From Tianweitania aestuarii (GTDB lineage Bacteria > Pseudomonadota > Alphaproteobacteria > Rhizobiales > Rhizobiaceae), in contig NZ_JAFMNX010000003.1 of the NCBI RefSeq assembly GCF_018457165.1, forward strand, positions 496,001 to 560,000: a DNA stretch of 64,000 bases, read 5' to 3'. The stretch's first letter is position 1, and every line of letters begins with the position of its first letter. Shown here piece by piece: positions 1 to 64,000 of this stretch. The notes under the pieces were generated by a model, which did not search any database, had not been told where the DNA came from, and saw nothing but the letters and a program-made list of their open reading frames with translations. A program made the position numbers and the translations under genes.

Positions 1-2
1 TC

Positions 3-134
3 CGTAGCGTGGCGGAGCAGGGCACACATCAGGTGCTCTTTTGCGCCGTCAACACCATTGCCCCGGGCGCACCAGGCGACGGATGCTTGGTGTATTTCGA
101 CCGGCGTTATCATGGGTTGCCGCCAAGCGGTTGA
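3..134 (+). CDS. C-terminal end of a flavin reductase-like protein (5' truncated by the window edge)
   Basis: Reading from base 3 gives 43 residues and then TGA at 132-134. The tail contains HQVLFCAV near its start and CLVYFDRRYHGLP near its end. The YFDRRYH signature close to the C-terminus is typical of the flavin reductase-like (FMN-binding split barrel) family, which supplies reduced flavin to two-component monooxygenases. The rest of the gene lies upstream of the window, so the partner monooxygenase cannot be identified. It converges on the aminotransferase that follows, with about 50 bases between the stops. The identification rests on one short motif. Confidence 0.55.
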   Translation, partial: RSVAEQGTHQVLFCAVNTIAPGAPGDGCLVYFDRRYHGLPPSG

Positions 135-183
135 GCCTACGGGCACCAGCCCGCGAAGCTCGCACCGATGGCGGTTGCCCAGT

Positions 184-1389
184 CTAGTTCAGCGCTTCGA
201 CCATTCGGGTCACTGCCGTTTGAAACAGCGTTTGTTCACGGAACACACACATGCGCATGAAGCCTGCGGAGGATTGCCCGAACAGGTGACCTGGAGCCAG
301 TCCAACGCGGCTTTTCTCCAAGATCGTGGTGCAGGCTTCCCGCGCATCTGGTACACCTTCCAGACGCATAAAGGCGTACATTCCGCCTTTTGGCTTTTCG
401 GAAAGGAGAATGGAGGGGACATCAGCCAAACTCGAATAAAGCACATCGAGGTTTTGCTTGATCCGGCCACGAATATCCGAGACCAGCGGCTCCCCTTGCT
501 CGAGGGCTGCCACCGCACCGGCTTGAACGAAAGCCGCAGTGCCGCTGTTGATATACTGCGTCATGGCAGAAAGCTGGTCGACCACGCTTTTCGGATGCGT
601 CAGCCAGCCGATCCGCCATCCGGTCATAGCCCATGCCTTCGAAAAGCTATTGATCGTGATGATGCGGTCCTCATCGTTCGCGATGGGGAGCATTGAGGGG
701 GCAACATCGCCCTCAAAATAGAGACGCCCATAGACCTCGTCGGAGATGATCCAAATACCGGTCTTACGGCTGAACTCGAGCAAGGCCGCCATTTCTTGAG
801 AAGAAGCCGTCCAGCCTGTTGGATTGGCTGGCGTGGACAAGAAGATCGCCCGTGTGCGCGCGTCGCAGGCAGCGAAAAGCTTATCCAGGTCGAGGTGCCA
901 GTCGCCATCGAAGTCCAGCGCCACCGCGCGAGGCTCTGCGCCGACCAGGTGGATTGCGTTGTGGATGTTTGGCCATTGTGGCGCGACATAAACGACGTTG
1001 CTGCCGGCATCTGCAATCAAGGCCAGAGCGATGTACAACGCCTGCATGCCGCTGGGCGCGACTGTTGAACGCATGACATCGATCGATTGGCCATGCAGCT
1101 GCGTCTGGTAAGCGCTCAATGCATTGCGAAGCCTAGGGTGGCCGCGCATGTCGGGGACATAGAAGGTTTCGCCTTGGTCGAGCGAAGCTTTCGCCGCATC
1201 GCGGATGAAAGCCGGCGTCACGAGGTCACCTTCGCCATACCAGAGTGCAATTACGTCTTCGAGCTGGCCAGCCTTGACTGCCAACTGTGCGATGTTTTCC
1301 GTGCGAAGATCCTTGATTTGGTCGCGAATTCCGCTGAACGCGGTTTTGCCGCCATTTTGCGCAGCCATCACATCATGGATGATAGACAT
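184..1389 (-). CDS. Class I/II pyridoxal-phosphate aminotransferase
   Basis: A fold-type I PLP aminotransferase of about 401 residues, cytosolic, transferring an amino group from an amino acid to a 2-oxo acid. The PLP lysine lies in NSFSKAWAMTGWRIGW, the PLP-binding Asp-Tyr in ISDEVYGRLYF, and the substrate-carboxylate Arg is expected near the C-terminus (FMRMCVFRE). The reading frame extends 24 codons upstream, but the ATG at 1389 is preferred: it has GAAGGGA about 6 bases upstream and begins a normal family N-terminus (MSIIHDVMAAQ). It is divergent from a GntR/FCD gene, with an operator-like repeat between them, so it probably belongs to the same amino-acid/peptide regulon. The substrate cannot be read from sequence. 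Confidence 0.88.
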   Translation of the reverse strand: MSIIHDVMAAQNGGKTAFSGIRDQIKDLRTENIAQLAVKAGQLEDVIALWYGEGDLVTPAFIRDAAKASLDQGETFYVPDMRGHPRLRNALSAYQTQLHGQSIDVMRSTVAPSGMQALYIALALIADAGSNVVYVAPQWPNIHNAIHLVGAEPRAVALDFDGDWHLDLDKLFAACDARTRAIFLSTPANPTGWTASSQEMAALLEFSRKTGIWIISDEVYGRLYFEGDVAPSMLPIANDEDRIITINSFSKAWAMTGWRIGWLTHPKSVVDQLSAMTQYINSGTAAFVQAGAVAALEQGEPLVSDIRGRIKQNLDVLYSSLADVPSILLSEKPKGGMYAFMRLEGVPDAREACTTILEKSRVGLAPGHLFGQSSAGFMRMCVFREQTLFQTAVTRMVEALN

Positions 1390-1557
1390 GTTCGGTCCCT
1401 TCGTTGTGGCTTCGAGAAAGCGGTCAAGGTGCTCAGCCGGTGTCATGATCGGACAAGGCAAGTCTTACCGGAGAAGCTTTAGGGTTGAAGCTGTTTTGTT
1501 GTCAAAGCACCCGTTTAAAGCACGACTGGTTGCTTGGTTTGACGAAGCTGACTTCTC

Positions 1558-1575
1558 ATGATCGTATGATCAAAT
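1558..1575. promoter_or_regulatory. Candidate GntR/FCD operator (ATGATCGTATGATCAAAT)
   Basis: Two ATGATC half-units in tandem; the second continues as TGATCAAA. The site lies in the divergent intergenic region between the aminotransferase and the GntR gene starting at 1618. It matches one arm and the centre of the ATTTGATCAAAT palindrome at 2350 and 33852. Operator function is inferred from this recurrence beside each GntR-family gene. Confidence 0.5.
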
Positions 1576-1617
1576 TTTGCGGATTAGCAAGAACGAGAAG
1601 GAACACGCTCGGTCGCC

Positions 1618-2325
1618 ATGCTTACGTCACCATCGAAGAACCGCGTCGATAGCGCTGGACTGCGTGCAGTCAAGAAGCGCTCGACAACGCAGGACCTTGT
1701 TTATGAGCAACTGCGTGACGCGCTTATTGCCGGCATGTTTGAGGCGGGACATGGCTTCACGGTTGCTGCACTGGCAGACCAGTTTGGAACGTCGCACATG
1801 CCGGTGCGTGAAGCATTGCGGCGGCTGGCGGCGGAGAACGCTTTGTCGATTGGCACCTCGGGAACAGCAATGGTGCCCCTGACATCGGCGGCGGGTCTGG
1901 ACCATCTGGGACAAGCACGTTGTATTTTGGAGGGAACTGCCGCACGGCTTGCTGCAGAGCTGATCAGCGACGAGGCCGTAAAGAAGCTGAAAGCAACCGC
2001 GGCCATCCATGTCGAAGCACTGCGAGACGGCGCATCTGGCCAGATGCTGGCCTCCAATCGTGCATTTCACTTTGCTATCTATGAAGCGGCAGGCAACCCG
2101 GTCATGGTGAACCTGATCGAGAACCTATGGCTTCAATACGGGCCTTATGTGCGCCTTCTGTCTGACCGCATGACTGACCTTTTGCGCAGCGATATCGGCG
2201 GGCAATATTCCAAACACCACGTGGATGTTCTGTCTGCCCTTTGTCGGCGCGACAGTCAGGCAGCGGAACAAGCCCTTATTGCGGATATAAAAGCGACCCA
2301 GGCCCTTGTGTGCAAGTTCTGCTGA
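1618..2325 (+). CDS. GntR family transcriptional regulator, FCD (FadR) subfamily
   Basis: A 235-residue repressor-type regulator. A winged helix spans about residues 20-85, with the recognition segment FGTSHMPVREALRRLAAENA. An all-helical FCD effector domain follows from about residue 95 to the end; NRAFHFAIYEAAGN and KHHVDVL probably supply part of its metal/ligand site. FCD regulators usually sense small carboxylates or amino-acid derivatives. It lies between an aminotransferase and a dipeptide-type ABC operon, and operator-like palindromes sit on both sides of it, so it probably controls both. The AAGGA upstream is about 14 bases from the ATG, so the start is acceptable but weakly supported. 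Two paralogues (12845 and 33961) carry nearly the same recognition helix. Confidence 0.92.
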   Translation: MLTSPSKNRVDSAGLRAVKKRSTTQDLVYEQLRDALIAGMFEAGHGFTVAALADQFGTSHMPVREALRRLAAENALSIGTSGTAMVPLTSAAGLDHLGQARCILEGTAARLAAELISDEAVKKLKATAAIHVEALRDGASGQMLASNRAFHFAIYEAAGNPVMVNLIENLWLQYGPYVRLLSDRMTDLLRSDIGGQYSKHHVDVLSALCRRDSQAAEQALIADIKATQALVCKFC

Positions 2326-2349
2326 TCAGCAGGGTTCGCTCAGCTGCGC

Positions 2350-2361
2350 ATTTGATCAAAT
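2350..2361. promoter_or_regulatory. Candidate GntR/FCD operator, perfect palindrome ATTTGATCAAAT
   Basis: A perfect 12-base palindrome about 100 bases upstream of the ATG of the peptide-binding protein at 2461 and just after the GntR gene. The identical 12-mer recurs at 33852-33863 upstream of another gene adjoining a GntR paralogue, and TTTGATCAAA recurs at 14071. Its position suits control of the dipeptide-type importer operon. Confidence 0.6.
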
Positions 2362-2460
2362 AAGGGCTTGCATCCGCGTTTCGATCTCATATCGTTGGGT
2401 CACATGCCCGCTAGAGGCTTAACGGCTGGTTGTTGATCGGCCAATAAGGGAACGATAACG

Positions 2461-4050
2461 ATGGGACTGAATGGCTCGTTGAGGACGATCCGTGCGTGCG
2501 TTGCCACGCTTGCAATTGGAGCGGCTTTGCCTTTGCATGCTGCCGAATTCAAATTCGCTGGCCCCTTGGACGCCTACACACTGGACCCGCATGCTGTGTC
2601 CAACACGCTCGTGTTTGCCGTCCTACACAACGTCTACGAGTCGCTGGTTCAACGCAGCCCCGATCTTGCTCTGGAAGGCGTGCTTGCGACCGAATGGAAT
2701 CAGGTCGACGATCTCACCTGGGAATTCAAACTCCGCCCAAATGTTAAGTTCTCCAATGGCAATGTGTTCAACGCGGACGACGTTGTCTTCTCGTTTGATC
2801 GCGCAAAGAAGGGCGGCGTGTCTTCCCACCTTTCGGACGTCGCGCGCATCGAGAAGGTAGATGATCTCACCGTTCGGCTAATTTCAAACAAGCCGAGCCC
2901 GATCCTGCCGAACCAACTCGTCAATTGGATGATGGCTGACCAGGAGTGGGCGAGTGAGAACGGCGCAGAAGCGCCTGGTCAGGCAGACAACTCCGCCGAA
3001 GGCTTCGCCAATCGCAACGCCATGGGCACCGGACCTTATGTGATCGCGTCGCGCGATCCCGGCGTTCGCACGGACTTCAAGGCAAACCCGAACTGGTGGG
3101 GCGAAATCAAGGGTAACGTCGATAGCGCGACGTTCTTCGTGATTGCCAATCCCTCGACCCGGGTGTCGGCGCTTATGTCCGGAGAAGTTCAGATGATCGA
3201 CGGCGTTCCACCGCAGGATACGCAGCGCATCGAGCAAACCGACGGATTGAAGATCGCGGCGAAGCCGGACCTGCGTACCGTCTACCTGCAGCCAGATGTT
3301 GCACGCGACGAACTCATCCATGGCAGCGCCAAGGGCAATCCGTTCAAGGATCCCAAGGTCCGCGAAGCCATGGACCTCGTGATTGACCGAGAGGCGATCC
3401 AGAAGCGCATCATGCGCGGCTATTCCACGCCGGTCGGACTGCCGATCGCAAAGGAAGTCGAGGGTTCGAGCGACGAGCTTAATACGCCAACAAAACCGGA
3501 TATTGAGCGCGCAAAGGCTCTGATGGAAGAAGCCGGTTACGGCGACGGCTTCGAGGTTACACTCGACTGCACCAATGATCGCTTCATCAACGACGAGGCG
3601 ACCTGCTTGGCGATTGGTTCCTTCCTGTCGCAGATTAACATCAAGGTTACGCCGCGGGTCCAGCCAACGGCGCGCTGGGCGCAGCAGATCAATCCGCCCG
3701 GGTACAACACGTCTCTGACCTTGTTGAGCTATTCGCCCTATTCCTATGATGCGCACCAATTCCTGACCGCTCTAGCCACGACACGCAATCCGGACTCTGG
3801 CTTGGGCGCGTTCAACATCGGTGGCTATTCCAACCCGGAACTCGATAGGCTGACTGTGGAGATCGGCACGGAAAGCGATCAGGAAAAGCGCCGCGCGCTC
3901 CTGAACGAGGCGCTGACGATCCTGAAGAACGACCATTCCTTCATTCCTATCCATCAGTTGCAAATCTTGTGGGCGCTCAAGGAAGGCGTTGAGGTGGTTC
4001 AGTTGGCCGACCTCGCTTACCCCTTGGCATGGTTCAAGGTGCCGGAATGA
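2461..4050 (+). CDS. Periplasmic binding protein of a peptide/dipeptide-type ABC transporter (SBP family 5)
   Basis: A 529-residue family 5 extracytoplasmic binding protein, the usual length. The N-terminus has a cleavable signal peptide (charged start, hydrophobic ATLAIGAALPLHA, cleavage around residue 27). The body has family hallmarks: the LDPHAV opening, the VYESLV segment, the GNVFNADDVVFSFDRAK block and GTGPYVI. It should capture oligopeptides or related amino-acid derivatives in the periplasm and deliver them to the permeases encoded at 5195 and 6163. AAGGGAA lies 8 bases upstream of the ATG. It is the first gene of an operon in which the following genes overlap at ATGA. A family 5 protein may bind other solutes (nickel, opines, glutathione), so the ligand is unknown. 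Confidence 0.93.
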   Translation: MGLNGSLRTIRACVATLAIGAALPLHAAEFKFAGPLDAYTLDPHAVSNTLVFAVLHNVYESLVQRSPDLALEGVLATEWNQVDDLTWEFKLRPNVKFSNGNVFNADDVVFSFDRAKKGGVSSHLSDVARIEKVDDLTVRLISNKPSPILPNQLVNWMMADQEWASENGAEAPGQADNSAEGFANRNAMGTGPYVIASRDPGVRTDFKANPNWWGEIKGNVDSATFFVIANPSTRVSALMSGEVQMIDGVPPQDTQRIEQTDGLKIAAKPDLRTVYLQPDVARDELIHGSAKGNPFKDPKVREAMDLVIDREAIQKRIMRGYSTPVGLPIAKEVEGSSDELNTPTKPDIERAKALMEEAGYGDGFEVTLDCTNDRFINDEATCLAIGSFLSQINIKVTPRVQPTARWAQQINPPGYNTSLTLLSYSPYSYDAHQFLTALATTRNPDSGLGAFNIGGYSNPELDRLTVEIGTESDQEKRRALLNEALTILKNDHSFIPIHQLQILWALKEGVEVVQLADLAYPLAWFKVPE

Positions 4051-5198
4051 GCGCTGATGCGGATTTCGCCCGCCGCCTGGCTGAGCTCGTTGCCTTTCCG
4101 ACGGTGAGTTCGGTTTCCAACCTAGCGCTGCTGGACCATGTCGAGTCCCTGGTTTTGCCGCAGGGTGCGAAGGTACGTCGCTTCGCCGAGCCATCGGGCG
4201 AGAAGGCCAACCTACTAATTTCGATTGGTCCCGAAGTTGAGGGCGGTCTGGTCTACAGTGGGCACACCGACGTGGTTCCTGTCACGGGACAGAACTGGTC
4301 GGGCGATCCCTGGACGTTGCGCGAGATCAACGATCGCCTGATCGGGCGCGGCGCCACTGACATGAAGGGGTTTCTCGGTTGCTGCCTTGCAGCCCTGCCG
4401 CAGATTGCCGCGATGAACCTGAAGAAGCCGGTGCATCTTGCTTTCTCCTATGACGAGGAAGTCGGCTGCACGGGTGTGGGTCCCATGGCGGAATGGGTAG
4501 GTGCTAACTTGAAGCCACGCCTTGCCGTCATTGGTGAGGCCACCAGCATGGAACTCGTCAACGCCCACAAAGGCGGCTGCATCGGCTGGACCCATGTTCT
4601 GGGAAAGCCGGGGCACTCCTCGCAGCCCGAGCGTGGGGTTAACGCAGTGATGATTGCGGCGTCGTTGATCGAGGAAATTTCCGCCATTTACGCTGACATG
4701 CGCAGTGGACCAAGGTTCGAGGCGCTGGATCCGCCCTATTCCACCATCCAGGTCAACCAGATCGAGGGTGGCAGCCACGGCAACATTCTGGCCGAACATT
4801 GCAAGTTCTTCTGGGAAATGCGGCTTCTTCCCGGCGAGAGCTTCGATGCCGTTCTCAACCGCATGTTCGGCTTCGCGAACAAGCTCGAGCAGGGCATGAA
4901 AGCGGTTGATCCCGCAGCCAATATCCGCTTCGACATTCAAGCACGCATCCCCACGCTCGCACCAACGGGAGACGCTGCCTTGGAAGCGGAGTTGTTAGCG
5001 CTGCTCGGATGCGAACAGCCGCTTGCCGTCTCCTATGGCACCGAAGCCGGTATTTTCCAGGCCGCCGGTGTTCCGTCTGTGGTGATCGGACCCGGATCCA
5101 TCGCGGATGCTCACCAGCCGGATGAAGGAATTGCGACTGAACAACTGCAAGCCTGTACCGATTTCCTGATCAAGCTGGCAGATACGGCAACGCGATGA
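4047..5198 (+). CDS. M20 family metallohydrolase, acetylornithine deacetylase (ArgE)-like
   Basis: A 383-residue M20/ArgE-type zinc amidohydrolase that would hydrolyse an N-acyl amino acid. Metal and catalytic motifs are visible: SGHTDVVP (His ligand and catalytic Asp), GATDMKGF (bridging Asp) and YDEEVGC (catalytic Glu plus Glu ligand), with a C-terminal ADAHQPDEG His. The ATG at 4047 is chosen because it overlaps the stop of the binding protein (ATGA) and has AAGGTG upstream. Its place inside a peptide importer operon, rather than with arginine genes, suggests it processes an imported N-acylated amino acid or peptide and is not the housekeeping ArgE. Confidence 0.88.
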   Translation: MSADADFARRLAELVAFPTVSSVSNLALLDHVESLVLPQGAKVRRFAEPSGEKANLLISIGPEVEGGLVYSGHTDVVPVTGQNWSGDPWTLREINDRLIGRGATDMKGFLGCCLAALPQIAAMNLKKPVHLAFSYDEEVGCTGVGPMAEWVGANLKPRLAVIGEATSMELVNAHKGGCIGWTHVLGKPGHSSQPERGVNAVMIAASLIEEISAIYADMRSGPRFEALDPPYSTIQVNQIEGGSHGNILAEHCKFFWEMRLLPGESFDAVLNRMFGFANKLEQGMKAVDPAANIRFDIQARIPTLAPTGDAALEAELLALLGCEQPLAVSYGTEAGIFQAAGVPSVVIGPGSIADAHQPDEGIATEQLQACTDFLIKLADTATR

Positions 5199-6166
5199 TC
5201 CTGCATTTCGTCGAGCGCGTCCTGCAGACCATCCTTGTTCTGCTGGTGATCAGCTTCGTTGCGTTCATGCTCATCAGTACGCTCGGCGATCCACTTGGCG
5301 TTCTGTTGCCGCCTGATGCTACCATTGCCGAACGTAATGCGTTGATCGCGCGTTTAAACCTGGACCAGCCGCTGCTGCAGCGCTTCTGGTCCTTTGTCAT
5401 GGGTATTCTTCAAGGCGATTTCGGTCTCTCCTACCGTACTCAGCAAGATGTCGGTGCGATGATCGCCGAACGGCTGCCAGCCACTGTCGAACTCGCCTTC
5501 GTGAGCTTGTTGATCACCATCGTTTTGGCTATTCCGGCCGGTATTTTGTGCGGTGTTAAGCCAAAAACCTTGGTTTCGCGCGCCATCATGCTCGTTTCGA
5601 TTGCAGGCATCACCCTGCCGAACTTCGTGATCGGCATTCTGCTGATCGCCGTATTTTCTGTGCATCTCGGCTGGTTTCCATCCTTCGGACGCGGCACGGT
5701 TGTTGAGCTCGGAAACTGGACCACAGGCCTGCTGACGGTTTCAGGATGGCAGGCGATCATCCTGCCGGCTTTTACGCTTGCCTCTTTCCAGATGACCTTC
5801 GTTATACGCATGCTGCGCACGCAGCTCATGGAAGTCGGCCACAGCGAACACATCCGCTTTGCCCGGGCGCGCGGTTTGAGCGAAACGCGGGTCTGGTTCG
5901 TTTACGCTATCCGCAACGCACTTCTTCCAACTGTGACGATGCTCGGCCTGCAGCTCGGCAACATCATCGCTTTTTCGGTGGTGACGGAAAGCGTGTTTGC
6001 CTGGCCAGGTCTGGGCTCGCTGTTCCTCCAGTCGGTGCAGTCAGCCGACATTCCGGTGATCGCCATCTACCTCATCTTCGTAGGCGCCGTGTATATGCTG
6101 ATCAACCTGGCCGTGGAGCTCTCCTATCCCCTTATTGATCCGCGCTTGAAACGGAGGAGCGCATGA
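5195..6166 (+). CDS. ABC transporter permease, DppB type
   Basis: A 323-residue inner-membrane permease with the DppB architecture: one N-terminal membrane helix (FVERVLQTILVLLVISFVAFML), a periplasmic segment containing the typical GDFGLSYRT, then about five more helices. The cytoplasmic coupling loop HIRFARARGLSETRVWFVYAIRNALLP is the EAA-type contact for the ATPases. It starts at an ATGA overlap with the deacetylase and ends at an ATGA overlap with the next permease, so translation is probably coupled. It pairs with the DppC-type subunit at 6163. Confidence 0.93.
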   Translation: MILHFVERVLQTILVLLVISFVAFMLISTLGDPLGVLLPPDATIAERNALIARLNLDQPLLQRFWSFVMGILQGDFGLSYRTQQDVGAMIAERLPATVELAFVSLLITIVLAIPAGILCGVKPKTLVSRAIMLVSIAGITLPNFVIGILLIAVFSVHLGWFPSFGRGTVVELGNWTTGLLTVSGWQAIILPAFTLASFQMTFVIRMLRTQLMEVGHSEHIRFARARGLSETRVWFVYAIRNALLPTVTMLGLQLGNIIAFSVVTESVFAWPGLGSLFLQSVQSADIPVIAIYLIFVGAVYMLINLAVELSYPLIDPRLKRRSA

Positions 6167-7065
6167 TCGTCGCGCGCTCTTTGTTTTCCACCTTCCGCAG
6201 CGCACCCGGCGCGACCCTAGCCACGTTGGCGATCGCAGCGCTTTTTGCCTACGCGTTCCTTGTGCCCCTGTTTACTGCCGATCCGTTTCAGCTGGCGGGC
6301 ATGTCGATCATGGACTCGTTCACGCCGCCCCTTTGGATGGACGGTGGCAATCCCGCTTTTCCGCTAGGTGCGGATGATCAGGGCCGCAACATCATCACGG
6401 CCATGGCCTATGGACTGCGAACGTCGATAGTTGTTGGTGTTTCGGCCGTTCTGATTGGGCTCGTGCTCGGCGGCGCCTTAGGTCTTCTTGCCGGCTTTGT
6501 AGGCGGACGCACCGATGCGGTCATCATGCGCATTGCCGATGTGCAGCTGGCTTACCCGGCTTTGCTGCTCGCCATGGTGATCGACGGTATCGCCACCGCC
6601 GTTGTTGGCCGAGAGCGAAGTGCAACACTCGCCATCGCCATCGTGATCTTTGCCATCGGTATTGCGTTCTGGGTCCAGTTCGCCCGCACCATCCGCTCGT
6701 CCGTTCTGGTGGAGCGAGATCAGGACTATGTGGCGGCAGCGCAGATCACCGGCAGGAGCAAGCTAGCAATCGTGATGTGGCATATCCTTCCCAATGTGAT
6801 GGCGCCGGTGCTCGTCATAGCCACCATCAATCTCGGCATTGCCATCATCACCGAAGCCACTCTGAGCTTCCTTGGCATCGGCATTCCGCTGACCCATCCG
6901 TCGCTCGGCGCGCTGATCCGCAATGGCAACGCCTTCCTGCAATCGGGCGAATGGTGGATCTCGGCTTGGCCCTGCCTGGTGCTGGTGGTGCTGGTTATTG
7001 CCGTCAACGTACTGGGCGATCACCTGCGCGATCACTTCAATCCCAAGCTGCGGGGGCGGTCATGA
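6163..7065 (+). CDS. ABC transporter permease, DppC type
   Basis: A 300-residue permease with an N-terminal helix, a periplasmic loop containing PLGADDQGRNIITAMAYGLRTS (the conserved LGTDxxGRD-type block), and a coupling loop DYVAAAQITGRSKLAIVMWHILPN. It forms the heterodimeric channel with the upstream DppB-type protein. ATGA overlaps exist at both ends. The motif PSLGALIRNGN near the C-terminus is also typical of DppC. Confidence 0.93.
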   Translation: MIVARSLFSTFRSAPGATLATLAIAALFAYAFLVPLFTADPFQLAGMSIMDSFTPPLWMDGGNPAFPLGADDQGRNIITAMAYGLRTSIVVGVSAVLIGLVLGGALGLLAGFVGGRTDAVIMRIADVQLAYPALLLAMVIDGIATAVVGRERSATLAIAIVIFAIGIAFWVQFARTIRSSVLVERDQDYVAAAQITGRSKLAIVMWHILPNVMAPVLVIATINLGIAIITEATLSFLGIGIPLTHPSLGALIRNGNAFLQSGEWWISAWPCLVLVVLVIAVNVLGDHLRDHFNPKLRGRS

Positions 7066-8048
7066 TGGAACAACCGCTGCTTTCCGTCCGACACCTCTCG
7101 ATCGGCCTTAGCCGTCAAGGCACGCAGCTGCCGGTTCTAAACGATGTGTCCTTCGATGTGGCGCCGGGTGAAGTGCTGGGTGTTGTAGGCGAAAGCGGTG
7201 CAGGTAAGTCAGTTGCGGGTGCGGCGATCATCGATCTGCTTGTGCCGCCCTTGCGGAGAACGGCCGGCGAAATTGCTCTTCGCGGCGATCGCCTCGATCT
7301 CATGTCGCCGCGCCAGATGCATCGTGTCCGAGGCAAGCGGGTAGGCTTCATCTTTCAGGATCCGATGACGAGCCTCAATCCGGTTCTGTCGATTGGCAAG
7401 CAGCTCAAAGATACGATGCGCACGCATCTGAGGCTTGGGTCCTCGGAACTCCACGGTCGCGCGCTGGACTGGGTCACCCGCGTCGGACTTCCCAACCCCG
7501 AGCGCATTCTGAAGGCTGCGCCGCATGAACTGTCCGGCGGCCAGCGGCAGCGCATCGTGATTGCGTTGGCCCTTTGCGCCGAGCCGGAGATCGTGATTGC
7601 CGACGAACCGACCACGGCGCTCGACGTGTCGGTGCAAGCGCAGATGCTCGACCTCATGCGCTTGCTGCATAAGGAAACCGGCACGGCCATGGTGCTGATC
7701 ACCCACGACCTGGGTGTCGTGGCTAAGATGGCCGACCGTGTCGCTGTCTTCTATGCTGGCCGGTTGATCGAGATAGCATCGACAAGAGCACTGTTTCAAT
7801 CACCGCGACACCCTTACACAGCCGGCCTGATTGGCGCGACACCGGCACCTGACGGACAAGGCGGGATGCAGGTTGTGGCGATACCGGGCGCAATGCCCGG
7901 CGTGGACGCGCTGCCGCCTGGTTGCGCCTTTCACCCGCGCTGCCCGCGCGCTCAGGCTGATTGCCGCACGGTCGTTCCACCTCTCGTGGTGCTGGGCACA
8001 GGCGAGGCGGCCTGCCTCCACCCTCTTCCGGAAAGGACTGCTGCATGA
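7062..8048 (+). CDS. ABC transporter ATP-binding protein, DppD type
   Basis: A 328-residue ATPase subunit. Walker A is GESGAGKS, the Q-loop region FIFQDPMTSLNP, the signature LSGGQRQR, Walker B IVIADEPTTALD, and the switch His lies in LITHDLGV. The C-terminal oligopeptide/dipeptide extension has clustered cysteines (PGCAFHPRCPRAQADC) that in DppD/OppD homologues can bind an Fe-S cluster. The frame is open far upstream, but the ATG at 7062 overlaps the permease stop (ATGA) and begins a normal family N-terminus, so it is preferred; the adjacent ATG at 7065 is the alternative. Confidence 0.93.
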   Translation: MMEQPLLSVRHLSIGLSRQGTQLPVLNDVSFDVAPGEVLGVVGESGAGKSVAGAAIIDLLVPPLRRTAGEIALRGDRLDLMSPRQMHRVRGKRVGFIFQDPMTSLNPVLSIGKQLKDTMRTHLRLGSSELHGRALDWVTRVGLPNPERILKAAPHELSGGQRQRIVIALALCAEPEIVIADEPTTALDVSVQAQMLDLMRLLHKETGTAMVLITHDLGVVAKMADRVAVFYAGRLIEIASTRALFQSPRHPYTAGLIGATPAPDGQGGMQVVAIPGAMPGVDALPPGCAFHPRCPRAQADCRTVVPPLVVLGTGEAACLHPLPERTAA

Positions 8049-9007
8049 AGCTGGAGGGGGTGGACGTCAAGGCCGTCTCGAAGACCTTCGGTGGCAAGGC
8101 CGGTGCATTTGAGCGTCTGCTTGGCCGCACGCCGCGTGGCCTCCGAGCGGTTCGCGATGTCAGTTTTTCCATTTCGCGCGGCGAGGTGCTGGGCCTGGTC
8201 GGTGAATCGGGCTGCGGAAAGTCCACCTTGGCGCGCGTCATTGGTGGGTTGCTGGAACCCACAGGAGGCGACATCGCCTTTCGTGGCGTGAAGCCCCGCT
8301 TGCAGATGGTATTTCAGGACCCGTTCTCGTCCCTCAACGGGCGTTGGCGCGTGGATGACATCATCGCCGAGCCGATCCGCACCCACAGACTGCGCCCGAA
8401 GGGGGAGGTTGCCGGGCGTGTCGCCGAATTGCTTGAACAGGTTGGCCTCTCACCAGCAGACGGCGTGAAGTATCCGCAGGCTTTTTCGGGTGGCCAGCGC
8501 CAGCGCATTTCCATTGCCCGCGCCTTGGCCGGCGAACCCGACTTTCTCATCCTGGACGAACCTACAAGCGCACTGGACGTGTCGGTTCAAGCGCAGATCC
8601 TCAACCTCTTGCGCGATCTTCAGTCCAGGCTGGGGCTCACCAGCCTGTTCATCACGCATAACCTTTCGGTCGTGCGCCTGATGGCCGACCGTGTCGGCGT
8701 GATGTATCTCGGCGAACTGGTGGAACTGGCTTCCGCCGATGACATCTTCACCAATCCCAAGCATCCCTATACGCGCCTGCTAATCGATGCCGCCCCAGAT
8801 CTCGACCCGATCGACCGGACGCTGCACCCTATTCCGGGTGAACTGCCCGATCCCTCACGGCCGCCATCCGGCTGCTCGTTCCGCACGCGCTGTCCCTATG
8901 CCCAGCCGCTGTGTGCCGAAACACCGCCGCCCTTACGTTGGGAAGCGGCCCGCGAGGTGCGCTGCCATTTCGATCTGACGCCCAAGAGCCTGTCGGTGCC
9001 GGCATGA
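8045..9007 (+). CDS. ABC transporter ATP-binding protein, DppF type
   Basis: A 320-residue second ATPase of the importer. Walker A GESGCGKST, Q-loop MVFQDPFSSLNG, signature FSGGQRQR, Walker [12 protein letters not shown] and switch His ITHNLS are all intact. A C-terminal cysteine-containing extension (SGCSFRTRCPYAQPLC) matches DppF/OppF. The start at 8045 overlaps the DppD stop by ATGA. At about 35 residues the spacing between Walker A and the Q-loop is shorter than in DppD, as is common in DppF. Confidence 0.93.
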   Translation: MKLEGVDVKAVSKTFGGKAGAFERLLGRTPRGLRAVRDVSFSISRGEVLGLVGESGCGKSTLARVIGGLLEPTGGDIAFRGVKPRLQMVFQDPFSSLNGRWRVDDIIAEPIRTHRLRPKGEVAGRVAELLEQVGLSPADGVKYPQAFSGGQRQRISIARALAGEPDFLILDEPTSALDVSVQAQILNLLRDLQSRLGLTSLFITHNLSVVRLMADRVGVMYLGELVELASADDIFTNPKHPYTRLLIDAAPDLDPIDRTLHPIPGELPDPSRPPSGCSFRTRCPYAQPLCAETPPPLRWEAAREVRCHFDLTPKSLSVPA

Positions 9008-10380
9008 GCCGGGCCCAGGCAATCGAGCGGGCCCAAGCGACCATCGGCGATGGTTCCTTCCAAGATCGCCTGGCGCGGTTCGTCGCCATTCGATCCGCGA
9101 GCCGTGTTCTCAGTGCCAAGCCTAACTTGGAGCGTTTCCTCGTGGACGAGCTGATCCCGTTGTTTGCTGCAATGGGGTTTACGACACGTTTGCTGACCCA
9201 TCCCGATGCTCCAGGTCCATGTCTTCTTGCCGAACGCTTCGAAGGTGCCGATCTGCCGACGGTTCTGCAATACGGTCATGGTGATGTGGTTGCGGGATTG
9301 GACGGATGGAGCGAGGGGCTCTCCCCGTTCGAGCTCAGCGAGCGCAACGGTCGCTGGTATGGCCGTGGCACCGCCGACAACAAGGGCCAGCTCAACGTCA
9401 ATCTCACAGCCTTGGAAGCACTGCTGGCAACCCGCGGCAAGCTTGGCTTCAATCTCAAATACCTGATCGAAATGGGCGAAGAGTCTGGCTCTCTTGGGTT
9501 GCGTGAGATCTGCCGTGTGCATGCGGCGGCACTTGCCGCCGACGTGCTGATTGCGTCTGACGGCCCGCGCTTGGCGGGCGACAAGCCGACGATTTTTCTT
9601 GGGGCGCGCGGCGGCGTTTCCTTTTACATCGAGATCAAGGCGCGCGAAAACTACTATCATTCCGGCAATTGGGGCGGATTGCTCAGCAATCCAGGTGTCG
9701 AGCTTTGCCATGCGATTGCCGCTTTGATCGGCCGCAAGGGCGAGATCAAGGTTGCCGGCCTTACGCCGAGCGCCATTCCCGACAATGTTCGCGCCCATCT
9801 TTCGCGGTTGAAGGTGACGCCGCAACCGGACGATCCGGCGATCGAGGACTGGTGGGGTGAGCCGGGGCTGACGGCGGAAGAAAAGGTTTTCGCTTGGAGC
9901 AGCTTCGAGATCATGGAGATGGCGTGCGGTAATCTGGCCGAGCCGCTCTATGCCATTCCACCAAGTGCCAGAGCGCGCTTGCAGCTGCGCTTTCCCCTCG
10001 GCGTTGATGTCGAGGCCGTAGTGCCGGCCGTGCGACAGGCACTGGGCGATGCCGGCTTCGGCAATGTGATCGTGCATGAACCGCATGACGCGATCTTCCT
10101 GGCGACCAGGCTTGATCCGGATCATGACTGGGTGAGAGCGGTTGCGACGTCGATTGAACGCACGGTCGGACATCAGCCGGCCATTCTGCCCAGCCTCGGC
10201 GGATCGCTGCCCAACGACATCTTTGCCCGGGATCTCGGCTTGCCCACTGTGTGGGTGCCGCATTCCTATCCCGGCTGCGCCCAGCATGCGCCCAACGAAC
10301 ACCTGCCGATTGCGATCGCCGAAGAGGGCTTGCGGATCATGGCAGGAATCTATTGGGATATCGGCGACGGCGCGAGTTGA
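9004..10380 (+). CDS. M20 family metallopeptidase (dipeptidase-like)
   Basis: A 458-residue M20 peptidase of the longer, bacterial dipeptidase/carnosinase-like type. Metal-site motifs: QYGHGDVV, GTADNKGQ, EMGEESGS and ASDGPR, with a C-terminal HAPNEH histidine. It should cleave an imported dipeptide or N-acyl amino acid in the cytosol. It starts at an ATGA overlap with the last ATPase gene and is the last gene of the operon, followed by a strong hairpin. Two different M20 enzymes in one importer operon suggest two sequential hydrolytic steps, or two classes of imported substrate. Confidence 0.88.
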   Translation: MSRAQAIERAQATIGDGSFQDRLARFVAIRSASRVLSAKPNLERFLVDELIPLFAAMGFTTRLLTHPDAPGPCLLAERFEGADLPTVLQYGHGDVVAGLDGWSEGLSPFELSERNGRWYGRGTADNKGQLNVNLTALEALLATRGKLGFNLKYLIEMGEESGSLGLREICRVHAAALAADVLIASDGPRLAGDKPTIFLGARGGVSFYIEIKARENYYHSGNWGGLLSNPGVELCHAIAALIGRKGEIKVAGLTPSAIPDNVRAHLSRLKVTPQPDDPAIEDWWGEPGLTAEEKVFAWSSFEIMEMACGNLAEPLYAIPPSARARLQLRFPLGVDVEAVVPAVRQALGDAGFGNVIVHEPHDAIFLATRLDPDHDWVRAVATSIERTVGHQPAILPSLGGSLPNDIFARDLGLPTVWVPHSYPGCAQHAPNEHLPIAIAEEGLRIMAGIYWDIGDGAS

Positions 10381-10423
10381 GGGCGATGTCGGTCTTGGCG
10401 GAAGCGCAAGCCTGATGAGCCAG

Positions 10424-10450
10424 AGTGGCAGCGGCTAAGCCGCTGCCACT
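10424..10450 (+). terminator. Intergenic hairpin after the dipeptide operon
   Basis: A perfect 12-base stem (AGTGGCAGCGGC / GCCGCTGCCACT) closed by a three-base TAA loop. It begins 44 bases after the M20 stop and ends 10 bases before the stop of the reverse-strand binding-protein remnant. There is no T tract on either strand, so termination is likely but not proven; it may instead stabilise the 3' end. Confidence 0.5.
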
Positions 10451-10460
10451 TGGATGGCTA

Positions 10461-10700
10461 TTATTTCGCGGCGGGAATGTCGAGAACCGTAACGGTTGAG
10501 CTAACAGGTTCAGGCGCCGCGCCCAGCCATTTCTGATGAATTTCCGCTAGCGTGCCATCCTTCTTCAGATCGGCAAGAAGCCTGGTTGACGGCTTCAAGA
10601 CGCTCTGATCGCTTTGGCATCATGATGCCAAAGCGATCGCCAGTCTTGATCCGGTCGCGCAAGGCAAATTGGACATCTGCTTCGTCAGCAAGTCATATCG
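10461..10700 (-). pseudogene. Decayed C-terminus of a polar amino-acid ABC binding protein
   Basis: On the reverse strand, the frame ending at TAA 10461-10463 reads LLADLKKDGTLAEIHQKWLG followed by about 20 residues to the stop. This closely parallels the end of the intact binding protein at 31836 (AMKTDGTMAKIHEKWFGVAP). Further upstream the match continues in another frame as DVQFALRDRIKTGDRFGIMM, corresponding to KIQALKVLVRIPTGERFAMM of the intact protein. A frameshift lies near 10585, and an in-frame stop is seen shortly before the match fades at about 10700. There is no N-terminal domain or signal peptide. This is the remnant of an SBP family 3 gene. Confidence 0.72.
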
Positions 10701-10937
10701 CTGTTATGGTGACCTTGCGTAAACGCTTGGCTCTGACGCGGTCGCAGCATTCCGCCGCGCGGGTCAATAAGCTCAATAATGGATAAGCGAGCTCAGGTAA
10801 CCGGCTGTTAGTAGGGGCGCAGCGTCCAACACCAGCAAGCGCTGTACAACTGTGAGCGAGAAAGCAAGAGCTAGCTCAAAGGCTCACCGCAACAAGGGGC
10901 AACGCGATGCCACCAAGTCCAACCCACTAACGGCCAA
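10701..10937. other. Non-coding, decayed intergenic sequence
   Basis: No convincing protein can be read on either strand and no clear regulatory site is seen. It joins the binding-protein remnant to a tRNA 3' fragment and looks like degraded, formerly coding or mobile DNA. Confidence 0.5.
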
Positions 10938-10982
10938 TCCGTAATGCGGGGATCGCGTGTTTGAGTCACGCAAGCGGCACCA
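10938..10982 (+). pseudogene. tRNA-Thr(CGU) 3' half with CCA end (attachment-site-like remnant)
   Basis: The sequence begins in an anticodon loop (tcCGTaa) and continues through the 3' anticodon strand and variable region. It then has a perfect T-arm (GCGTG, loop TTTGAGT, CACGC at 10955-10971), an AAGCGGC acceptor strand at 10972-10978, discriminator A and an encoded CCA at 10980-10982. No matching 5' half (GCCGCTT acceptor, D-arm) lies upstream, so it cannot be a functional tRNA. A tRNA tail starting at the anticodon loop is the kind of segment duplicated when a tyrosine-integrase element inserts into a tRNA gene. A degenerate second copy lies at 12585. Confidence 0.65.
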
Positions 10983-11118
10983 TCACTCATTGTCATCCCT
11001 GAAGTGAAACAGAACGGTTGTTCGCTTGGTTTATTCCGGCGGATGCACTTGGTGCGACGGCATGACAGCTTTGCGCATCGTGACGTTTTGCCGACCCACG
11101 GCACCTCTTCCCGTCGGG

Positions 11119-11310
11119 ATGGCTAAACCTGAAAAATCTGCGAGTGCGGAATTCTCGGTAGATTTCGACCACCTTTTGCCTAATAGCGCTGAGTTGTGTC
11201 GCCTTGGCGTGCTCGCTGAACGCTTCGTCATTGACGATGCTGACACCTCACCCATGGTGGCCCAAGCGATGTCACCGAACCCACGGAGCTTTCTTTCATG
11301 CGCGCGATGA
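11119..11310 (+). pseudogene. Possible N-terminal fragment of a type I restriction HsdR-like protein
   Basis: A short open frame from ATG 11119 reads a segment containing FDHLLPNSAELCRLGVLAER followed by FVIDDADTS. This resembles the small helical N-terminus of some type I restriction endonuclease R subunits, where 'F..L.......L..L..LAER....D..TS' precedes the main domains. Similarity stops after about 50 codons and the frame runs into the alcohol dehydrogenase start. If correct, it is a truncated relic of a restriction gene beside a tRNA relic. Recognition is from memory of the family pattern and is uncertain. Confidence 0.3.
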
Positions 11311-12338
11311 TGTTCGAGGCGTTCGGCGCCCGGCCCGAGATCCGCACCTTGCCCGACCCGACGCCAACGCCGGGGGGCGTGGTCATCAAGGTTGAAGCCA
11401 CCGGGCTTTGTCGCAGCGACTGGCACGGCTGGAAGGGACATGACAGCGACATCGAACTGCCGCATGTGCCCGGCCATGAGCTTGCCGGCACCGTTGTTGC
11501 GCGCGGCAGCCTCGTTTCTCGCTTCCGCGAGGGTGACCGCGTCACAGTTCCCTTCGTGTCCGGTTGCGGCGGCTGCGGGGAGTGCAGGAGCGGCAACCAA
11601 CAGGTTTGCGAACATCAGTTCCAGCCCGGCTTCACCCATTGGGGCTCGTTTGCGGAATATGTGGCGATCGACTTCGCCGATCAGAATCTGGTTGTTCTGC
11701 CGGAAACGATGGACTACGCCACCGCCGCGAGCCTCGGCTGCCGCTTCGCGACATCGTTTCGTGCCGTTGTCGATCAGGGGCGCGTGCGTGGCGGCGAATG
11801 GGTTGCCGTGCATGGCTGCGGCGGGGTTGGCTTGTCGGCCATCACCATTGCGGCGGCCATGGGTGCGCAGCCGATCGCGATCGACATTTCAGCCGAAAAG
11901 CTGGCCTTCGCGAAGCAGCTGGGTGCTGTCGCGACGGTTCACGCAGGCGAGGTGGCCGATGTGGTGGACGCGGTGCGCACGATCAGCGGCGGCGGCGTGC
12001 ATCTGTCGCTTGATGCGCTCGGCGCGCCGACCACATGCTTCAACTCCGTCCGCAACCTGCGCCGCCGCGGCCGCCATGTTCAGGTGGGTCTGCTTTTGGG
12101 CGATCACACGGCGCCATCGATCCCCATGGCACAGGTGATCGCGCACGAGCTCGAGATCCTCGGCAGCCATGGCATGCAGGCCTGGCGCTACGACGCCATG
12201 CTGTCCATGATCACCGCCGGCACGCTGCAACCCCAGAAGCTGATCGGGCGCCATATCAGCCTGGACGATGCGGTGGACGCTCTCGTGGGCATGGAAGCCT
12301 CGCCGGATCTGGGGATCAGCATCATTTCGAGGTTCTGA
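11298..12338 (+). CDS. Zinc-dependent alcohol dehydrogenase (MDR superfamily)
   Basis: A 346-residue medium-chain dehydrogenase. Catalytic zinc ligands are visible in [12 protein letters not shown] (Cys) and GHELAG (His-Glu). The structural zinc site is intact in [16 protein letters not shown], and the Rossmann nucleotide site is [20 protein letters not shown]. It should oxidise an alcohol or reduce an aldehyde with NAD(P). It stands alone between two tRNA-Thr-like repeats in an otherwise decayed patch, yet it is full length with an undamaged active site, so it is probably retained under selection or recently acquired. No ribosome-binding site of standard strength precedes the ATG at 11298, and the Met codons at residues 4-5 are alternative starts. 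Confidence 0.9.
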
Positions 12339-12844
12339 TCCCCCGCGACTGACGGAATGTTGCGCCACGCCCATGAGCATGGAGCGCATTCGTAGGACCG
12401 CAGCCCTGCCAGAGCCAAGTGCAGTCCAATACAGGGAGAGGGCTCCGCTTTTCAGGAACAGGGAAGTCGGCGTTGGTCCGGGTTTGCTGCATGGTAGCTC
12501 GCTCCTGACGAAAATCTGATCCGCTTCATATTCGTCCAAGCTCGTGCGGCTGGTTGCGACGTCGTCCTGTCCGCCGGCTGGGACCTCGTAATGCGGGGAG
12601 GCTAGTTTTCGAGCCACGCAGCTTCCGAGCCTCGGATTTGTGCATGCTTGTGGGGCTATAACCTACGGAATTCAGCGATCCAACGGCAGCCAAGCCTTTC
12701 AAAGGTCTGCGGAGCGGAAGAAGAGCTTGCTTCTGAAGCGCGACCGCAAGACCTAAGTGAGAATGAAGGGTTTCTTCCGAAGCAGGTGAAAAGATACAGA
12801 GCTTGATCGGACTTATCCGAGAACAACGACGTTGAACGTCTGAC
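12339..12844. other. 506-base stretch without a supported gene
   Basis: Lies between the alcohol dehydrogenase and the reverse-strand GntR gene. The only structured element I can recognise is a degenerate tRNA-Thr-like repeat at 12585-12624. Short open frames on both strands show no recognisable protein. Together with 10.4-11.1 kb this looks like decayed accessory DNA. Confidence 0.5.
12585..12624 (+). repeat. Degenerate second copy of the tRNA-Thr 3' segment
   Basis: Shares the exact 13-mer CGTAATGCGGGGA with the tRNA remnant at 10940-10952. A weaker match (GTTT.GAG.CACGCA) follows, corresponding to the T-loop and 3' T-stem. It also begins at the anticodon loop (ctCGTaa). The copies are in direct orientation 1,647 bases apart and bracket the HsdR-like fragment and the alcohol dehydrogenase, as expected for old att-type repeats. 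Confidence 0.5.
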
Positions 12845-13597
12845 TTACATCAGAGGGCGGTCGCTGATCGTTTCTTCATCCAGTCTGGCGGCGCAGATCG
12901 ACTGCAGCATATGCTGGCTGATACGAATGTCTTCTCCCAGCAGCTGCCTTGCAAAGGCTGCATCTTTATTGCGAAGCGCCTTCATGATGGCCGGGTGACG
13001 GTTTTCTTCTGGTGGTGCGGTGGGTGCGCCATAGCGGCCGGCGATGCTGTGGGTCAGAAGGCGCATGTAAGGGCCCATCTGCAGCCAAAGCACGCTGATG
13101 AAGCGCGAGAGCACGTCGGATCGAGCCAAATCGTAAAGGCTGAAGTGGAAGATGTGATTGCGGTGCAGCATCTCGTAAACTTCGCCGGATGCCGCCGCGG
13201 CCTCATGATCACGCATCAAAACGCTCAACCGATCGAGATCGGCATCCGACGCCTTCAGGGTAGCGAGCTCCACGGCCAGCCCCTCGATCTCGATCCGCGC
13301 ACGGCAGATATCATCCAGCCGCTCACGCGAAACTTCGGGAACACGTGCCGTACCGGTGCGCGTGATGTCCACGCCGTTGTCGACGGCAAGGCGCCGCAGC
13401 GCCTCGCGCACGGGCATATGCGATGTCCCCATTTCCTGCGCCAGACTGTCGATTGTTATCGACTGGCCTGGCTCAAACTGCCCCCACATCAGTGCACTGC
13501 GAAGCTGTTCGTAGACATGGTCGCCCACGGTTGTTCGGGTAACCACGGGCGATAAGTTCGGCCGCGCAGGGTGCTGGCGCTTTGTTTTTGCGGGCAT
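12845..13597 (-). CDS. GntR family transcriptional regulator, FCD subfamily
   Basis: A 250-residue regulator. The winged helix covers about residues 22-90, with recognition segment MGTSHMPVREALRRLAVDNG; the FCD domain follows (RIEIEGLAVELATL, RNHIFHFSLYDLA, RHPAIMKALRNKD). It lies 32 bases downstream of the RidA-family gene on the same strand, with GAAGG 5 bases before its ATG, so the two form an operon divergent from the liv-type importer. Two TTGATCAA repeats in that divergent promoter are its probable operators. Its recognition helix is nearly identical to those of the paralogues at 1618 and 33961. Confidence 0.92.
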   Translation of the reverse strand: MPAKTKRQHPARPNLSPVVTRTTVGDHVYEQLRSALMWGQFEPGQSITIDSLAQEMGTSHMPVREALRRLAVDNGVDITRTGTARVPEVSRERLDDICRARIEIEGLAVELATLKASDADLDRLSVLMRDHEAAAASGEVYEMLHRNHIFHFSLYDLARSDVLSRFISVLWLQMGPYMRLLTHSIAGRYGAPTAPPEENRHPAIMKALRNKDAAFARQLLGEDIRISQHMLQSICAARLDEETISDRPLM

Positions 13598-13629
13598 TCA
13601 GGCCTTCAAGGTTGCGCGTTGAACGGAGA

Positions 13630-14022
13630 TCACGGCTCGGAACGTGTCCGCGCGGTGACTTCAAGCTCGACCTTCATGCTTTCCTCGGCGAAGCCACACA
13701 AGATGGTTGTGTTGGTTGGGCGGTTTTCGGTGAAGGTTTCGCCCAGGATGCGGCTGACCGGAATGACATCGGCGCGGTCACGGATGAACACCCGAACACG
13801 CACGACGTCGCTCATGCTCGCGCCAGCCTTTGCCAGCGTGTCGGCAATCGTGCGCAGCGACTGGCGTGTCTGCTCGACGGCATCGTCCGAGATCGACCCA
13901 TCCTCGAAATTGAACCCTGCCGTACCCGAAACGAAGATCCAATCGCCATCGACGACGGCACGCGAATAGCCGGCTAGCTCCTCGAACCGCGATCCTGAGC
14001 TGATGGTCCAGCGCTTTGCCAT
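13630..14022 (-). CDS. RidA/YjgF/YER057c family enamine/imine deaminase
   Basis: A 130-residue single-domain protein. Family features are AVVDGDWIFVSGTAG near the N-terminus, the helix QTRQSLRTIADTLAKAG, the DVVRVRVFIRD strand, the NRPTNTTILCGF block and the terminal VELEVTAR. RidA proteins hydrolyse reactive imines/enamines released by PLP enzymes and by flavin amino-acid oxidases. The ATG at 14022 (GAAGGA 7 bases upstream) is preferred over an in-frame TTG five codons earlier. It is divergent from the importer operon that carries a flavin amine oxidase, whose imine product it could clear. The Arg expected in the active site is present in DVVRVRVF. Confidence 0.9.
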   Translation of the reverse strand: MAKRWTISSGSRFEELAGYSRAVVDGDWIFVSGTAGFNFEDGSISDDAVEQTRQSLRTIADTLAKAGASMSDVVRVRVFIRDRADVIPVSRILGETFTENRPTNTTILCGFAEESMKVELEVTARTRSEP

Positions 14023-14042
14023 TATTTTATCCTTCAAGCATC

Positions 14043-14084
14043 TTGATCAAACGATCTGATCGCGTCTAACTTTGATCAAACGAT
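14043..14084. promoter_or_regulatory. Paired candidate GntR operators (two TTGATCAAACGAT repeats)
   Basis: TTGATCAAACGAT occurs at 14043-14055 and again at 14072-14084 (the second as TTTGATCAAA at 14071-14080), 29 bases apart on the same face to within a fraction of a helical turn. They fill the 85-base divergent promoter between the RidA gene and the ABC ATPase gene. This suggests cooperative binding of the GntR regulator encoded at 12845 and joint control of both operons. Confidence 0.6.
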
Positions 14085-14107
14085 ATAAGAAAGCAACGGG
14101 GAACCAG

Positions 14108-14905
14108 ATGACAGTTGCTTGGCAAGCCTCACGCCGTACCGGCGGGGAACTGCGCATCGAGAACGTCGTGCGTAGCTTTGCCGCGATCCGAGCGGTTGAT
14201 GACGTGTCTTTCACCGTCAAGGCGCGAGGCATCACCGGCCTCATCGGGCCCAATGGCGCGGGAAAGACGACGCTTTTCAATTCGGTCGCAGGGACACTGC
14301 CGATCAATTCCGGCTCAGTGATGCTGAACGGCATCCGGATTGATGGTCTGGCACCGCACCGGATCTTCGGTCACGGGCTGCTGCGAACCTTTCAGATCCC
14401 GCGCCCCTTCGCGGAAATGACTGTTCTGGAAAACGTGATGGTCACGCCAGCAGGCCAAGCAGGCGAGCAGTTCTGGAACACCTGGTTGCGTCCAGGCCTC
14501 GTCGCGCGTGAGGAAAAAGCCCTGCGCGACAGGGCGCGCGCCATTATCGAGTTCTGTGGCCTGACGAAAGTCGAGCGGCAATTGGCCGGTGCGATCTCGG
14601 GCGGCCAGCAGAAGCTGGTTGAACTGGCGCGCGTGCTGATGGGCGACCCAGCCATCATCCTTCTGGACGAGCCTGGAGCAGGGGTAAACCCTGGGCTGCT
14701 GGACCATATCGTCGATCGCATTGCCGAGCTGCGTAAGCAGGGGCTGACCTTTCTCATCATCGAGCACAACATGGATGTGATCATGTCGCTCTGCGACCAT
14801 GTGGCGGTCATGGCCGCCGGACGCCTGATCGCGCAAGGGCGACCCTCCGAGGTCACGGCGGACTCGAAGGTCATCGAGGCCTATCTTGGTGGGGGTGTCG
14901 CATGA
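14108..14905 (+). CDS. Branched-chain amino acid-type ABC transporter ATP-binding protein (LivG-like)
   Basis: A 265-residue ATPase. Walker A GPNGAGKTT, Q-loop RTFQIPRPF, signature ISGGQQKLVEL, Walker B IILLDEPGAGVNP and switch His LIIEHNMDVI are intact. The Q-loop 'RTFQ' and the C-terminal EAYLGGG are typical of LivG. The ATG at 14108 has GGGGA 6 bases upstream and is preferred over an in-frame TTG at 14072 that lies inside the operator repeat. It is the first gene of the importer operon. Members of this family also import urea, amides and aromatic acids, so the solute is not determined. Confidence 0.92.
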   Translation: MTVAWQASRRTGGELRIENVVRSFAAIRAVDDVSFTVKARGITGLIGPNGAGKTTLFNSVAGTLPINSGSVMLNGIRIDGLAPHRIFGHGLLRTFQIPRPFAEMTVLENVMVTPAGQAGEQFWNTWLRPGLVAREEKALRDRARAIIEFCGLTKVERQLAGAISGGQQKLVELARVLMGDPAIILLDEPGAGVNPGLLDHIVDRIAELRKQGLTFLIIEHNMDVIMSLCDHVAVMAAGRLIAQGRPSEVTADSKVIEAYLGGGVA

Positions 14906-15633
14906 GCATGCCACTTCTCACGGCCAGCGATCTGGTTGGCGGTTATCGTCCGGGCCTGCCCATCCTGCATGGTGCCGGGATCCAGGTTTCCGCAGGCGAG
15001 TTCGTTGCCCTGATCGGTCCGAATGGTGCGGGCAAATCAACTTTGATGAAGGCCATCGCCGGCATCGTGCCGATCTGGTCTGGGCAGGTGGAGTTGGCCG
15101 GGCGTGTCGTCACCAACACGCCGCCGCACCGTCTGGCCGAAGCCGAACTGGCCTTCGTGCCGCAGACCAACAATGTCTTCACCAGCCTGACGATCGACGA
15201 AAATCTGCGCCTGGGTGCGGCAGCCTTGTCGCGCGGGCAGGCGGGCCAGGCACTGGCTCGATCCTACGAAGCCTTTCCCGATCTGACACGCTTCCGGAAC
15301 GTGCCTGCCCGCGCTTTGTCGGGCGGGCAACGGCAGATGCTGGCGGTCGCCCGTGCGCTGCTGACGAGCCCCAAGCTCTTGATGCTGGATGAGCCCAGCG
15401 CCGGACTATCGCCACTGATGGTCTCCGACGTCTTCAGCCGCCTGAAGGCGCTCGTGCACGACGGCGTCGCAATCCTGATGGTGGAGCAGAACGTCAAGGC
15501 CGCCTTTTCGGTCGCCGACCGCGCATATGTGCTGACGGAAGGCCGCAATCGACTGGACGGCACTCCGGAGCATCTGAGCGCCATGGACGAAATCGTGGAA
15601 CTCTATCTGGGCGGCGGGGGGCGCAAACACTGA
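14902..15633 (+). CDS. Branched-chain amino acid-type ABC transporter ATP-binding protein (LivF-like)
   Basis: A 243-residue ATPase: Walker A GPNGAGKSTLMKAI, Q-loop FVPQTNNVFTSLTI, signature LSGGQRQMLAVA, Walker B LLMLDEPSAGLSP and switch region LMVEQNVKAAFSVADRAYVL. The C-terminal LYLGGG is characteristic of LivF. The start overlaps the LivG-like stop by ATGA. It forms the ATPase heterodimer with the preceding gene product. Confidence 0.92.
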   Translation: MSMPLLTASDLVGGYRPGLPILHGAGIQVSAGEFVALIGPNGAGKSTLMKAIAGIVPIWSGQVELAGRVVTNTPPHRLAEAELAFVPQTNNVFTSLTIDENLRLGAAALSRGQAGQALARSYEAFPDLTRFRNVPARALSGGQRQMLAVARALLTSPKLLMLDEPSAGLSPLMVSDVFSRLKALVHDGVAILMVEQNVKAAFSVADRAYVLTEGRNRLDGTPEHLSAMDEIVELYLGGGGRKH

Positions 15634-16541
15634 TGCTCTTTCAGGTTCTTGCAGACGGGATCCTCACCGGATCCATCATCGCTCTCGGTGCGATCGGGCT
15701 GACGCTGACAATGAGCGTACTGCGCTTCCCGAACTTCGCGCATGCCGAGTTGATCACCTTCGGCGCTTATATCGCGTTGGCCGTGCTGGGGCTTACGGGC
15801 GCGTTCATGGGGCCGCTTGCGCCATTGTCCTTCGGCCTGCCCCTGATCTTGGCGACGGTCGTTGCCATGGCCGCCACTGCCGTTCTGGCGCTGCTGATCG
15901 ACCGCCTCGTTTATCGCAAGCTGCGGGCGCGGTCGAAAAAGATGACCGTGGTCTTTGGCTCCTTCGGCGTGTCGCTGCTGGTGCGCATGTCCATTCTTCT
16001 GGTGTTCGGTGGAGCTGCCACCTACTACTCGACCGCGCTGCAGAGAGCGATCAGGGTTGGCGGCCTGTTCCGGGTGATGCCCGATCAGGTCTTCACCCTT
16101 GGCTTGACGATCATCATCGTTGTCGGCCTGCACCTCTTCCTCAAATTCACGCGGCTCGGCCTTGCCATGCGTGCCTATGCGGAAAACCCGCAGCTGGTGG
16201 GAATCTACGGTTATGACAGCGAGCGCGTTCTGCGCTGGACCTGGATTATCGGTGCCGCGCTGGCGGCTCTCGCCGGCGTGCTCTACGGGTTAACAGTGCA
16301 GATCCGGCCTGAGATCGGCTTCCACCTGCTCTTGCCCCTTTTCGCCGCGGCGATCATGGGCGGCGTCGGCAATGTCCATGGCGCGGTGTTGGGCGGCCTG
16401 ATTGTGGGACTGGCGGAGTCGCTGTCGATCTACCTCATCCCACCCGGCTACAAGATGGCCGTGCCGTTCCTGCTACTCCTCCTCATTCTTTACCTGAGAC
16501 CGACCGGCCTGTTCGGATCGGCAAAAGGAGCCGTGAGATGA
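15633..16541 (+). CDS. Branched-chain amino acid-type ABC transporter permease (LivH-like)
   Basis: A 302-residue integral membrane permease. It has the LivH opening LADGILTGSIIALGAIGLTLTM followed by FPNFAHAELITFGAY, several further helices, the coupling segment LAMRAYAENPQLVGIYGYD and the late GGVGNVHGAVLGG motif. The start overlaps the preceding stop by one base (TGATG). It partners the LivM-like permease that follows. Confidence 0.92.
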   Translation: MLFQVLADGILTGSIIALGAIGLTLTMSVLRFPNFAHAELITFGAYIALAVLGLTGAFMGPLAPLSFGLPLILATVVAMAATAVLALLIDRLVYRKLRARSKKMTVVFGSFGVSLLVRMSILLVFGGAATYYSTALQRAIRVGGLFRVMPDQVFTLGLTIIIVVGLHLFLKFTRLGLAMRAYAENPQLVGIYGYDSERVLRWTWIIGAALAALAGVLYGLTVQIRPEIGFHLLLPLFAAAIMGGVGNVHGAVLGGLIVGLAESLSIYLIPPGYKMAVPFLLLLLILYLRPTGLFGSAKGAVR

Positions 16542-17482
16542 CCGGGATCCTGCTTTACCTCGTTTTTTTCCTGATCGTGACGCTGATCTATTCGATTGTC
16601 GTGATGGGGCTGAACCTGCAATGGGGCTATACCGGCCTGTTCAACGCCGGCGTGGTGGCGTTCTATGCCATCGGCGCGTATGGCACCGCCGTCCTGATGG
16701 GGCCCGACCGCTCGACCTTGATCGGCGGCTTCGGCTTGCCGTTCCCAATTGCACTGATTGGAGGCATGGCGGCCGCCGGCCTCGGCGCGCTGATTGTTGG
16801 GCTTGCAGCGCTGCGATTGCGCGATGATTATCTTGCCATTGCTACCTTCGGGATCGCGATCTCCGTTCAGCTGGTGGCTCTGAACTTCGAAGGCCTGACC
16901 GGCGGCGCACAAGGCCTGATCGGACTGCCGCGCCCGCTGTTTTCCATGTTCGACAGCCCCAACGGGTTCAATCTGTTCTATCTCGGCTTCGTCGCCTGCA
17001 TGGCCGCGCTGGTCTACCTGGCGCTTCAGACTGCGCTGGGGTCGCCATGGGGACGGTTGCTGAAAGCGGTGCGCGAGGATGAAACCGCGGCTGCTTCGCT
17101 CGGCAAGAATCCGGCCATGGTGCGGCTGCAGGCTTTCGTGCTTGGTTGCACCCTCATGGGCCTGGCTGGCGGGCTTTATGTCGGCTTCATCGGCTTTGTC
17201 AGCCCGCTGGACTTCCTGCCGATCCTGACGTTCCAGATCTGGGCAATGCTGATCGTCGGCGGCTCGGGCAATACGAAAGGGGCTTTTGTGGGAGCCTTCG
17301 CGGTGTGGGGCCTGTGGTCGGTCAGCGGCATGGCGGTCAGCAAGCTTTTGCCGGTGCAGTTTCAGTCGCAAGGTGGCGCGATCCAGACCATGCTGATTGG
17401 CCTGTTGATCGTCCTGACCTTGCTGTTCCGACCCCGCGGCCTGATCGGGGAATCCGAAACGATTTCACGCCATGCCAATTAG
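16538..17482 (+). CDS. Branched-chain amino acid-type ABC transporter permease (LivM-like)
   Basis: A 314-residue membrane permease: LivM features are LNLQWGYTGLFNAGVVAFYAIGAY, LRLRDDYLAIATFGIA, the coupling loop LLKAVREDETAAASLGKNP and IVGGSGNTKGAFVGA. It starts at an ATGA overlap with the LivH-like gene and its last 11 bases overlap the start of the flavin oxidoreductase, which ties that enzyme into the transport operon. Confidence 0.92.
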   Translation: MTGILLYLVFFLIVTLIYSIVVMGLNLQWGYTGLFNAGVVAFYAIGAYGTAVLMGPDRSTLIGGFGLPFPIALIGGMAAAGLGALIVGLAALRLRDDYLAIATFGIAISVQLVALNFEGLTGGAQGLIGLPRPLFSMFDSPNGFNLFYLGFVACMAALVYLALQTALGSPWGRLLKAVREDETAAASLGKNPAMVRLQAFVLGCTLMGLAGGLYVGFIGFVSPLDFLPILTFQIWAMLIVGGSGNTKGAFVGAFAVWGLWSVSGMAVSKLLPVQFQSQGGAIQTMLIGLLIVLTLLFRPRGLIGESETISRHAN

Positions 17483-18806
17483 CCGCCCCAACACCTTCTG
17501 GCATTCTCGGGTGCCGCTGCCCGACTGTCCTGCGCTGCAGGGCGGACTGCAAGCTGATGTCGTCGTTGTTGGGGGAGGCTTCACAGGTCTGGCTGCCGCG
17601 GCCACCTTGGCCGAGGGCGGCGCGAATGTGGTGCTTCTCGAGGCCGAAGGCCTGGCGCACTCGGCTTCCGGACGCAACGCGGGTTTCGTTGTGCCCAATT
17701 TCTCGAAGGCAGATCCGGCGCAAGTCCTGGCAAAACTCGGACCGGAGCGCGGCAAACGTTTGCTTGCCATGGTCAGCGGCGCAGCCGACCGCGTCTTTGA
17801 ACTGGCTCGCGAAGCGGATCTGGGAGCGGAGGCCGAACAAAACGGTTGGCTGCAACCCGCCCACTCACCGGCAATGGCAAAGACTGTTCAAGCACGGGTC
17901 GAGGCTTGGGCGGCGTTGGGCAGACCCGTGGAATGGCTGGACGCGGCAGAAACAGCTCGCCGTACCGGGATCGACATCTATCACGGCGCGCTTTTCGATC
18001 GCTCGGGTGGCGTCATCAATCCCGTCGCTCATGCCGCAGCCCTTGCTCGACGGGCGCAAAAGGCAGGCGCGCGGCTGTTCGAGGGCAGCGCTGCACGCAA
18101 CATAACCCGCCGCAGTTCAGGCTGGAGGGTTGAAACAGCTTCAGGCCATGTCGACGCTCCAAAGGTGCTGATGTGCACCAATGCCCATACGCTCGGGGCA
18201 GCCAAGGCGCTTGGACGCACCGTGATCCCGCTCAACGTCTATCAGATCGCAACAGAGCCGCTGGATGCTGCCGTGATCGCGCGCTTTTCGCCGAATCGCG
18301 AGCCTCTATCGGACACCCGTGCAAACATCTTCACCTTCCGCCTGACGGCCGACCACCGGCTGATCTCGGGCGGCATGGCGGTGGTGCCGTATTTTGGCGC
18401 GGAAGCCCGAATGGCGCGGCGCATCGTGACGCGGCTGGCGCGCGAACTGCGCCTGCCGGCGGTGCCACGCGTCGATCATATCTGGCGTGGCACGGCCGCC
18501 GTTACGACCGACTTCCTGCCGCATCTGGTTGATCTTGGTCCAGGCTTTCTAGGCGTCACAGCCTGCAATGGCCGTGGCGTGGCTATGACAACCGTCACCG
18601 GTGAGATGATCGGCAAGGCTCTCCTGGAAGGCCATTCTCTGGATGATCTGCCGATTCCGCTGGGCGCGCCTTCGGCTGTTCCGGCACCCTTTCTGGCTCG
18701 ATGGGCACCCTCGGCCTTTCTCCTGCAGGGCGACCGGGCCGACAGGCGAGCCATCCGTAAAACACAAGAAGACCGGGCTCACGCAAACCGGCAATCGGCA
18801 GCCTAA
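17472..18806 (+). CDS. FAD-dependent amine/amino-acid oxidoreductase (DAO family)
   Basis: A 444-residue flavoprotein. The ADP-binding motif DVVVVGGGFTGLAAAATLAE lies near residue 30, with the conserved Glu of LLEAEGLAHSASGRNAGFVVP after it, as in glycine oxidase/gamma-glutamylputrescine oxidase-type DAO proteins. A C-terminal FLGVTACNGRGVAMTTVTGEMIG matches the second flavin contact. It should oxidise an imported amine or amino acid to an imine, giving hydrogen peroxide or passing electrons on. It overlaps the livM-like gene by 11 bases. The divergent RidA homologue would hydrolyse the imine product. The substrate is unknown. Confidence 0.85.
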   Translation: MPISRPNTFWHSRVPLPDCPALQGGLQADVVVVGGGFTGLAAAATLAEGGANVVLLEAEGLAHSASGRNAGFVVPNFSKADPAQVLAKLGPERGKRLLAMVSGAADRVFELAREADLGAEAEQNGWLQPAHSPAMAKTVQARVEAWAALGRPVEWLDAAETARRTGIDIYHGALFDRSGGVINPVAHAAALARRAQKAGARLFEGSAARNITRRSSGWRVETASGHVDAPKVLMCTNAHTLGAAKALGRTVIPLNVYQIATEPLDAAVIARFSPNREPLSDTRANIFTFRLTADHRLISGGMAVVPYFGAEARMARRIVTRLARELRLPAVPRVDHIWRGTAAVTTDFLPHLVDLGPGFLGVTACNGRGVAMTTVTGEMIGKALLEGHSLDDLPIPLGAPSAVPAPFLARWAPSAFLLQGDRADRRAIRKTQEDRAHANRQSAA

Positions 18807-18828
18807 CAAACAATCAATGGGATCACAC

Positions 18829-20085
18829 ATGAAGAAACTTCTGCTTTCAAGCATCTGCGCACTCGGCGCCATGACCGGTTCTGCCATGGCGCAGGATTGC
18901 GAGATCGCGTTCGGGTCCGTTCTTTCGCTCACCGGGCCCAACGCCGCCATTGGCAAGGCGATCGGCGATGCTGGCCAGCTCGCGGTCGACCAGTTCAATG
19001 AAGCAGGCGGCGCAGCCGGCTGTAAGGTGCGTTATGTCCTTCGTGACGACCAGGGGCAGCCCAATGTCGGCGTTGATGCCGCCAAGTCACTGGTCGAGAT
19101 CGATGGTTCTCCTGTGATTCTGGGTTCGATCGCCTCCGGAGTGACGCTGCCGATTCTGACGTCGGTTGCTGTTCCGGCAAAGGTCACGCAGATTTCCTGC
19201 TGCTCATCGGCACCGTCGCTGACCGAATTGGCGGCCGAAGGCGGCACGGATGGCTTGTGGTTCCGCACCCTGCCGACCTCGCGTCCGCAGGGTATCGTCA
19301 TGGCCACGCTGGCTCATGAAGCCGGGCTGAAGACCATGGCGATCGTCTATGTAAACTCCGATTACGGCGTGGGTCTCGCCCGCGACTTCAAGGAAGCGTT
19401 CGAAAAGCTCGGCGGCACTGTGAGCCAGATGATCGCCTATAACGAGCAGCAGCCATCCTACCGCGTCGAAGTGAATGCCGCGCTGCAGGGTGAGCCAGAG
19501 GCGATGTTCCTCGTGGCGTTCCCGGCAGACGGAGCGACGGTGGCGCGTGAATGGATCTCCTTCGGCGGATCTTCGAAGCTTTATCTGTCGAACGCGATGC
19601 GCGCTGACGAATTCGTTCATGCAGTAGGCGCGGATATCCTCGTTGATGCTGTTGGCATCGACAATGCGCAGATTTCCGGCGAAAGCGTCAGCAGCTTCGA
19701 TGCAGCTTGGGAAAAGCGCTTCGGTTCGGCTCCAAACGGTCCTGGCCTCCATACAATGTATGACGCGACGGCGGTTGCACTCCTGGCCATGGAAAAGGCC
19801 GGTAAACCAAACGGTCGAGCCATCGCGGATAACATCCGCACCGTCACGGGTGGTGAGGGCGAGGTGATCCTGCCAGGTGTCGAAGGCTTCACCCGCGCCA
19901 AACAATTGGTGGCTGAAAACAAGCCGTTCACCTATGTCGGCGCAACGGGCCCGATCACCTTCGATGCCAATGGCGACGTCAATGGTCCCTACCTGATCTG
20001 GGGCGTCAAGGACGGCAAGCTGACCACGATCGACACCTGGGACATCCCGCGCGTCGATGCGGCCACTGCGGCCATCGAAAAGTAA
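18829..20085 (+). CDS. Periplasmic binding protein of a branched-chain amino acid/amide-type ABC transporter (Peripla_BP_6)
   Basis: A 418-residue binding protein with signal peptide MKKLLLSSICALGAMTGSAMA and predicted cleavage before QDCE. The mature start CEIAFGSVLSLTGPNAAIG and the block VRYVLRDDQGQPNVGVDAAK are typical of LivJ/AmiC/UrtA-type receptors. The frame is open further upstream, but the ATG at 18829 gives a clean signal peptide and is chosen; an ATG four codons earlier is possible. It lies at the end of the transport genes, 22 bases after the flavoprotein, and is followed by a hydrolase and an aminotransferase. Confidence 0.93.
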   Translation: MKKLLLSSICALGAMTGSAMAQDCEIAFGSVLSLTGPNAAIGKAIGDAGQLAVDQFNEAGGAAGCKVRYVLRDDQGQPNVGVDAAKSLVEIDGSPVILGSIASGVTLPILTSVAVPAKVTQISCCSSAPSLTELAAEGGTDGLWFRTLPTSRPQGIVMATLAHEAGLKTMAIVYVNSDYGVGLARDFKEAFEKLGGTVSQMIAYNEQQPSYRVEVNAALQGEPEAMFLVAFPADGATVAREWISFGGSSKLYLSNAMRADEFVHAVGADILVDAVGIDNAQISGESVSSFDAAWEKRFGSAPNGPGLHTMYDATAVALLAMEKAGKPNGRAIADNIRTVTGGEGEVILPGVEGFTRAKQLVAENKPFTYVGATGPITFDANGDVNGPYLIWGVKDGKLTTIDTWDIPRVDAATAAIEK

Positions 20086-20108
20086 CTCAAGGAAAGGGGG
20101 GATCGGAC

Positions 20109-20996
20109 ATGACAGGCAAAGCTCCGCGCCTGCGAGACATGGACGTCCAGTTCAGCCTGGACGGTGTGTCCGATCTCCCGCTTTTGTTTCAACGGAGGGC
20201 AGAGGCGGCACAGTCCGCCTTGAACCGTTGGCCCGTTCATCATGCCCTCCGCTACGGGCCGAAACAGGGCGAAACACTCAATCTGTTCCCGGCAGATTCA
20301 GCACAATCATCAGTCGGCGGCGCACCGGTTCTCTTTTTCATCCACGGCGGCTTCTGGCGGTCGCTGGATGCTGATCTGTTCAGCTTCCTGGCCGATGGCT
20401 TCGTTCCCTTCGGCGCCATGCTGGTGGTGATCGATTATCCTCTCATGCCGGACGTGCGGCTTGCTGACGTTCTGGCTTCCTGCGCGCGCGCTTTGCATTG
20501 GACCCATGCAAATGTCGCGGACTATGGCGGTGATCCCAACAGGATCACGATCTGCGGCAACTCGGCCGGCGGTCACCTCGTTGCCGAACTCGCCTGCGCC
20601 GACGCGCCACATTCCTGCGGATCCAGCGCTCAAGGGGCCGGGATACCTATTGCTGCAGCAGTGCCGATCAGCGGCATCTACGATCTGGAGCCGGTAACGC
20701 GCTCTTTTCAGGACGACAGCCTGACGCTGACTGCAAGCGAGGTTGCAGACTTCAGCCCTTTGACGCGCCGTTACCGTTCGGTGGTGCCCATGCTGGTTGC
20801 GGTTGGCGCAGACGAGACGACCGAGTTCCTGCGCCAGACCGACGCCTTTGCTGATCTTTGCACACGCGCGGGGCAGCCTTCAGAGGCCTTGCACGTGCCG
20901 GGCACCAACCATGTCTCCGTTTTAACCGAAGCGCTGGCCGTGCCCGACCATTCCTTCAACCGGCGCGTTCGCGCCTTGATGGGGCTGGCGGTCTGA
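20109..20996 (+). CDS. Alpha/beta hydrolase, arylformamidase/BD-FAE-like
   Basis: A 295-residue esterase/amidase-type alpha/beta hydrolase. The oxyanion motif is FFIHGGFWRSLD and the nucleophile elbow ICGNSAGGHLVAEL; a late Asp lies in VAVGADETTEF and the catalytic His in VPGTNHVSVL. The HGG(F/Y)W plus G.SAGGHL pattern is that of the alpha/beta-hydrolase kynurenine formamidases and related esterases. It could hydrolyse an N-formyl or other amide/ester imported by the upstream transporter. It has a strong AAGGAAAGGGGG ribosome site and lies in the same operon. A second, structurally unrelated cyclase-type hydrolase lies at 28068. Confidence 0.82.
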   Translation: MTGKAPRLRDMDVQFSLDGVSDLPLLFQRRAEAAQSALNRWPVHHALRYGPKQGETLNLFPADSAQSSVGGAPVLFFIHGGFWRSLDADLFSFLADGFVPFGAMLVVIDYPLMPDVRLADVLASCARALHWTHANVADYGGDPNRITICGNSAGGHLVAELACADAPHSCGSSAQGAGIPIAAAVPISGIYDLEPVTRSFQDDSLTLTASEVADFSPLTRRYRSVVPMLVAVGADETTEFLRQTDAFADLCTRAGQPSEALHVPGTNHVSVLTEALAVPDHSFNRRVRALMGLAV

Positions 20997-21045
20997 TCGC
21001 ACCGCAGCACTCACCAAAGACCTGATCTATCTCCAAGGAACTCTG

Positions 21046-22224
21046 ATGCTTCGACTTGCCCGCCGGCTGACCCAGACCTCCGCAAAGAGCTATGGCATGT
21101 TCGCCAAGGCTGCCGCACTGGGACCACGCCCAGATCTCATCCATCTGGAACTCGGCATGCCGATCCACGACACGCCGGATTTGATCAAGGAAGCGACCGT
21201 GTCCGCGATGCGTGCCGGGCATGTCCATTACACCCATTTCCAGGGCATCCCCGAACTGCGCAACGCTCTGGCCGTGAAAATGCACGAGCAGAATGCGCTG
21301 GATTTCACTGCAGACGAGATCATCGTCACCAACGGCCTGACGCAGGCGTCCTTCATCGCCTTCATGGCGCTGCTGGATGAAGGCGATGAGGCAATCCTGC
21401 TCGACCCCTATTATCCCCAGCATCTCGGCAAGATCGAAATGGCGGGTGCCAAGGCGGTGATCGCCAGCACCGGTCCGGGGTTCACGCTGGTCAAGGAGCT
21501 TATCGAAGAGAAGATCACGCCGCGAACCCGGGTGATCACGCTGGTCAATCCGTCGAACCCGACGGGCCGCTGCTACAGCCGCGAAGAACTGACCGCTGTG
21601 GCCGAACTCGCACAGAAATACGATCTGGCGGTGATCTGCGATGAGGTTTACGAACGCATCACCTTCGACGGCACGCAGCATATTTCGATCGCCTCCCTGC
21701 CGGGGATGCGCGCGCGCACCATCACCATGTTCGCGTTTACCAAGGCCTTTGCCATGGACGGCTGGCGCATCGGCTGGCTTGCGGCGGACAAGTCGCTGAT
21801 CGGCTCCTTGGTGAAGCTGCATGCAACGGAGGTCACCCATGTGAACACCTTCATCCAGCATGGCGCCCTGGCCGCGATCACCGCGCCGCCCGAGGTGCTG
21901 GGGGACATGGTCGACGACGATCGCATGAAGCGCGATCTCGTCGTGTCGCGGTTGAATCAGATGCCCGGCGTCACCTGCGAACTGCCCCAAGGAACGATCT
22001 ACGCCTTTCCCGACATCTCAGGCACCGGCCTTTCAGCGCAACAGGCGGCAGACGCGCTTTTGAACGAGGCACAAGTCGTGGTCGAGGCGGGCACGTTCTA
22101 TGGGAAGGGTGGCGAAGGTCACCTGCGGGTTTGCTTCGGTTCGGAAACCACGGAGAAGCTGACCTTGGCCATGGACCGCATGACCCGATTCTTTAACAAT
22201 CTCCCGCAGCAGCCGCACTCATGA
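21046..22224 (+). CDS. Class I/II PLP-dependent aminotransferase
   Basis: A 392-residue fold-type I aminotransferase. Motifs: LGMPIHDTPDLI, GIPELRNALA, the PLP-site NPSNPTGR, VICDEVYERITF and the lysine in FAFTKAFAMDGWRIGW, with a C-terminal LRVCFGSE. It has AAGGAA 7 bases before the ATG. It is the last gene of the liv-type/oxidase/hydrolase operon and would deaminate the amino acid released by the upstream steps. An aromatic substrate is possible, because the neighbouring convergent operon encodes indolepyruvate oxidoreductase, but this is inference. Confidence 0.88.
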   Translation: MLRLARRLTQTSAKSYGMFAKAAALGPRPDLIHLELGMPIHDTPDLIKEATVSAMRAGHVHYTHFQGIPELRNALAVKMHEQNALDFTADEIIVTNGLTQASFIAFMALLDEGDEAILLDPYYPQHLGKIEMAGAKAVIASTGPGFTLVKELIEEKITPRTRVITLVNPSNPTGRCYSREELTAVAELAQKYDLAVICDEVYERITFDGTQHISIASLPGMRARTITMFAFTKAFAMDGWRIGWLAADKSLIGSLVKLHATEVTHVNTFIQHGALAAITAPPEVLGDMVDDDRMKRDLVVSRLNQMPGVTCELPQGTIYAFPDISGTGLSAQQAADALLNEAQVVVEAGTFYGKGGEGHLRVCFGSETTEKLTLAMDRMTRFFNNLPQQPHS

Positions 22225-22403
22225 TCCATGCTTTGTGCGGTATGCTCGCACGGGCATCTGAAGTGCCTTGCCGCCGCCGTGTGGCGTCGGTTCCCGGCCT
22301 GCAGATCCGGGACCTCTGAGCACAGCTGCCTTCGCAGGAACTGCAATCGACGCTGGCAATCTCAACGCAAACGCAGCTGCCGGAAGATTGCGATGGCCGT
22401 GAC

Positions 22404-22427
22404 GTCAGGATGATCAGCAGTCCTGAC
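22404..22427 (+). terminator. Hairpin terminator between convergent operons
   Basis: GTCAGGA and TCCTGAC form a 7-base stem with a 10-base loop, followed on the + strand by a T-rich CTGTTTGTTT. It sits between the aminotransferase stop (22224) and the reverse-strand MarR stop (22449). A moderate rho-independent candidate. The rest of 22225-22448 shows nothing recognisable. Confidence 0.5.
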
Positions 22428-22448
22428 CTGTTTGTTTCCTGACACGGA

Positions 22449-22949
22449 TCAGACCGCGTCCCCGCCGATGTTGCGGATCATGGCGCGGATCGTGCGCAGG
22501 CAGGCCTGCATGTCTGCGTCCGGAATACCGTCCACCAGGCGGTCGTGATTGCGCGCGATGGTGGGCCATACCTGCTGCAACAGCGCTTCGCCTTCGCGCG
22601 TCAGGGCCACTTCGCGCCGGCGCAGGTCGCTGGCGGCGATCTGGCGCTCCACAAGCCCCGCCGTCACCATCGTTTCGATTGTGCGGCTGGCATTGGATTG
22701 CTCCACGACCGCATAAGCGGCGATCTCGTTCACCGTCAGCGTTTTATGGACATGCAGAACCGATAAAGTGCGCAGGACCGTGTTGTTGATGTTGAACGCG
22801 CTCAGATCGCGGTTCTGGTCGAGGTTCCAGCGATTGGCGAGCCGATTCAGGAGATAAGGCAGGTAATCATCAAGATCGACCGGCGCGTGGTCGATGCCGC
22901 TTTCTCCCTCGGGCACACGTTTGTGCATGGCCTTTTCAGGTCTGGTCAT
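22449..22949 (-). CDS. MarR family transcriptional regulator (second of a tandem pair)
   Basis: A 166-residue winged-helix regulator of the MarR family: LPYLLNRLANRWN helix, TVLRTLSVLHVHKTLTVNEIAAYAVVEQSNASRTIE recognition region, and the wing with the DLRRREVALTREGEALL signature. Its ATG lies inside the 3' end of the other MarR gene (14-base overlap), so the two are co-translated. MarR proteins normally act as dimers, so two co-expressed paralogues may form heterodimers. It is the last gene of the indolepyruvate oxidoreductase operon. Confidence 0.9.
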   Translation of the reverse strand: MTRPEKAMHKRVPEGESGIDHAPVDLDDYLPYLLNRLANRWNLDQNRDLSAFNINNTVLRTLSVLHVHKTLTVNEIAAYAVVEQSNASRTIETMVTAGLVERQIAASDLRRREVALTREGEALLQQVWPTIARNHDRLVDGIPDADMQACLRTIRAMIRNIGGDAV

Positions 22950-23481
22950 CTGCGTTTCCCTGGATGCGGACCGAAAGCGCCCGCAGCGCCCCGAGCGAGG
23001 CCTGCAGCTCGCTCATCGGCGCACCGGCGAAGCAGTTTGCGAGCTTTTGCGCGTGCAGGCGATTGGCCTCGTCGAACGCCGCCTTTCCTTCCGGTGTAAA
23101 GCGAACGATGAAGGATCGCCGGTCGTCCTGCGACATTGTCTTGGTGATCAGCCCGTCGGCGAGCAAACGCCGCACCAGACCCGACACATTGCCGCTCGTG
23201 ACTTTCAGATTGGCGGAGATCTGTCCAAGGCTGATGCCGTCGGGATAGCGCTCGACCTGCGCCAGGAACTCGAACTTTGCCACCGACAAGCCGTGATGAG
23301 CACTCAAAGCGCTGTTGAGCCGCGAGAATACGGTGCTTTCCAGCGACAGGATCTGCAGCCAGATGCGCGTTTCCACCTTGCGGCGCTCGGGGTCCGCTTC
23401 CGTTTCGGCGATATCCGGCACTGGACCCTCGTTTGCTGCACCCCCCCTTAGCCGCCGCCGCACCTGGTTCTTCCGGTGCAC
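22936..23481 (-). CDS. MarR family transcriptional regulator (first of a tandem pair)
   Basis: A 181-residue MarR protein: the dimer helix is followed by HHGLSVAKFEFLAQVERYPDGISLGQISANLKVTSGNVSG, and the wing has DDRRSFIVRFTPEGKAAF. The likely start is GTG 23481, 30 bases after the thioesterase stop. No strong ribosome site is visible, so an internal start is possible, because the first 30 residues are poorly conserved-looking. It precedes and overlaps its paralogue. MarR proteins near aromatic catabolic genes often sense aryl-CoA or aryl acids, which would suit this operon's predicted products. Confidence 0.9.
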   Translation of the reverse strand: MHRKNQVRRRLRGGAANEGPVPDIAETEADPERRKVETRIWLQILSLESTVFSRLNSALSAHHGLSVAKFEFLAQVERYPDGISLGQISANLKVTSGNVSGLVRRLLADGLITKTMSQDDRRSFIVRFTPEGKAAFDEANRLHAQKLANCFAGAPMSELQASLGALRALSVRIQGNADDQT

Positions 23482-23510
23482 AAAGGCTGCTCAGATTGCC
23501 GCAAACCTAT

Positions 23511-23990
23511 TCACGATTTGGCATAATCAAGCAAGGCAACGCGCAGATCGTCGGGAATGGGCTTGGAGCGGTGCGTGGTAAGATCGGTGGTCACCACCGT
23601 GAAGCGACCGCGCAAGGCTTCCGCTTCGCCGTTGAAGGCATGAAGCTGCAGCGCAAAGGACGATGTGCCAACGCGCTCCAGATCAACCGCGATCTCCAGC
23701 GTGTCGCCCATGCACGCCGGCTGGAAGAAGTCGGCATGGGCGTTGACATAGCCAAGGCCGGTGCGGCGCGGTCCAATCAGGTCGTAATAGCTGATCCCAA
23801 GTCGCGCATTGTACCATTCTTCGATGGCCACGTTGAAGATGTCGAAGAATCTGGGCGTGTAAACGATGCCCGCAGGGTCGCAATGACCGAAGCGGATCTT
23901 GATTGCCGTCGACCACAAACCAGGCTTCAGGGCTGAGCGATCGAGCGGCATCGGCTTGTCGACGCTGGACGTCTGTGAACCCGTGGTCAT
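23511..23990 (-). CDS. Hotdog-fold acyl-CoA thioesterase (4-hydroxybenzoyl-CoA thioesterase type)
   Basis: A 159-residue hotdog protein. The N-terminal IRFGHCDPAGIVYTPRFFD carries the catalytic Asp of the 4HBT class, followed by the long helix AIEEWYNARLG and the LEIAVDLERVGTSSFALQLHAF strands. It would hydrolyse an aryl- or acyl-CoA to the free acid. ATG 23990 is chosen because it overlaps the stop of the oxidoreductase beta subunit by ATGA. Since that enzyme makes arylacetyl-CoA, the thioesterase probably releases an arylacetic acid such as indoleacetate or phenylacetate and recycles CoA. Confidence 0.88.
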   Translation of the reverse strand: MTTGSQTSSVDKPMPLDRSALKPGLWSTAIKIRFGHCDPAGIVYTPRFFDIFNVAIEEWYNARLGISYYDLIGPRRTGLGYVNAHADFFQPACMGDTLEIAVDLERVGTSSFALQLHAFNGEAEALRGRFTVVTTDLTTHRSKPIPDDLRVALLDYAKS

Positions 23991-25621
23991 ACGAAGGTTC
24001 TGATGGTTGCGATGGTGCCGTCGAGCTGTTTCTCGGAGCCGTCCTTGACCGCTGCGTCGCGCAAACGGCGCGCCCAATCTGCCGCATCATCGCGCGTTTC
24101 CAGAAGCGTGACGGTGGACATGACCTTGTCGAACTTGGACATGCCCCGTGCATGGGTATCGGAATAGCCCTTCACCAGACGCTGGAACTGCAGCACTTCG
24201 ACGGCGAGCGCATAGTTCTGGTTAAGCAGCCGCTGCGCGGTGGCCAGCCACTGGTCGCGATGGGCGACCTCGCCCTGATGGCGCAGCGAACGGCGGCGCA
24301 GGAAGCGCATGCCGCCCATAATGTAGAGTGCGGCGAACCAGGGCAGCGAATAGGTTTTGACGCGCCGACCTTTGGACACGCGCTTGTCGAGCCATGCGAA
24401 GAGCTTCGGCCGCGCTTCGATCCAGCGGCCGAGACCGGCGGGCAGCAGGCCGTTCACCTCTTCCATGCGCGGATGCATGAATTCGGTGGTTTGCATGACC
24501 TGACCGTCGCGCAGCCCCATGTCCTTTTCGATGCGGTCACGCCGCTGCATGCGGGTCTTGAGGTCGGCGACGCGGATCACGTCGTCGTAGCACATGGCGT
24601 TGGCGAGGTATTTTGCGGCGTTGGTGGTGAAGGCGAACGCATGCGCGCCGCCGCCGGCGGCAGCATCGTCGCGCGCCAGGCCGTCGAGCAGATCGAGATA
24701 TTCCGCGCCATAGGCCACGTCCTGATAGTCCACCACCTTGCGCAGGCCGGCATCCGCCATTGCGCGTGCTTCCACCGGCAGGCTTTGGATACGCGCCAGC
24801 AATGGCTTCAAGCGCGGATCGCCATCGAAAGACGATTCCGCCGGCGTTTCGATAGGCGCGGAAGGTCCGAGATTGGGCGGCGAAGCGGCGGCCATTTCCG
24901 ATGAAGGCGCGGCTTGTGCCGGCAGTTCTGTCGCGGCCGGACCTCCCTCCGTGTCATCCGGCTCGACATGCCGCATGGCGGCCTCGAAGGTGCGGATGCT
25001 GCCTTCAACGCCCTTGCCGCTTTTGCGGATGATGTCGAGATAGGCTTCCCTTGCAAAGGGCAGGGCGCCCGATGCGGCGAGCGCGCCGAACATGGCGGAC
25101 GAAATCACGCTGCCATTGCGCACGGCGAGCTCTTCCATGTTGAAGACGATCTCGCGTTTTGCCACCACGCCGATGGCGCCGGTTACGGCGGAATTGTCGG
25201 CGATTCCTTCGCCGGGCGCAATCTTTTCGGTCACCGACAAGGAGCGGTGGTTGGACGCAATCAGCGTCGTGCGTTTTGGGGTCACGATGCCGCGCAGGAT
25301 AGAGCGGCCGGCTTCCATGAATTCGGATGCGATCACCACATCCACGTCGCCCGGTGTGGGCATCTGGGCCAGGATCGGCTTGCGCCCATCGAGCGGCGGC
25401 ATCATCTCGACATAATAGATCGTGGCGCCGGTGCGCTGGGCGACGCCCGGCACGGAGGTGGATTGCGCCACCCAATTCTGATCTTCGGCGAGCTTGACGA
25501 TCCAGTCGGTAAGCACGCCGCCGCCCTGACCACCCATGGCGACGATAGCGATCGAGATCGGGCGCTCGGTGGCCGGACCAACGGCTGCGAGCGGCAAGTG
25601 GATCGTGTCGTCCTTCATCAT
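23987..25621 (-). CDS. iorB: Indolepyruvate:ferredoxin oxidoreductase, beta subunit (long form with C-terminal extension)
   Basis: A 544-residue protein. The N-terminal ~200 residues are the 2-oxoacid oxidoreductase gamma-type domain (AMGGQGGGVLTDWIV, SVPGVAQRTGATIYYVEM). A variable Ala/Pro-rich linker and a helical C-terminal region of about 270 residues follow, as found in aerobic proteobacterial homologues and absent from the short archaeal subunit. With IorA it would oxidatively decarboxylate aryl pyruvates to aryl-acetyl-CoA. The start at 25621 overlaps the iorA stop by ATGA; a second ATG follows immediately. Confidence 0.9.
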   Translation of the reverse strand: MMKDDTIHLPLAAVGPATERPISIAIVAMGGQGGGVLTDWIVKLAEDQNWVAQSTSVPGVAQRTGATIYYVEMMPPLDGRKPILAQMPTPGDVDVVIASEFMEAGRSILRGIVTPKRTTLIASNHRSLSVTEKIAPGEGIADNSAVTGAIGVVAKREIVFNMEELAVRNGSVISSAMFGALAASGALPFAREAYLDIIRKSGKGVEGSIRTFEAAMRHVEPDDTEGGPAATELPAQAAPSSEMAAASPPNLGPSAPIETPAESSFDGDPRLKPLLARIQSLPVEARAMADAGLRKVVDYQDVAYGAEYLDLLDGLARDDAAAGGGAHAFAFTTNAAKYLANAMCYDDVIRVADLKTRMQRRDRIEKDMGLRDGQVMQTTEFMHPRMEEVNGLLPAGLGRWIEARPKLFAWLDKRVSKGRRVKTYSLPWFAALYIMGGMRFLRRRSLRHQGEVAHRDQWLATAQRLLNQNYALAVEVLQFQRLVKGYSDTHARGMSKFDKVMSTVTLLETRDDAADWARRLRDAAVKDGSEKQLDGTIATIRTFV

Positions 25622-27777
25622 GCCACGGCGACCTGTACGCGGCGACCCGCACGGCGGCGCTGAAGATAGGTGATGACCTTCATCGTCCATTTGGCCTTGA
25701 ACTGGTCCCATTTGGTCGGGTTATGGATCACGTCCGCACGGAAGAAGGACGGGCACAGCACGGCCGCTTCCGCCACTTCGCCGCAATTGCCGCAAGCCAC
25801 GCAGGTGTTGTCGATTGCCGCCACCGGATCGTCGCGCAAGGGATCGTCGAGTACCTTTACCGAAAGCGACGGACAGCCCGAAAGCCGCATGCAGGCGTGA
25901 TCGCCCGTGCACACGTCCTCGTCGACGCCATAGCGCTCCTTGACGACGCGCTCGCCCCCCTTGATCGCCTTGTTGACCAGAGGCTTCACACGGCGCTGCT
26001 TGTTCAGCATGCATTCCGAAGACGCCACGATCACCTTGGGGCCTTCTTCGGTGGAGGTCAGCGCTTCGCGCAGCGTGTCGCGCATCTTGGTGACGTCATA
26101 GGTGCGGTCGATCTGGCGCACCCAGTTGACGCCGATGCCTTCCACCGCCTTGGTAATGGAATTGTTGGTTTGCCGGTTCTTGTTCCATGCGCGCGAAGAC
26201 GGGATGTCCTGCCCGCCGGTGGCCGAGGAATAGAAGTTGTCGACGATAATGAACACGCCGTCATGCTTGTTGAACACGGCGTTGCCGATGCCGGACGTCA
26301 GGCCATTATGCCAAAAACCGCCATCGCCCATGATGGCGATCGACTTCTTGGCGCCCTTGACGTTGAAGGCCGAAGTGGAAGCCGGCCCGAGTCCAAAGCC
26401 CATCGTGGTGGCGCCGATGTTGAAAGGCGGCAGGATGGAAAACAGGTGGCAGCCGATATCCGCCGACACGTGGTGCTCGCCGAGTTCTTCTTCCACCAGT
26501 TTCATGGATGCGAAGATCGGTCGTTCGGGGCAGCCGGTGCAAAGGCCCGGCGGGCGCGGCGGAACGACGTCGCGCAGGCGCTTCACTTCCGGCAGGTCGA
26601 GTACGGGCCGCGCATCGGGCACCGGCGGGCGATTGCCGAGGATCATCGGGTCGTGCTGTTCCAGGAAGGCCTGGATGCCTTCCATCAGAACCTGCGCGGT
26701 GTAATCGCCGCCCATCGGCAGCACATCCTTGCCCGCCACTTTGGTGTTGATGTCTCGGCGGCGCAGAACCGTGTTGATCGCCTGTTCGAGATATTCCGGC
26801 TGGCCTTCTTCCACCATCAGAACGGCATCCTTGCCTCGGCAGAACTCCGCCACTTCCGTGTCGATCACGGGATAGGTCACGTTCATGCAGTAGATCGGCA
26901 GCTTCAACGTGCCATAGGCGTCCGACAGGCCGAGATATTGCAGCGCGCGAATCACGTTGTTGTACATGCCGCCCTGGATCACGATGCCTGTCTTTGCATT
27001 CTCCTGCGGCCCGAAATACTCGTTGAGCTTGTGCTCGTGGATGAAGTCGATCGCGGCCGGCATGCGGACCTTGATCTTCTCCTGTTCCTGGACGTAAGCG
27101 GCCGGCGGCAGAACGATGCGGCTCAGATCGCGCTTCGGGTTGTTCAGCGCGTCCTGCAGCGTGAAGGACGGCTTGACGTTATCCTTGGCGATGAACGAGC
27201 CATGCATGTGGCAGGAGCGCACGCGCACTTCCAGCATCACCGGCGTGTTCGACGCTTCCGAGAGCTGGAAACCTTTTTCGATCATGTCGACGATGCAGGT
27301 ATGGTCGGGGCGCGGATCGAGCAGCCACATCTGCGACTTCATAGCAAAGGCGTGGGTGCGCTCCTGCATGATGGAGGAGCCTTCGCCGTAGTCTTCACCC
27401 ACGATCACCATCGCGCCGCCGGTCACGCCACCTGAAGCCAGGTTGGCAAGCGCATCCGACGCCACATTGGTGCCTACTGTGGATTTCCAGGCGACAGCAC
27501 CGCGCAAGGGATACATCACCGAGGCCGACAGCATGGCGGCCGCCGTGGCTTCGTTGGCCGAACTCTGGAAGTTGACGCCAAGCTCGTCGAGCACATCCTT
27601 GGCATCGGCCAGAACGTCCATCAGGTGGGAAATAGGCGAACCCTGGTAGCCGCCGACATACGACACGCCGGATTGCAGCAGCGCCTTGGTGATGGCCAGA
27701 ATACCTTCACCACGAAATTCCTCACCGTCGCCGAGCCTGAGATCCTCGACTTCTCGCGCAAATGACCGTTCAGCCAT
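25618..27777 (-). CDS. iorA: Indolepyruvate:ferredoxin oxidoreductase, alpha subunit
   Basis: A 719-residue TPP enzyme. The N-terminal pyrimidine domain includes YVGGYQGSPISHLMD; a central block has PPGLCTGCPERPIF; the TPP pyrophosphate domain has IAIMGDGGFWHNGL with VDNFYSSATGGQ. The C-terminus has ferredoxin-like cysteine clusters, VCTGDHACMRLSGCPSL and NTCVACGNCGEVAEAAVLCPSF, for Fe-S centres. It converts transaminated aromatic amino acids to acyl-CoA with reduction of ferredoxin. AGGAGTG precedes the ATG. It is first in an operon with iorB, the thioesterase and two MarR genes, and divergent from the cyclase-family gene. Confidence 0.93.
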   Translation of the reverse strand: MAERSFAREVEDLRLGDGEEFRGEGILAITKALLQSGVSYVGGYQGSPISHLMDVLADAKDVLDELGVNFQSSANEATAAAMLSASVMYPLRGAVAWKSTVGTNVASDALANLASGGVTGGAMVIVGEDYGEGSSIMQERTHAFAMKSQMWLLDPRPDHTCIVDMIEKGFQLSEASNTPVMLEVRVRSCHMHGSFIAKDNVKPSFTLQDALNNPKRDLSRIVLPPAAYVQEQEKIKVRMPAAIDFIHEHKLNEYFGPQENAKTGIVIQGGMYNNVIRALQYLGLSDAYGTLKLPIYCMNVTYPVIDTEVAEFCRGKDAVLMVEEGQPEYLEQAINTVLRRRDINTKVAGKDVLPMGGDYTAQVLMEGIQAFLEQHDPMILGNRPPVPDARPVLDLPEVKRLRDVVPPRPPGLCTGCPERPIFASMKLVEEELGEHHVSADIGCHLFSILPPFNIGATTMGFGLGPASTSAFNVKGAKKSIAIMGDGGFWHNGLTSGIGNAVFNKHDGVFIIVDNFYSSATGGQDIPSSRAWNKNRQTNNSITKAVEGIGVNWVRQIDRTYDVTKMRDTLREALTSTEEGPKVIVASSECMLNKQRRVKPLVNKAIKGGERVVKERYGVDEDVCTGDHACMRLSGCPSLSVKVLDDPLRDDPVAAIDNTCVACGNCGEVAEAAVLCPSFFRADVIHNPTKWDQFKAKWTMKVITYLQRRRAGRRVQVAVA

Positions 27778-27807
27778 CGAACACTCCTGGTAAACCAGCC
27801 AGAGAAA

Positions 27808-27821
27808 TATGCTTTAGCATA
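27808..27821. promoter_or_regulatory. Candidate MarR operator TATGC-N4-GCATA (iorA side)
   Basis: An inverted repeat with arms TATGC (27808-27812) and GCATA (27817-27821), preceded by AA, 31 bases upstream of the iorA start codon. A near copy (TTTGC-N4-GCATA) lies 147 bases away in the same divergent region. AT-rich short palindromes of this size are typical MarR sites, and the operon encodes two MarR proteins. Binding is inferred. Confidence 0.45.
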
Positions 27822-27954
27822 GATTTAGCGGTGAACCGCGTCAATCTGCCAGTTCGAGAGCTGATCAGAACGTCGGCAAAGACAGCGAAATGATGCCTGG
27901 GAAACACCGCGTGATTTGCCGTCATGCCGATCGCCGATCACCCCTGAAGAGATG

Positions 27955-27968
27955 TTTGCATACGCATA
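27955..27968. promoter_or_regulatory. Candidate MarR operator TTTGC-N4-GCATA (cyclase side)
   Basis: A near copy of the iorA-side repeat: reverse-complemented, it shares AATATGC-N4-GCA. It lies 100 bases upstream of the cyclase-family start, so the two sites flank the two divergent promoters. The remaining sequence of the 290-base intergenic region shows nothing else that I can name. Confidence 0.4.
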
Positions 27969-28067
27969 TTTTTACGTCTAGTCTTTCTCCCGGGAACAGC
28001 CTGTCCGCCTCCTCATGAACCGCTGTCGTGGCGCTGGCACATCTGCTTGATCGAAGGGAGTTTCTTT

Positions 28068-28859
28068 ATGACTGCTGCAAACGCGCTCGGCCAACTGACG
28101 GAATTGCTGGTAAGCGGAGGGGTAGAGGTGGTCGACCTGACGGCACCACTCGGACCGAACACGCCGCTCCTGAAGCTGCCGCCCGAGCTTGCCAAGGATA
28201 CCCCCAAGATCGAGATCCACCGCATCTCGGAATATGATCAGGACGGTCCGTTCTGGGCCTGGAACTGGCTCAAGGTCGGAGAACATTCCGGCACACATTT
28301 CGATGCGCCGCATCACTGGATCACGGGCAAGGACTTTTCCGACGGTTTCACCGACACGATCCCGGTGAAGAACTTCGTTGCGCCGGTAAACGTCATCGAC
28401 TGCTCGCAGCAGACCGCCGAAAACCCCGATTTCCTCCTGACCGCCGAAGGCGTAAAGGCCTGGGAAGCCGCCAATGGCGAGATCAAGCCGGGTGAGTGGG
28501 TGGTGATGCGCACCGATTGGGACAAGCGCAACGAGTCGGAGGACGCCTTCCTCAACGCCGATGAAAACGGACCACATTCGCCCGGACCATCACCCGACTG
28601 CATCCAGTATATCCTGGAAAAGGGCGCGATCGGCTGGGGAACGCAGTGCATCGGCACGGATGCGGGCGCTGCCGGCGGATTCGAGCCGCCATTCCCGGCG
28701 CACAACCTCCTGCACAAGAACAACCGGTATGGTCTGGCGAGCCTCGTGAACCTCGACAAGCTGCCGGCAAAGGGCGCGATCCTGATCGTTGCGCCCCTGA
28801 AGATCGTACAGGGCACCGGCAGCCCGGTGCGTGCTCTGGCGCTTGTTTCAAAGGCCTGA
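28068..28859 (+). CDS. Cyclase family protein (metal-dependent hydrolase, KynB/polyketide cyclase-like)
   Basis: A 263-residue protein of the cyclase/KynB superfamily. The hallmark metal motif is present as GEHSGTHFDAPHHW (H.GTH.D.P.H), preceded by VVDLTAPLGPNTP and followed by VVMRTDWDKR and IGTDAG. Family members hydrolyse formyl-kynurenine, isatin or lactones, using zinc or manganese. ATG 28068 has GAAGGGAG 7 bases upstream and is preferred over an upstream TTG. It is divergent from the indolepyruvate oxidoreductase operon and probably acts on a related indolic or aromatic intermediate. Isatin hydrolase is one alternative. Confidence 0.85.
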   Translation: MTAANALGQLTELLVSGGVEVVDLTAPLGPNTPLLKLPPELAKDTPKIEIHRISEYDQDGPFWAWNWLKVGEHSGTHFDAPHHWITGKDFSDGFTDTIPVKNFVAPVNVIDCSQQTAENPDFLLTAEGVKAWEAANGEIKPGEWVVMRTDWDKRNESEDAFLNADENGPHSPGPSPDCIQYILEKGAIGWGTQCIGTDAGAAGGFEPPFPAHNLLHKNNRYGLASLVNLDKLPAKGAILIVAPLKIVQGTGSPVRALALVSKA

Positions 28860-29011
28860 TCGGGCGTAACCGCCGATCACATCACCATCGGAGGCAGCAG
28901 CAACAGCGTTGTTGCCGCTTCCGATCTCTTCGGCGAGGTGTGCGTGATGCGGCGGGCAAAGCGGGTCATGGAACCTGCAGGCGATCGGGCAGGGAACGGC
29001 GTGCCCGTTTG

Positions 29012-30253
29012 CTAAAGGATATCGGTAATGGCCGCGTCGAAGCGCGCGATCTCATCGGCTGAGTTGTAGTGAACCAGCGAAATGCGCAAGGCACCGCTGG
29101 ACATGGCAAGGCCGAGGCGGGCCATCAGGCGGGGCGCAAACATGTGGCCGTCACGCACCGCGACGTCCCTGTCGGCCAGCGCCTGGGCAATCGCACCGGG
29201 CGCGTGGCCGGGCAGGTTGAAGCAGATCGTCGGTACACGCTCCATCGTGCAGGCGGGATCGGCGATGCCGTAGATGGTGGCGCCGTGGCGGTGCAGCACG
29301 TCGAGGCTGCGGGCCGACAGGTCCTGCTCGTAAGCCTGGATCGCGTTCATCGCGGCAACGAGGGCATCGCGCCGCGAGGCTGTTTCGGACACGAATTGCT
29401 GCCCAAGCGTTTCGAGATAGCGGATGGCCGCCGCCATGCCGGCCACGTTCTCGTAAACGAAGGTGCCGACCTCGATCTTGAACGGCGGTTCGTTCGGGAT
29501 GAAGTCTTCGCGGAAGGTCGGCAGCGCGCGCAGCTTGTCGAGCTTGCCCCACATGAAGCCCATATGCGGCGAGAACGTCTTGTAGCCGGAGCAAACGAGA
29601 TAGTCGCAATCCCAGGCCTGCACGTCGATCAAACCATGCGGGCCAAAATGAACGCAATCCACGAACACTTCGGCGCCGGCCTGATGCGCGGCATCGGCGA
29701 TGTCGCGGATGTCGACCAGCGTGCCGAGGGCATGGGAAGCGCGGGTAAATGCCACCAGTCGGGTGCGGCTGTTCAGCAGCGGACGAAGATCGTCGAGATG
29801 GAGCCTGCCATCAGGGCGCATGCGCCACCACACGATGCGCGCGCCGAGCGGCTCCAAGGCGAGCCATGTGGCAATGTTGGCGTCGTGGTCGAGATCGGTG
29901 ACGATGATTTCGTTGCGGGTGCCGAGCATCTGACCGATGCCGAGGCTGACCAGGCGAATAAACGACGTCGCATTCATGCCGAACGAGACTTCCGACGGAT
30001 GAGCGGCGTTGAGAAAGAGCGCAACGGTTTCGCGCGCGTCGGCGACCGACTGATCCACAGCCACGCTCTGGCGATAACGCCCGCCGCGCTGCACGTTGTG
30101 CTGCAGGAGATGGATGTGGATCGCGTCGAACACTCCTTGCGGCACCTGTGCGCCGGCTGCGTTGTCGAAAAAGATGGTCGAGCCGGATTGCGCCAGCGCA
30201 GGAAATTGCGCCCGCACATGATCGAGCGGAAAGACGGCCGGCGAGGTGTTCAT
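29012..30253 (-). CDS. Class V aminotransferase, cysteine desulfurase-like, without the catalytic cysteine
   Basis: A 413-residue fold-type I PLP protein resembling NifS/SufS. Features are [43 protein letters not shown] and the PLP lysine in [16 protein letters not shown]. In cysteine desulfurases the region before the C-terminal domain carries a mobile catalytic Cys; here it reads [12 protein letters not shown] with no Cys, so sulfur transfer is unlikely. A lyase, racemase or aminotransferase role on an imported amino acid is more likely. It is 9 bases after the ABC ATPase stop and the last gene of the importer operon. Confidence 0.82.
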
Positions 30254-30262
30254 TGAAGCGGC

Positions 30263-31033
30263 CTAGTGCATGATCTGGTTGAGGAAGGCGCGGGCGCGCG
30301 GTTCCTGCGGACTGGCGAAGAAGGCCTCCGGCGGCGCGACTTCCTTGATCTGCCCTTGATCCATGAAGATCACGCGGTCGGCCACTTCGCGCGCAAAGCC
30401 CATCTCATGGGTCACCACCACCATGGTCATACCTTCATCGGCGAGCCCGATCATCGTATCCAGCACTTCGCGGACCATTTCGGGGTCGAGCGCCGAGGTC
30501 GGCTCGTCGAACAGCATGATCTTCGGCTTCATGCAAAGGGAACGCGAAATGGCCGCGCGCTGCTGCTGTCCACCGGAAAGCTGGAACGGGTACTTGTTGG
30601 CGTGTTCGGCGATCTTGACGCGCTCAAGATAGTGCATGGCCCGGTCTTCCGCTTCCCGCTTCGGCACCTTGCGCACCGAGATCGGCGAGACCGTGCAATT
30701 TTCGAGGATGGTGAGATGGGGGAAAAGGTTGAAGTGCTGGAACACCATGCCGACGTCCTGGCGCACCTCGTCGAGCTTTTTCATGCCCGGCGTCAGTTCG
30801 ATGCCGTTGACGATCAGCGTGCCGCTGACATGAGTTTCCAGCTGATTGATGGTGCGGATCAGCGTGGACTTGCCGGACCCCGAAGGTCCGCACAAGACGA
30901 TGCGTTCTCCATAGGAGACATGAATATCGATGTCGCGCAACGCCTGGTAGGCACCGTACCACTTGTTGATCCCCGTCATGCTGACCGCCGGAACGCCGTT
31001 GAAGTCGATTTTGTGCGGGTGAGCAGACGTCAT
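30263..31033 (-). CDS. Polar amino acid ABC transporter ATP-binding protein
   Basis: A 256-residue ATPase of the GlnQ/HisP type: Walker [11 protein letters not shown]-loop [13 protein letters not shown], signature [15 protein letters not shown], Walker [14 protein letters not shown] and switch His [17 protein letters not shown]. The frame is open further upstream, but ATG 31033 gives the normal family N-terminus. It works with the permease at 31089 and binding protein at 31836. Confidence 0.92.
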
Positions 31034-31088
31034 GAGGGCCTCGATAGGGAGCGAGCCGGAAACCGTGTGAGAGCGGCGAGGCGGTGGA

Positions 31089-31763
31089 TCACCGCGCGTA
31101 AAGGCGCTGGTTGCGGCCTTCGAGATAGCCGACGATACGCACAAGCGGCCAAAGCAGCACGAGATAGATGATGGCGGCACCGATCAGCGGTGTCGGATTG
31201 GCCATCAGGGCTTGCGTGTCCTGCGCCTGCTTGAGCAGGTCGGGCATGGCGACAACGGAAGCCAGCGCCGTGTCCTTGAAGACGGCAATGGAGTTGGACG
31301 TCAGCGGCGGGATGATCACCTTGATCGCCTGCGGCAGGATGATCTTGCGCATGCTCATCCAGAACGGCATGCCGAGCGTCGCGGCGGCTTCGAACTGGCC
31401 GGCTGGCACGTTCTGAATGCCCGCGCGGCAGACTTCGGCGGTAAACGCCGCCAGCACCATGGACAGCGCCCACAACGCCGACACGAAGGAATTCAGCCGA
31501 ATTCCGATAAAGGGCAGGGCGTAGTAGATCAGGATCAGCAGCACCAGGATCGGCAGGGCGCGAAAGATGTCGATATAGCCGATCGCCAGAAGCTGGATCG
31601 GACGCGGCGCATACAAGCGCACGAGGCATAGAAGCAGGCCGCAGAACGTGCCAAGCAGAATGCTGGCCACGCCCAGCATGATCGTGTTGCCCAGACCCCG
31701 CATCAGAATGGGGAAAGAGCGGATCAGGATGTCCCAGTTAAAGAAGGTCTCGATCAGTTCCAT
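31089..31763 (-). CDS. Polar amino acid ABC transporter permease
   Basis: A 224-residue HisMQ-type permease with about five membrane helices ([25 protein letters not shown] and others). The cytoplasmic coupling motif is [22 protein letters not shown], and the helix containing [19 protein letters not shown] is typical. Only one permease gene is present, so the channel is presumably a homodimer. A hairpin separates it from the binding-protein gene upstream. Confidence 0.92.
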
Positions 31764-31796
31764 GGGACAAATCCGGAGCGGTGGAGAACAGGAAGC

Positions 31797-31824
31797 GAAG
31801 CGCCGCGCATCGAGGCGGCGCTTC
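31797..31824 (-). terminator. Intercistronic hairpin between binding-protein and permease genes
   Basis: A perfect 10-base stem (GAAGCGCCGC / GCGGCGCTTC) with an 8-base loop lies 12 bases after the binding-protein stop and before the permease. There is no T tract. Such hairpins often act as partial terminators or mRNA stabilisers that keep binding protein in excess of the membrane components, which is my interpretation here. Confidence 0.55.
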
Positions 31825-31835
31825 GTTGAAGGCGA

Positions 31836-32630
31836 TTACTGCGCGGTTGGCACGTCGGAAGGCGTGACCGTGCTGGTGCCGGCTTCAGGCGCCACGCCAA
31901 ACCACTTCTCGTGGATCTTGGCCATCGTGCCATCGGTCTTCATGGCGGAGATCGCTTCATTGATCTCCGGCAGCATCGGCAGATCCTTCTTGGCCATCAT
32001 CGCGAAGCGCTCACCGGTCGGGATGCGAACGAGAACCTTGAGAGCCTGGATCTTCTTGATGGCATACTGGAAGCCGGCGAGTTCGCCCGCGCCGCCATCG
32101 ATGCGGCCGTTCTGCACGTCGAGCAGAAGATCCTGCTGGGCATTGTAGCTCGTCACATCGGCAATGCCGTATTTTTCGGCGTTTTCCTTGGCCCACTTGT
32201 CGCCGGTCGTACCGGCAACAACGCCGATGGTCTTGCCCTTCAGGTCTTCCAGCGTTGCGATCTCGGTACCCTGACGGCCGACGATCGTGCCGTCGCTGTC
32301 ATAGTAAGCCTGCGTGAAGGACTGGTTCTGCAGCCGTTCATTAGTAATGGAGATCGAGGAGATCGCGAAGTCGATGCGACCCGAAGCGGTGGCAGCAAAC
32401 AAGGCCTGGAAGCCCAGTTCCTGGAATTCGACGCCTTTGCCGATGCGTTTGGCGGCTTCGGTCGCCACATCCACTTCATAACCTTCAAAGGTGCCCGCTT
32501 CGTTTTTGAACTCCCAGGGCGGATTGGCGGCATAAGCGCCAACAACCACATTCTCCTGAGCCTGCGATGGCAGGGCAAAGGCGCTGAGCGCGGCGAAGGC
32601 CATACCGACAAGGACGATGCGTTTCATCAT
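31836..32630 (-). CDS. Periplasmic polar amino acid-binding protein (SBP family 3)
   Basis: A 264-residue family 3 binding protein. The signal peptide MKRIVLVGMAFAALSAFALPSQA has cleavage predicted before QENV. The mature part has AANPPWEFKNEAGTFEGYEVDVA, the PBP signature FQALFAATASGRIDFAISSIS and LKGKTIGVVAGTTGDKW. Tandem ATGs at 32630 and 32627 follow GGGAAAG. The ligand is unknown; the neighbouring PLP enzymes suggest an aromatic or modified amino acid. The decayed fragment at 10461 is a relic of a close relative. Confidence 0.93.
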   Translation of the reverse strand: MMKRIVLVGMAFAALSAFALPSQAQENVVVGAYAANPPWEFKNEAGTFEGYEVDVATEAAKRIGKGVEFQELGFQALFAATASGRIDFAISSISITNERLQNQSFTQAYYDSDGTIVGRQGTEIATLEDLKGKTIGVVAGTTGDKWAKENAEKYGIADVTSYNAQQDLLLDVQNGRIDGGAGELAGFQYAIKKIQALKVLVRIPTGERFAMMAKKDLPMLPEINEAISAMKTDGTMAKIHEKWFGVAPEAGTSTVTPSDVPTAQ

Positions 32631-32714
32631 GTTCTTTCCCCTTTTTGTTCCGGTCGTGCCGGTGATTACGCCACCATGGCCCATTGGCAGGCCATCGGTT
32701 GCTTTTGTTATGCG

Positions 32715-33839
32715 TCAGGCGGTGCGCAACAGGGCGATCAGCCGTTCCTCCAGCGCATCCACCGCTTCGGGCGTCGTGACGATACCCGGCGACAAACGCA
32801 GCGTACGTCCGCGTGCGTCGGTGTAAAGCTCGGCCGCGCGCAAGGAAGCGACGATCTCGGCAGGATTGGCATGGTCCGGCAGGGTGATCATCACACTGCC
32901 GCCGCGCTCATTCGGATCGGCCGGCGAGGCGAGCGTCCAGCCGTTTGCATGGGCCATGGCGACCAACCGCTCCGTATGCGTGCGGTTTTGTTGTGCGATC
33001 GCTGCGATACCGGTTTGCTCCACCCATCGAAGTCCGGGCAGCGACGCCACGCTTGCCAAAATCGCCGGCGTGCCATGATCGAACCGGCGCGCATCGCCCG
33101 CATAAGTAAACTTGTCGAGGTCCCAGGAGAAAGGGTTCTCCTGGCTGAACCAGCCGCGCAGTTCGGGCTCGCACTGGGTGAGTAGATCAGGCCGCACTTG
33201 GAGGATGCCGGCACCTGACGTGCCGCACAGCCACTTCAGTGAAGTGGAAACAATGAAGTCGACGGCAAGATCGGCGACCGAGAACGGCAGAACGCCAACA
33301 CCTTGCGTGATATCGACGCCAACAAGCGAGCCCATGGCGCGACCATGCTCGGAAAGCCGCTTCAAGTCGCAGCGATGCGATGTTGTTGAGGACACGAAGG
33401 TCAGCAAAGCCAGTCCGACATCGCTGCCCCATTGCTCCAGAATGTCTTCGTCGCGCACCCAGGTCTCATTGGGGCGGAGGGGGACGGTATGGAGGACGAA
33501 GCCGAACCGATCCTGAAGCTTGTTCAAGAGGAAATGAAGGCTCGGGAAACAATCGGCCGCCACAAGCACGCGCTTGCCCCGCAACGTGCCTTCGGGCAAC
33601 CCGCCGATGAGGCTGAACAAGGCCGTGGTGACGTTTTCAGCTGTGGTCAGGCTGGATCCCGGGGCCTCGATCAGGCGCTGCCATGCTTCGATAAAGGCTT
33701 GCCGTGCCTTGAGGGCGTAGGGCCATTGCGCGTCATCTTCAGCCGACCAGGCATCAGAGAACTGCGTCAGGGCCTGCGTCATCGCCCCTGCCTTGCCGGG
33801 AAACGTGCCAATGGAATGATAAAGAAAATAACCCGACAT
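32715..33839 (-). CDS. Class V PLP-dependent enzyme, kynureninase-like
   Basis: A 374-residue fold-type I PLP protein. The PLP-contact Asp is in VGVDITQGVGVLP and the Schiff-base Lys in FIVSTSLKWLCGTSGAGILQV. The C-terminal half has GWFSQENPFSWDL and ARRFDHGTPAI, the block most like kynureninase (GW...F....RF..GTP). It may cleave or transaminate the amino acid imported by the following transporter. GGGAGG precedes the ATG, and a perfect GntR-type palindrome sits directly upstream. No tryptophan dioxygenase is in the window, so a true kynurenine pathway is not supported. Confidence 0.8.
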   Translation of the reverse strand: MSGYFLYHSIGTFPGKAGAMTQALTQFSDAWSAEDDAQWPYALKARQAFIEAWQRLIEAPGSSLTTAENVTTALFSLIGGLPEGTLRGKRVLVAADCFPSLHFLLNKLQDRFGFVLHTVPLRPNETWVRDEDILEQWGSDVGLALLTFVSSTTSHRCDLKRLSEHGRAMGSLVGVDITQGVGVLPFSVADLAVDFIVSTSLKWLCGTSGAGILQVRPDLLTQCEPELRGWFSQENPFSWDLDKFTYAGDARRFDHGTPAILASVASLPGLRWVEQTGIAAIAQQNRTHTERLVAMAHANGWTLASPADPNERGGSVMITLPDHANPAEIVASLRAAELYTDARGRTLRLSPGIVTTPEAVDALEERLIALLRTA

Positions 33840-33851
33840 CAGCGCCTCCCG

Positions 33852-33869
33852 ATTTGATCAAATGATCAT
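33852..33869. promoter_or_regulatory. Candidate GntR/FCD operator (ATTTGATCAAATGATCAT)
   Basis: Contains the perfect palindrome ATTTGATCAAAT (33852-33863), identical to 2350-2361, with an overlapping TGATCA extension. It is 13 bases upstream of the kynureninase-like start codon, so a bound repressor would block transcription start or initiation. The GntR paralogue is encoded immediately upstream at 33961. Confidence 0.6.
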
Positions 33870-33960
33870 GTTAGGAGGAGGTCGTCAACTGCTACGCTTG
33901 CTCATGCGCGCTTCTTGGTGCCGTTCAGAAAAGGCCCAACCCACAGCCGGGGTAAGAGGC

Positions 33961-34689
33961 TCATCCGCAAAGCTCCTTCAGCAAATCCCAGGTGATGGTG
34001 ATGTCCCGCTCGAGTTCAGCGCGCGCTTGGGCTTCGTCGCGGCGGTCGATCGCGGCAAGAATGGCAAGATGCTGCCGGATGTATGGCTCGTGCGTGCCGT
34101 TCTTGACGAGAGGTTTCACATGCTTGGACAGCATCCGCATATAGGGCCCGAAGCGGAGCCACAGCGTGTCGATCAGTTGCACAAGCACGTCGGAGCCGGA
34201 CGCCCGGTAGATCGCGAAGTGGAAATCGCGATTGCCCACCAGCATGCTGTAAACATTACCGGCCTTGGCTGCCGCCGTATGCGCGTCTTCGATTTGCACA
34301 AGGCGGGCCAGATCTTCGGCCGTGATGAACCGTGTGCCGAGCTCGACGGCCAACCCTTCCACGGCCACCCGCGCCCGACACAGATCGTCCAGCCGCGCAA
34401 GCGTCACGGGAGGAACGCGTGCCGACCCGTTGCGTGAAACATCAAGCGCGTTCTCGGCCGCGAGACGACGCAGGGCTTCGCGCACCGGCATATGGCTGGT
34501 GCCGAACTGCCCCGCGAGCAAGGAAATCGTCAGCGCCTGTCCCGGATCGAAGTCGCCATTGATCAGCGCACTGCGCAGCTGGCTATAAACCATGTCTTGG
34601 ACTGTGGCGCGGGTGGTGACGCGCTCAAGAACAGGTTCAAGGGTCAATGCGACGGTTCCGATGCTATGCGAATGCTCTAGCCTTAACAC
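33961..34689 (-). CDS. GntR family transcriptional regulator, FCD subfamily
   Basis: A regulator of about 242 residues if it starts at GTG 34689; the frame is open to 34764, and the extra N-terminal residues look unlike the family. The winged helix contains FGTSHMPVREALRRLAAENA, identical over 20 residues to the regulator at 1618. The FCD domain has VAVEGLAVELGTRF, NRDFHFAIYRASGS and RQHLAILAAIDRRD. It lies directly upstream of the kynureninase-like gene and its importer, with an operator-like palindrome between, and probably represses them. The exact start is uncertain. Confidence 0.88.
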   Translation of the reverse strand: MLRLEHSHSIGTVALTLEPVLERVTTRATVQDMVYSQLRSALINGDFDPGQALTISLLAGQFGTSHMPVREALRRLAAENALDVSRNGSARVPPVTLARLDDLCRARVAVEGLAVELGTRFITAEDLARLVQIEDAHTAAAKAGNVYSMLVGNRDFHFAIYRASGSDVLVQLIDTLWLRFGPYMRMLSKHVKPLVKNGTHEPYIRQHLAILAAIDRRDEAQARAELERDITITWDLLKELCG

Positions 34690-34762
34690 AACGCCCTTGT
34701 TCGTCCACCTCTGTGCACCAGGCGCTGCCACCCACACTTTGAAGCCGCAAGAGCACCCCCAC

Positions 34763-34798
34763 AAAAAAGCGCCTGCCCGGTTCCCCAGGCAGACGCTT
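34763..34798 (-). terminator. Rho-independent terminator of the methionine importer operon
   Basis: On the reverse strand AAGCGTCTGCC pairs with GGCAGGCGCTT (one mismatch) around a 10-base loop, followed by a run of six T. It lies 27 bases after the metQ stop. Its upstream edge abuts the 5' region of the GntR gene, separating the two reverse-strand operons. Confidence 0.8.
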
Positions 34799-34824
34799 GT
34801 CAGTTCACCTATACGCCTGGCTGC

Positions 34825-35610
34825 TTACCAGCTGGCGAGAACCGAGCCCTTGAAGGTCTTTTCCACGAAGTCGCGGATCTGGTCGGAATGGTAGGCTGCA
34901 ACCAGTTCCTTGACCCAGGGCTTGTCCTTGTCTTCGCTGCGCACCGCGATCACGTTGACATAGGGGCCCTTCGGGCTTTCGCGCAGGATCGGGTCTTTGA
35001 CCGGATCGAGACCGGCTTGTTCGGCATAGTTGGTGTTGATGCCGGCGGCATCGACGTCGGGCAGCGCGCGGGGCAGCTGGGCTGCGTCGATCTCGACGAT
35101 CTTCAGGTTCTTCGGGTTTTCGGTGATGTCGGCGATGCTGGCCTTGGTGCCCACGCCGTCCTTGAGCTTGATCACGCCTTCATCGGCCATGAGCAGAAGA
35201 ACGCGGCCGCCATTGGTGGGATCGTTGGGAATGGCAACCGTGCCGCCTTCGGGCAGGTCGCCGATCGCCTTGATCTTGTTGGAATAGATGCCGATCGGGA
35301 AGTTCACGGTGGTGGCGACCGACTCGATCTTGTAGCCGCGATCCGTCACCTGGTTGTCGAGATAAGGCTGGTGCTGGAACGAGTTGGCGTCGAGTTCGCC
35401 CGAGTTCAGCGCTTCGTTGGGAACGACGTAATCGGAAAACTCGATGATCTCGAGATCGATGTCCTTTGGCGCCAGAAGCGGCTTCACGGCTTCGAGGATC
35501 TGGGCATGTGGTCCGGGCGTCACGCCGATCTTGATCGTTTCGGCATAAGCCGCACCGGTGGTCAGCGCAAGGCCGAGCGCGAGGCCGGCAAAAAGGGTCT
35601 TCAGGGTCAT
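34825..35610 (-). CDS. metQ: Methionine-binding protein MetQ (NlpA family)
   Basis: A 261-residue NlpA/MetQ-type binding protein. The signal peptide ends AAYA before ETIKIGVTPGPHAQILE. Family blocks are LEIIEFSDYVVPNEAL, LDANSFQHQPYLD, GTVAIPNDPTNGGRVL and AGINTNYAEQAGLDP. No lipobox cysteine is present at the cleavage site, so the protein is probably a free periplasmic receptor rather than the usual lipoprotein. It is the last gene of metN-metI-metQ. The transporter family also imports other amino acids or their derivatives, but the gene set is the standard methionine one. Confidence 0.93.
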   Translation of the reverse strand: MTLKTLFAGLALGLALTTGAAYAETIKIGVTPGPHAQILEAVKPLLAPKDIDLEIIEFSDYVVPNEALNSGELDANSFQHQPYLDNQVTDRGYKIESVATTVNFPIGIYSNKIKAIGDLPEGGTVAIPNDPTNGGRVLLLMADEGVIKLKDGVGTKASIADITENPKNLKIVEIDAAQLPRALPDVDAAGINTNYAEQAGLDPVKDPILRESPKGPYVNVIAVRSEDKDKPWVKELVAAYHSDQIRDFVEKTFKGSVLASW

Positions 35611-35640
35611 GAGAAAGGGATCCTTGAACTGGAGGGGGGG

Positions 35641-36318
35641 TTAGAACCGCGAACGCTTGTCGAAGCGCCGCGCAAGAAAATCGCCAAGGCTTTGCACGCC
35701 CTGCACGAGAATGATCAGCACGATCACCACCGTCAGCATCACGTCGGGCATGAAACGCTGGTAACCGAAGCGGATGCCGAGATCGCCAAGTCCGCCGCCG
35801 CCAACGGCGCCCACCATGGCCGAATAGCCGATCAAACTGACCACGGTCAGCGTCAGCGCCAGGGTGATGGCGGGCAGCGCTTCGGGTAACAACACCTTGC
35901 GCACGATCTGCATCGGGGTCGCACCCATTGCCCGGGCGGCTTCGATCAGGCCCTGGTCGACGCCGCGAATGGCGCCTTCGATCACGCGGGCGATAAAGGG
36001 CGCGGCTGCAATCGTCAGCGGCACGATCGCAGCCTTCGTGCCGATCGAGGTGCCGGCCAGAAAGCGCGTCAGCGGCACGATGGCGACAACGAGGATGATG
36101 AAGGGCGTGGAGCGCGCCGCATTCACGATGAGGCCGAGCACGCTGTTGATCCAGGGTGCCGCAAACAGTTCGCCGGAGCGGCTGGTCGCCAGAAACACGC
36201 CGAGCGGAATGCCGATCAGCGAGCCGATCAGGCCCGACACACCCACCATATAAAGGGTCTGGCCGAAGGAGGAGATCAGCAGGTTGAGGATCTGCGGGGA
36301 AAACACATCAGGCCACAT
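35641..36318 (-). CDS. metI: Methionine ABC transporter permease MetI
   Basis: A 225-residue permease with about five helices: [41 protein letters not shown] and the coupling motif [25 protein letters not shown], followed by [26 protein letters not shown], a MetI hallmark. ATG 36318 overlaps the end of metN by 11 bases, and this start is preferred over an upstream in-frame codon. Confidence 0.93.
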
Positions 36319-37414
36319 AGCCGAGCACCTCCACTTGAAGGCCGAGTTCGCGCGACGCATCCGTCAGCGCCTGCAGATGGGCCTGATCGGCCGGCGTGCT
36401 GACAACCAGCGTGCCGAACGGATGACCGCCGATATAGTCGACATTGCCCTGGATGATGCCGAGATCGATGTTGAGCTTGCGCGTCAGCACCGACAAAAAC
36501 GGCTGGCTGGCATCGCCGCCGGTAAAGGTGAGGCGCACCAGAACCTGGCTGCCGGCCAGCGGCTGGGCGCTCAAACGGCTGGCCAGATGCGCCGGCAGTT
36601 CGTTGCCGGTGATCGACGACACGAAGGAGCGCGTGGTTGGATGCTGCGGGCGGGTAAACAGGTCGAAGGTCGGGCCTTCTTCCACGATGCGCCCGCCATC
36701 AATCACCGCAACACGGTCGGTCACCGCCTTGATCACCGACATTTCATGCGTGATCAAAAGGATGGTCAGGTCGAGTTCGGCATTCACCTGGCGCAAGAGC
36801 GCCAGGATCTGCTCGGTGGTTTCAGGGTCGAGCGCCGAGGTCGCTTCATCCGAAAGCAGCACCTTCGGATCGGTCGCCAGAGCGCGGGCAATGCCGACGC
36901 GCTGTTTCTGGCCACCCGACAGTTCGGCGGGATAACGGCGCGCCTTGTCGGCCAGTCCCACAAGGTCGAGCAGCGGCATGACCTTGTTTTTGATGGCGGC
37001 ACTGCTGACACCGGCGATTTCGAGCGGCAAGGCGACATTGTCGTAGGCGGTGCGGCGCGCCAGAAGGTTGAAATGCTGGAAGATCATGCCGATCGAGCGT
37101 CGTTCGTGACGCAAGGCGCGCTCGTCCAGCGCCGAAATGTCGGTGCCGTCCACGATCACCTGGCCGCGTGTCGGCCGTTCAAGCCCGTTCACGAGGCGGA
37201 TCAGGGTCGACTTGCCGGCGCCCGAACGGCCGATCACGCCAAGGATCGCACCCTTCGGGACATCGAGCGTGATCGTGTGCAGCGCGGTCACCGCACCCGT
37301 GCCGGTACGCCCGGCATAGGTCTTTTCCACCTCGCGCAACTGGATCAAGGCGGGCGGCGGCGGCGCGGCGGCGGGTGCTGCGGCAGGGGAAAAGGAAGTG
37401 GGTGTCAAAGTCAC
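36308..37414 (-). CDS. metN: Methionine ABC transporter ATP-binding protein MetN with regulatory NIL domain
   Basis: A 368-residue ATPase: Walker [14 protein letters not shown]-loop [17 protein letters not shown], signature [15 protein letters not shown], Walker [15 protein letters not shown] and switch His [10 protein letters not shown]. The last ~85 residues form the NIL/C2 domain ([31 protein letters not shown]), which in MetN binds methionine and inhibits uptake. The start is GTG 37414. The first ~22 residues are an Ala/Pro-rich extension. It is the first gene of metNIQ. Confidence 0.93.
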
Positions 37415-37484
37415 AGGTAGTCCGAAATTGGGAGCGTATAGCTACTTGTTTTCTGGCGAAGGTGTCGAGGAACGCGGGTTCGCC

Positions 37485-37524
37485 GAACGGTTCTGAAAGA
37501 GCACGTTCTTAAACGAAACGGTTC
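37485..37524. repeat. AACGGTT repeats upstream of metN
   Basis: GAACGGTTC (37485-37493, palindromic) and GAAACGGTTC (37515-37524, followed by GAAACGG) lie 30 bases apart in the 280-base divergent region between metN and the Mfd-like gene. They could be operators for methionine control. No SAM riboswitch fold was recognised here. Apart from this and the stress-type promoter at 37643, the region shows nothing else. Confidence 0.3.
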
Positions 37525-37642
37525 GAAACGGGTCAGATTTTCCAAAATAGGGCAGCGCGGCAAACCGTCACCACATGAGCCGGTTTTCCGTGCTGATCGC
37601 CCATGCCTGACTTCCGGATGTCGGGAGGCTGCAGCCGGGCGC

Positions 37643-37668
37643 GGAACTGTTCGCACGTCATCCGTGTT
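37643..37668 (+). promoter_or_regulatory. Candidate EcfG (general stress) promoter before the Mfd-like gene
   Basis: GGAAC at 37643-37647 and tGTT at 37665-37668 are separated by 17 bases, matching the alphaproteobacterial EcfG consensus GGAAC-N16/17-cGTT except for one base. It lies 28 bases upstream of the ATG at 37696. The motif is short and could be fortuitous. Confidence 0.35.
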
Positions 37669-37695
37669 TGGCTGCAACATTTTCCGGGGGTCTTC

Positions 37696-40600
37696 ATGCC
37701 ATCTCGTTTAGCCGTGGCCGAAAGTGAGCCGCAGCTCGTTCCAGGCGCTCTGCCAATGCCGACCGATCTCGTTGCCCGTCATGCACCCGCCGCAGCTGTC
37801 GCGGCCCGCCTCCTGTCCACCTTTGCCGATGAGAAAGCGCCCGGCCTGATCCACATCGCGCGCAGCGAACGCGAGGCCGACGAGATCGCGCGTGCGCTTC
37901 GCTGTTTCGATCCCGCGATCGAAGTGCTGCTTCTGCCGCCGTGGGATTGTCTGCCCTATGACCGCACCCCGCCGCAGCGCGACTGCATGGGTCAGCGCAT
38001 GGCGGCACTTGCCGCAATCGATAGACAGCCAAACAAGCGCCGGCTGGTGGTCACGTCGCCCGCCGCCATGCTGCAGGGCCTGCCCCCGGCTAATGTCGTT
38101 CTGGAAGCCAGCTTTTCGATCGCCATCGGCGACACGCTGGATCGCGACGCGCTGAGCGCCTTTCTCCTACGCACCGGCTATATTCTCGATGATCGCGTCG
38201 ATGAAGCGGGCGAAGCAGCCCTGCTCGGCGATGTCGTGGATATTTTCCCGGCCTCCGACGCCTTCCCCGTTCGCGTCATGCTGGGCGACGGCGATATCGT
38301 GGAAGACATCCGCACCTATGATCCGGCAACACAGCGCACAAACGAGTCGATCAAAAGCCTCGCCTTCGGCCCCGCCAGCGAAGCCATTGCGCCGGCAGGT
38401 GAGGAGGAAGCCGACGCGGTATCCGGTCAGAGCATGGAAGCGCGCATGTCGGCGCTTTATGACGACATGGGAACGCTGTTTGATCGCCTGCCCGACTTCG
38501 CCGTCAGCCTGTCGGAAGAAGCGGATGAGCGCGCCGATGCGGCCCTCGACCTGATCAAGGATGCGCTTCAGGCCCGCCGCGACTTCGGCGAAGCGCATTC
38601 GCGCGGCGGCGATACCTATTACATCGATGCAAAATCCTGGAAAAAGGCGCTGAAGAGCCGCAAGCCTGTGACGATCAAGGCTGAAGCGGTGGAAGCGGTG
38701 CCGCGCTTCACCCTGGAAACGCATCCGCAAAAAGCCTTTGCCCGCTTCGTGAAGAAAAAGGTCGAGGCCGGCAAACGCGTGGTGGTCACGGGCGTCGGTC
38801 CCGAGCTCAGGCGTTTGTCGCGCATTCTGGCGCGCAATGTGGATGGCGAGGTGACCAGCGTCGACACCTGGCAGGCGGCGCTCGAAACGCCGAAGGCCGG
38901 CGTCACCAAGGCCGCTTTCGATCTCAGCGGCGGCTTCGACGATCCCGACAATGATCTTGTCGTGGTCACCGCGTCCGATCTGTTCGGCGCGCGTTTGAGC
39001 GCAAGCGAAGCCACGACCGAAGACCTCCTATCGGAACCGGAACTGCGCGTCGGCGATGTCGTGATCCACGAAGATCACGGCGTCGGCGTTCTGCGTGCGT
39101 TGGAAAGCGTCACGGTGGACGGGGCCGAGCGTGATGCCGTGCGGCTGGAATATCATGGCGAAGCGTCGGTTCTGTCGCCGATCGAGGAGTTCGGCCGCAT
39201 CTGGCGCTATGGCGCGGAAGCCGAAGCCGTGAAGCTCGATCGCCTCAACACCGATGCCTGGCTGAAGCGGCGCGCCGAAGTCAGCCGCGAGATCGACAAG
39301 GCCGCCGCCGATCTGATCGCGGCTGCAAAGGCGCGCGCTGCAGAAACGGCCGAAGCGATCAAGCCGCCGCGTGCCGCTTACGCCAAGTTCACGTCGCGCT
39401 TTCCTTATCCCGAAACGCCCGATCAGGCGGCCTCGATCGAGGCGGTGCTGGACGATCTGGAATCCGGCAAGGTCATGAACCGGCTGATCTGCGGCGATGT
39501 CGGCTTCGGTAAGACGGAGATCGCGCTGCGTGCCGCGGCAGCCGTGGCTTTGACCGGCAAGCAGGTCGCGGTTGTCGCGCCGACCACGGTTCTGGTGCGC
39601 CAGCACTTCGAGAACTTCCAGCGCCGCTTTGCCGATACCGGCATCAAGGTCGGCCATCTCTCGCGCATCACCGCCGGTTCCGAAATGGAGGCCGTCAAGG
39701 AAGGGTTGAAGTCGGGCGAGATCGGCATCGTGGTCGCCACTCAGGCCGTGGCCTCCGACGATGTCACCTTTGCCGATCTCGGCCTGCTGGTGATCGACGA
39801 GGAGCATCGCTTCGGCGCCAAGCTCAAAGACAAGATGCGCACGCTTGCTCCCGCGCTTCATACGCTCACCATGAGCGCGACGCCCATTCCCCGCACGCTG
39901 CAATCGGCGATGGTCGGCGTGCAGGATGTCAGCATTCTGGCAAGCCCGCCGGCGCGCCGCCGTCCGATCCGCACCTTTCTTGCGCCTTACGATGCCGCGT
40001 CCCTGAAGACCGCGCTGATCCGGGAAAAACGACGTGGCGGTCAAAGCTTCTTTGTGGCGCCCCGCATCGAGGATCTCGGCGAGATCGAGGCCCTCCTGAA
40101 GACCCTCGTGCCCAAGCTCGATCTGCGGGTCGCGCATGGCAAGATGGATGCCAAGGGCATGGACGAGGTCATGGTCGGCTTTGCCGCCGGAAAGGGCGAC
40201 ATTCTCCTGTCCACCAACATCATCGAAAGCGGCCTTGATGTGCCGCGCGCCAATACGATGATCGTGTGGCGTGCCGACCGCTTCGGTCTCGCCCAACTCC
40301 ACCAGCTGCGTGGCCGCGTCGGGCGCGGTCGAACCCAGGGCGTGACCTATCTTCTCACCGAAGCCGACAAGGCGGTGCCCGACGCCACCCGCTCGCGCCT
40401 GTCCACGCTGGTTGCCTTCGACCGCCTCGGCTCGGGTCTCGCCATCAGCGCCCGCGACCTCGATCTGCGCGGCGCCGGCGATCTCATGGGCGAGGAACAG
40501 GCCGGTCATATGAAGCTGATCGGCGTCAGCCTGTATCAGCGCCTTCTCGCCCAAGCCGTGGATGCCGCGCGCGGCGATGCGGCCGGCGATCGCACCGAGC

Positions 40601-41013
40601 CCGAGATCAATCTGGAAATGGCGGGATCGATCCCGCAGGACTACGTGCCGGAAGCCACGATCCGCCTCAACCTGTACGCCCGTCTCCAGCGTATCACCCG
40701 AACCGAAGAACTCGACGCCTTTGTTGAAGAAATCGCCGACCGCTTCGGCGAGCCGCCGGAAGCCGTCACCACCCTGCTCGACCTCGCCCGCCTGAAACTC
40801 CTTGCCCGCGATCACGGCATGTCGCGCATCGCCGCCGGCCCGAAAGCAACCGCCATCAGCTTCCGCAAGACGCCGACCGAAGCACGTTGGAAGTCGTGGC
40901 TGAAAGGCGAGGACGTGTCGCGTCGAGAAGATCGTCTGATCCTCGCCAAGTCGACCGAACCGGGTTCTGAGCGTCTGGAACTCGTCAGATCGCTGCTCGA
41001 AACGATGGCGTGA
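37696..41013 (+). CDS. Mfd-like DNA translocase (transcription-repair coupling factor homologue)
   Basis: A 1105-residue superfamily 2 translocase with the Mfd layout: a UvrB-like N-terminal module (LLPPWDCLPYD, GDVVDIFPA), a CarD-type RNA polymerase interaction domain near residues 450-545 (RVGDVVIHEDHGVGVL), RecG-like motors with Walker A GDVGFGKTE near 600, DEEHRFG near 700, TMSATPIPRT near 725 and QLRGRVGRGR near 870, and a C-terminal TRCF domain. It would push or release stalled RNA polymerase. It is slightly shorter than typical Mfd (about 1150), and motif II reads DEEH where canonical Mfd has DEEQ. It may be a second, divergent Mfd paralogue or the only copy; the window cannot decide. 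ATG 37696 follows GGGGG. Confidence 0.85.
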   Translation: MPSRLAVAESEPQLVPGALPMPTDLVARHAPAAAVAARLLSTFADEKAPGLIHIARSEREADEIARALRCFDPAIEVLLLPPWDCLPYDRTPPQRDCMGQRMAALAAIDRQPNKRRLVVTSPAAMLQGLPPANVVLEASFSIAIGDTLDRDALSAFLLRTGYILDDRVDEAGEAALLGDVVDIFPASDAFPVRVMLGDGDIVEDIRTYDPATQRTNESIKSLAFGPASEAIAPAGEEEADAVSGQSMEARMSALYDDMGTLFDRLPDFAVSLSEEADERADAALDLIKDALQARRDFGEAHSRGGDTYYIDAKSWKKALKSRKPVTIKAEAVEAVPRFTLETHPQKAFARFVKKKVEAGKRVVVTGVGPELRRLSRILARNVDGEVTSVDTWQAALETPKAGVTKAAFDLSGGFDDPDNDLVVVTASDLFGARLSASEATTEDLLSEPELRVGDVVIHEDHGVGVLRALESVTVDGAERDAVRLEYHGEASVLSPIEEFGRIWRYGAEAEAVKLDRLNTDAWLKRRAEVSREIDKAAADLIAAAKARAAETAEAIKPPRAAYAKFTSRFPYPETPDQAASIEAVLDDLESGKVMNRLICGDVGFGKTEIALRAAAAVALTGKQVAVVAPTTVLVRQHFENFQRRFADTGIKVGHLSRITAGSEMEAVKEGLKSGEIGIVVATQAVASDDVTFADLGLLVIDEEHRFGAKLKDKMRTLAPALHTLTMSATPIPRTLQSAMVGVQDVSILASPPARRRPIRTFLAPYDAASLKTALIREKRRGGQSFFVAPRIEDLGEIEALLKTLVPKLDLRVAHGKMDAKGMDEVMVGFAAGKGDILLSTNIIESGLDVPRANTMIVWRADRFGLAQLHQLRGRVGRGRTQGVTYLLTEADKAVPDATRSRLSTLVAFDRLGSGLAISARDLDLRGAGDLMGEEQAGHMKLIGVSLYQRLLAQAVDAARGDAAGDRTEPEINLEMAGSIPQDYVPEATIRLNLYARLQRITRTEELDAFVEEIADRFGEPPEAVTTLLDLARLKLLARDHGMSRIAAGPKATAISFRKTPTEARWKSWLKGEDVSRREDRLILAKSTEPGSERLELVRSLLETMA

Positions 41014-41062
41014 CGACAAAGAACGCGGCGCTCACGGCTCGCGCTTCACCAGATAACAAAAA

Positions 41063-41086
41063 GGAACGCCGATGCCTCGGCGTTCC
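41063..41086 (+). terminator. Hairpin terminator after the Mfd-like gene
   Basis: A perfect 10-base stem GGAACGCCGA / TCGGCGTTCC with a TGCC loop, preceded by an A run (AAAAA), so the reverse strand carries the T run. It is suited to terminate the reverse-strand short-chain dehydrogenase and possibly also the forward Mfd-like transcript. Confidence 0.7.
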
Positions 41087-41133
41087 CCTTGTTCTGTGTT
41101 GCCATATCGGCGTTCTGCGCTGCCAAATAGCGG

Positions 41134-42168
41134 TTACGGACCGCCATTACCGCCCACCGCACCATAAACCTGGCCGGTCGCGAAGCTGTTTTCGTTCGAT
41201 GCCAGCAGCACGTAAATGCCCGCCAGTTCGCCCGGCTGACCGGCGCGACCGAGCGGCGTATCGGCGCCGAACTGCGGCAGATCCTCCGGCAGCTGGCCAC
41301 CGCTCGGCTGCAACGGCGTCCAGATCGGACCCGGCGCAACACCGTTGACCCGAATGCCCTTCGGGGCCAGCTGCTTGGCCAGGCTCTGCACGAAGTTGCG
41401 CCCGCACGCTTTCGTCATGGCATAATCCATGATCACGTCGGGCGGATCGTAAGCCACGACCGAGGTCGTGATGATGATCGACGAACCGGGCTTGAGGTGC
41501 TGCAACGCAGCCTTTGTCAGCCAGAACATCGCATAGACATTGGTCTTGAACGTCGCGTCGAAGTCTTCGTCGGAGATGTCTTCGAGGCTTTCACGCGCCT
41601 GTTGGCGTGCCGCATTGCTGACGAAAATGTCGAGCCCACCGAGTTCGCGCGACGCATCCTCGATCAGCTTGCTGCAGAACGCGCGATCCTTCAGATCGCC
41701 CGGCAAAGCCACGGCCTTGCGGCCTTCCGCCTCGATCAGTGCGACAACTTCCTTGGCGTCGGATTCTTCCTGCGGCAAATAGTTGATGGCGACATCGGCA
41801 CCTTCGCGGGCATAGGCGATCGCAGCCGCGCGACCCATGCCGGAATCGCCGCCGGTGATCAGCGCCTTGCGGCCGGCGAGCCGTCCGGAGCCCTTGTAGC
41901 TTTCCTCGCCATGGTCGGGCTTCGGGTCCATCTTGCTGGCAAGACCCGGCCATTCCTGCGTCTGCGCGGGATAAGGCGGCTGCGGATACTTCGTGGTCGG
42001 ATCCTGCAAGGGCTGCGTCGGTGTTGCTGCCGCTGCCGCTGTGCCAGATTTCGCGGCTCCACTGCTTTCCTGCGCACTCGCACGGCCGGCAAAAGCCGTC
42101 ACGAGGCCGGCGGACATGCCGCCAACAAGAAGACGCCGGGAGCGATCGGCGCTGTCGGATGTCATCAT
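41134..42168 (-). CDS. Short-chain dehydrogenase/reductase with a Tat-type signal peptide
   Basis: A 344-residue SDR. The N-terminus has a twin-arginine signal (DRSRRLLVGGMSAGLVTAFAGRASAQ), then a Pro/Gln-rich linker typical of the YhdF/glucose-ribitol dehydrogenase-like SDRs. The cofactor motif is ALITGGDSGMGRAAAI, the catalytic Ser lies in IITTSVVAYD and the YxxxK in DYAMTKACGR. Tat export of a folded, cofactor-bound SDR to the periplasm is implied but unproven; exported SDRs are uncommon. Adjacent ATGs at 42168 and 42165 follow GGAGA. It is divergent from the TPP-enzyme gene. The substrate is unknown. Confidence 0.88.
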   Translation of the reverse strand: MMTSDSADRSRRLLVGGMSAGLVTAFAGRASAQESSGAAKSGTAAAAATPTQPLQDPTTKYPQPPYPAQTQEWPGLASKMDPKPDHGEESYKGSGRLAGRKALITGGDSGMGRAAAIAYAREGADVAINYLPQEESDAKEVVALIEAEGRKAVALPGDLKDRAFCSKLIEDASRELGGLDIFVSNAARQQARESLEDISDEDFDATFKTNVYAMFWLTKAALQHLKPGSSIIITTSVVAYDPPDVIMDYAMTKACGRNFVQSLAKQLAPKGIRVNGVAPGPIWTPLQPSGGQLPEDLPQFGADTPLGRAGQPGELAGIYVLLASNENSFATGQVYGAVGGNGGP

Positions 42169-42277
42169 CGTCTCCAATCTTGTATGAAAATCGCATCTGG
42201 CAAAGCCTCAGCGCCGCCACCTGTTCCCCCATCACGCAAAACTTTACCGATCGGGCCGAACATGCCTCCTTGCTGAT

Positions 42278-42302
42278 GGAACGGCGGCGCAGTTCAGGGG
42301 TT
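42278..42302 (+). promoter_or_regulatory. Candidate EcfG promoter before the TPP-dependent oxidase gene
   Basis: GGAAC (42278-42282), 16 bases, then gGTT (42299-42302), one mismatch to the GGAAC-N16-cGTT consensus, 66 bases upstream of the ATG at 42368. On the opposite strand the SDR promoter region has GTGATGGGGGAAC, which resembles the -35 context before the superoxide dismutase, but with a poor -10 element. Confidence 0.35.
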
Positions 42303-42367
42303 AGCGGGCAGGACCGGACCAGCCGGTCCTCAACATCCAGTTTCCCCCGCCAAAAGGACCGCGCCCG

Positions 42368-44152
42368 ATGACCGAGACCGTTGCCGACTTCATCTGGACG
42401 CGCCTGCAGGCCTGGGGCGTTCGCCGTGTTTTCGGTTATCCGGGTGACGGCATCGGCGGTTTGATCGGCGCCTTGGCGCGCACGGAAGGCGCTATCGACT
42501 TCGTTCAGGTGCGCCACGAGGAAATGGCCGGCCTGATGGCCACCGCCACCGCCAAGTTCACCGGCGAAGTCGGCGTCTGTATTGCGACGTCTGGCCCCGG
42601 CGCCATCCACCTCCTGAATGGTCTCTACGATGCGATGGGTGATCATCAGCCGGTGGTCGCTCTGGTCGGCCAGCAAGCACGCAGCGCGCTCGCCTCGCAT
42701 TATCAGCAGGACATCGACTTGCAGGCGCTGTTCCAGAACGTCGCCAGCGCCTTTATCGCGACGGCCTTCACGCCCGAACAGGTGCCGCATCTGATCGACC
42801 GCGCTTATCGCATCGCCAAGGCGGAGCGGAAGGTCACCTGCGTGATCCTGCCCAACGATCTGCAGATGGAAGCCATGAAGCAGCCGCCGATGGCGCATGG
42901 CATGACCCATTCCGGCACGGGCATCGAGCTGTCGCCCATGGTGCCGGGCGAGGCCGATTTGCGTCATGCCGCCGATATCCTCAACAGCGGCAAGAAGGTC
43001 GCGATGCTGGTGGGTGCCGGCGCGCTTGACGCCGGCGATGCCGTGCTCGCTGTCGCCGAAAAACTGGGTGCAGGCGTTGCCAAAGCCCTGCTCGGCAAGG
43101 CCGTTTTGTCCGATGAAGTGCCGTTCTGCACCGGCTCGATAGGCCTGCTCGGCACGAAGGCGAGCTGGAAGCTGATGCAGGAATGCGACACGCTTCTGAT
43201 GGTCGGATCCGGCTTTCCTTACACCGAGTTCCTGCCCAAGCCCGGACAAGCGCGCGGCGTTCAGATCGACATTTCGGCAGGCATGCTCGGCCTTCGTTAT
43301 CCGATGGAAGCGAACCTTCTCGGTCATTCCCGCGCCACGCTGGAAGCTCTGCTGCCCTTGCTCGACCACAAGCAGGACCGCAGCTGGCAAGATGAGATTC
43401 GCGAGGCCACGGCCGATGCCTGGGCCGAGACCCGTGAAGCAGCCATGGTCGATGCCGATCCGATCAACCCACAGCGCGTCGTGCATGAATTGTCGGAACG
43501 CCTGCCGGACCGCAGTGTCGTTGTGGCCGATAGCGGCACGACATCCGTCTGGTATGCGCGCAACCTGAGGTTCCGCGAGGACATGATGGGCTCCGTATCC
43601 GGCATGCTGGCGACGATGGGCTGTGCCGTGCCTTACGCGATCGCCGCCAAGTTCGCGCATCCGGACCGTCCGGTGATTGCGCTTGTGGGCGATGGCGCGA
43701 TGCAGATGAACGGCATGTCCGAACTGATCACCATCGCGAAATACTGGCAGCGCTGGGCTGATCCGCGCTTGATCGTGATGGCGCTGAACAATCGCGATTT
43801 GGCCTATGTGTCATGGGAAGAGCGTGTGCAGGCGGGCGATCCCAAATGGGAAACGAGCCAGTCTCTGCCCGATGTGCCTTATGCCGAATTCGCCAAGCTG
43901 ATCGGCCTGGGCGGTCGCCGTGTCGAGCGGCCGGAGGATGTCGGACCAGCCTGGGAAGAAGCGCTGGCTTCGAAAAAGCCCTTCGTGCTCGACATGATCA
44001 CCGATCCCAATGTCGGCCCGATCCCGCCGCATATCACCTTCGAGCAGGCGCGCAACTTCATGGGCGCAATTGTGGAAGGCGACCCCGAACCGCGCGGCAC
44101 GATCATGCAAACGGCACGCGAACTCACGGCCTCTTTCTGGCCTAGAAAGTAG
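42368..44152 (+). CDS. Thiamine pyrophosphate-dependent pyruvate oxidase/decarboxylase-type enzyme
   Basis: A 594-residue three-domain TPP enzyme of the pyruvate oxidase/acetolactate synthase superfamily. The activating Glu is in FVQVRHEEMAGLMA, the pyrimidine domain has GVCIATSGPGAIHLLNGLYDA, a central FAD/nucleotide-type domain follows, and the TPP-Mg motif is ALVGDGAMQMNGMSELITI with NNRDLAYVSWEERV. Closest in pattern to PoxB-like proteins, which make acetate and CO2 from pyruvate. It lies among stress-type genes behind a candidate EcfG promoter. Acetolactate synthase or another 2-oxo acid activity cannot be excluded. Confidence 0.87.
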   Translation: MTETVADFIWTRLQAWGVRRVFGYPGDGIGGLIGALARTEGAIDFVQVRHEEMAGLMATATAKFTGEVGVCIATSGPGAIHLLNGLYDAMGDHQPVVALVGQQARSALASHYQQDIDLQALFQNVASAFIATAFTPEQVPHLIDRAYRIAKAERKVTCVILPNDLQMEAMKQPPMAHGMTHSGTGIELSPMVPGEADLRHAADILNSGKKVAMLVGAGALDAGDAVLAVAEKLGAGVAKALLGKAVLSDEVPFCTGSIGLLGTKASWKLMQECDTLLMVGSGFPYTEFLPKPGQARGVQIDISAGMLGLRYPMEANLLGHSRATLEALLPLLDHKQDRSWQDEIREATADAWAETREAAMVDADPINPQRVVHELSERLPDRSVVVADSGTTSVWYARNLRFREDMMGSVSGMLATMGCAVPYAIAAKFAHPDRPVIALVGDGAMQMNGMSELITIAKYWQRWADPRLIVMALNNRDLAYVSWEERVQAGDPKWETSQSLPDVPYAEFAKLIGLGGRRVERPEDVGPAWEEALASKKPFVLDMITDPNVGPIPPHITFEQARNFMGAIVEGDPEPRGTIMQTARELTASFWPRK

Positions 44153-44350
44153 CCGATCAGGTTCCAGGTAAAGGAACCAGATCGATAACGCGCTCGAGAA
44201 CCCGCCCGGATGCGCGCTTTTGAAGGCGTGCTCTTGCCGACCCCATCGTTTTGTCGGCAAAATGGGTGAACGAAGCAGCGGAACGCGACGCGCACCTGCG
44301 TTCAAAGCGAGCACTGGGGGACGGCGTGCGGAAGTACTTGGGAACGTGAT

Positions 44351-46048
44351 GTGAGCGAACGGAGCATCGGGAACGGGGTTGAACAAGCAGCCAGCGCCAC
44401 CCCGCAAGCCGGCCCAGCCGTGGTGCTGCCAAGTTCGCCTTTGTCCCCCTTCCGCTCTCCCGTTTTCCGCGCCGTCTGGTTTGCCAGCCTCGCTTCCAAT
44501 CTCGGCGGACTGATCCAGTCCGTCGGTGCGGCCTGGCTGATGACCTCGATCGCACCGTCGGCCGACATGATCGCGCTGGTGCAGGCATCCACCACCTTGC
44601 CGGTGATGATCTTTTCCCTGGCATCGGGTGCTGTGGCCGACAACTTCAACCGCAAACGCGTGATGATGACGGCGCAGGCCTTCATGCTGGTTGTGTCGCT
44701 GTTTCTGGCGCTGTTCACCTATTTCGGCTGGATCACGCCGTGGATGCTGCTCGGCTTCACCTTCCTGATCGGCTGCGGCACGGCCCTGAACAACCCGTCC
44801 TGGCAGGCATCGGTTGGCGAGATGGTGCCGCGTAGCGATCTGCCTCATGCGGTGGCGCTCAACAGCGTCAACTTCAACCTGACGCGAAGCGTCGGTCCGG
44901 CGATCGGCGGTATCATCGTGGCGAGCGCCGGAGCGGTCGCGGCCTTTGCCGTTAACGCGCTGAGCTATCTGCCGCTTCTGTTCGTGATCTCACGCTGGAA
45001 GCTCGAAACGCCGCCGCGCACGCTGCCGCGCGAAACGCTGCTCAGCGCGATGTTTTCTGGTTTGCGCTATGTCGCCATGTCGCCGCAGATCGAAAAGGTC
45101 CTGTTGCGCGGTTTCCTGTTCGGCTTCACCGCCATCATCGTTCTGGCGCTTCTGCCGATCGTGGCGCGTGATCTGCCCAATGGCGGTCCGCTGCTTTATG
45201 GCCTTTTGCTCGGCTGCTACGGCATCGGTGCCGTTGGTGGTGCCTTTCTCGGCGGCAAGGTGCGCCAGATGACCTCCAACGAGAACATCGCGCGCGGGTC
45301 CTTTGTCGGCTTTGCCGTATCCGCTACCCTGATCGCCTATGGCGGCAACGAGGCGTTTGTGGCGCTCGGCATGCTGATCGGCGGTGCATGCTGGGTGCTG
45401 GCGCTGTCGATGTTCAACGTTACCGTGCAGCTCGCGACGCCGCGCTGGGTGCTCGGTCGTGCGCTTGCGCTTTATCAGACCGCAACCTTCGGCGGCATGG
45501 CGCTTGGCAGCTGGACCTGGGGCCTGGTGGCCGAAAGCCATGGCATTTCGGTCGCCTTGATCAGCGCTGCCGCGGTGATGCTGGCCAGTGCCGCGGTTGG
45601 TCTCAGTCTGCCGCTGCCCAATCTGTCGCGCGACAATCTCGAACCGCTCAACCGCTGGAAGGTGCCCAGCCTCGCACTGGATCTTCAAGGGCGCAGCGGG
45701 CCGATGGCGATCATGATCGAGCACATCATCCCCGAAAACTACACCGAGCGTTTCCTCAGCCTCATGCATGAGCGCCGCCGCATCATCCGGCGCGATGGCG
45801 GTCGCAACTGGGAGCTTTTGCGCGACACGCAGCATCCCGAGCAGTGGATCGAGACCTATCACGTCCCGACCTGGAACGATTACGTTCGCCACAACCAGCG
45901 CCGTACCCAGGCCGATGCGATCATCTACGACGCGGTGCGTGCGCTCCATGCCGGCAGCGAACCGCCAAAGGTGCATCGCATGGTCGTGCGGCCGACCGAC
46001 CCGCGTGAACCGGGCCTGCAAACCAAGACACCGGTCGATCTCGGCTAA
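44351..46048 (+). CDS. MFS transporter (MFS_3/EntS-like) with C-terminal soluble domain
   Basis: A 565-residue protein. About residues 30-420 form an MFS permease with RAVWFASLASNLGGLIQSVG, the motif-A-like GAVADNFNRKRVMM and TALNNPSWQASVGEMV, typical of the MFS_3 exporter group. The last ~130 residues are a soluble domain (IPENYTERFLSLMHERRRIIRRDG, ETYHVPTWNDYVRHNQRRT), probably a ferredoxin-like monooxygenase-type fold found fused to this MFS subset. The start is GTG 44351. Its stop overlaps the stop of the convergent PRTase/kinase-like gene by four bases. A GGTTCC/GGAACC inverted repeat (44160-44178) after the upstream gene may be a weak terminator. The substrate is unknown. Confidence 0.87.
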   Translation: MSERSIGNGVEQAASATPQAGPAVVLPSSPLSPFRSPVFRAVWFASLASNLGGLIQSVGAAWLMTSIAPSADMIALVQASTTLPVMIFSLASGAVADNFNRKRVMMTAQAFMLVVSLFLALFTYFGWITPWMLLGFTFLIGCGTALNNPSWQASVGEMVPRSDLPHAVALNSVNFNLTRSVGPAIGGIIVASAGAVAAFAVNALSYLPLLFVISRWKLETPPRTLPRETLLSAMFSGLRYVAMSPQIEKVLLRGFLFGFTAIIVLALLPIVARDLPNGGPLLYGLLLGCYGIGAVGGAFLGGKVRQMTSNENIARGSFVGFAVSATLIAYGGNEAFVALGMLIGGACWVLALSMFNVTVQLATPRWVLGRALALYQTATFGGMALGSWTWGLVAESHGISVALISAAAVMLASAAVGLSLPLPNLSRDNLEPLNRWKVPSLALDLQGRSGPMAIMIEHIIPENYTERFLSLMHERRRIIRRDGGRNWELLRDTQHPEQWIETYHVPTWNDYVRHNQRRTQADAIIYDAVRALHAGSEPPKVHRMVVRPTDPREPGLQTKTPVDLG

Positions 46049-47826
46049 AGCTGCATCAGTTGGTGCTTGCAGCGCTCGAGCAGATGGCGCAGCGCCGGCT
46101 TGTGATCGTCGGCTGCGGCATCGAGCGCCATGCTCCACAAGCCCGTTTGAAAGCCGAGGTAACAGGGCAAGAGCAGATCCATGAGCTCGCGCTCAATCGC
46201 TCGCCCGCTCCCGCATTCGACGTGGCTGACGAGCCGCTCGGTCTCATCCTGCGTCAGGTCGTGCTCGACAATGGCGCCGGCGATGTCCCAGGCGATGTCC
46301 TGACATCCAACGAGATCATGCGCGCCGCTATGGTCGAGCGCATCCGTCTTGATCAGGCGCTGATCGGGCGTCACCCGCCATTCCCATCGATGCAGTCGAC
46401 TGTCCGTATCGACCGGCCGAACCAGATGCTGCAGCGCCGCGGCACTGCCGGTCGCCTTGCGCACAAGCGCTTCCGCCTCGCCGCCAAAGGCCTGGCCCGC
46501 ATTGAAGGCGGCGACGTCCGCAAGGAGGGCAAGCGAAGCCCCTTCATTATGGGCGGGCAGAGTGGCGCGCACGGCGAGATAGGAACCGAGCGTTTGGAGG
46601 AGGCGAGCGCGATCATGATCGGCGGTGAGCGGTTCGCCCCCAACCCAGTGCTCGACGATCATGCCATGCAGGAGGGCGACCGGCTCGGCTGCGAAGCCTC
46701 CGCGATACAACACCTTCGCAACCTCGAACTTCCGCTGCCCTTCCGAACCCAGACCGGCAAATTTCACCAGGAAAGACCCGTTGGCCGTATCAGCCAGAAA
46801 CTTGCGTCGCTCCAGCCGTGCATCCACCGGCGACGACGCATCTTCCGCCCGTTTCCAGTTGCCCCATGAAAGATCCTGCAACGGGCGCTCGAGCGGCCCA
46901 AGCAGCGTTCCGATCCAGCCTTGCAGCCTGTTGTTCTGCAGAAAGGTCGTATCGAACGGGCGCACATGGCGCGGCGCCACCTCCCACCGCTGGCGATGAT
47001 CGGCGGGCGCCTGTCCGCCGGGCACGCCGGCATGGCTGGGGAAGAAGTGGATGCGATCGCGCGCAACACCGCCGCGTTCCAGCCAATCCGCCACCGCGAA
47101 AAAGGAGCTGCCGGACAGACCGGGGCCTTCATCCACGATGGCGATCGGTCCGTCGCCACGGGCAAGCACGGTGTCCAACAGTTGCGGATCGGCCTCGATC
47201 CTGCGCGCGAAAGGATCACCGGTGGGGCGAAGGCTGATCGGCGCTGGCGCTTTGAGCGCGGCCGCCACCAGACAAGACAGGCTCAAGCCGATGCTGCGGA
47301 TGCCGATGACGATCGTGTTGGAACCGAGACCGGACGCCTGCGCTGCTTCGAGATAGGTTTCCGGATAAAGCGCATAGATGCTGTAGCCTTCCGCACTGCG
47401 CGTGGTGATCGCACCTTGATAATCGCGCGCAACACCCTTCAAGTCGTCAACCAGCGTCTCGGGCACCACCTGTTCGGTGAAGCCGCTTTGCCAGCTGCGC
47501 TCGACGACACCCGCAAAGGCGAACAACAGCTGTGTCAGGATGGTCTGCTCGGGCGACGCCGCATCGAACCCGCGCTCGTGGAACGTCCTGTCGATCAGAC
47601 CCTGGATCAGTTCCGCCGCATCCACAAAGGCGCGGGCGATCGCCTCATGCCGTGCGATCCCGTTAGAAAGGGCGCTGGCATCATCGAGTGTTTGGACAAT
47701 GTGGGTCGCGAGATCCTGCACGTCGCCGGTTCTTTGCGCGTCGCCATACACCCACATAAGCAAGCCTTTACCGTTTATTGTGACGGGCAATGTCAGTTCG
47801 GTTGGGAAAGGCGCTGGAAGGAACAT
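46045..47826 (-). CDS. Large protein with phosphoribosyltransferase-like and APH/kinase-like halves
   Basis: A 593-residue protein that I do not recognise as a named family. Residues ~160-275 contain IAIVDEGPGLSGSSFFAVAD, which looks like the PRPP-binding loop of type I phosphoribosyltransferases (hydrophobic strand, acidic pair, Gly/Ser loop). From ~350, GSFLVKFAGLGSEGQRKFEVAKVL and HGMIVEHWVGGEPL resemble the N-lobe lysine and hinge of aminoglycoside phosphotransferase-type kinases. A late CQDIAWDIAGAIVEHDL resembles the APH D.a.DLA segment, although the usual HGD catalytic loop is altered (LIKTDALDH). It may phosphorylate or ribosylate a sugar or cyclitol. It is divergent from the inositol-phosphate synthase gene, with 53 bases between the starts. 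Confidence 0.6.
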   Translation of the reverse strand: MFLPAPFPTELTLPVTINGKGLLMWVYGDAQRTGDVQDLATHIVQTLDDASALSNGIARHEAIARAFVDAAELIQGLIDRTFHERGFDAASPEQTILTQLLFAFAGVVERSWQSGFTEQVVPETLVDDLKGVARDYQGAITTRSAEGYSIYALYPETYLEAAQASGLGSNTIVIGIRSIGLSLSCLVAAALKAPAPISLRPTGDPFARRIEADPQLLDTVLARGDGPIAIVDEGPGLSGSSFFAVADWLERGGVARDRIHFFPSHAGVPGGQAPADHRQRWEVAPRHVRPFDTTFLQNNRLQGWIGTLLGPLERPLQDLSWGNWKRAEDASSPVDARLERRKFLADTANGSFLVKFAGLGSEGQRKFEVAKVLYRGGFAAEPVALLHGMIVEHWVGGEPLTADHDRARLLQTLGSYLAVRATLPAHNEGASLALLADVAAFNAGQAFGGEAEALVRKATGSAAALQHLVRPVDTDSRLHRWEWRVTPDQRLIKTDALDHSGAHDLVGCQDIAWDIAGAIVEHDLTQDETERLVSHVECGSGRAIERELMDLLLPCYLGFQTGLWSMALDAAADDHKPALRHLLERCKHQLMQL

Positions 47827-47845
47827 TCCGGAGCCCTACAATGTT
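47820..47845 (+). promoter_or_regulatory. Candidate EcfG promoter before the inositol-phosphate synthase gene
   Basis: GGAAC (47820-47824) and tGTT (47842-47845) are 17 bases apart, one mismatch to the consensus, and the -10 element ends 34 bases before the ATG at 47880. The -35 element overlaps the start codon of the divergent gene. It suggests that inositol phosphate synthesis is stress-induced. Confidence 0.35.
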
Positions 47846-47879
47846 GACCATGTACTTAGCTCCTAAGATCGGGAATTGA

Positions 47880-48998
47880 ATGGGTTCCAAAAAAGTCCGT
47901 GTCGCAATCGTCGGCGTCGGCAATTGTGCGTCGTCCCTTGTGCAGGGGTTGAACTATTATCGTGAAGCGAGCGGCAACGAGCCCGTTCCTGGCCTGATGA
48001 ATGTCGACCTCGGAGGCTACCATGTCGGCGACGTCGAGATTTGCTGCGCCTTCGATGTGGCCGACACCAAGGTCGGCCGCGACGTATCGGATGCGATTTT
48101 CGCGGAACCCAACAACACCTTCAAGTTCTCCGGCGTCGAGAAAACCGGCGTCACGGTTGAGCGCGGGCCGACGCTCGACGGCATCGGCCGCTATCTCGAA
48201 GACACGGTGAAGGAATCGTCGGCACCCGTTGCCGATGTGGCCGAGATCCTGCGCCGGACCGGGGCCGATGTTCTCGTGTCCTATCTGCCCGTCGGATCGC
48301 AGAAGGCCAGCGAGTTTTATGCCGAGCAGGCGCTGGAAGCAGGCGTCGCACTCGTCAACTGCATCCCCGTCTTCATCGCCTCGCAGCCGGAATGGCAGCA
48401 GCGTTTCGCCGACAAGGGCGTGCCGATGATCGGCGACGACATCAAGAGCCAGGTCGGCGCCACCATCGTGCACCGTATGCTCGCCAATCTGTTCCGCGAG
48501 CGCGGCGTGCGGCTGGACCGCACCTACCAGCTGAATTTCGGCGGTAACACCGACTTCCTCAACATGCTGGAACGCGAGCGGCTGGAATCCAAGAAGATCT
48601 CCAAGACGCAGGCCGTCACCAGCCAGATCGACGTACCGCTCGAAGCGGGCAATGTTCACGTCGGTCCGAGCGATCATGTGCCATGGCTCACCGATCGCAA
48701 ATGGGCCTATATCCGGCTGGAAGGCACGACCTTCGGCGGTGTTCCGCTCAATGCCGAGCTGAAGCTCGAAGTGTGGGATTCGCCCAATTCCGCCGGCGTG
48801 GTGATCGATGCCGTGCGTTGCGCCAAGCTCGCGATGGATCGCGGCATCGGCGGCACGCTGACGGGACCGTCGAGCTACTTCATGAAGTCGCCGCCGGAAC
48901 AGTTCACGGATGCCGAAGCGCGCGATCGCACCTTGCGTTTCATCGGCGGTGAAAATGAACCTGCCAGAGCTGGATCAGGAGCCGGTTCACCCCAGTGA
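47880..48998 (+). CDS. ino1: myo-Inositol-1-phosphate (inositol-3-phosphate) synthase
   Basis: A 372-residue NAD-dependent synthase converting glucose 6-phosphate to 1D-myo-inositol 3-phosphate. The length matches the short, actinobacterial/archaeal-type enzyme (about 370) rather than the 510-530-residue eukaryotic one. Motifs: NAD site [71 protein letters not shown] and the domain ending [21 protein letters not shown]. Inositol synthase is uncommon in alphaproteobacteria. A histidine phosphatase overlaps its 3' end and could release free inositol. Confidence 0.92.
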
Positions 48999-49594
48999 CC
49001 ACGACGATCTATCTCGTCCGTCATGCCGCGCATGACAATGTAGGCGGCTTCCTCGCCGGCCGCACGCCTGGCATTCGGCTGGGTCTGGAAGGCAGGGCGC
49101 AGGCGGATCGCCTTGGGCAACGCATGCGCCGCGAGCCATTCGCGGCCGTGCTGTCCAGTCCCCGCGAGCGCACCCAGGAAACCGCCTTCGCCATTGCGTC
49201 CGCATCCGGCATGGTCGTGGAAACGGATGAGCGGCTGGACGAGATCGATTTCGGCGACGCGTGGACCGGCAAGACCTGGGAAGCGCTCAACGGGGATCCC
49301 ACCTGGAACCACTGGAACGCCGAGCGCGCGGTGGCGCGAACGGCTGGTGGCGAAAGCATGGGCGAGGTTCAGCTGCGCGCCGTTGCCGCCTTGTCGGACG
49401 CCGCCGGGCGCCACGCCGATGGTGCGGTGGTGCTCGTCACCCATGCCGACGTCATCAAGGCCATCATCTGTCACGTGCTGGATCTGCCGCTTGGCCATGT
49501 CCATCGCTTTGACATCAATCCGGCGTCCATCACACCCGTGGTGTGGGGGGATTGGGGCGCCAAGCTGTTGTGGTTGAACGAGACGGTCTCGTAA
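48995..49594 (+). CDS. Histidine phosphatase superfamily protein (phosphoglycerate mutase-like)
   Basis: A 199-residue branch-1 histidine phosphatase. The catalytic His is in [11 protein letters not shown] (RHA instead of the usual RHG), a second Arg lies in [10 protein letters not shown], the Glu in [14 protein letters not shown] and the second catalytic His in [12 protein letters not shown]. The start is GTG 48995, overlapping the inositol synthase stop (GTGA). Translational coupling makes inositol phosphate, or a later phosphorylated intermediate of this cluster, the best guess for its substrate. This family assignment is firm; the substrate is inferred. Confidence 0.85.
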
Positions 49595-49666
49595 CGCAAA
49601 GCTTGCCACCTCGGGTAAGCACACTACGCTCTGCCCTGTGGTTTCAGTGAAGAAGGAGATTGGGTT

Positions 49667-50431
49667 TTGTCGCTTTCAAGCAGCGAAATAGAAGGGCGCA
49701 TCAGGGAACTCGGCCCCTGGTTTCACAACATCGAGCTGCAAGGGCAGTTCACGGCGCCCGACCATTTTCTCGGCAACTATCCGCAACAGAAATTCCGCAA
49801 GTTCGCCGATGCGATCCCCGCGGATCTGACCGGCAAGACGGTGCTCGATATCGGCTGCAATGGCGGCTTTTATTCGCTTGAAATGAAGCGCCGCGGCGCC
49901 GAGCGCGTGTTGGGCGTCGATTTCGACGAAGCCTATCTGGCGCAGGCGCGCTTCGTGGCCGAAGTGGAAGGCGCCGATATCGAGTTCCGTCAGCTGTCGG
50001 TTTATGATGTCGGCAAGCTCGGCGAACAGTTCGACGTCGTGATCTTCATGGGCGTGCTTTACCATCTGCGTCACCCGCTGCTGGCACTCGACCTGATCCG
50101 CGAGCATGTAGCCAAGGACATGCTCGTGTTCCAGTCCATGCAGCGCGGCAGTGCGCAGGTGCCGGTGCCTGAATTGGAAGAGAACTATCCGTTTGAACAA
50201 ACGGAGCTGTTCGACGATCCAGCCTATCCGAAGATGCATTTCATCGAGCGCCGCTACGCCAATGATCCCACCAACTGGTGGGTGCCGAACCGCGCCGGCA
50301 TGGAAGCCATGCTGCGCAGCGCCGGCTTCCGGATCGAGGCGCATCCCGAACAAGAAGTCTATATCTGCCGCACGACTGAACGCCCCTACGGCGCAGAAGC
50401 GATTTACCCCGCGAAAGGAGACCGCCCATGA
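49667..50431 (+). CDS. SAM-dependent methyltransferase of a glycan/natural-product type cluster (Rta_06860-like)
   Basis: A 254-residue class I methyltransferase. Motif I is TVLDIGCNGGFYSLEMKRRGA, followed by VLGVDFDEAYLAQARF and FDVVIFMGVLYHLRHPLLAL. The N-terminus WFHNIELQGQFTAPDHFLGNYP and the late NDPTNWWVPNRAGMEAMLRSAGF resemble tRNA cmo5U-type methyltransferases (CmoB-like) and, as I recall, the Rta_06860-type family associated with sugar clusters. The start is TTG 49667 with AAGGAGAT 7 bases before it. Its stop overlaps the glycosidase start (ATGA). It probably methylates a sugar or inositol hydroxyl or carboxyl. Confidence 0.8.
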   Translation: MSLSSSEIEGRIRELGPWFHNIELQGQFTAPDHFLGNYPQQKFRKFADAIPADLTGKTVLDIGCNGGFYSLEMKRRGAERVLGVDFDEAYLAQARFVAEVEGADIEFRQLSVYDVGKLGEQFDVVIFMGVLYHLRHPLLALDLIREHVAKDMLVFQSMQRGSAQVPVPELEENYPFEQTELFDDPAYPKMHFIERRYANDPTNWWVPNRAGMEAMLRSAGFRIEAHPEQEVYICRTTERPYGAEAIYPAKGDRP

Positions 50432-51363
50432 TCGAAGCGGCGATGATCTGGAACGAACCCAACAACAAGTCGCATTGGGATCCCGAGATCGATCCGGACT
50501 GGTCGAAATTCGCTGATATGGCCAAGCTCGCCGGTCAGGCGATCGCAGCCGAGGCACCTGGGCTCACGCGCGTGTTGGGCGGCATTTCGCCGATCGATCC
50601 GATCTTCATCAACCGCATGAAGGACTTCGGCGTGCTCGACCATGTCGACGCCGTTGCCGTTCACGGTTTCCCGCTCGACTGGAATCTGTGGCAGATCGGG
50701 GAATGGCCGCAGAAGGTGCAGGAAATCCGCGCGCTCACCCATCTGCCGGTCTGGGTCAGCGAGGTCGGTATCTCGACCTTTGGCGCCGAAGAAGTGCAGC
50801 TTTGGGGCATCAAGCGCACGGCGGAGCTTTTGAAAGGCCAGGCGCCGCGCGTTCACTGGTATTCGCTTTATGACCTGCCGCGTGAATGGGAAGCCACCAC
50901 GCGTCATCGCGAAGCGGAAGGCTCTTCCTATTATCGCCACTTCTACATGGGCCTTCTGCGCCAGGACGGCACGCCGAAGCCCTCGGCCGAAGCCTTTGCC
51001 GAGCTGACGCCGGATATGGGCGTGGTGCAGTGGTTCCATTATCATGACCACCGCCTCGAAGACGCCGTTGCCTGGATGAAGCGCCTCGGCGTCACCTATC
51101 TGCGCACGGGCATTTCCTGGGCCGACAGCTTCCGCCCCAATGCGCTCGACTGGTTCGACAAGCAGATGGAAGCGCTGGCTGATTTCGACGTGACGGTCAC
51201 CTACTGCTTCACGCCCGAGCATCGCGGGATCGCGCCGCATCATTCCAGTGCGCCACAGGTGCCGGAAGAGTTCGCGGAATTCTGCGCCGCCATGACGCGC
51301 CGGTATGCCGGTTCGTCCAAGCGCAACCAGACGGTGCCGGCAACAACGCCCGCGCTCGTTTGA
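50428..51363 (+). CDS. Glycoside hydrolase with apparently circularly permuted clan GH-A barrel (xylosidase-like)
   Basis: A 311-residue cytoplasmic protein without signal peptide. Residues 5-13 (AMIWNEPNN) hold the clan GH-A acid/base Glu10, and SEVGISTFG gives the nucleophile Glu112, as in GH39-type beta-xylosidases. These motifs normally sit after the first three barrel strands. Here the segment that normally precedes them (AVAWMKRLGVTYLRTGISW, VTVTYCFTPEHRG, EEFAEFCAAMTRRYA) comes at residues 213-294, after the nucleophile half. The start is fixed by the ATGA overlap with the methyltransferase. It may transfer or trim a xylosyl residue. UDP-xylose synthesis genes lie in the same cluster. 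Confidence 0.78.
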   Translation: MIEAAMIWNEPNNKSHWDPEIDPDWSKFADMAKLAGQAIAAEAPGLTRVLGGISPIDPIFINRMKDFGVLDHVDAVAVHGFPLDWNLWQIGEWPQKVQEIRALTHLPVWVSEVGISTFGAEEVQLWGIKRTAELLKGQAPRVHWYSLYDLPREWEATTRHREAEGSSYYRHFYMGLLRQDGTPKPSAEAFAELTPDMGVVQWFHYHDHRLEDAVAWMKRLGVTYLRTGISWADSFRPNALDWFDKQMEALADFDVTVTYCFTPEHRGIAPHHSSAPQVPEEFAEFCAAMTRRYAGSSKRNQTVPATTPALV

Positions 51364-51385
51364 GCCGGACAGGAGCCTGAAACGA

Positions 51386-51410
51386 AAAGGGAGCGCCGAG
51401 CGCTCCCTTT
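51386..51410. terminator. Bidirectional rho-independent terminator
   Basis: AAAGGGAGCG / CGCTCCCTTT form a 10-base stem with a CCGAG loop, flanked by A on the left and TTTTTT on the right. It lies between the glycosidase (stop 51363) and the convergent Gfo/Idh gene (stop 51412) and serves both. Confidence 0.85.
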
Positions 51411-51411
51411 T

Positions 51412-52407
51412 TTATGCGATACCGTAGATGCGATCGAGAACGCGCGACACATCCACGATCCGCTCGGCTTGTGGGTCGAAGCGCTTGCTCACAGCAAGCC
51501 GCTGCGCCCAATCCTGCGCGGCCCGCACGCCCCATTCGTCGGGTGGCGAAACCAAAGTTTCGCTCGATGTGCCGCGAAAGCGCTTGGCCGTGAAGTCATA
51601 GAACGAGCCGTTGACGTTGCGCAGTTCTGCGCCGCCCCCTGCGCCATAGAAGGCAGCCGAGATCACCGCTTCTTGCCCCGCATGCAGCTGCCACGAACAG
51701 GCGATGCGCACGATCGTACCGGAGCCCAGCCGGAACGAGGCCACGGCATAATCCTCGACGGCCTCCGGATTGGCTTCGAGCAGCTTGCCGTCGGACAGAA
51801 GATGGCCGCTGACGTCGCTCACCTCCGGAAAATCGAGCACCCAAAGCGCCAGATCGATCAGATGCACGCCCAGATCGATCAAGCAGCCGCCGCCAGACAG
51901 ATTGCGGTCATAAAACCACGGCTTGCCCGGCCCGTAAGCGTTGTGGAAGGTGAGGTCGATCGCGCGGATGTCGCCGAGCTGTCCGCCCTGAACCAATTCG
52001 CGGATAGCCTGAACGCCGGCGGTGAAGCGATAGGAGAAATCCACGCCAAGCAGCCGATCAGCCTCCCGTGCCGCATCGATCACGGCCTGCACTTCGCGAG
52101 CCGAACGGCCAAGCGGCTTCTGACAGAACACGGCAACGCCGGCTTTCAACGCCGCAATCGATTGATCCGCATGCAGGGCGCTCGGCGTGGCGATCACCAA
52201 ACCGTCGAGATCCTGCGCCAGCACATCTTCCAGCGTCGTCCCGACCGCCGCGCCCGGCACGAGCTTGGCGGCTTCCTCTGTCATCTCGGGCGAGGGGTCG
52301 GCAACGGCGACCACCTCGACGGCTCCCGTCTCGATGATCCCTTCCATCCGGTGCCGGCCGATCCAGCCGACGCCGAGGAAACCGATGCGTGGCTTGGCAG
52401 CGCTCAT
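51412..52407 (-). CDS. Gfo/Idh/MocA family NAD(P)-dependent oxidoreductase
   Basis: A 331-residue sugar/cyclitol dehydrogenase. The Rossmann motif is IGFLGVGWIGRHRMEGI, the EKP motif appears as FCQKPLGRSAREVQ, and the catalytic region has LIDLGVHLIDLALWVL (D...H). Members oxidise inositols, glucose-fructose or NDP-sugars. It overlaps the preceding MDR gene by ATGA and is the last gene of a three-gene reverse-strand operon with UDP-glucose dehydrogenase. With inositol synthase nearby, an inositol or NDP-sugar substrate is plausible, but this is inferred. Confidence 0.87.
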   Translation of the reverse strand: MSAAKPRIGFLGVGWIGRHRMEGIIETGAVEVVAVADPSPEMTEEAAKLVPGAAVGTTLEDVLAQDLDGLVIATPSALHADQSIAALKAGVAVFCQKPLGRSAREVQAVIDAAREADRLLGVDFSYRFTAGVQAIRELVQGGQLGDIRAIDLTFHNAYGPGKPWFYDRNLSGGGCLIDLGVHLIDLALWVLDFPEVSDVSGHLLSDGKLLEANPEAVEDYAVASFRLGSGTIVRIACSWQLHAGQEAVISAAFYGAGGGAELRNVNGSFYDFTAKRFRGTSSETLVSPPDEWGVRAAQDWAQRLAVSKRFDPQAERIVDVSRVLDRIYGIA

Positions 52408-53399
52408 TGCGGCACCACCAGCGCCTTGAGGAAGCCGTCCGGCCGGTCGCGCGTGGCGTTCAAGGCGGTGCCAAGCTCTTCGAGCGGATAGGTGTGGGTA
52501 TAAAGCGGCGTCGGGTCGAGCCGGCCGCTGACCACCGCATCCACGGCCTCGCGCATGCCGCGAACATAGATCGCGGGATCGCGCTCATGCGCGTTGATCA
52601 CGTCGAGCCCGCGCCAGTTCCACATCTGCATGTTGACCTGACGCGGCCCATCCTGATGGTAACCGGCGATGATCAGGCGGCCGCGCTCCATCGTCAGTTC
52701 GCCGGCCAGATCCAGCGGCCATTGCTTGCCGACCGCTTCGATCACGCGATCACAGAAGCGTCCGCCTGTCAGCTGCTTGACCTGTTCGATGATCGCCCAG
52801 TGATCCTCCATCGGGATCACCTCGGCAGCCCCCATCGCTTTCGCAAAGTCCAAGGAGAACGGCCGTCGCGAAATGGCGATGACGCGCGCGCCGGCCTTGG
52901 AGGCAAGCTGTGTCAGCAGGGCGCCAAGAAAACCGATGCCGATGATCGCCACGGTCTGCCCGGCCTCGATCTCTGCGCGGCGAAAGATGTTCATGGCGCA
53001 GCCCAGCGGTTCGCCAGGGAACGGTTTTCCGGCAAGGGTATCCGGCAAACGAACCGCCATATCGGCCGCAACCGTGTCATAAGCGGCATAGGCGTGCTGG
53101 GAGAGCGCTGCTACCCGGTCGCCGACGGCAAAGTCGGTCACACCATCTCCCCGCGCCTCGATTACGCCCCAGCCTTCATGCCCGAGACCGCCTGGTTCGG
53201 TCGGAAATTTCATCCAGTCCGGCCCGCTCCATGGACCGAGATTGGACGCGCACACCCCGGTGCCTTCCAGCCGGAGGAGGATCTCGCCGGCTTTCGGTTG
53301 GGGAATGGCGACCTGATCGACCTGCATCTGGCCGGCGCCGGTCACGACAGCGGCCTTCATCGTGCCGCGGTTGCCTGCGGCTTTCTCGTTGATGGACAT
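52404..53399 (-). CDS. Medium-chain dehydrogenase (threonine/sorbitol dehydrogenase-like, MDR)
   Basis: A 331-residue MDR protein. Catalytic-zinc ligands may be Cys of EGTGVCASNLGPW and His-Glu of LGHEGWGVIEA. The structural-zinc four-Cys loop is absent (DRVAALSQHAYAAYD). The cofactor site is VAIIGIGFLGALLTQLASKAGA. It is 8 bases after UDP-glucose dehydrogenase and overlaps the Gfo/Idh gene. It may work in sequence with that enzyme on a sugar alcohol or cyclitol. An N-terminal start at the Met of TMKAAVV, 13 codons in, is also possible. Confidence 0.85.
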   Translation of the reverse strand: MSINEKAAGNRGTMKAAVVTGAGQMQVDQVAIPQPKAGEILLRLEGTGVCASNLGPWSGPDWMKFPTEPGGLGHEGWGVIEARGDGVTDFAVGDRVAALSQHAYAAYDTVAADMAVRLPDTLAGKPFPGEPLGCAMNIFRRAEIEAGQTVAIIGIGFLGALLTQLASKAGARVIAISRRPFSLDFAKAMGAAEVIPMEDHWAIIEQVKQLTGGRFCDRVIEAVGKQWPLDLAGELTMERGRLIIAGYHQDGPRQVNMQMWNWRGLDVINAHERDPAIYVRGMREAVDAVVSGRLDPTPLYTHTYPLEELGTALNATRDRPDGFLKALVVPQ

Positions 53400-53407
53400 G
53401 ATGCTGC

Positions 53408-54799
53408 TCAGCCTGCCGAAGACGTGGCCGTCATCGCACGCTCAACCGTGCGCGATGCAGGTTTCGCGACCTGCACCGCCGCGCTGGCACGGCTGACCGT
53501 TGGCCGGCCGATGCTGAGATAGGTGAGGTCGAGGTCGGTCATGTCGGATGGCAGCCAGAGATTGCGGTAATCGGCCAAAAGCGCGCCGCGCATCGTGCCG
53601 GCGATTTTGGCGAGATCGAGGTGGCGATACTCGTCCCATTCCGTCAGCACGATCACGCCATCGGCGTCGCGCGCGGCGTCATAGGCGTTGTCGCAGAAGG
53701 TGATGTCGTCCAGCTGCTTGGCCGCTTCCGTCATCGCTTTCGGATCATGCGCCTTGATGCGGCAGCCAGCCTTTTGCAGCCAGGGAATGATGGCGAGGCT
53801 GGGTGAGTCCCGGATATCGTCGGTGTTGGCTTTGAAGGCGAGGCCGAGCACGGCGATCGTCGCGCCGTTTGCCTTGCTTCCAAGCTCGCGCAGCACGCGT
53901 TCCGCCAGCATCCGCGAGCGGGCTTCGTTGCCTTCGATCAGCGTTTCGATCAGCCCCTGCGGCGCATCATGCTTGCGCCCCGTTGCGGCAAAGGCGCGGG
54001 TGTCCTTGGGAAAGCACGAACCGCCGAAGCCGGGGCCAGCCGACAGAAAGGCCGAGCCGATGCGGGTGTCGAGCCCGATGCCGGCCGCAACGGCCGACAC
54101 ATCGCCGCCCACCTGCTCGCAGAGATTGGCGACATCGTTGATGAAGCCGATCTTGAGGGCGAGAAAGGCGTTGGCGGAATATTTGATCAGCTCGGCATTG
54201 GCGTTGCTGGTACGCATCACGGTCACGCCACGATCGGCCAGCGGTTGATAGATCTGTTCGAGCACGGCGCAGGCGCGTGGATCGTCCGATCCGAACACCA
54301 CCCGCTCGGGCTCGAGGAAGTCGCGCACGGCCGTGCCTTCGCGCAGGAACTCGGGATTGGAGGCGATCGAAAAATCGAGCGCGCCGCGTTCTTCCGCAAT
54401 GATCTCGCGCAGCGCCTTGCAGGTGCCCACCACGACGGTTGACTTCACCACGACAACGCAGTTCGGCTTGATCACCCTGGCGATGCCGCGCGCCGCGTCC
54501 TGAACGAAGGACAGGTCGATGTCACCATCGGCAAGCGAGGGCGTTCCGACCGCGATGAAGACCGCATCCGCATCGGCAGCGCCGTCAACCGTGTCGGCGC
54601 TGAACAGGAGGCGGCCGGCCTGGATATTGGAGGCCATCAATTCCTGAAGTCCGGGCTCGTAGATCGGCACTTCGCCGGCCCGCAGGCGCGCCACGCGATC
54701 TTCGTTCATGTCGATGCAGGTGACATGGTGACCAAGTTCCGCCAGACAGGTTCCGGACGTCAGCCCCACATAACCGGCACCGATAATCGTGATCTTCAT
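53408..54799 (-). CDS. UDP-glucose 6-dehydrogenase
   Basis: A 463-residue member of the UDP-glucose/GDP-mannose dehydrogenase family. The NAD site is KITIIGAGYVGLTSGTCLAE, with YEPGLQEL and SNPEFLREGTAVRDF blocks. The catalytic Cys is in AGPGFGGSCFPKDTRA, and the C-terminal domain has LAFKANTDDIRDSPSL. It makes UDP-glucuronate, the precursor for the UDP-xylose synthase at 61946. ATG 54799 gives the normal start; an upstream in-frame codon is rejected. It is the first gene of the reverse-strand operon. A C-terminal Ala/Thr-rich tail of about 30 residues is extra. Confidence 0.92.
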   Translation of the reverse strand: MKITIIGAGYVGLTSGTCLAELGHHVTCIDMNEDRVARLRAGEVPIYEPGLQELMASNIQAGRLLFSADTVDGAADADAVFIAVGTPSLADGDIDLSFVQDAARGIARVIKPNCVVVVKSTVVVGTCKALREIIAEERGALDFSIASNPEFLREGTAVRDFLEPERVVFGSDDPRACAVLEQIYQPLADRGVTVMRTSNANAELIKYSANAFLALKIGFINDVANLCEQVGGDVSAVAAGIGLDTRIGSAFLSAGPGFGGSCFPKDTRAFAATGRKHDAPQGLIETLIEGNEARSRMLAERVLRELGSKANGATIAVLGLAFKANTDDIRDSPSLAIIPWLQKAGCRIKAHDPKAMTEAAKQLDDITFCDNAYDAARDADGVIVLTEWDEYRHLDLAKIAGTMRGALLADYRNLWLPSDMTDLDLTYLSIGRPTVSRASAAVQVAKPASRTVERAMTATSSAG

Positions 54800-55235
54800 A
54801 TGTCCCTCAACTTCGGTGGGCGCCGGCGGCATCATCGAGTGAGCCGCCCGAACCTTTGATCGATGCTCCCGTCGGATAGGGGTGCAGCGTTCTTCTTCAT
54901 GTCGTCAACTTCGGAGAATTCGGGAGGGACATCAAGCTTTGTAGCCCTGTCGAGCATAAGCGTGGTGACATTGCATGAAACGGACAAGCCGTTTTCGAGC
55001 TCAGTTCCAAGCGCTCCTGCTCAGCATTCACCATGCAAAATCCTGAAGACCCTCATTGAAGCGGCAGCTAGAGCATCAGCAGCTACGTTCAAGTGGATGA
55101 TGCCACGCCGACGACCTTGGGGAACTGCCGGTGATTGTCGGTAGGGATCAGGCAAAGGGTTGGTGCTCCCCCACTTCCCGAGTAGAAGATCCTCCCTAAT
55201 TATGTCGGCGCAGTGAGCTGAGGAGCGACAAGCAG
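54800..55235. other. 436-base divergent intergenic region between the two sugar operons
   Basis: Separates UDP-glucose dehydrogenase (reverse) from the first epimerase (forward). It must contain both promoters, but I see no recognisable operator, riboswitch or EcfG site. A 41-codon reverse frame (54832-54957) has no ribosome site and no similarity that I recognise. The base composition looks less coding-like than the surroundings. Confidence 0.5.
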
Positions 55236-56342
55236 GTGCAGAAGGTATTGGTGACGGGAGGCTGCGGCTTCATCGGGCGTTATGTGGTCGAGGAGCTTCT
55301 CGCGAAAGGCCACGACGTTCGCATTCTCGACGGGTTGATCGAACAGGTCCATGGCGGCGTTGCTCCCGAACTTGATCCGCGCGTCGATTTCATCAAGGCC
55401 GAGATGACCGACGCCAAGGCGGTGGAACAGGCGCTCGATGGCGTCGAAAGCGTCATCCACCTGGCAGCCGAAGTCGGTGTCGGCCAGTCCATGTATGAGA
55501 TTGCCCGCTATGTCAGCGCCAACGATCTCGGCACGGCCGTTCTGCTCGAAAAGATGATCGGCAAACCGATCAAGCGCATCATCGTGGCATCGTCGATGAG
55601 CGTTTACGGCGAAGGCTACTACCAGGACGAAAGCGGCCAGCTGCACGGCGCCGTTCGCCGCCAGGCCGAGCGCGTCAAGGCCGGCCACTGGAACCCTGAA
55701 ACAAAAAACGGCGGTGCGCTGACGCCGGTCGCGACGTCGGAAGACAAGCCGGTCGATCTCGCTTCCATCTATGCGCTGACCAAGTTCGCGCAGGAACGCG
55801 AAGTGCTGATCTACGGTCAGGCCTATAACGTCGAAGCCATCGCCCTGCGCTTGTTCAACGTGTTCGGCCCGGGCCAAGCCCTGTCCAATCCCTATACGGG
55901 CGTTCTCGCCAACTTCGCATCGCGTCTCGCAAACGGGCAGCCGCCGATGATCTTCGAAGACGGCCAGCAGCGCCGCGATTTCGTGCATGTGCGCGATGTC
56001 GCCCGTGCCTTCCGCCTGGCGCTGGAAGCTCCGAAGGCCAACGGCCACGTCATCAATGTCGGCAGCGGCAACGCCTATACGATCGAAGAGGTCGCGACCT
56101 TGCTGGCAAACGCCATGGGCGTGCCGGAACTGAAGCCCGACATTCTGCACAAGACGCGTTCGGGCGACATCCGCAACTGCTTCGCCGACATCACGGCAGC
56201 GCGCGAACTCCTCGGCTTCGAGCCGAAATATCGCCTGCAGGACACGCTCGGCGAATTGGCCGAGTGGGTCAGCGTCACTGGCGCGGTGGATCGCGGCGCG
56301 CAGATGAAGAAGGAGTTGGAAGAGCGGGGCTTGGTGTCGTAA
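55236..56342 (+). CDS. NAD-dependent epimerase/dehydratase (extended SDR), dTDP-glucose/UDP-sugar type
   Basis: A 368-residue extended SDR acting on a nucleotide sugar. The NAD motif is VLVTGGCGFIGRYVVEEL; catalytic residues lie in IVASSMSVYGEG and the YxxxK SIYALTKFAQER. The C-terminal half has LRLFNVFGPGQALSNPYTGV and RRDFVHVRDVARAF. The start is GTG 55236 with AGGAG 10 bases before it. It is the first gene of the forward glycosylation operon. A 4-epimerase, a reductase or a dehydratase cannot be distinguished from these motifs. Confidence 0.87.
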   Translation: MQKVLVTGGCGFIGRYVVEELLAKGHDVRILDGLIEQVHGGVAPELDPRVDFIKAEMTDAKAVEQALDGVESVIHLAAEVGVGQSMYEIARYVSANDLGTAVLLEKMIGKPIKRIIVASSMSVYGEGYYQDESGQLHGAVRRQAERVKAGHWNPETKNGGALTPVATSEDKPVDLASIYALTKFAQEREVLIYGQAYNVEAIALRLFNVFGPGQALSNPYTGVLANFASRLANGQPPMIFEDGQQRRDFVHVRDVARAFRLALEAPKANGHVINVGSGNAYTIEEVATLLANAMGVPELKPDILHKTRSGDIRNCFADITAARELLGFEPKYRLQDTLGELAEWVSVTGAVDRGAQMKKELEERGLVS

Positions 56343-56378
56343 ATGACGCGAAGCATCGGCAATAAGGGAGCTTGAAGC

Positions 56379-57473
56379 GTGGCAGGACCTGCGATCGTCG
56401 AAGGCGGTCAGACAGTCGTTATCGTTGGCGGCAGCGGCTTCATCGGATCGAATTTGGCGGAAAGCTTCCTTCGTGAAGGCCGGCACGTCACGATTCTGGA
56501 CAATCTCAGCCGTCCCGGCGTCGAAGAAAACCTTGCCTGGCTGACTGCCACCTATGGCGATCTCGTTGAAGCCGCCCGTGTCGATATCCGCGACACGGCG
56601 GCCCTCGTTCCGGTTGTCAGCAGAGCGAGCGCGGTGTTCCACCTCGCCGCCCAAACGGCCGTCACCACCAGCCTCGTTGATCCCATGGACGACTTCGAGG
56701 TCAATGCGCGCGGCACGCTGAACATTCTGGAAGCGATCCGTGCCACGGGCCGTCGCGTACCGGTGATCTTTGCCAGCACCAACAAGGTCTATGGCGGCCT
56801 TGAAGACATGGAGATGGTGGAAGGCGACGAGCGCTACCATCCCGCCGACGAGGCCATCGGCGATCATGGCGTCAGCGAAAGCCGTCCGCTCGATTTCTGC
56901 ACGCCTTATGGCTGCTCCAAGGGCGTGGCGGACCAGTATGTGCTGGATTACGCCAAGTCCTATGATCTGCCGACCGCCGTTTTGCGCATGAGCTGCATCT
57001 ATGGTCCGCGCCAGTTCGGCACCGAGGATCAGGGCTGGGTCGCACACTTCCTGCTCAAGGCGCTGCGCGGCGAACAGGTGTCGATCTATGGCAACGGCAA
57101 GCAGGTGCGCGACATCCTGCATGTCAGCGATTGCGTGGCGGCCTATCGCGGTCTGCTCGATCATATCGACGAGGTGTCCGGCCAGGCCTTCAATCTCGGC
57201 GGTGGACCGCAGAACAGCGTCAGCCTGCGCACCGTGTTGAGCGAAATCGCCCGTTTGACGGGCCGCAACATGCAGCTCGAGCATGGTGAATGGCGCAAGG
57301 GCGACCAGTTCTATTTCGTCGCCGATACGCGCAAGATCGAACAAGCGATCGGCTGGGAAGCCAAGACCGACTGGAAAGAGGGCCTGGCGGATCTCGCCCG
57401 CTGGCTGGCCGAAAACCGCGTCGCGTCCAGAGCGGCGAAAGAGCAGCCGGAGCAACAGGTTCTGTCGGCGTGA
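56379..57473 (+). CDS. NAD-dependent epimerase (CDP-paratose/tyvelose 2-epimerase-like extended SDR)
   Basis: A 364-residue extended SDR. The NAD motif is VVIVGGSGFIGSNLAESF, with catalytic FASTNKVYGGLEDM and YxxxK TPYGCSKGVADQYV. The block LRMSCIYGPRQFGTEDQGWV is characteristic of the CDP-paratose 2-epimerase-like group, so a C2 epimerase is a reasonable guess. The start is GTG 56379 and the stop overlaps the next gene by GTGA. Second sugar-modifying enzyme of the operon. Confidence 0.85.
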   Translation: MAGPAIVEGGQTVVIVGGSGFIGSNLAESFLREGRHVTILDNLSRPGVEENLAWLTATYGDLVEAARVDIRDTAALVPVVSRASAVFHLAAQTAVTTSLVDPMDDFEVNARGTLNILEAIRATGRRVPVIFASTNKVYGGLEDMEMVEGDERYHPADEAIGDHGVSESRPLDFCTPYGCSKGVADQYVLDYAKSYDLPTAVLRMSCIYGPRQFGTEDQGWVAHFLLKALRGEQVSIYGNGKQVRDILHVSDCVAAYRGLLDHIDEVSGQAFNLGGGPQNSVSLRTVLSEIARLTGRNMQLEHGEWRKGDQFYFVADTRKIEQAIGWEAKTDWKEGLADLARWLAENRVASRAAKEQPEQQVLSA

Positions 57474-58627
57474 AGGCAGCAGGTCGCGCGGCAGGCGAAG
57501 GATCGAACATCGAAACAGCCGCAGACGGGCAGCGCCCCCTGCGCGTCCTGATGACGGTGGATGCCGTTGGCGGTGTCTGGCGCTACGCGATGGACCTTGC
57601 CGCCGGCCTGCAAGCCTCCGGTGTTCATTTTATCTTCGTCGGTCTCGGTCCGAATCCATCCCCCGCGCAGCGCTCCGAAGCCGAGCGTTGGGGAAAGCTG
57701 ATCTGGGAAGATGCACAGCTCGACTGGCTGGCTGAAGGCCCGCAAGATCTGGCTGATCTTCCAGCCCTCCTGGAGCGGCTCGTCGGCGAAGAAGGCGTCG
57801 ACCTTCTTCATCTCAACGCACCCTCGCAAGCCTGTGGTTTGAAGCTCGACTGCCCGATCGTGGCGATGTCGCATTCCTGCGTCGTGACCTGGATGCACGC
57901 CGTTCGCGGTCAGGAGGTTCCGGCGCAATGGTCGTGGCAGAAACGGCTCAACCGCGAAGGCTTCGATGCCGCCGATGTCGTTCTTGCGCCAAGCCGCAGC
58001 CACGCCGACGCGCTGGAACAATGCTACGGCCCGATCGACGCTTTGTCGGTGGTCTACAACGCTTCCCAGGCAGGCGCCGAGATCGCGCAGCGCCAGCCCT
58101 TCGTGTTTGCCGCCGGCCGTTGGTGGGACGAAGGCAAGAATGGCGCGGTTCTGGACGACGTTGCGGGGCAGGTGGAGTGGCCGGTGCAACTTGCCGGAGC
58201 GCTGAAAGGGCCGAACGGCCAGCAGATCAACCTGCAACAGGCGGATCATCTGGGCGTTCTGCCGACCGCGCAGATCCAGGAGCTGATGAAGGCTGCCGGC
58301 ATCTTCGTGTCGCCATCGCTTTACGAGCCCTTTGGCCTGGCTCCGCTTGAAGCTGCGTGCACCGCGACGCCGCTGGTTCTCGCCGACATTCCGACCTACC
58401 GCGAATTGTGGGATGGCGCGGCCTTGTTTGCCTCGCCGCGCGATCCCGCTTCCTTTGTGGAAGCGCTCCAAACGCTGATCGCAAGCGAGACGCTGCGCCG
58501 CGACATGGGCCGCAAGGCCCTGGATCGCGCCAAACGCTATTCCCTCCAAGCGCAGGCGCAAGCCATGCTGCAGATCTACGACGCTGTTTGCGTGGCGGCC
58601 GAGCCGCGCCTGGTTTTATCGAGCTGA
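57470..58627 (+). CDS. Glycosyltransferase, GT4-like (GT-B fold)
   Basis: A 385-residue glycosyltransferase starting at GTG 57470, overlapping the epimerase stop. The N-terminal domain begins LRVLMTVDAVGGVWRYAMDL, a GT4/GT5-like acceptor site. The C-terminal donor site has the E-x7-E pattern in SPSLYEPFGLAPLEAACTATP, followed by LVLADIPTYRELW. It would transfer a sugar from a nucleotide donor in the cytosol. No membrane segment is present. The frame is open upstream, but the overlap start is preferred. Confidence 0.87.
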   Translation: MKAAGRAAGEGSNIETAADGQRPLRVLMTVDAVGGVWRYAMDLAAGLQASGVHFIFVGLGPNPSPAQRSEAERWGKLIWEDAQLDWLAEGPQDLADLPALLERLVGEEGVDLLHLNAPSQACGLKLDCPIVAMSHSCVVTWMHAVRGQEVPAQWSWQKRLNREGFDAADVVLAPSRSHADALEQCYGPIDALSVVYNASQAGAEIAQRQPFVFAAGRWWDEGKNGAVLDDVAGQVEWPVQLAGALKGPNGQQINLQQADHLGVLPTAQIQELMKAAGIFVSPSLYEPFGLAPLEAACTATPLVLADIPTYRELWDGAALFASPRDPASFVEALQTLIASETLRRDMGRKALDRAKRYSLQAQAQAMLQIYDAVCVAAEPRLVLSS

Positions 58628-58630
58628 TTG

Positions 58631-59755
58631 ATGAGAATTCTTCTTTATACCCATTCCCTCCTGTCCGACTGGAACCACGGCAACGCGCATTTCCTGCGCG
58701 GCGTCATGCGCGATCTGGTTGAACGCGGCTATCAAGCCAGGGCGCTGGAGCCGGTTGATGCCTGGAGCCGCGAGAACCTGGTGAAGGATCAGGGCGAGGC
58801 CGCCGTTGCGCGCTTCGCGCAGGATTTCCCCACGCTCCAGTCCGAGCAATACGATGCCGACTTTGACCATGAAGCAGCCCTTGATGGGGCCGATGTGGTG
58901 CTCGTGCATGAATGGACCGACCCTGCGCTGGTGGCGCGTATCGGCAAGGCGCGCCGGGATGGCGGCCGTTTCACCCTGATCTTCCACGACACGCATCACC
59001 GTGCCGTTTCGGCCGAAAGCGACATCGGCGGCCTTGATCTGAGCGGCTACGATGCCGTGCTCGCATTCGGCGAAACGCTGCGCGAGCGCTATATCAAGGC
59101 CGGTTGGGGACGGCGCGTCTTTACCTGGCATGAGGCGGCCGATGATCGCTTGTTCAAGCCGCATCCCGAGATAGAGAAGACCGGCGACCTGATCTGGATC
59201 GGTAACTGGGGTGACGACGAGCGCACCGCCGAGATTGCCTCCTTCCTCACCGAACCGGCGGCCAGACTGCAGCTGAACGGGACCGTTCGCGGCGTGCGCT
59301 ACCCGCAGCGCGCTTTGGACTCGCTGGAAAAGGCCGGGCTGAACTATGGCGGCTGGATCGCCAATGCGGATGTGCCGATGGCCTTTGCACGACACAAGCT
59401 GACCATGCACATCCCACGCCGGCCCTATGTGGAATCGCTGCCGGGTATTCCCACGATCCGCATGTTTGAAGCGCTGGCTTGTGGCATTCCGCTGATTTCG
59501 GCCCCGTGGAACGACGCAGAAGGTCTGTTTCGCGCCGGCAAGGACTTCCTGTTCGCCAAGGACGGCGAGGAGATGACCCGACTGATCCGTGATCTGCTGG
59601 CCGATCCGGCGCGCCGCGAGGAGATCGCGGCATCCGGTCTGGAAACCATCCGCGCCCGCCACACCTGCCGCCACCGGGTCGATGAATTGCTGGCGATCCT
59701 GTCCGGCCTCGATGTCGATATCACCCCATCCAATTCCAAGGAGACCGCAGCGTGA
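58631..59755 (+). CDS. CgeB-like glycosyltransferase, first of three tandem paralogues
   Basis: A 374-residue GT-B protein of the CgeB/Glyco_trans_1_2 type. The N-terminus (LLYTHSLLSDWNHGNAHFLR) shares the pattern S-L-L-S-x-W-x-x-G-x-A with the next two genes. The C-terminal donor region is IRMFEALACGIPLISAPWND. ATG 58631 is used; a TTG immediately before it is possible. It follows the GT4-like gene by 3 bases. CgeB-like proteins are known from spore-coat and maturation polysaccharides. The acceptor here is unknown. Confidence 0.82.
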   Translation: MRILLYTHSLLSDWNHGNAHFLRGVMRDLVERGYQARALEPVDAWSRENLVKDQGEAAVARFAQDFPTLQSEQYDADFDHEAALDGADVVLVHEWTDPALVARIGKARRDGGRFTLIFHDTHHRAVSAESDIGGLDLSGYDAVLAFGETLRERYIKAGWGRRVFTWHEAADDRLFKPHPEIEKTGDLIWIGNWGDDERTAEIASFLTEPAARLQLNGTVRGVRYPQRALDSLEKAGLNYGGWIANADVPMAFARHKLTMHIPRRPYVESLPGIPTIRMFEALACGIPLISAPWNDAEGLFRAGKDFLFAKDGEEMTRLIRDLLADPARREEIAASGLETIRARHTCRHRVDELLAILSGLDVDITPSNSKETAA

Positions 59756-60843
59756 AGATTGCATTCTACGGCTCGAGCCTGCTGTCGTCCTACTGGAACG
59801 GCGCTGCCACCTATTATCGCGGCCTGCTGCGCAACCTGGCGGCCCTCGGCTATGACATCACCTTCTATGAGCCGGATGTGTATGACCGGCAGAAGAACCG
59901 CGACATCGAGCCGCCGGAATGGTGCAAGGTCGTGGTGTATGACGGCACGGTCGAGGCGCTGCGCAATGCGGCGGCCAAGGCTGCGGATGCCGACATCGTC
60001 GTGAAAACCAGCGGCGTCGGCTTCGAGGACAATCGGCTGCTCGACGAAGTGCTGCGCGCCGCGCGGCCGGGTGCGATGAAGATCTTCTGGGATGTCGATG
60101 CGCCGGCGACGCTCGCCGAACTGCGTGCGGATCCCGATCATCCGCAGTTGAAGGCGCTGAATGAGATCGACGCGGTGCTGACCTATGGCGGCGGCGATCC
60201 CGTGGTGAACGCTTACACCGCAATCGGCGCCAAGCGCTGTATTCCGATCTACAATGCGCTTGACCCGCAAACGCATCATCCGGTTGATCCCGATCCGCGC
60301 TTCACCGCCGATCTCGCTTTCCTCGGCAACCGTTTGCCGGATCGCGAAGCGCGGGTCGAAAGCTTCTTCCTGAACCCCGCCGCTGGCCTGCCCGAGCAGC
60401 GTTTCATTTTGGGTGGATCCGGCTGGGGCGACAAGCCGATGGCCGGCAACATCGATTATATCGGCCATGTCGGCACGCGCGATCACAACGCCTTCAACGT
60501 CACGCCAAAGGCCGTGCTGAACATCTCCCGCGACTCCATGGCAGATATGGGCTTTTCGCCGGCAACCCGGGTGTTCGAAGCCTGCGGCGCCGGCGCTTGT
60601 CTCATTACCGATGCCTGGCTCGGCGTCGACTTCTTCCTCAAGCCCGACGAGGAAGTGCTGGTGGCGCGCGATGGCAAAGACGTCGCCGACATCCTGTCCG
60701 GCCTGACGCCCGAGCGCGCCCGAGAGATCGGCCAAGCGGGTCTCGCACGTGTGTTGCGCGATCACACCTATGCCGACCGCGCCGCCGAAGCCGACGTGAT
60801 CTTCCGCGACTTTCGCGCCAAACAGGCGGAGGCTGCCGAATGA
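59752..60843 (+). CDS. CgeB-like glycosyltransferase, second of three tandem paralogues
   Basis: A 363-residue GT-B protein beginning KIAFYGSSLLSSYWNGAATY with a typical YRGLLRNLAALGY helix. Donor-site block TRVFEACGAGACLITDAWLG. The start is GTG 59752, overlapping the previous stop (GTGA), and its own stop overlaps the next start (ATGA). It is clearly paralogous to both neighbours, so the three probably arose by tandem duplication and add successive sugars. Confidence 0.83.
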   Translation: MKIAFYGSSLLSSYWNGAATYYRGLLRNLAALGYDITFYEPDVYDRQKNRDIEPPEWCKVVVYDGTVEALRNAAAKAADADIVVKTSGVGFEDNRLLDEVLRAARPGAMKIFWDVDAPATLAELRADPDHPQLKALNEIDAVLTYGGGDPVVNAYTAIGAKRCIPIYNALDPQTHHPVDPDPRFTADLAFLGNRLPDREARVESFFLNPAAGLPEQRFILGGSGWGDKPMAGNIDYIGHVGTRDHNAFNVTPKAVLNISRDSMADMGFSPATRVFEACGAGACLITDAWLGVDFFLKPDEEVLVARDGKDVADILSGLTPERAREIGQAGLARVLRDHTYADRAAEADVIFRDFRAKQAEAAE

Positions 60844-61949
60844 GTGACGCGCTCGACATCGTCATTATCGGCCTGTCGCTGTCGTCATCCTGGGGCAACG
60901 GTCATGCCACGACCTATCGCGGCATGCTGCGCGGGCTCGAGGCGCTGGGCCACCGCGTCACGTTTCTGGAACGCGACGTGCCCTGGTACGCCGCCCATCG
61001 CGATCTGCCGTCGCCGGATTTCTGCGCCCTGCATTACTACGATACGGTGGACGAGCTGATCACCCGTTTCGGCGAAAAGATCAGGCAGGCCGACGCGGTG
61101 ATCATCGGCTCCTACGTGCCGGAAGGGCCAAAGGTCATCGACGCCGTTCACGCACTGAACCCAAAGCAGCTCACCTTCTACGACATCGACACGCCGATCA
61201 CCGTTGCGCGCCTGAAAAAGGGCGACGAGGAATATCTGGCGGCACGTCAGGTGCCGTTCTTCGATATCTATTTCTCCTTCACCGGCGGTCCCACGCTGCG
61301 CCAGCTGGAAAGCGAGTTCGGCGCGCCGCGGGCCGAAGCGCTGTATTGCTCCGTTGACGACACGCGCTACCGCAACACCGGCGAAGCGCCGATCTGGGAC
61401 CTCGGCTATCTCGGTACTTATAGCGACGACCGCCAGCCTACCCTCGAAGCGCTGCTGATCGAGCCTGCCCGCCGTTTGCCGCATCTGAAGTTCGTGGTAG
61501 CCGGGCCGCAATATCCCGACACGATCGACTGGCCTTCGAATGTCGAGCGCATCGACCATCTGCCGCCGGCCGAGCATCCTTCTTTCTACAGCCGCCAGCG
61601 CTTCACGCTGAACGTCACGCGCGCGGACATGATCGCCGCCGGCTGGTCGCCAAGCGTGCGCTTGTTCGAGGCCGCCGCCTGCGGCACCGCGATCATCAGC
61701 GACTTCTGGGAAGGCCTGGGCGATCTGCTGCCGTTGGGCGAAGCGATCGAGATCGCCAGGACCAGCGACGATGTGGTGCAGATCCTGACCGAAATGGATG
61801 AACAGCGCCGACAGGCGATGGCGGAAGCCGCAAAGGCGCGTGTTCTGGCCGGTCATACCGGACATGCGCGCGCGGCCGAGCTGGCGGATTATCTGCGCAA
61901 CGGCGCATCGAAAGCGGCACGTGCCGCGACGACTGAGGAATTGGCATGA
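60840..61949 (+). CDS. CgeB-like glycosyltransferase, third of three tandem paralogues
   Basis: A 369-residue GT-B protein: DIVIIGLSLSSSWGNGHATT then YRGMLRGLEALGHRVTFLERD at the N-terminus, and SVRLFEAAACGTAIISDFWE in the donor domain. ATG 60840 overlaps the previous stop; an open frame further upstream is ignored. It closely follows the layout of its two upstream neighbours and overlaps the UDP-xylose synthase start by ATGA, so a xylosyl donor is an attractive guess for this subset. Confidence 0.83.
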   Translation: MSDALDIVIIGLSLSSSWGNGHATTYRGMLRGLEALGHRVTFLERDVPWYAAHRDLPSPDFCALHYYDTVDELITRFGEKIRQADAVIIGSYVPEGPKVIDAVHALNPKQLTFYDIDTPITVARLKKGDEEYLAARQVPFFDIYFSFTGGPTLRQLESEFGAPRAEALYCSVDDTRYRNTGEAPIWDLGYLGTYSDDRQPTLEALLIEPARRLPHLKFVVAGPQYPDTIDWPSNVERIDHLPPAEHPSFYSRQRFTLNVTRADMIAAGWSPSVRLFEAAACGTAIISDFWEGLGDLLPLGEAIEIARTSDDVVQILTEMDEQRRQAMAEAAKARVLAGHTGHARAAELADYLRNGASKAARAATTEELA

Positions 61950-62932
61950 TGAACCAAGCAACATCGTCCGGCAAAACGGCCATGGTGACCGGCGGCGCCG
62001 GCTTCCTCGGCTCGCATCTGTGCGACCGGCTGTTGGAGCAAGGCATGCAGGTGATCTGCGTCGACAGCCTGCTGACCGGTTCGATGCGCAACATCGCGCA
62101 TCTCGAGAATATTACGCAGTTCCGTTTCATCAAGCAGGATGTCTGCGAGCCGCTCGACATCAAGGACGATCTCGATTTCGTCTATAACCTCGCCTGTGCG
62201 GCCTCGCCGCCGCGCTATCAGGCAGACCCGATCCACACGATGATGACATCGGTGCAGGGCACGCTGAACCTGCTGATGCTGGCTGAAGCCAAGGGCGCCA
62301 GGTTCTTGCAGGCCTCCACCAGCGAAGTCTATGGCGATCCCGACCGGCATCCGCAGGCCGAAGACTACCACGGCAACGTCAACTGCACGGGACCGCGCGC
62401 CTGTTACGACGAAGGCAAGCGTGCCGCGGAGTCGCTCTGCTTCGACTTCCTGCGTCTGGGCCGCGCCGATGTGCGCGTCATGCGCATCTTCAACACCTAT
62501 GGGCCGCGCATGGACCCCGATGATGGGCGCATCGTGTCCAATCTCGTTGTGCAAGCGCTTCGCGGCCAGCCGCTGACGATCTACGGCACCGGCGAGCAAA
62601 CGCGCTCGTTCTGTTACGTGTCGGACCTGATTGCGGGCATGATGGCGCTGATGACGGTGGCCGAGAACCCGAAGGCGCCGGTCAATATCGGAAATCCCGG
62701 CGAGTTCACCATCAACGAACTGGCAAAGCTGGTGGTGGAACAAACCGGCACGTCAAGCGAAACCGTGTTCAAGCCCTTGCCGGTCGATGATCCAACGCGC
62801 CGGCGTCCCGATATCAGCCGCGCAAAGGCGCTGCTTAACTGGGAGCCGACCGTGCCGCTGGAAAAAGGCCTGCGCGATACGATCGCGCATTTCCGCGAGC
62901 GCGTGGCCGACGAAAAAGGCCACGCTGCATGA
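61946..62932 (+). CDS. UDP-glucuronate decarboxylase (UDP-xylose synthase)
   Basis: A 328-residue extended SDR of the UXS type. The NAD motif is AMVTGGAGFLGSHLCDRL, with ACAASPPRYQADPIHT and QASTSEVYGDP; the catalytic YxxxK lies in GPRACYDEGKRAAES, with YDEGKR a UXS hallmark, followed by RIFNTYGPRMDPDDGRIVSN. It converts UDP-glucuronate (from the dehydrogenase at 53408) to UDP-xylose. The start overlaps the last CgeB-like gene by ATGA. Last gene of the glycosylation operon. Confidence 0.92.
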   Translation: MMNQATSSGKTAMVTGGAGFLGSHLCDRLLEQGMQVICVDSLLTGSMRNIAHLENITQFRFIKQDVCEPLDIKDDLDFVYNLACAASPPRYQADPIHTMMTSVQGTLNLLMLAEAKGARFLQASTSEVYGDPDRHPQAEDYHGNVNCTGPRACYDEGKRAAESLCFDFLRLGRADVRVMRIFNTYGPRMDPDDGRIVSNLVVQALRGQPLTIYGTGEQTRSFCYVSDLIAGMMALMTVAENPKAPVNIGNPGEFTINELAKLVVEQTGTSSETVFKPLPVDDPTRRRPDISRAKALLNWEPTVPLEKGLRDTIAHFRERVADEKGHAA

Positions 62933-62933
62933 C

Positions 62934-62963
62934 GAAAGGCGGCGCTGCTGATCGGCGCCTTTC
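62934..62963. terminator. Hairpin after the UDP-xylose synthase gene
   Basis: GAAAGGCG (62934-62941) and CGCCTTTC (62956-62963) form an 8-base stem with a 14-base loop, followed by TTCTT on the + strand. It sits between convergent stops at 62932 and 62967 and may serve both genes. Confidence 0.6.
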
Positions 62964-62966
62964 TTC

Positions 62967-63125
62967 TTACTTGCGCATGATGACCCACACTGCGTGGATG
63001 ATGCCAGGAATATAACCGCACAGCGTCAGCAGGATGTTCAGCCAGAAATGCAGGCCAATGCCGACCTGCATGAACACGCCCACCGGCGGCAGGATAATGG
63101 CAAGCAGAATGCGAAGAACGTCCAT
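62967..63125 (-). CDS. YqaE/Pmp3 family small membrane protein
   Basis: A 52-residue proteolipid with two membrane helices (LRILLAIILPPVGVFMQVGI and FWLNILLTLCGYIPGIIHAVWV), the typical PPVGV motif and the short loop of the YqaE/Pmp3 family. The ATG is preceded by GGAGTGA. Pmp3-like peptides help maintain membrane potential and are often induced by salt or general stress. That fits the stress-type genes around it, although no EcfG motif was found directly upstream. It was too short to be obvious and was read directly. Confidence 0.88.
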   Translation of the reverse strand: MDVLRILLAIILPPVGVFMQVGIGLHFWLNILLTLCGYIPGIIHAVWVIMRK

Positions 63126-63174
63126 GTGAGTTCACTCCGGATAAAAGCGGTCGTTGCGGCTCCTGAAACAACGC

Positions 63175-63209
63175 AAAACCGGCGAGCATCGTTGCTGCTC
63201 GCCGGTTTT
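63175..63209 (-). terminator. Rho-independent terminator of the superoxide dismutase gene
   Basis: A perfect 14-base stem (AAAACCGGCGAGCA / TGCTCGCCGGTTTT) with a 7-base loop, ending in TTTT on the reverse strand and TTTTTT on the + strand. It begins 20 bases after the superoxide dismutase stop on the reverse strand and is the strongest hairpin in the window. Confidence 0.9.
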
Positions 63210-63228
63210 TTGTCTTGGGTGGCCAGGA

Positions 63229-63912
63229 TCAGCCGGCGAGCTTTTCGCCGACCCAGGTCCAGTTCACGCGTTCGGCCAGCACGGTCTTGATGTGATCCGG
63301 CTTGCGGTTCTCGTAATCGAGATAATAAGCGTGTTCCCAGACATCGATGCCCAGAAGCGGCTTCAGATTGTCACCGAGCGGGTTGCCGGCGTCCTGATAA
63401 CCACGAACGGCAAGCTTGTCGCCGTCCTGCACCAACCAGACCCAGCCCGTTCCGAACACCTTGCCGCCCTCGGTGACGATGGCTTCCTGCAGATCGGTCA
63501 TGCCGCCGAAATCGCGCGTTGCGGCTTCTTCCAAGGCCGTTGTCGGCTCGGTCGGGCCGCCGTTGAACTGGTCCCAATAGAAGATGTGGTTCCAGGCCTG
63601 GCCGGCCTGATTGAAGATCGCGTCGTCACCCTTTTCCTTGGACTGCTTCACGACCTCTTCGAGGGTCATGTCGGCATAAGGCGTGCCGGGGGCGAGTTCG
63701 TTCAGCTTGTCGAAATAGGCCTTGTGGTGCTTGCCGTAATGCAGGCCCACGGTGCGCGCAGAGATCTGCGGCGCAAGCGCATCTTCGGCATAAGGAAGCG
63801 GCGGCTGTTCGAAAGGCACTGCGGCGCGCGCGACATAGGGCTTGAACACGGTGCTGGCAGCGGCGGCAGCACCGAGCGCAAGAGTCGTGCGGCGTGAAAT
63901 GGCGATGGTCAT
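63229..63912 (-). CDS. Iron/manganese superoxide dismutase with a Tat signal peptide
   Basis: A 227-residue Fe/Mn SOD. Residues 1-30 form a twin-arginine signal (SRRTTLALGAAAAASTVFKP, then VARA), so export as a folded metalloprotein is expected. Metal ligands are visible in LHYGKHHKAYFDKLN, QAWNHIFYWDQF and the signature DVWEHAYYLDYENRKPDH (Asp and His). It removes superoxide, here probably in the periplasm. A near-perfect EcfG promoter lies upstream and a strong terminator downstream, so it is a single-gene unit. Confidence 0.93.
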   Translation of the reverse strand: MTIAISRRTTLALGAAAAASTVFKPYVARAAVPFEQPPLPYAEDALAPQISARTVGLHYGKHHKAYFDKLNELAPGTPYADMTLEEVVKQSKEKGDDAIFNQAGQAWNHIFYWDQFNGGPTEPTTALEEAATRDFGGMTDLQEAIVTEGGKVFGTGWVWLVQDGDKLAVRGYQDAGNPLGDNLKPLLGIDVWEHAYYLDYENRKPDHIKTVLAERVNWTWVGEKLAG

Positions 63913-63943
63913 GGTTAAGCTCCCTCAGGTGATCTGCGGCTTC

Positions 63944-63968
63944 AACGAAAGGAAGGAGCAGCCGTTCC
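63944..63968 (-). promoter_or_regulatory. Candidate EcfG promoter of the superoxide dismutase gene
   Basis: On the reverse strand GGAAC (63968-63964), 16 bases, then CGTT (63947-63944) match the EcfG consensus exactly. The -10 element is about 30 bases upstream of the start codon. The -35 region is embedded in GTGATCGGGGGAAC, closely resembling GTGATGGGGGAAC upstream of the Tat-SDR gene. This is the best of the stress-promoter candidates in the window. Confidence 0.55.
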
Positions 63969-64000
63969 CCCGATCACGCAAGCGCTACCAGCTTCATCCA

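Follow-up and report, generated by a model that had tools for sequence, protein, structure and literature searches.

The canonical strand order of the (β/α)8 barrel is general in clan GH-A, where the two catalytic glutamates stand at the ends of β4, with an Asn before the Glu, and of β7. PslG of Pseudomonas aeruginosa (PDB 5bx9 and 4zn2), which we take to be assigned to GH39 and which is the closest solved relative of the protein described here, has this order; its substrate is the Psl exopolysaccharide, and its site of action lies outside the cytoplasm. Barrels with a rearranged chain do occur in nature: transaldolase is a permuted aldolase barrel, and the usual route to permutation is a tandem duplication followed by loss of both ends. 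Among glycosidases, the GH70 glucansucrases have a naturally permuted barrel that runs α3-β4…β8-β1…β3 relative to GH13, according to the accessible part of PMC11046441, and the part of PMC10223318 available to us describes MalS (GH13 subfamily 19) as a permuted glycosidase with the domain order C-A-B-A-C. Permuted glycosidase barrels are therefore already known from GH70, but in the open-access literature, which is all that was searched, we found no report of a natural circular permutation in clan GH-A, the largest glycosidase clan (PMC8447715, accessible part).

Here we analyzed a window of 64,000 nucleotides from Tianweitania aestuarii (Rhizobiaceae; assembly GCF_018457165.1, contig NZ_JAFMNX010000003.1, positions 496,001 to 560,000 of the forward strand), to which all coordinates below refer. 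A gene at 50428..51363 (+) encodes a protein of 311 residues (P0001), for which the initial annotation had proposed a natural circular permutation of a clan GH-A glycosidase. We confirm that the product is a complete clan GH-A-type (β/α)8 barrel, circularly permuted so that β4-β8 precede β1-β3; the assignment rests on a rotation scan, on two swapped profile pieces and on an AlphaFold2 model. Enzymes permuted in this way occur in bacteria of soil and plants. The catalytic motifs lie in the 311-residue ORF where they had been placed: WNEPNN at residues 8-13 (50449..50466, +), with the predicted acid/base Glu10 at 50455-50457, and SEVG at residues 111-114 (50758..50769, +), with the predicted nucleophile Glu112 at 50761-50763, both identified from the sequence and its conservation. 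The segments that usually stand N-terminal to WNEP are indeed found late in the chain, namely LRTGISW at residues 225-231, VTVTYCFTP at 255-263 and EEFAEFCAAMTRRYA at 280-294.

To describe the chain order, we compared a profile built from 11 canonical barrels with a permuted set of 107 sequences (104 distinct, three repeating another). Every one of the 107 matches the profile as exactly two swapped pieces that cover its columns once, first from columns 103-106 to 283-292 and then from columns 1-2 to 99-106, with a linker of 1-6 residues in between, and a continuous match in canonical order was found in none of them (0/107). In P0001, the first piece comprises residues 1-195 (50428..51012, +) and contains β4 to β8 and the last helix, corresponding approximately to columns 103-292, while residues 196-294 (51013..51309, +) make up the second piece with β1 to β3 and α3, approximately columns 1-106. 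The break in the chain is located between α3 and β4, and the old termini are joined by the short linker. The alignment of homologues suggested by the initial annotation, with 29 sequences, agrees in the order and in most motifs.

A rotation scan, in which all 296 rotations of residues 1-296 of P0001 were scored by their best single stretch against a profile of canonical homologues, peaked at a start at residues 195-197 with 182.8 bits, compared with 116.3 bits for the native order. The swap of residues 195-311 before residues 1-194 that had been put forward from the sequence alone is thereby supported by profile scoring. As a control, only 165 of 200 shuffles of P0001 scored at all, with a maximum of 3.1 bits. 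In the reverse test, in which the canonical sequence L097 was compared with the permuted profile, the highest score was reached with a cut at its own WNEP (117.7 vs 80.3). Single-sequence profiles of three distant relatives gave a less uniform result. Only L093 reproduced the cut, with a peak at 195-199; L091 scored best near residue 215 (42.3 vs 28.3 for the native order) and the outgroup L095 near residue 97 (27.7 vs 16.2 bits), both with low scores. In phmmer, PslG matches native P0001 in two pieces in reversed order with an E of 0.035 and swapped P0001 as one continuous stretch with an E of 5.3e-6. After the swap, P0001 is 34% identical along its length to the canonical barrel L090, a member of the epimerase-fused sister family, so that the homology, together with the 182.8 bits of the scan, extends over the full barrel.

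The AlphaFold2 model of native P0001, computed with 29 sequences, has eight strands in order with a pTM of 0.83 and a mean pLDDT of 79.3; it is a prediction, and no structure has been solved. The complete eight-strand barrel in the model removes one outcome that would have refuted the permutation, an incomplete (β/α)8 fold. Glu10 follows the strand of residues 4-9 and Glu112 lies within the strand of residues 108-113. The confidence of the model is low in the loop 157-169 and in residues 11-16 beside the acid/base, and the variable C-terminal tail (residues 295-311; 51310..51360, +) is predicted to be disordered, with pLDDT below 50 for residues 296-311. At this end of the chain, the permuted ORF L145 of genome G879 stops at a TGA just after the RRYA helix, while the P0001 match extends slightly beyond. 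Foldseek and VIA-align matched whole TIM barrels over residues 1-295 of P0001 (best Z 13.7, rmsd 3.5, 217 aligned). These matches are to TIM barrels in general, not to clan GH-A specifically: GH5 endoglucanases, which belong to the clan, reach a Z of about 12-13 amid GH20, GH84 and epimerase barrels, all tied within 1 Z, and no GH39 enzyme was found among the best 50 matches listed. Because sequential aligners slide round an eight-fold barrel, the fold searches neither support nor refute the permutation.

We then considered whether the order could have arisen from the gene model. The ATG start codon of P0001 shares an ATGA (50428..50431, +) with the stop codon of the ORF upstream of it (49667-50431), as seen directly in the sequence, and the initial annotation had argued from this overlap that the order is no annotation artefact. 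That argument is borne out by related loci. In the best 80 of 457 relatives from a scan of genome contigs, a start codon is present at the residue-1 position in 79 (ATG 73, GTG 5, TTG 1), and the remaining locus, L013, has a GTG one codon upstream. An in-frame stop stands immediately 5′ of the ATG in three of these loci (L004, L007 and L027) and 1-4 codons 5′ of the start in five more (L009, L047, L051, L063 and L075), which makes a hidden N-terminal half impossible in these 8 of the 80. A misplaced start, a frameshift or an inversion confined to this genome is practically inconceivable, given that several alphaproteobacterial families show the identical order, in 107 sequences of which 104 are distinct, and that the gene is under purifying selection.

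P0001 could also be the remnant of two tandem barrels, or a chain that lacks its first half and depends on a partner. Since permutation usually arises via tandem duplication, such remnants could exist. However, the profile columns are covered only once, the 80 loci (best of 457) contain no conserved upstream extension or extra N-terminal half in any homologue, and of the 61 ORFs that matched in the searched loci none has more than two profile pieces, so neither a duplication intermediate nor the truncation plus duplication that would have refuted the initial annotation was seen. We give this explanation very little weight. Taken as candidates, an artefact, a truncation and a misplaced start were rejected on the basis of the kept start positions, the swapped pieces that cover the profile once and the family-wide order.

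Given that the permuted enzymes share one order, we searched for homologues that retain the canonical one. A search of 299 genomes of the phylum with P0001 gave matches in 15. The permuted gene is present in nine of these, and five have distant matches only. In the last, G265, both query parts share a single open frame but their order is swapped, and this ORF encodes a canonical barrel with an NAD-dependent epimerase behind it. When the order was searched with the G265 barrel, 27 of 297 genomes matched, and the L098 barrel matched 14 of 385 genomes of the class. These searches yielded the further canonical forms L098, L099, L100, L131-L137 and L142, and others came from Rhizobium plasmids. Among the latter, RHE_RS22270 on p42b of R. 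etli CFN 42, annotated as an NAD-dependent epimerase/dehydratase, contains a homologous barrel with the same catalytic motifs in the same gene cluster. The Rhizobium domain differs from the permuted enzyme in its canonical order and in its fusion to the epimerase.

Similarity to enzymes of known structure is more distant. In a search with a profile of five canonical domains and swapped P0001, PslG matched over columns 7-283 with an E of 3.1e-11; unlike P0001, it has the canonical order. The GH39 β-xylosidases (PDB 1px8, 1w91, 2bs9 and 6uqj) gave partial profile matches only (E 5.7e-4 to 5.4e-3); they are larger proteins of canonical order with weak similarity to the permuted protein. The Pfam GH39 model found no match at E 0.1 in native P0001 or at E 1 in swapped P0001, the GH70 family profile is absent from the Pfam matches of P0001 up to E 0.1, and a comparison with the NCBIfam models gave no match at E 0.01. 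The sole Pfam match to E 0.1 is PF11790, below its cut-off for the native and the swapped order alike, with profile position 67 aligned to residue 3. With no Pfam or NCBIfam family above its cut-off, enzymes of this kind escape annotation based on linear profiles.

The catalytic residues of the clan are kept in the permuted family. N9-E10 and E112 align with the canonical WNEPNN and W-I/V-T-E motifs and meet the clan GH-A rule for the catalytic pair. Twelve catalytic and neighboring positions, which include W8, N9, E10, H79, E112, W144 and R226, are invariant in 107/107 permuted sequences, and P11 is likewise invariant in all 107. For the four pairs computed, dN/dS was 0.009/0.493, 0.073/1.184, 0.125/1.090 and 0.136/1.244, all far below 1, and on this comparison of sequences the permuted gene is under purifying selection. 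Judged by the invariant glutamate pair and by its resemblance to PslG, the enzyme would be a retaining β-glycosidase or transglycosidase, although both activity and mechanism are inferred. It is conceivable that the permuted chain folds but is catalytically idle and serves in sugar binding or as a scaffold, like a pseudoenzyme. No activity is known for the permuted protein, and the fused canonical domains of two genomes, G379 and G879, persist despite lost catalytic residues, so a non-catalytic role can be imagined. Against this, both glutamates and ten further checked positions are invariant in 107/107 sequences, and the permuted copy retains its catalytic residues where the canonical domain decays. 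We therefore regard an idle protein as unlikely, though it keeps more weight than any other alternative considered here, and we retain the reading of P0001 as a presumably active enzyme. Its cytoplasmic placement is inferred from the lack of a visible signal peptide in P0001 and from the fusion of the canonical form to an enzyme of cytosolic type.

The genes around P0001 suggest the pathway in which it may act. Upstream on the + strand are an inositol-3-phosphate synthase-like protein (PF01658; 47880..48998), a histidine phosphatase family protein (PF00300; 48995..49594) and a TIGR04290 family methyltransferase (49667..50431; 379.4 bits, cut-off 300). Farther upstream, a 593-aa protein at 46045-47826 (−) is matched neither by Pfam at E 0.1 nor by NCBIfam at E 0.01, and relatives with about 44% identity occur in 32 of the 80 loci. 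Downstream on the − strand are a Gfo/Idh/MocA oxidoreductase (51412..52407), a zinc-binding dehydrogenase (52404..53399) and a UDP-glucose/GDP-mannose dehydrogenase family protein (53408..54835). The best NCBIfam hits of the first two, inositol 2-dehydrogenase and scyllo-inosose 3-dehydrogenase, respectively, are far below cut-off; these inositol-type hits of the dehydrogenases at 51412-53399 (−), near an inositol-phosphate synthase, hint that the cluster may involve inositol chemistry. Between the converging genes, a perfect G+C-rich hairpin flanked by A and T runs at 51385-51413 resembles, as judged from its sequence, a two-way terminator. The + strand then carries NAD-dependent epimerase 1 (PF01370; 55236..56342) and the free-standing NAD-dependent epimerase 2 (56379..57473), whose Rhizobium counterpart has the canonical GH domain fused in front, followed by a glycosyltransferase of family 4 type (57290..58627) and three glycosyltransferases of PF13524 (58628..59755, 59752..60843 and 60597..61949); for the first and the last of these four the ORF is given as listed and the true start is probably later. 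An NAD-epimerase/dehydratase family protein (61946..62932, +), judged from its position and below-cut-off hits, takes the place of the UDP-glucuronic acid decarboxylase of the Rhizobium and Sinorhizobium clusters.

This arrangement is recurrent. In the 80 loci (best of 457), which reach at most 6 kb to each side of the permuted gene, the TIGR04290 methyltransferase is directly upstream of it in 75, and the inositol-phosphate synthase and the histidine phosphatase are present in 76 and 75, respectively. The pSymB cluster of Sinorhizobium meliloti carries the permuted gene, and so does a plasmid of Roseomonas mucosa, with the same neighbors and an SDR oxidoreductase but without an annotated decarboxylase in the stretch. 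In the matching clusters of R. etli p42b and R. leguminosarum pR132503, the canonical barrel is fused to the second epimerase, and both also hold the Gfo/Idh and zinc dehydrogenases, two epimerases, glycosyltransferases, the UDP-glucuronic acid decarboxylase and TIGR04290; the inositol-phosphate synthase and the phosphatase are absent from these two stretches. The permuted and canonical forms thus occupy the same cluster of glycosyltransferases, UDP-sugar enzymes and the TIGR04290 methyltransferase, which has the appearance of a pathway, so far undescribed, to a methylated glycoside; no paper on TIGR04290 was found in the open-access literature. Annotation places UDP-glucuronate decarboxylase, a source of UDP-xylose, in the S. 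meliloti region and the two Rhizobium regions but not in that of Roseomonas (three of four annotated regions), and some PLSDB plasmid records name the permuted protein 'beta-xylosidase', which is a name only. Together these give no more than hints of a xylose substrate.

The distribution of the two forms bears on how the permuted enzyme came about. TIGR04290 matches 10 of the 299 genomes of the phylum, namely G265, which has the canonical form, and the nine that carry the permuted gene; the scans with TIGR04290 and with P0001 covered 299 genomes each, and the genomes listed agree. Twelve genomes have the fused canonical form. In nine of them the barrel is intact and the permuted gene is absent, and the other three carry both forms. 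Close inspection of these three showed that the canonical domain of G379 (L100) lacks WNEP and that of G879 (L137) lacks both WNEP and the nucleophile Glu, with the permuted copy intact in each, while in G744 the canonical domain is cut by a contig end and cannot be judged. As the nine genomes with an intact canonical barrel all lack the permuted gene and two of the three co-occurring canonical domains are damaged, the permuted enzyme has probably replaced the canonical one, although the sample is small.

In a tree without outgroups, computed from 44 of the 107 permuted rows and 11 canonical ones (the degenerate L100 was dropped, and L088 and L089 were not included), one branch separates permuted from canonical sequences with a support of 100/100, so one permutation event suffices. 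The two forms are merely two sides of this branch, and the tree by itself would allow the permuted order to be ancestral and the epimerase-fused canonical form to be derived. The outgroup-rooted tree does not help, as its outgroup branches of 8-10 changes per column are very long and it places the permuted row L139 apart; it is unreliable, and the argument for the direction of the change is taken instead from how the strands are ordered in other enzymes of clan GH-A. There, L091, L093, L095 and the solved PslG are all canonical, as is the clan in general, and starting from a permuted ancestor the chain would have had to be permuted once more to regain exactly this order, which leaves this alternative hardly credible. 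We infer that the canonical order came first.

Considered together, these results are very probably best explained by a permuted clan GH-A-type glycosidase with a canonical-like active site, as predicted, a catalytic activity that is inferred, and a likewise inferred single origin and takeover. The chain would start at β4, with the acid/base Glu10 near its end, proceed through β7, which carries the nucleophile Glu112, and β8, connect the former C and N termini through the linker of 1-6 residues, and end with β1-β3 and helix α3; the prediction is that its folded barrel and active site are the same as those of the canonical enzyme. Judging from its motifs and surroundings, the protein would be a cytoplasmic retaining β-glycosidase or transglycosidase that may trim or rearrange a glycoside made by the neighboring epimerases, glycosyltransferases and TIGR04290 methyltransferase, possibly one that carries xylose or glucuronate on inositol as the acceptor. 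The permuted enzyme would have arisen once from a canonical enzyme and assumed its task, after which those fused canonical domains that remained beside it may have decayed.

Among known permuted glycosidases, the GH70 glucansucrases are the nearest parallel, with a cut within one helix of that in P0001, as far as the accessible part of PMC11046441 allows the comparison. They differ in their catalytic residues and chemistry and are large, secreted proteins of several domains. The permutation of MalS concerns domain order and lies outside clan GH-A (PMC10223318, accessible part). On balance, we lean toward a joint reading in which P0001 represents the first natural permutation in clan GH-A, a single event freed the glycosidase from the epimerase fusion, and the free enzyme spread through Alphaproteobacteria within the same pathway, replaced its ancestor functionally in full and left neighboring canonical copies as dead relics, at a cut site that GH70 hit independently. 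If that independent hit at α3/β4 is true, it suggests that this loop is a privileged site at which glycosidase barrels can be reopened, and the near coincidence of the two cuts makes a preference of permutation for this loop directly testable. The canonical homologues in the same cluster of related bacteria provide matched pairs in which the effect of strand order on folding, stability and catalysis may be compared.
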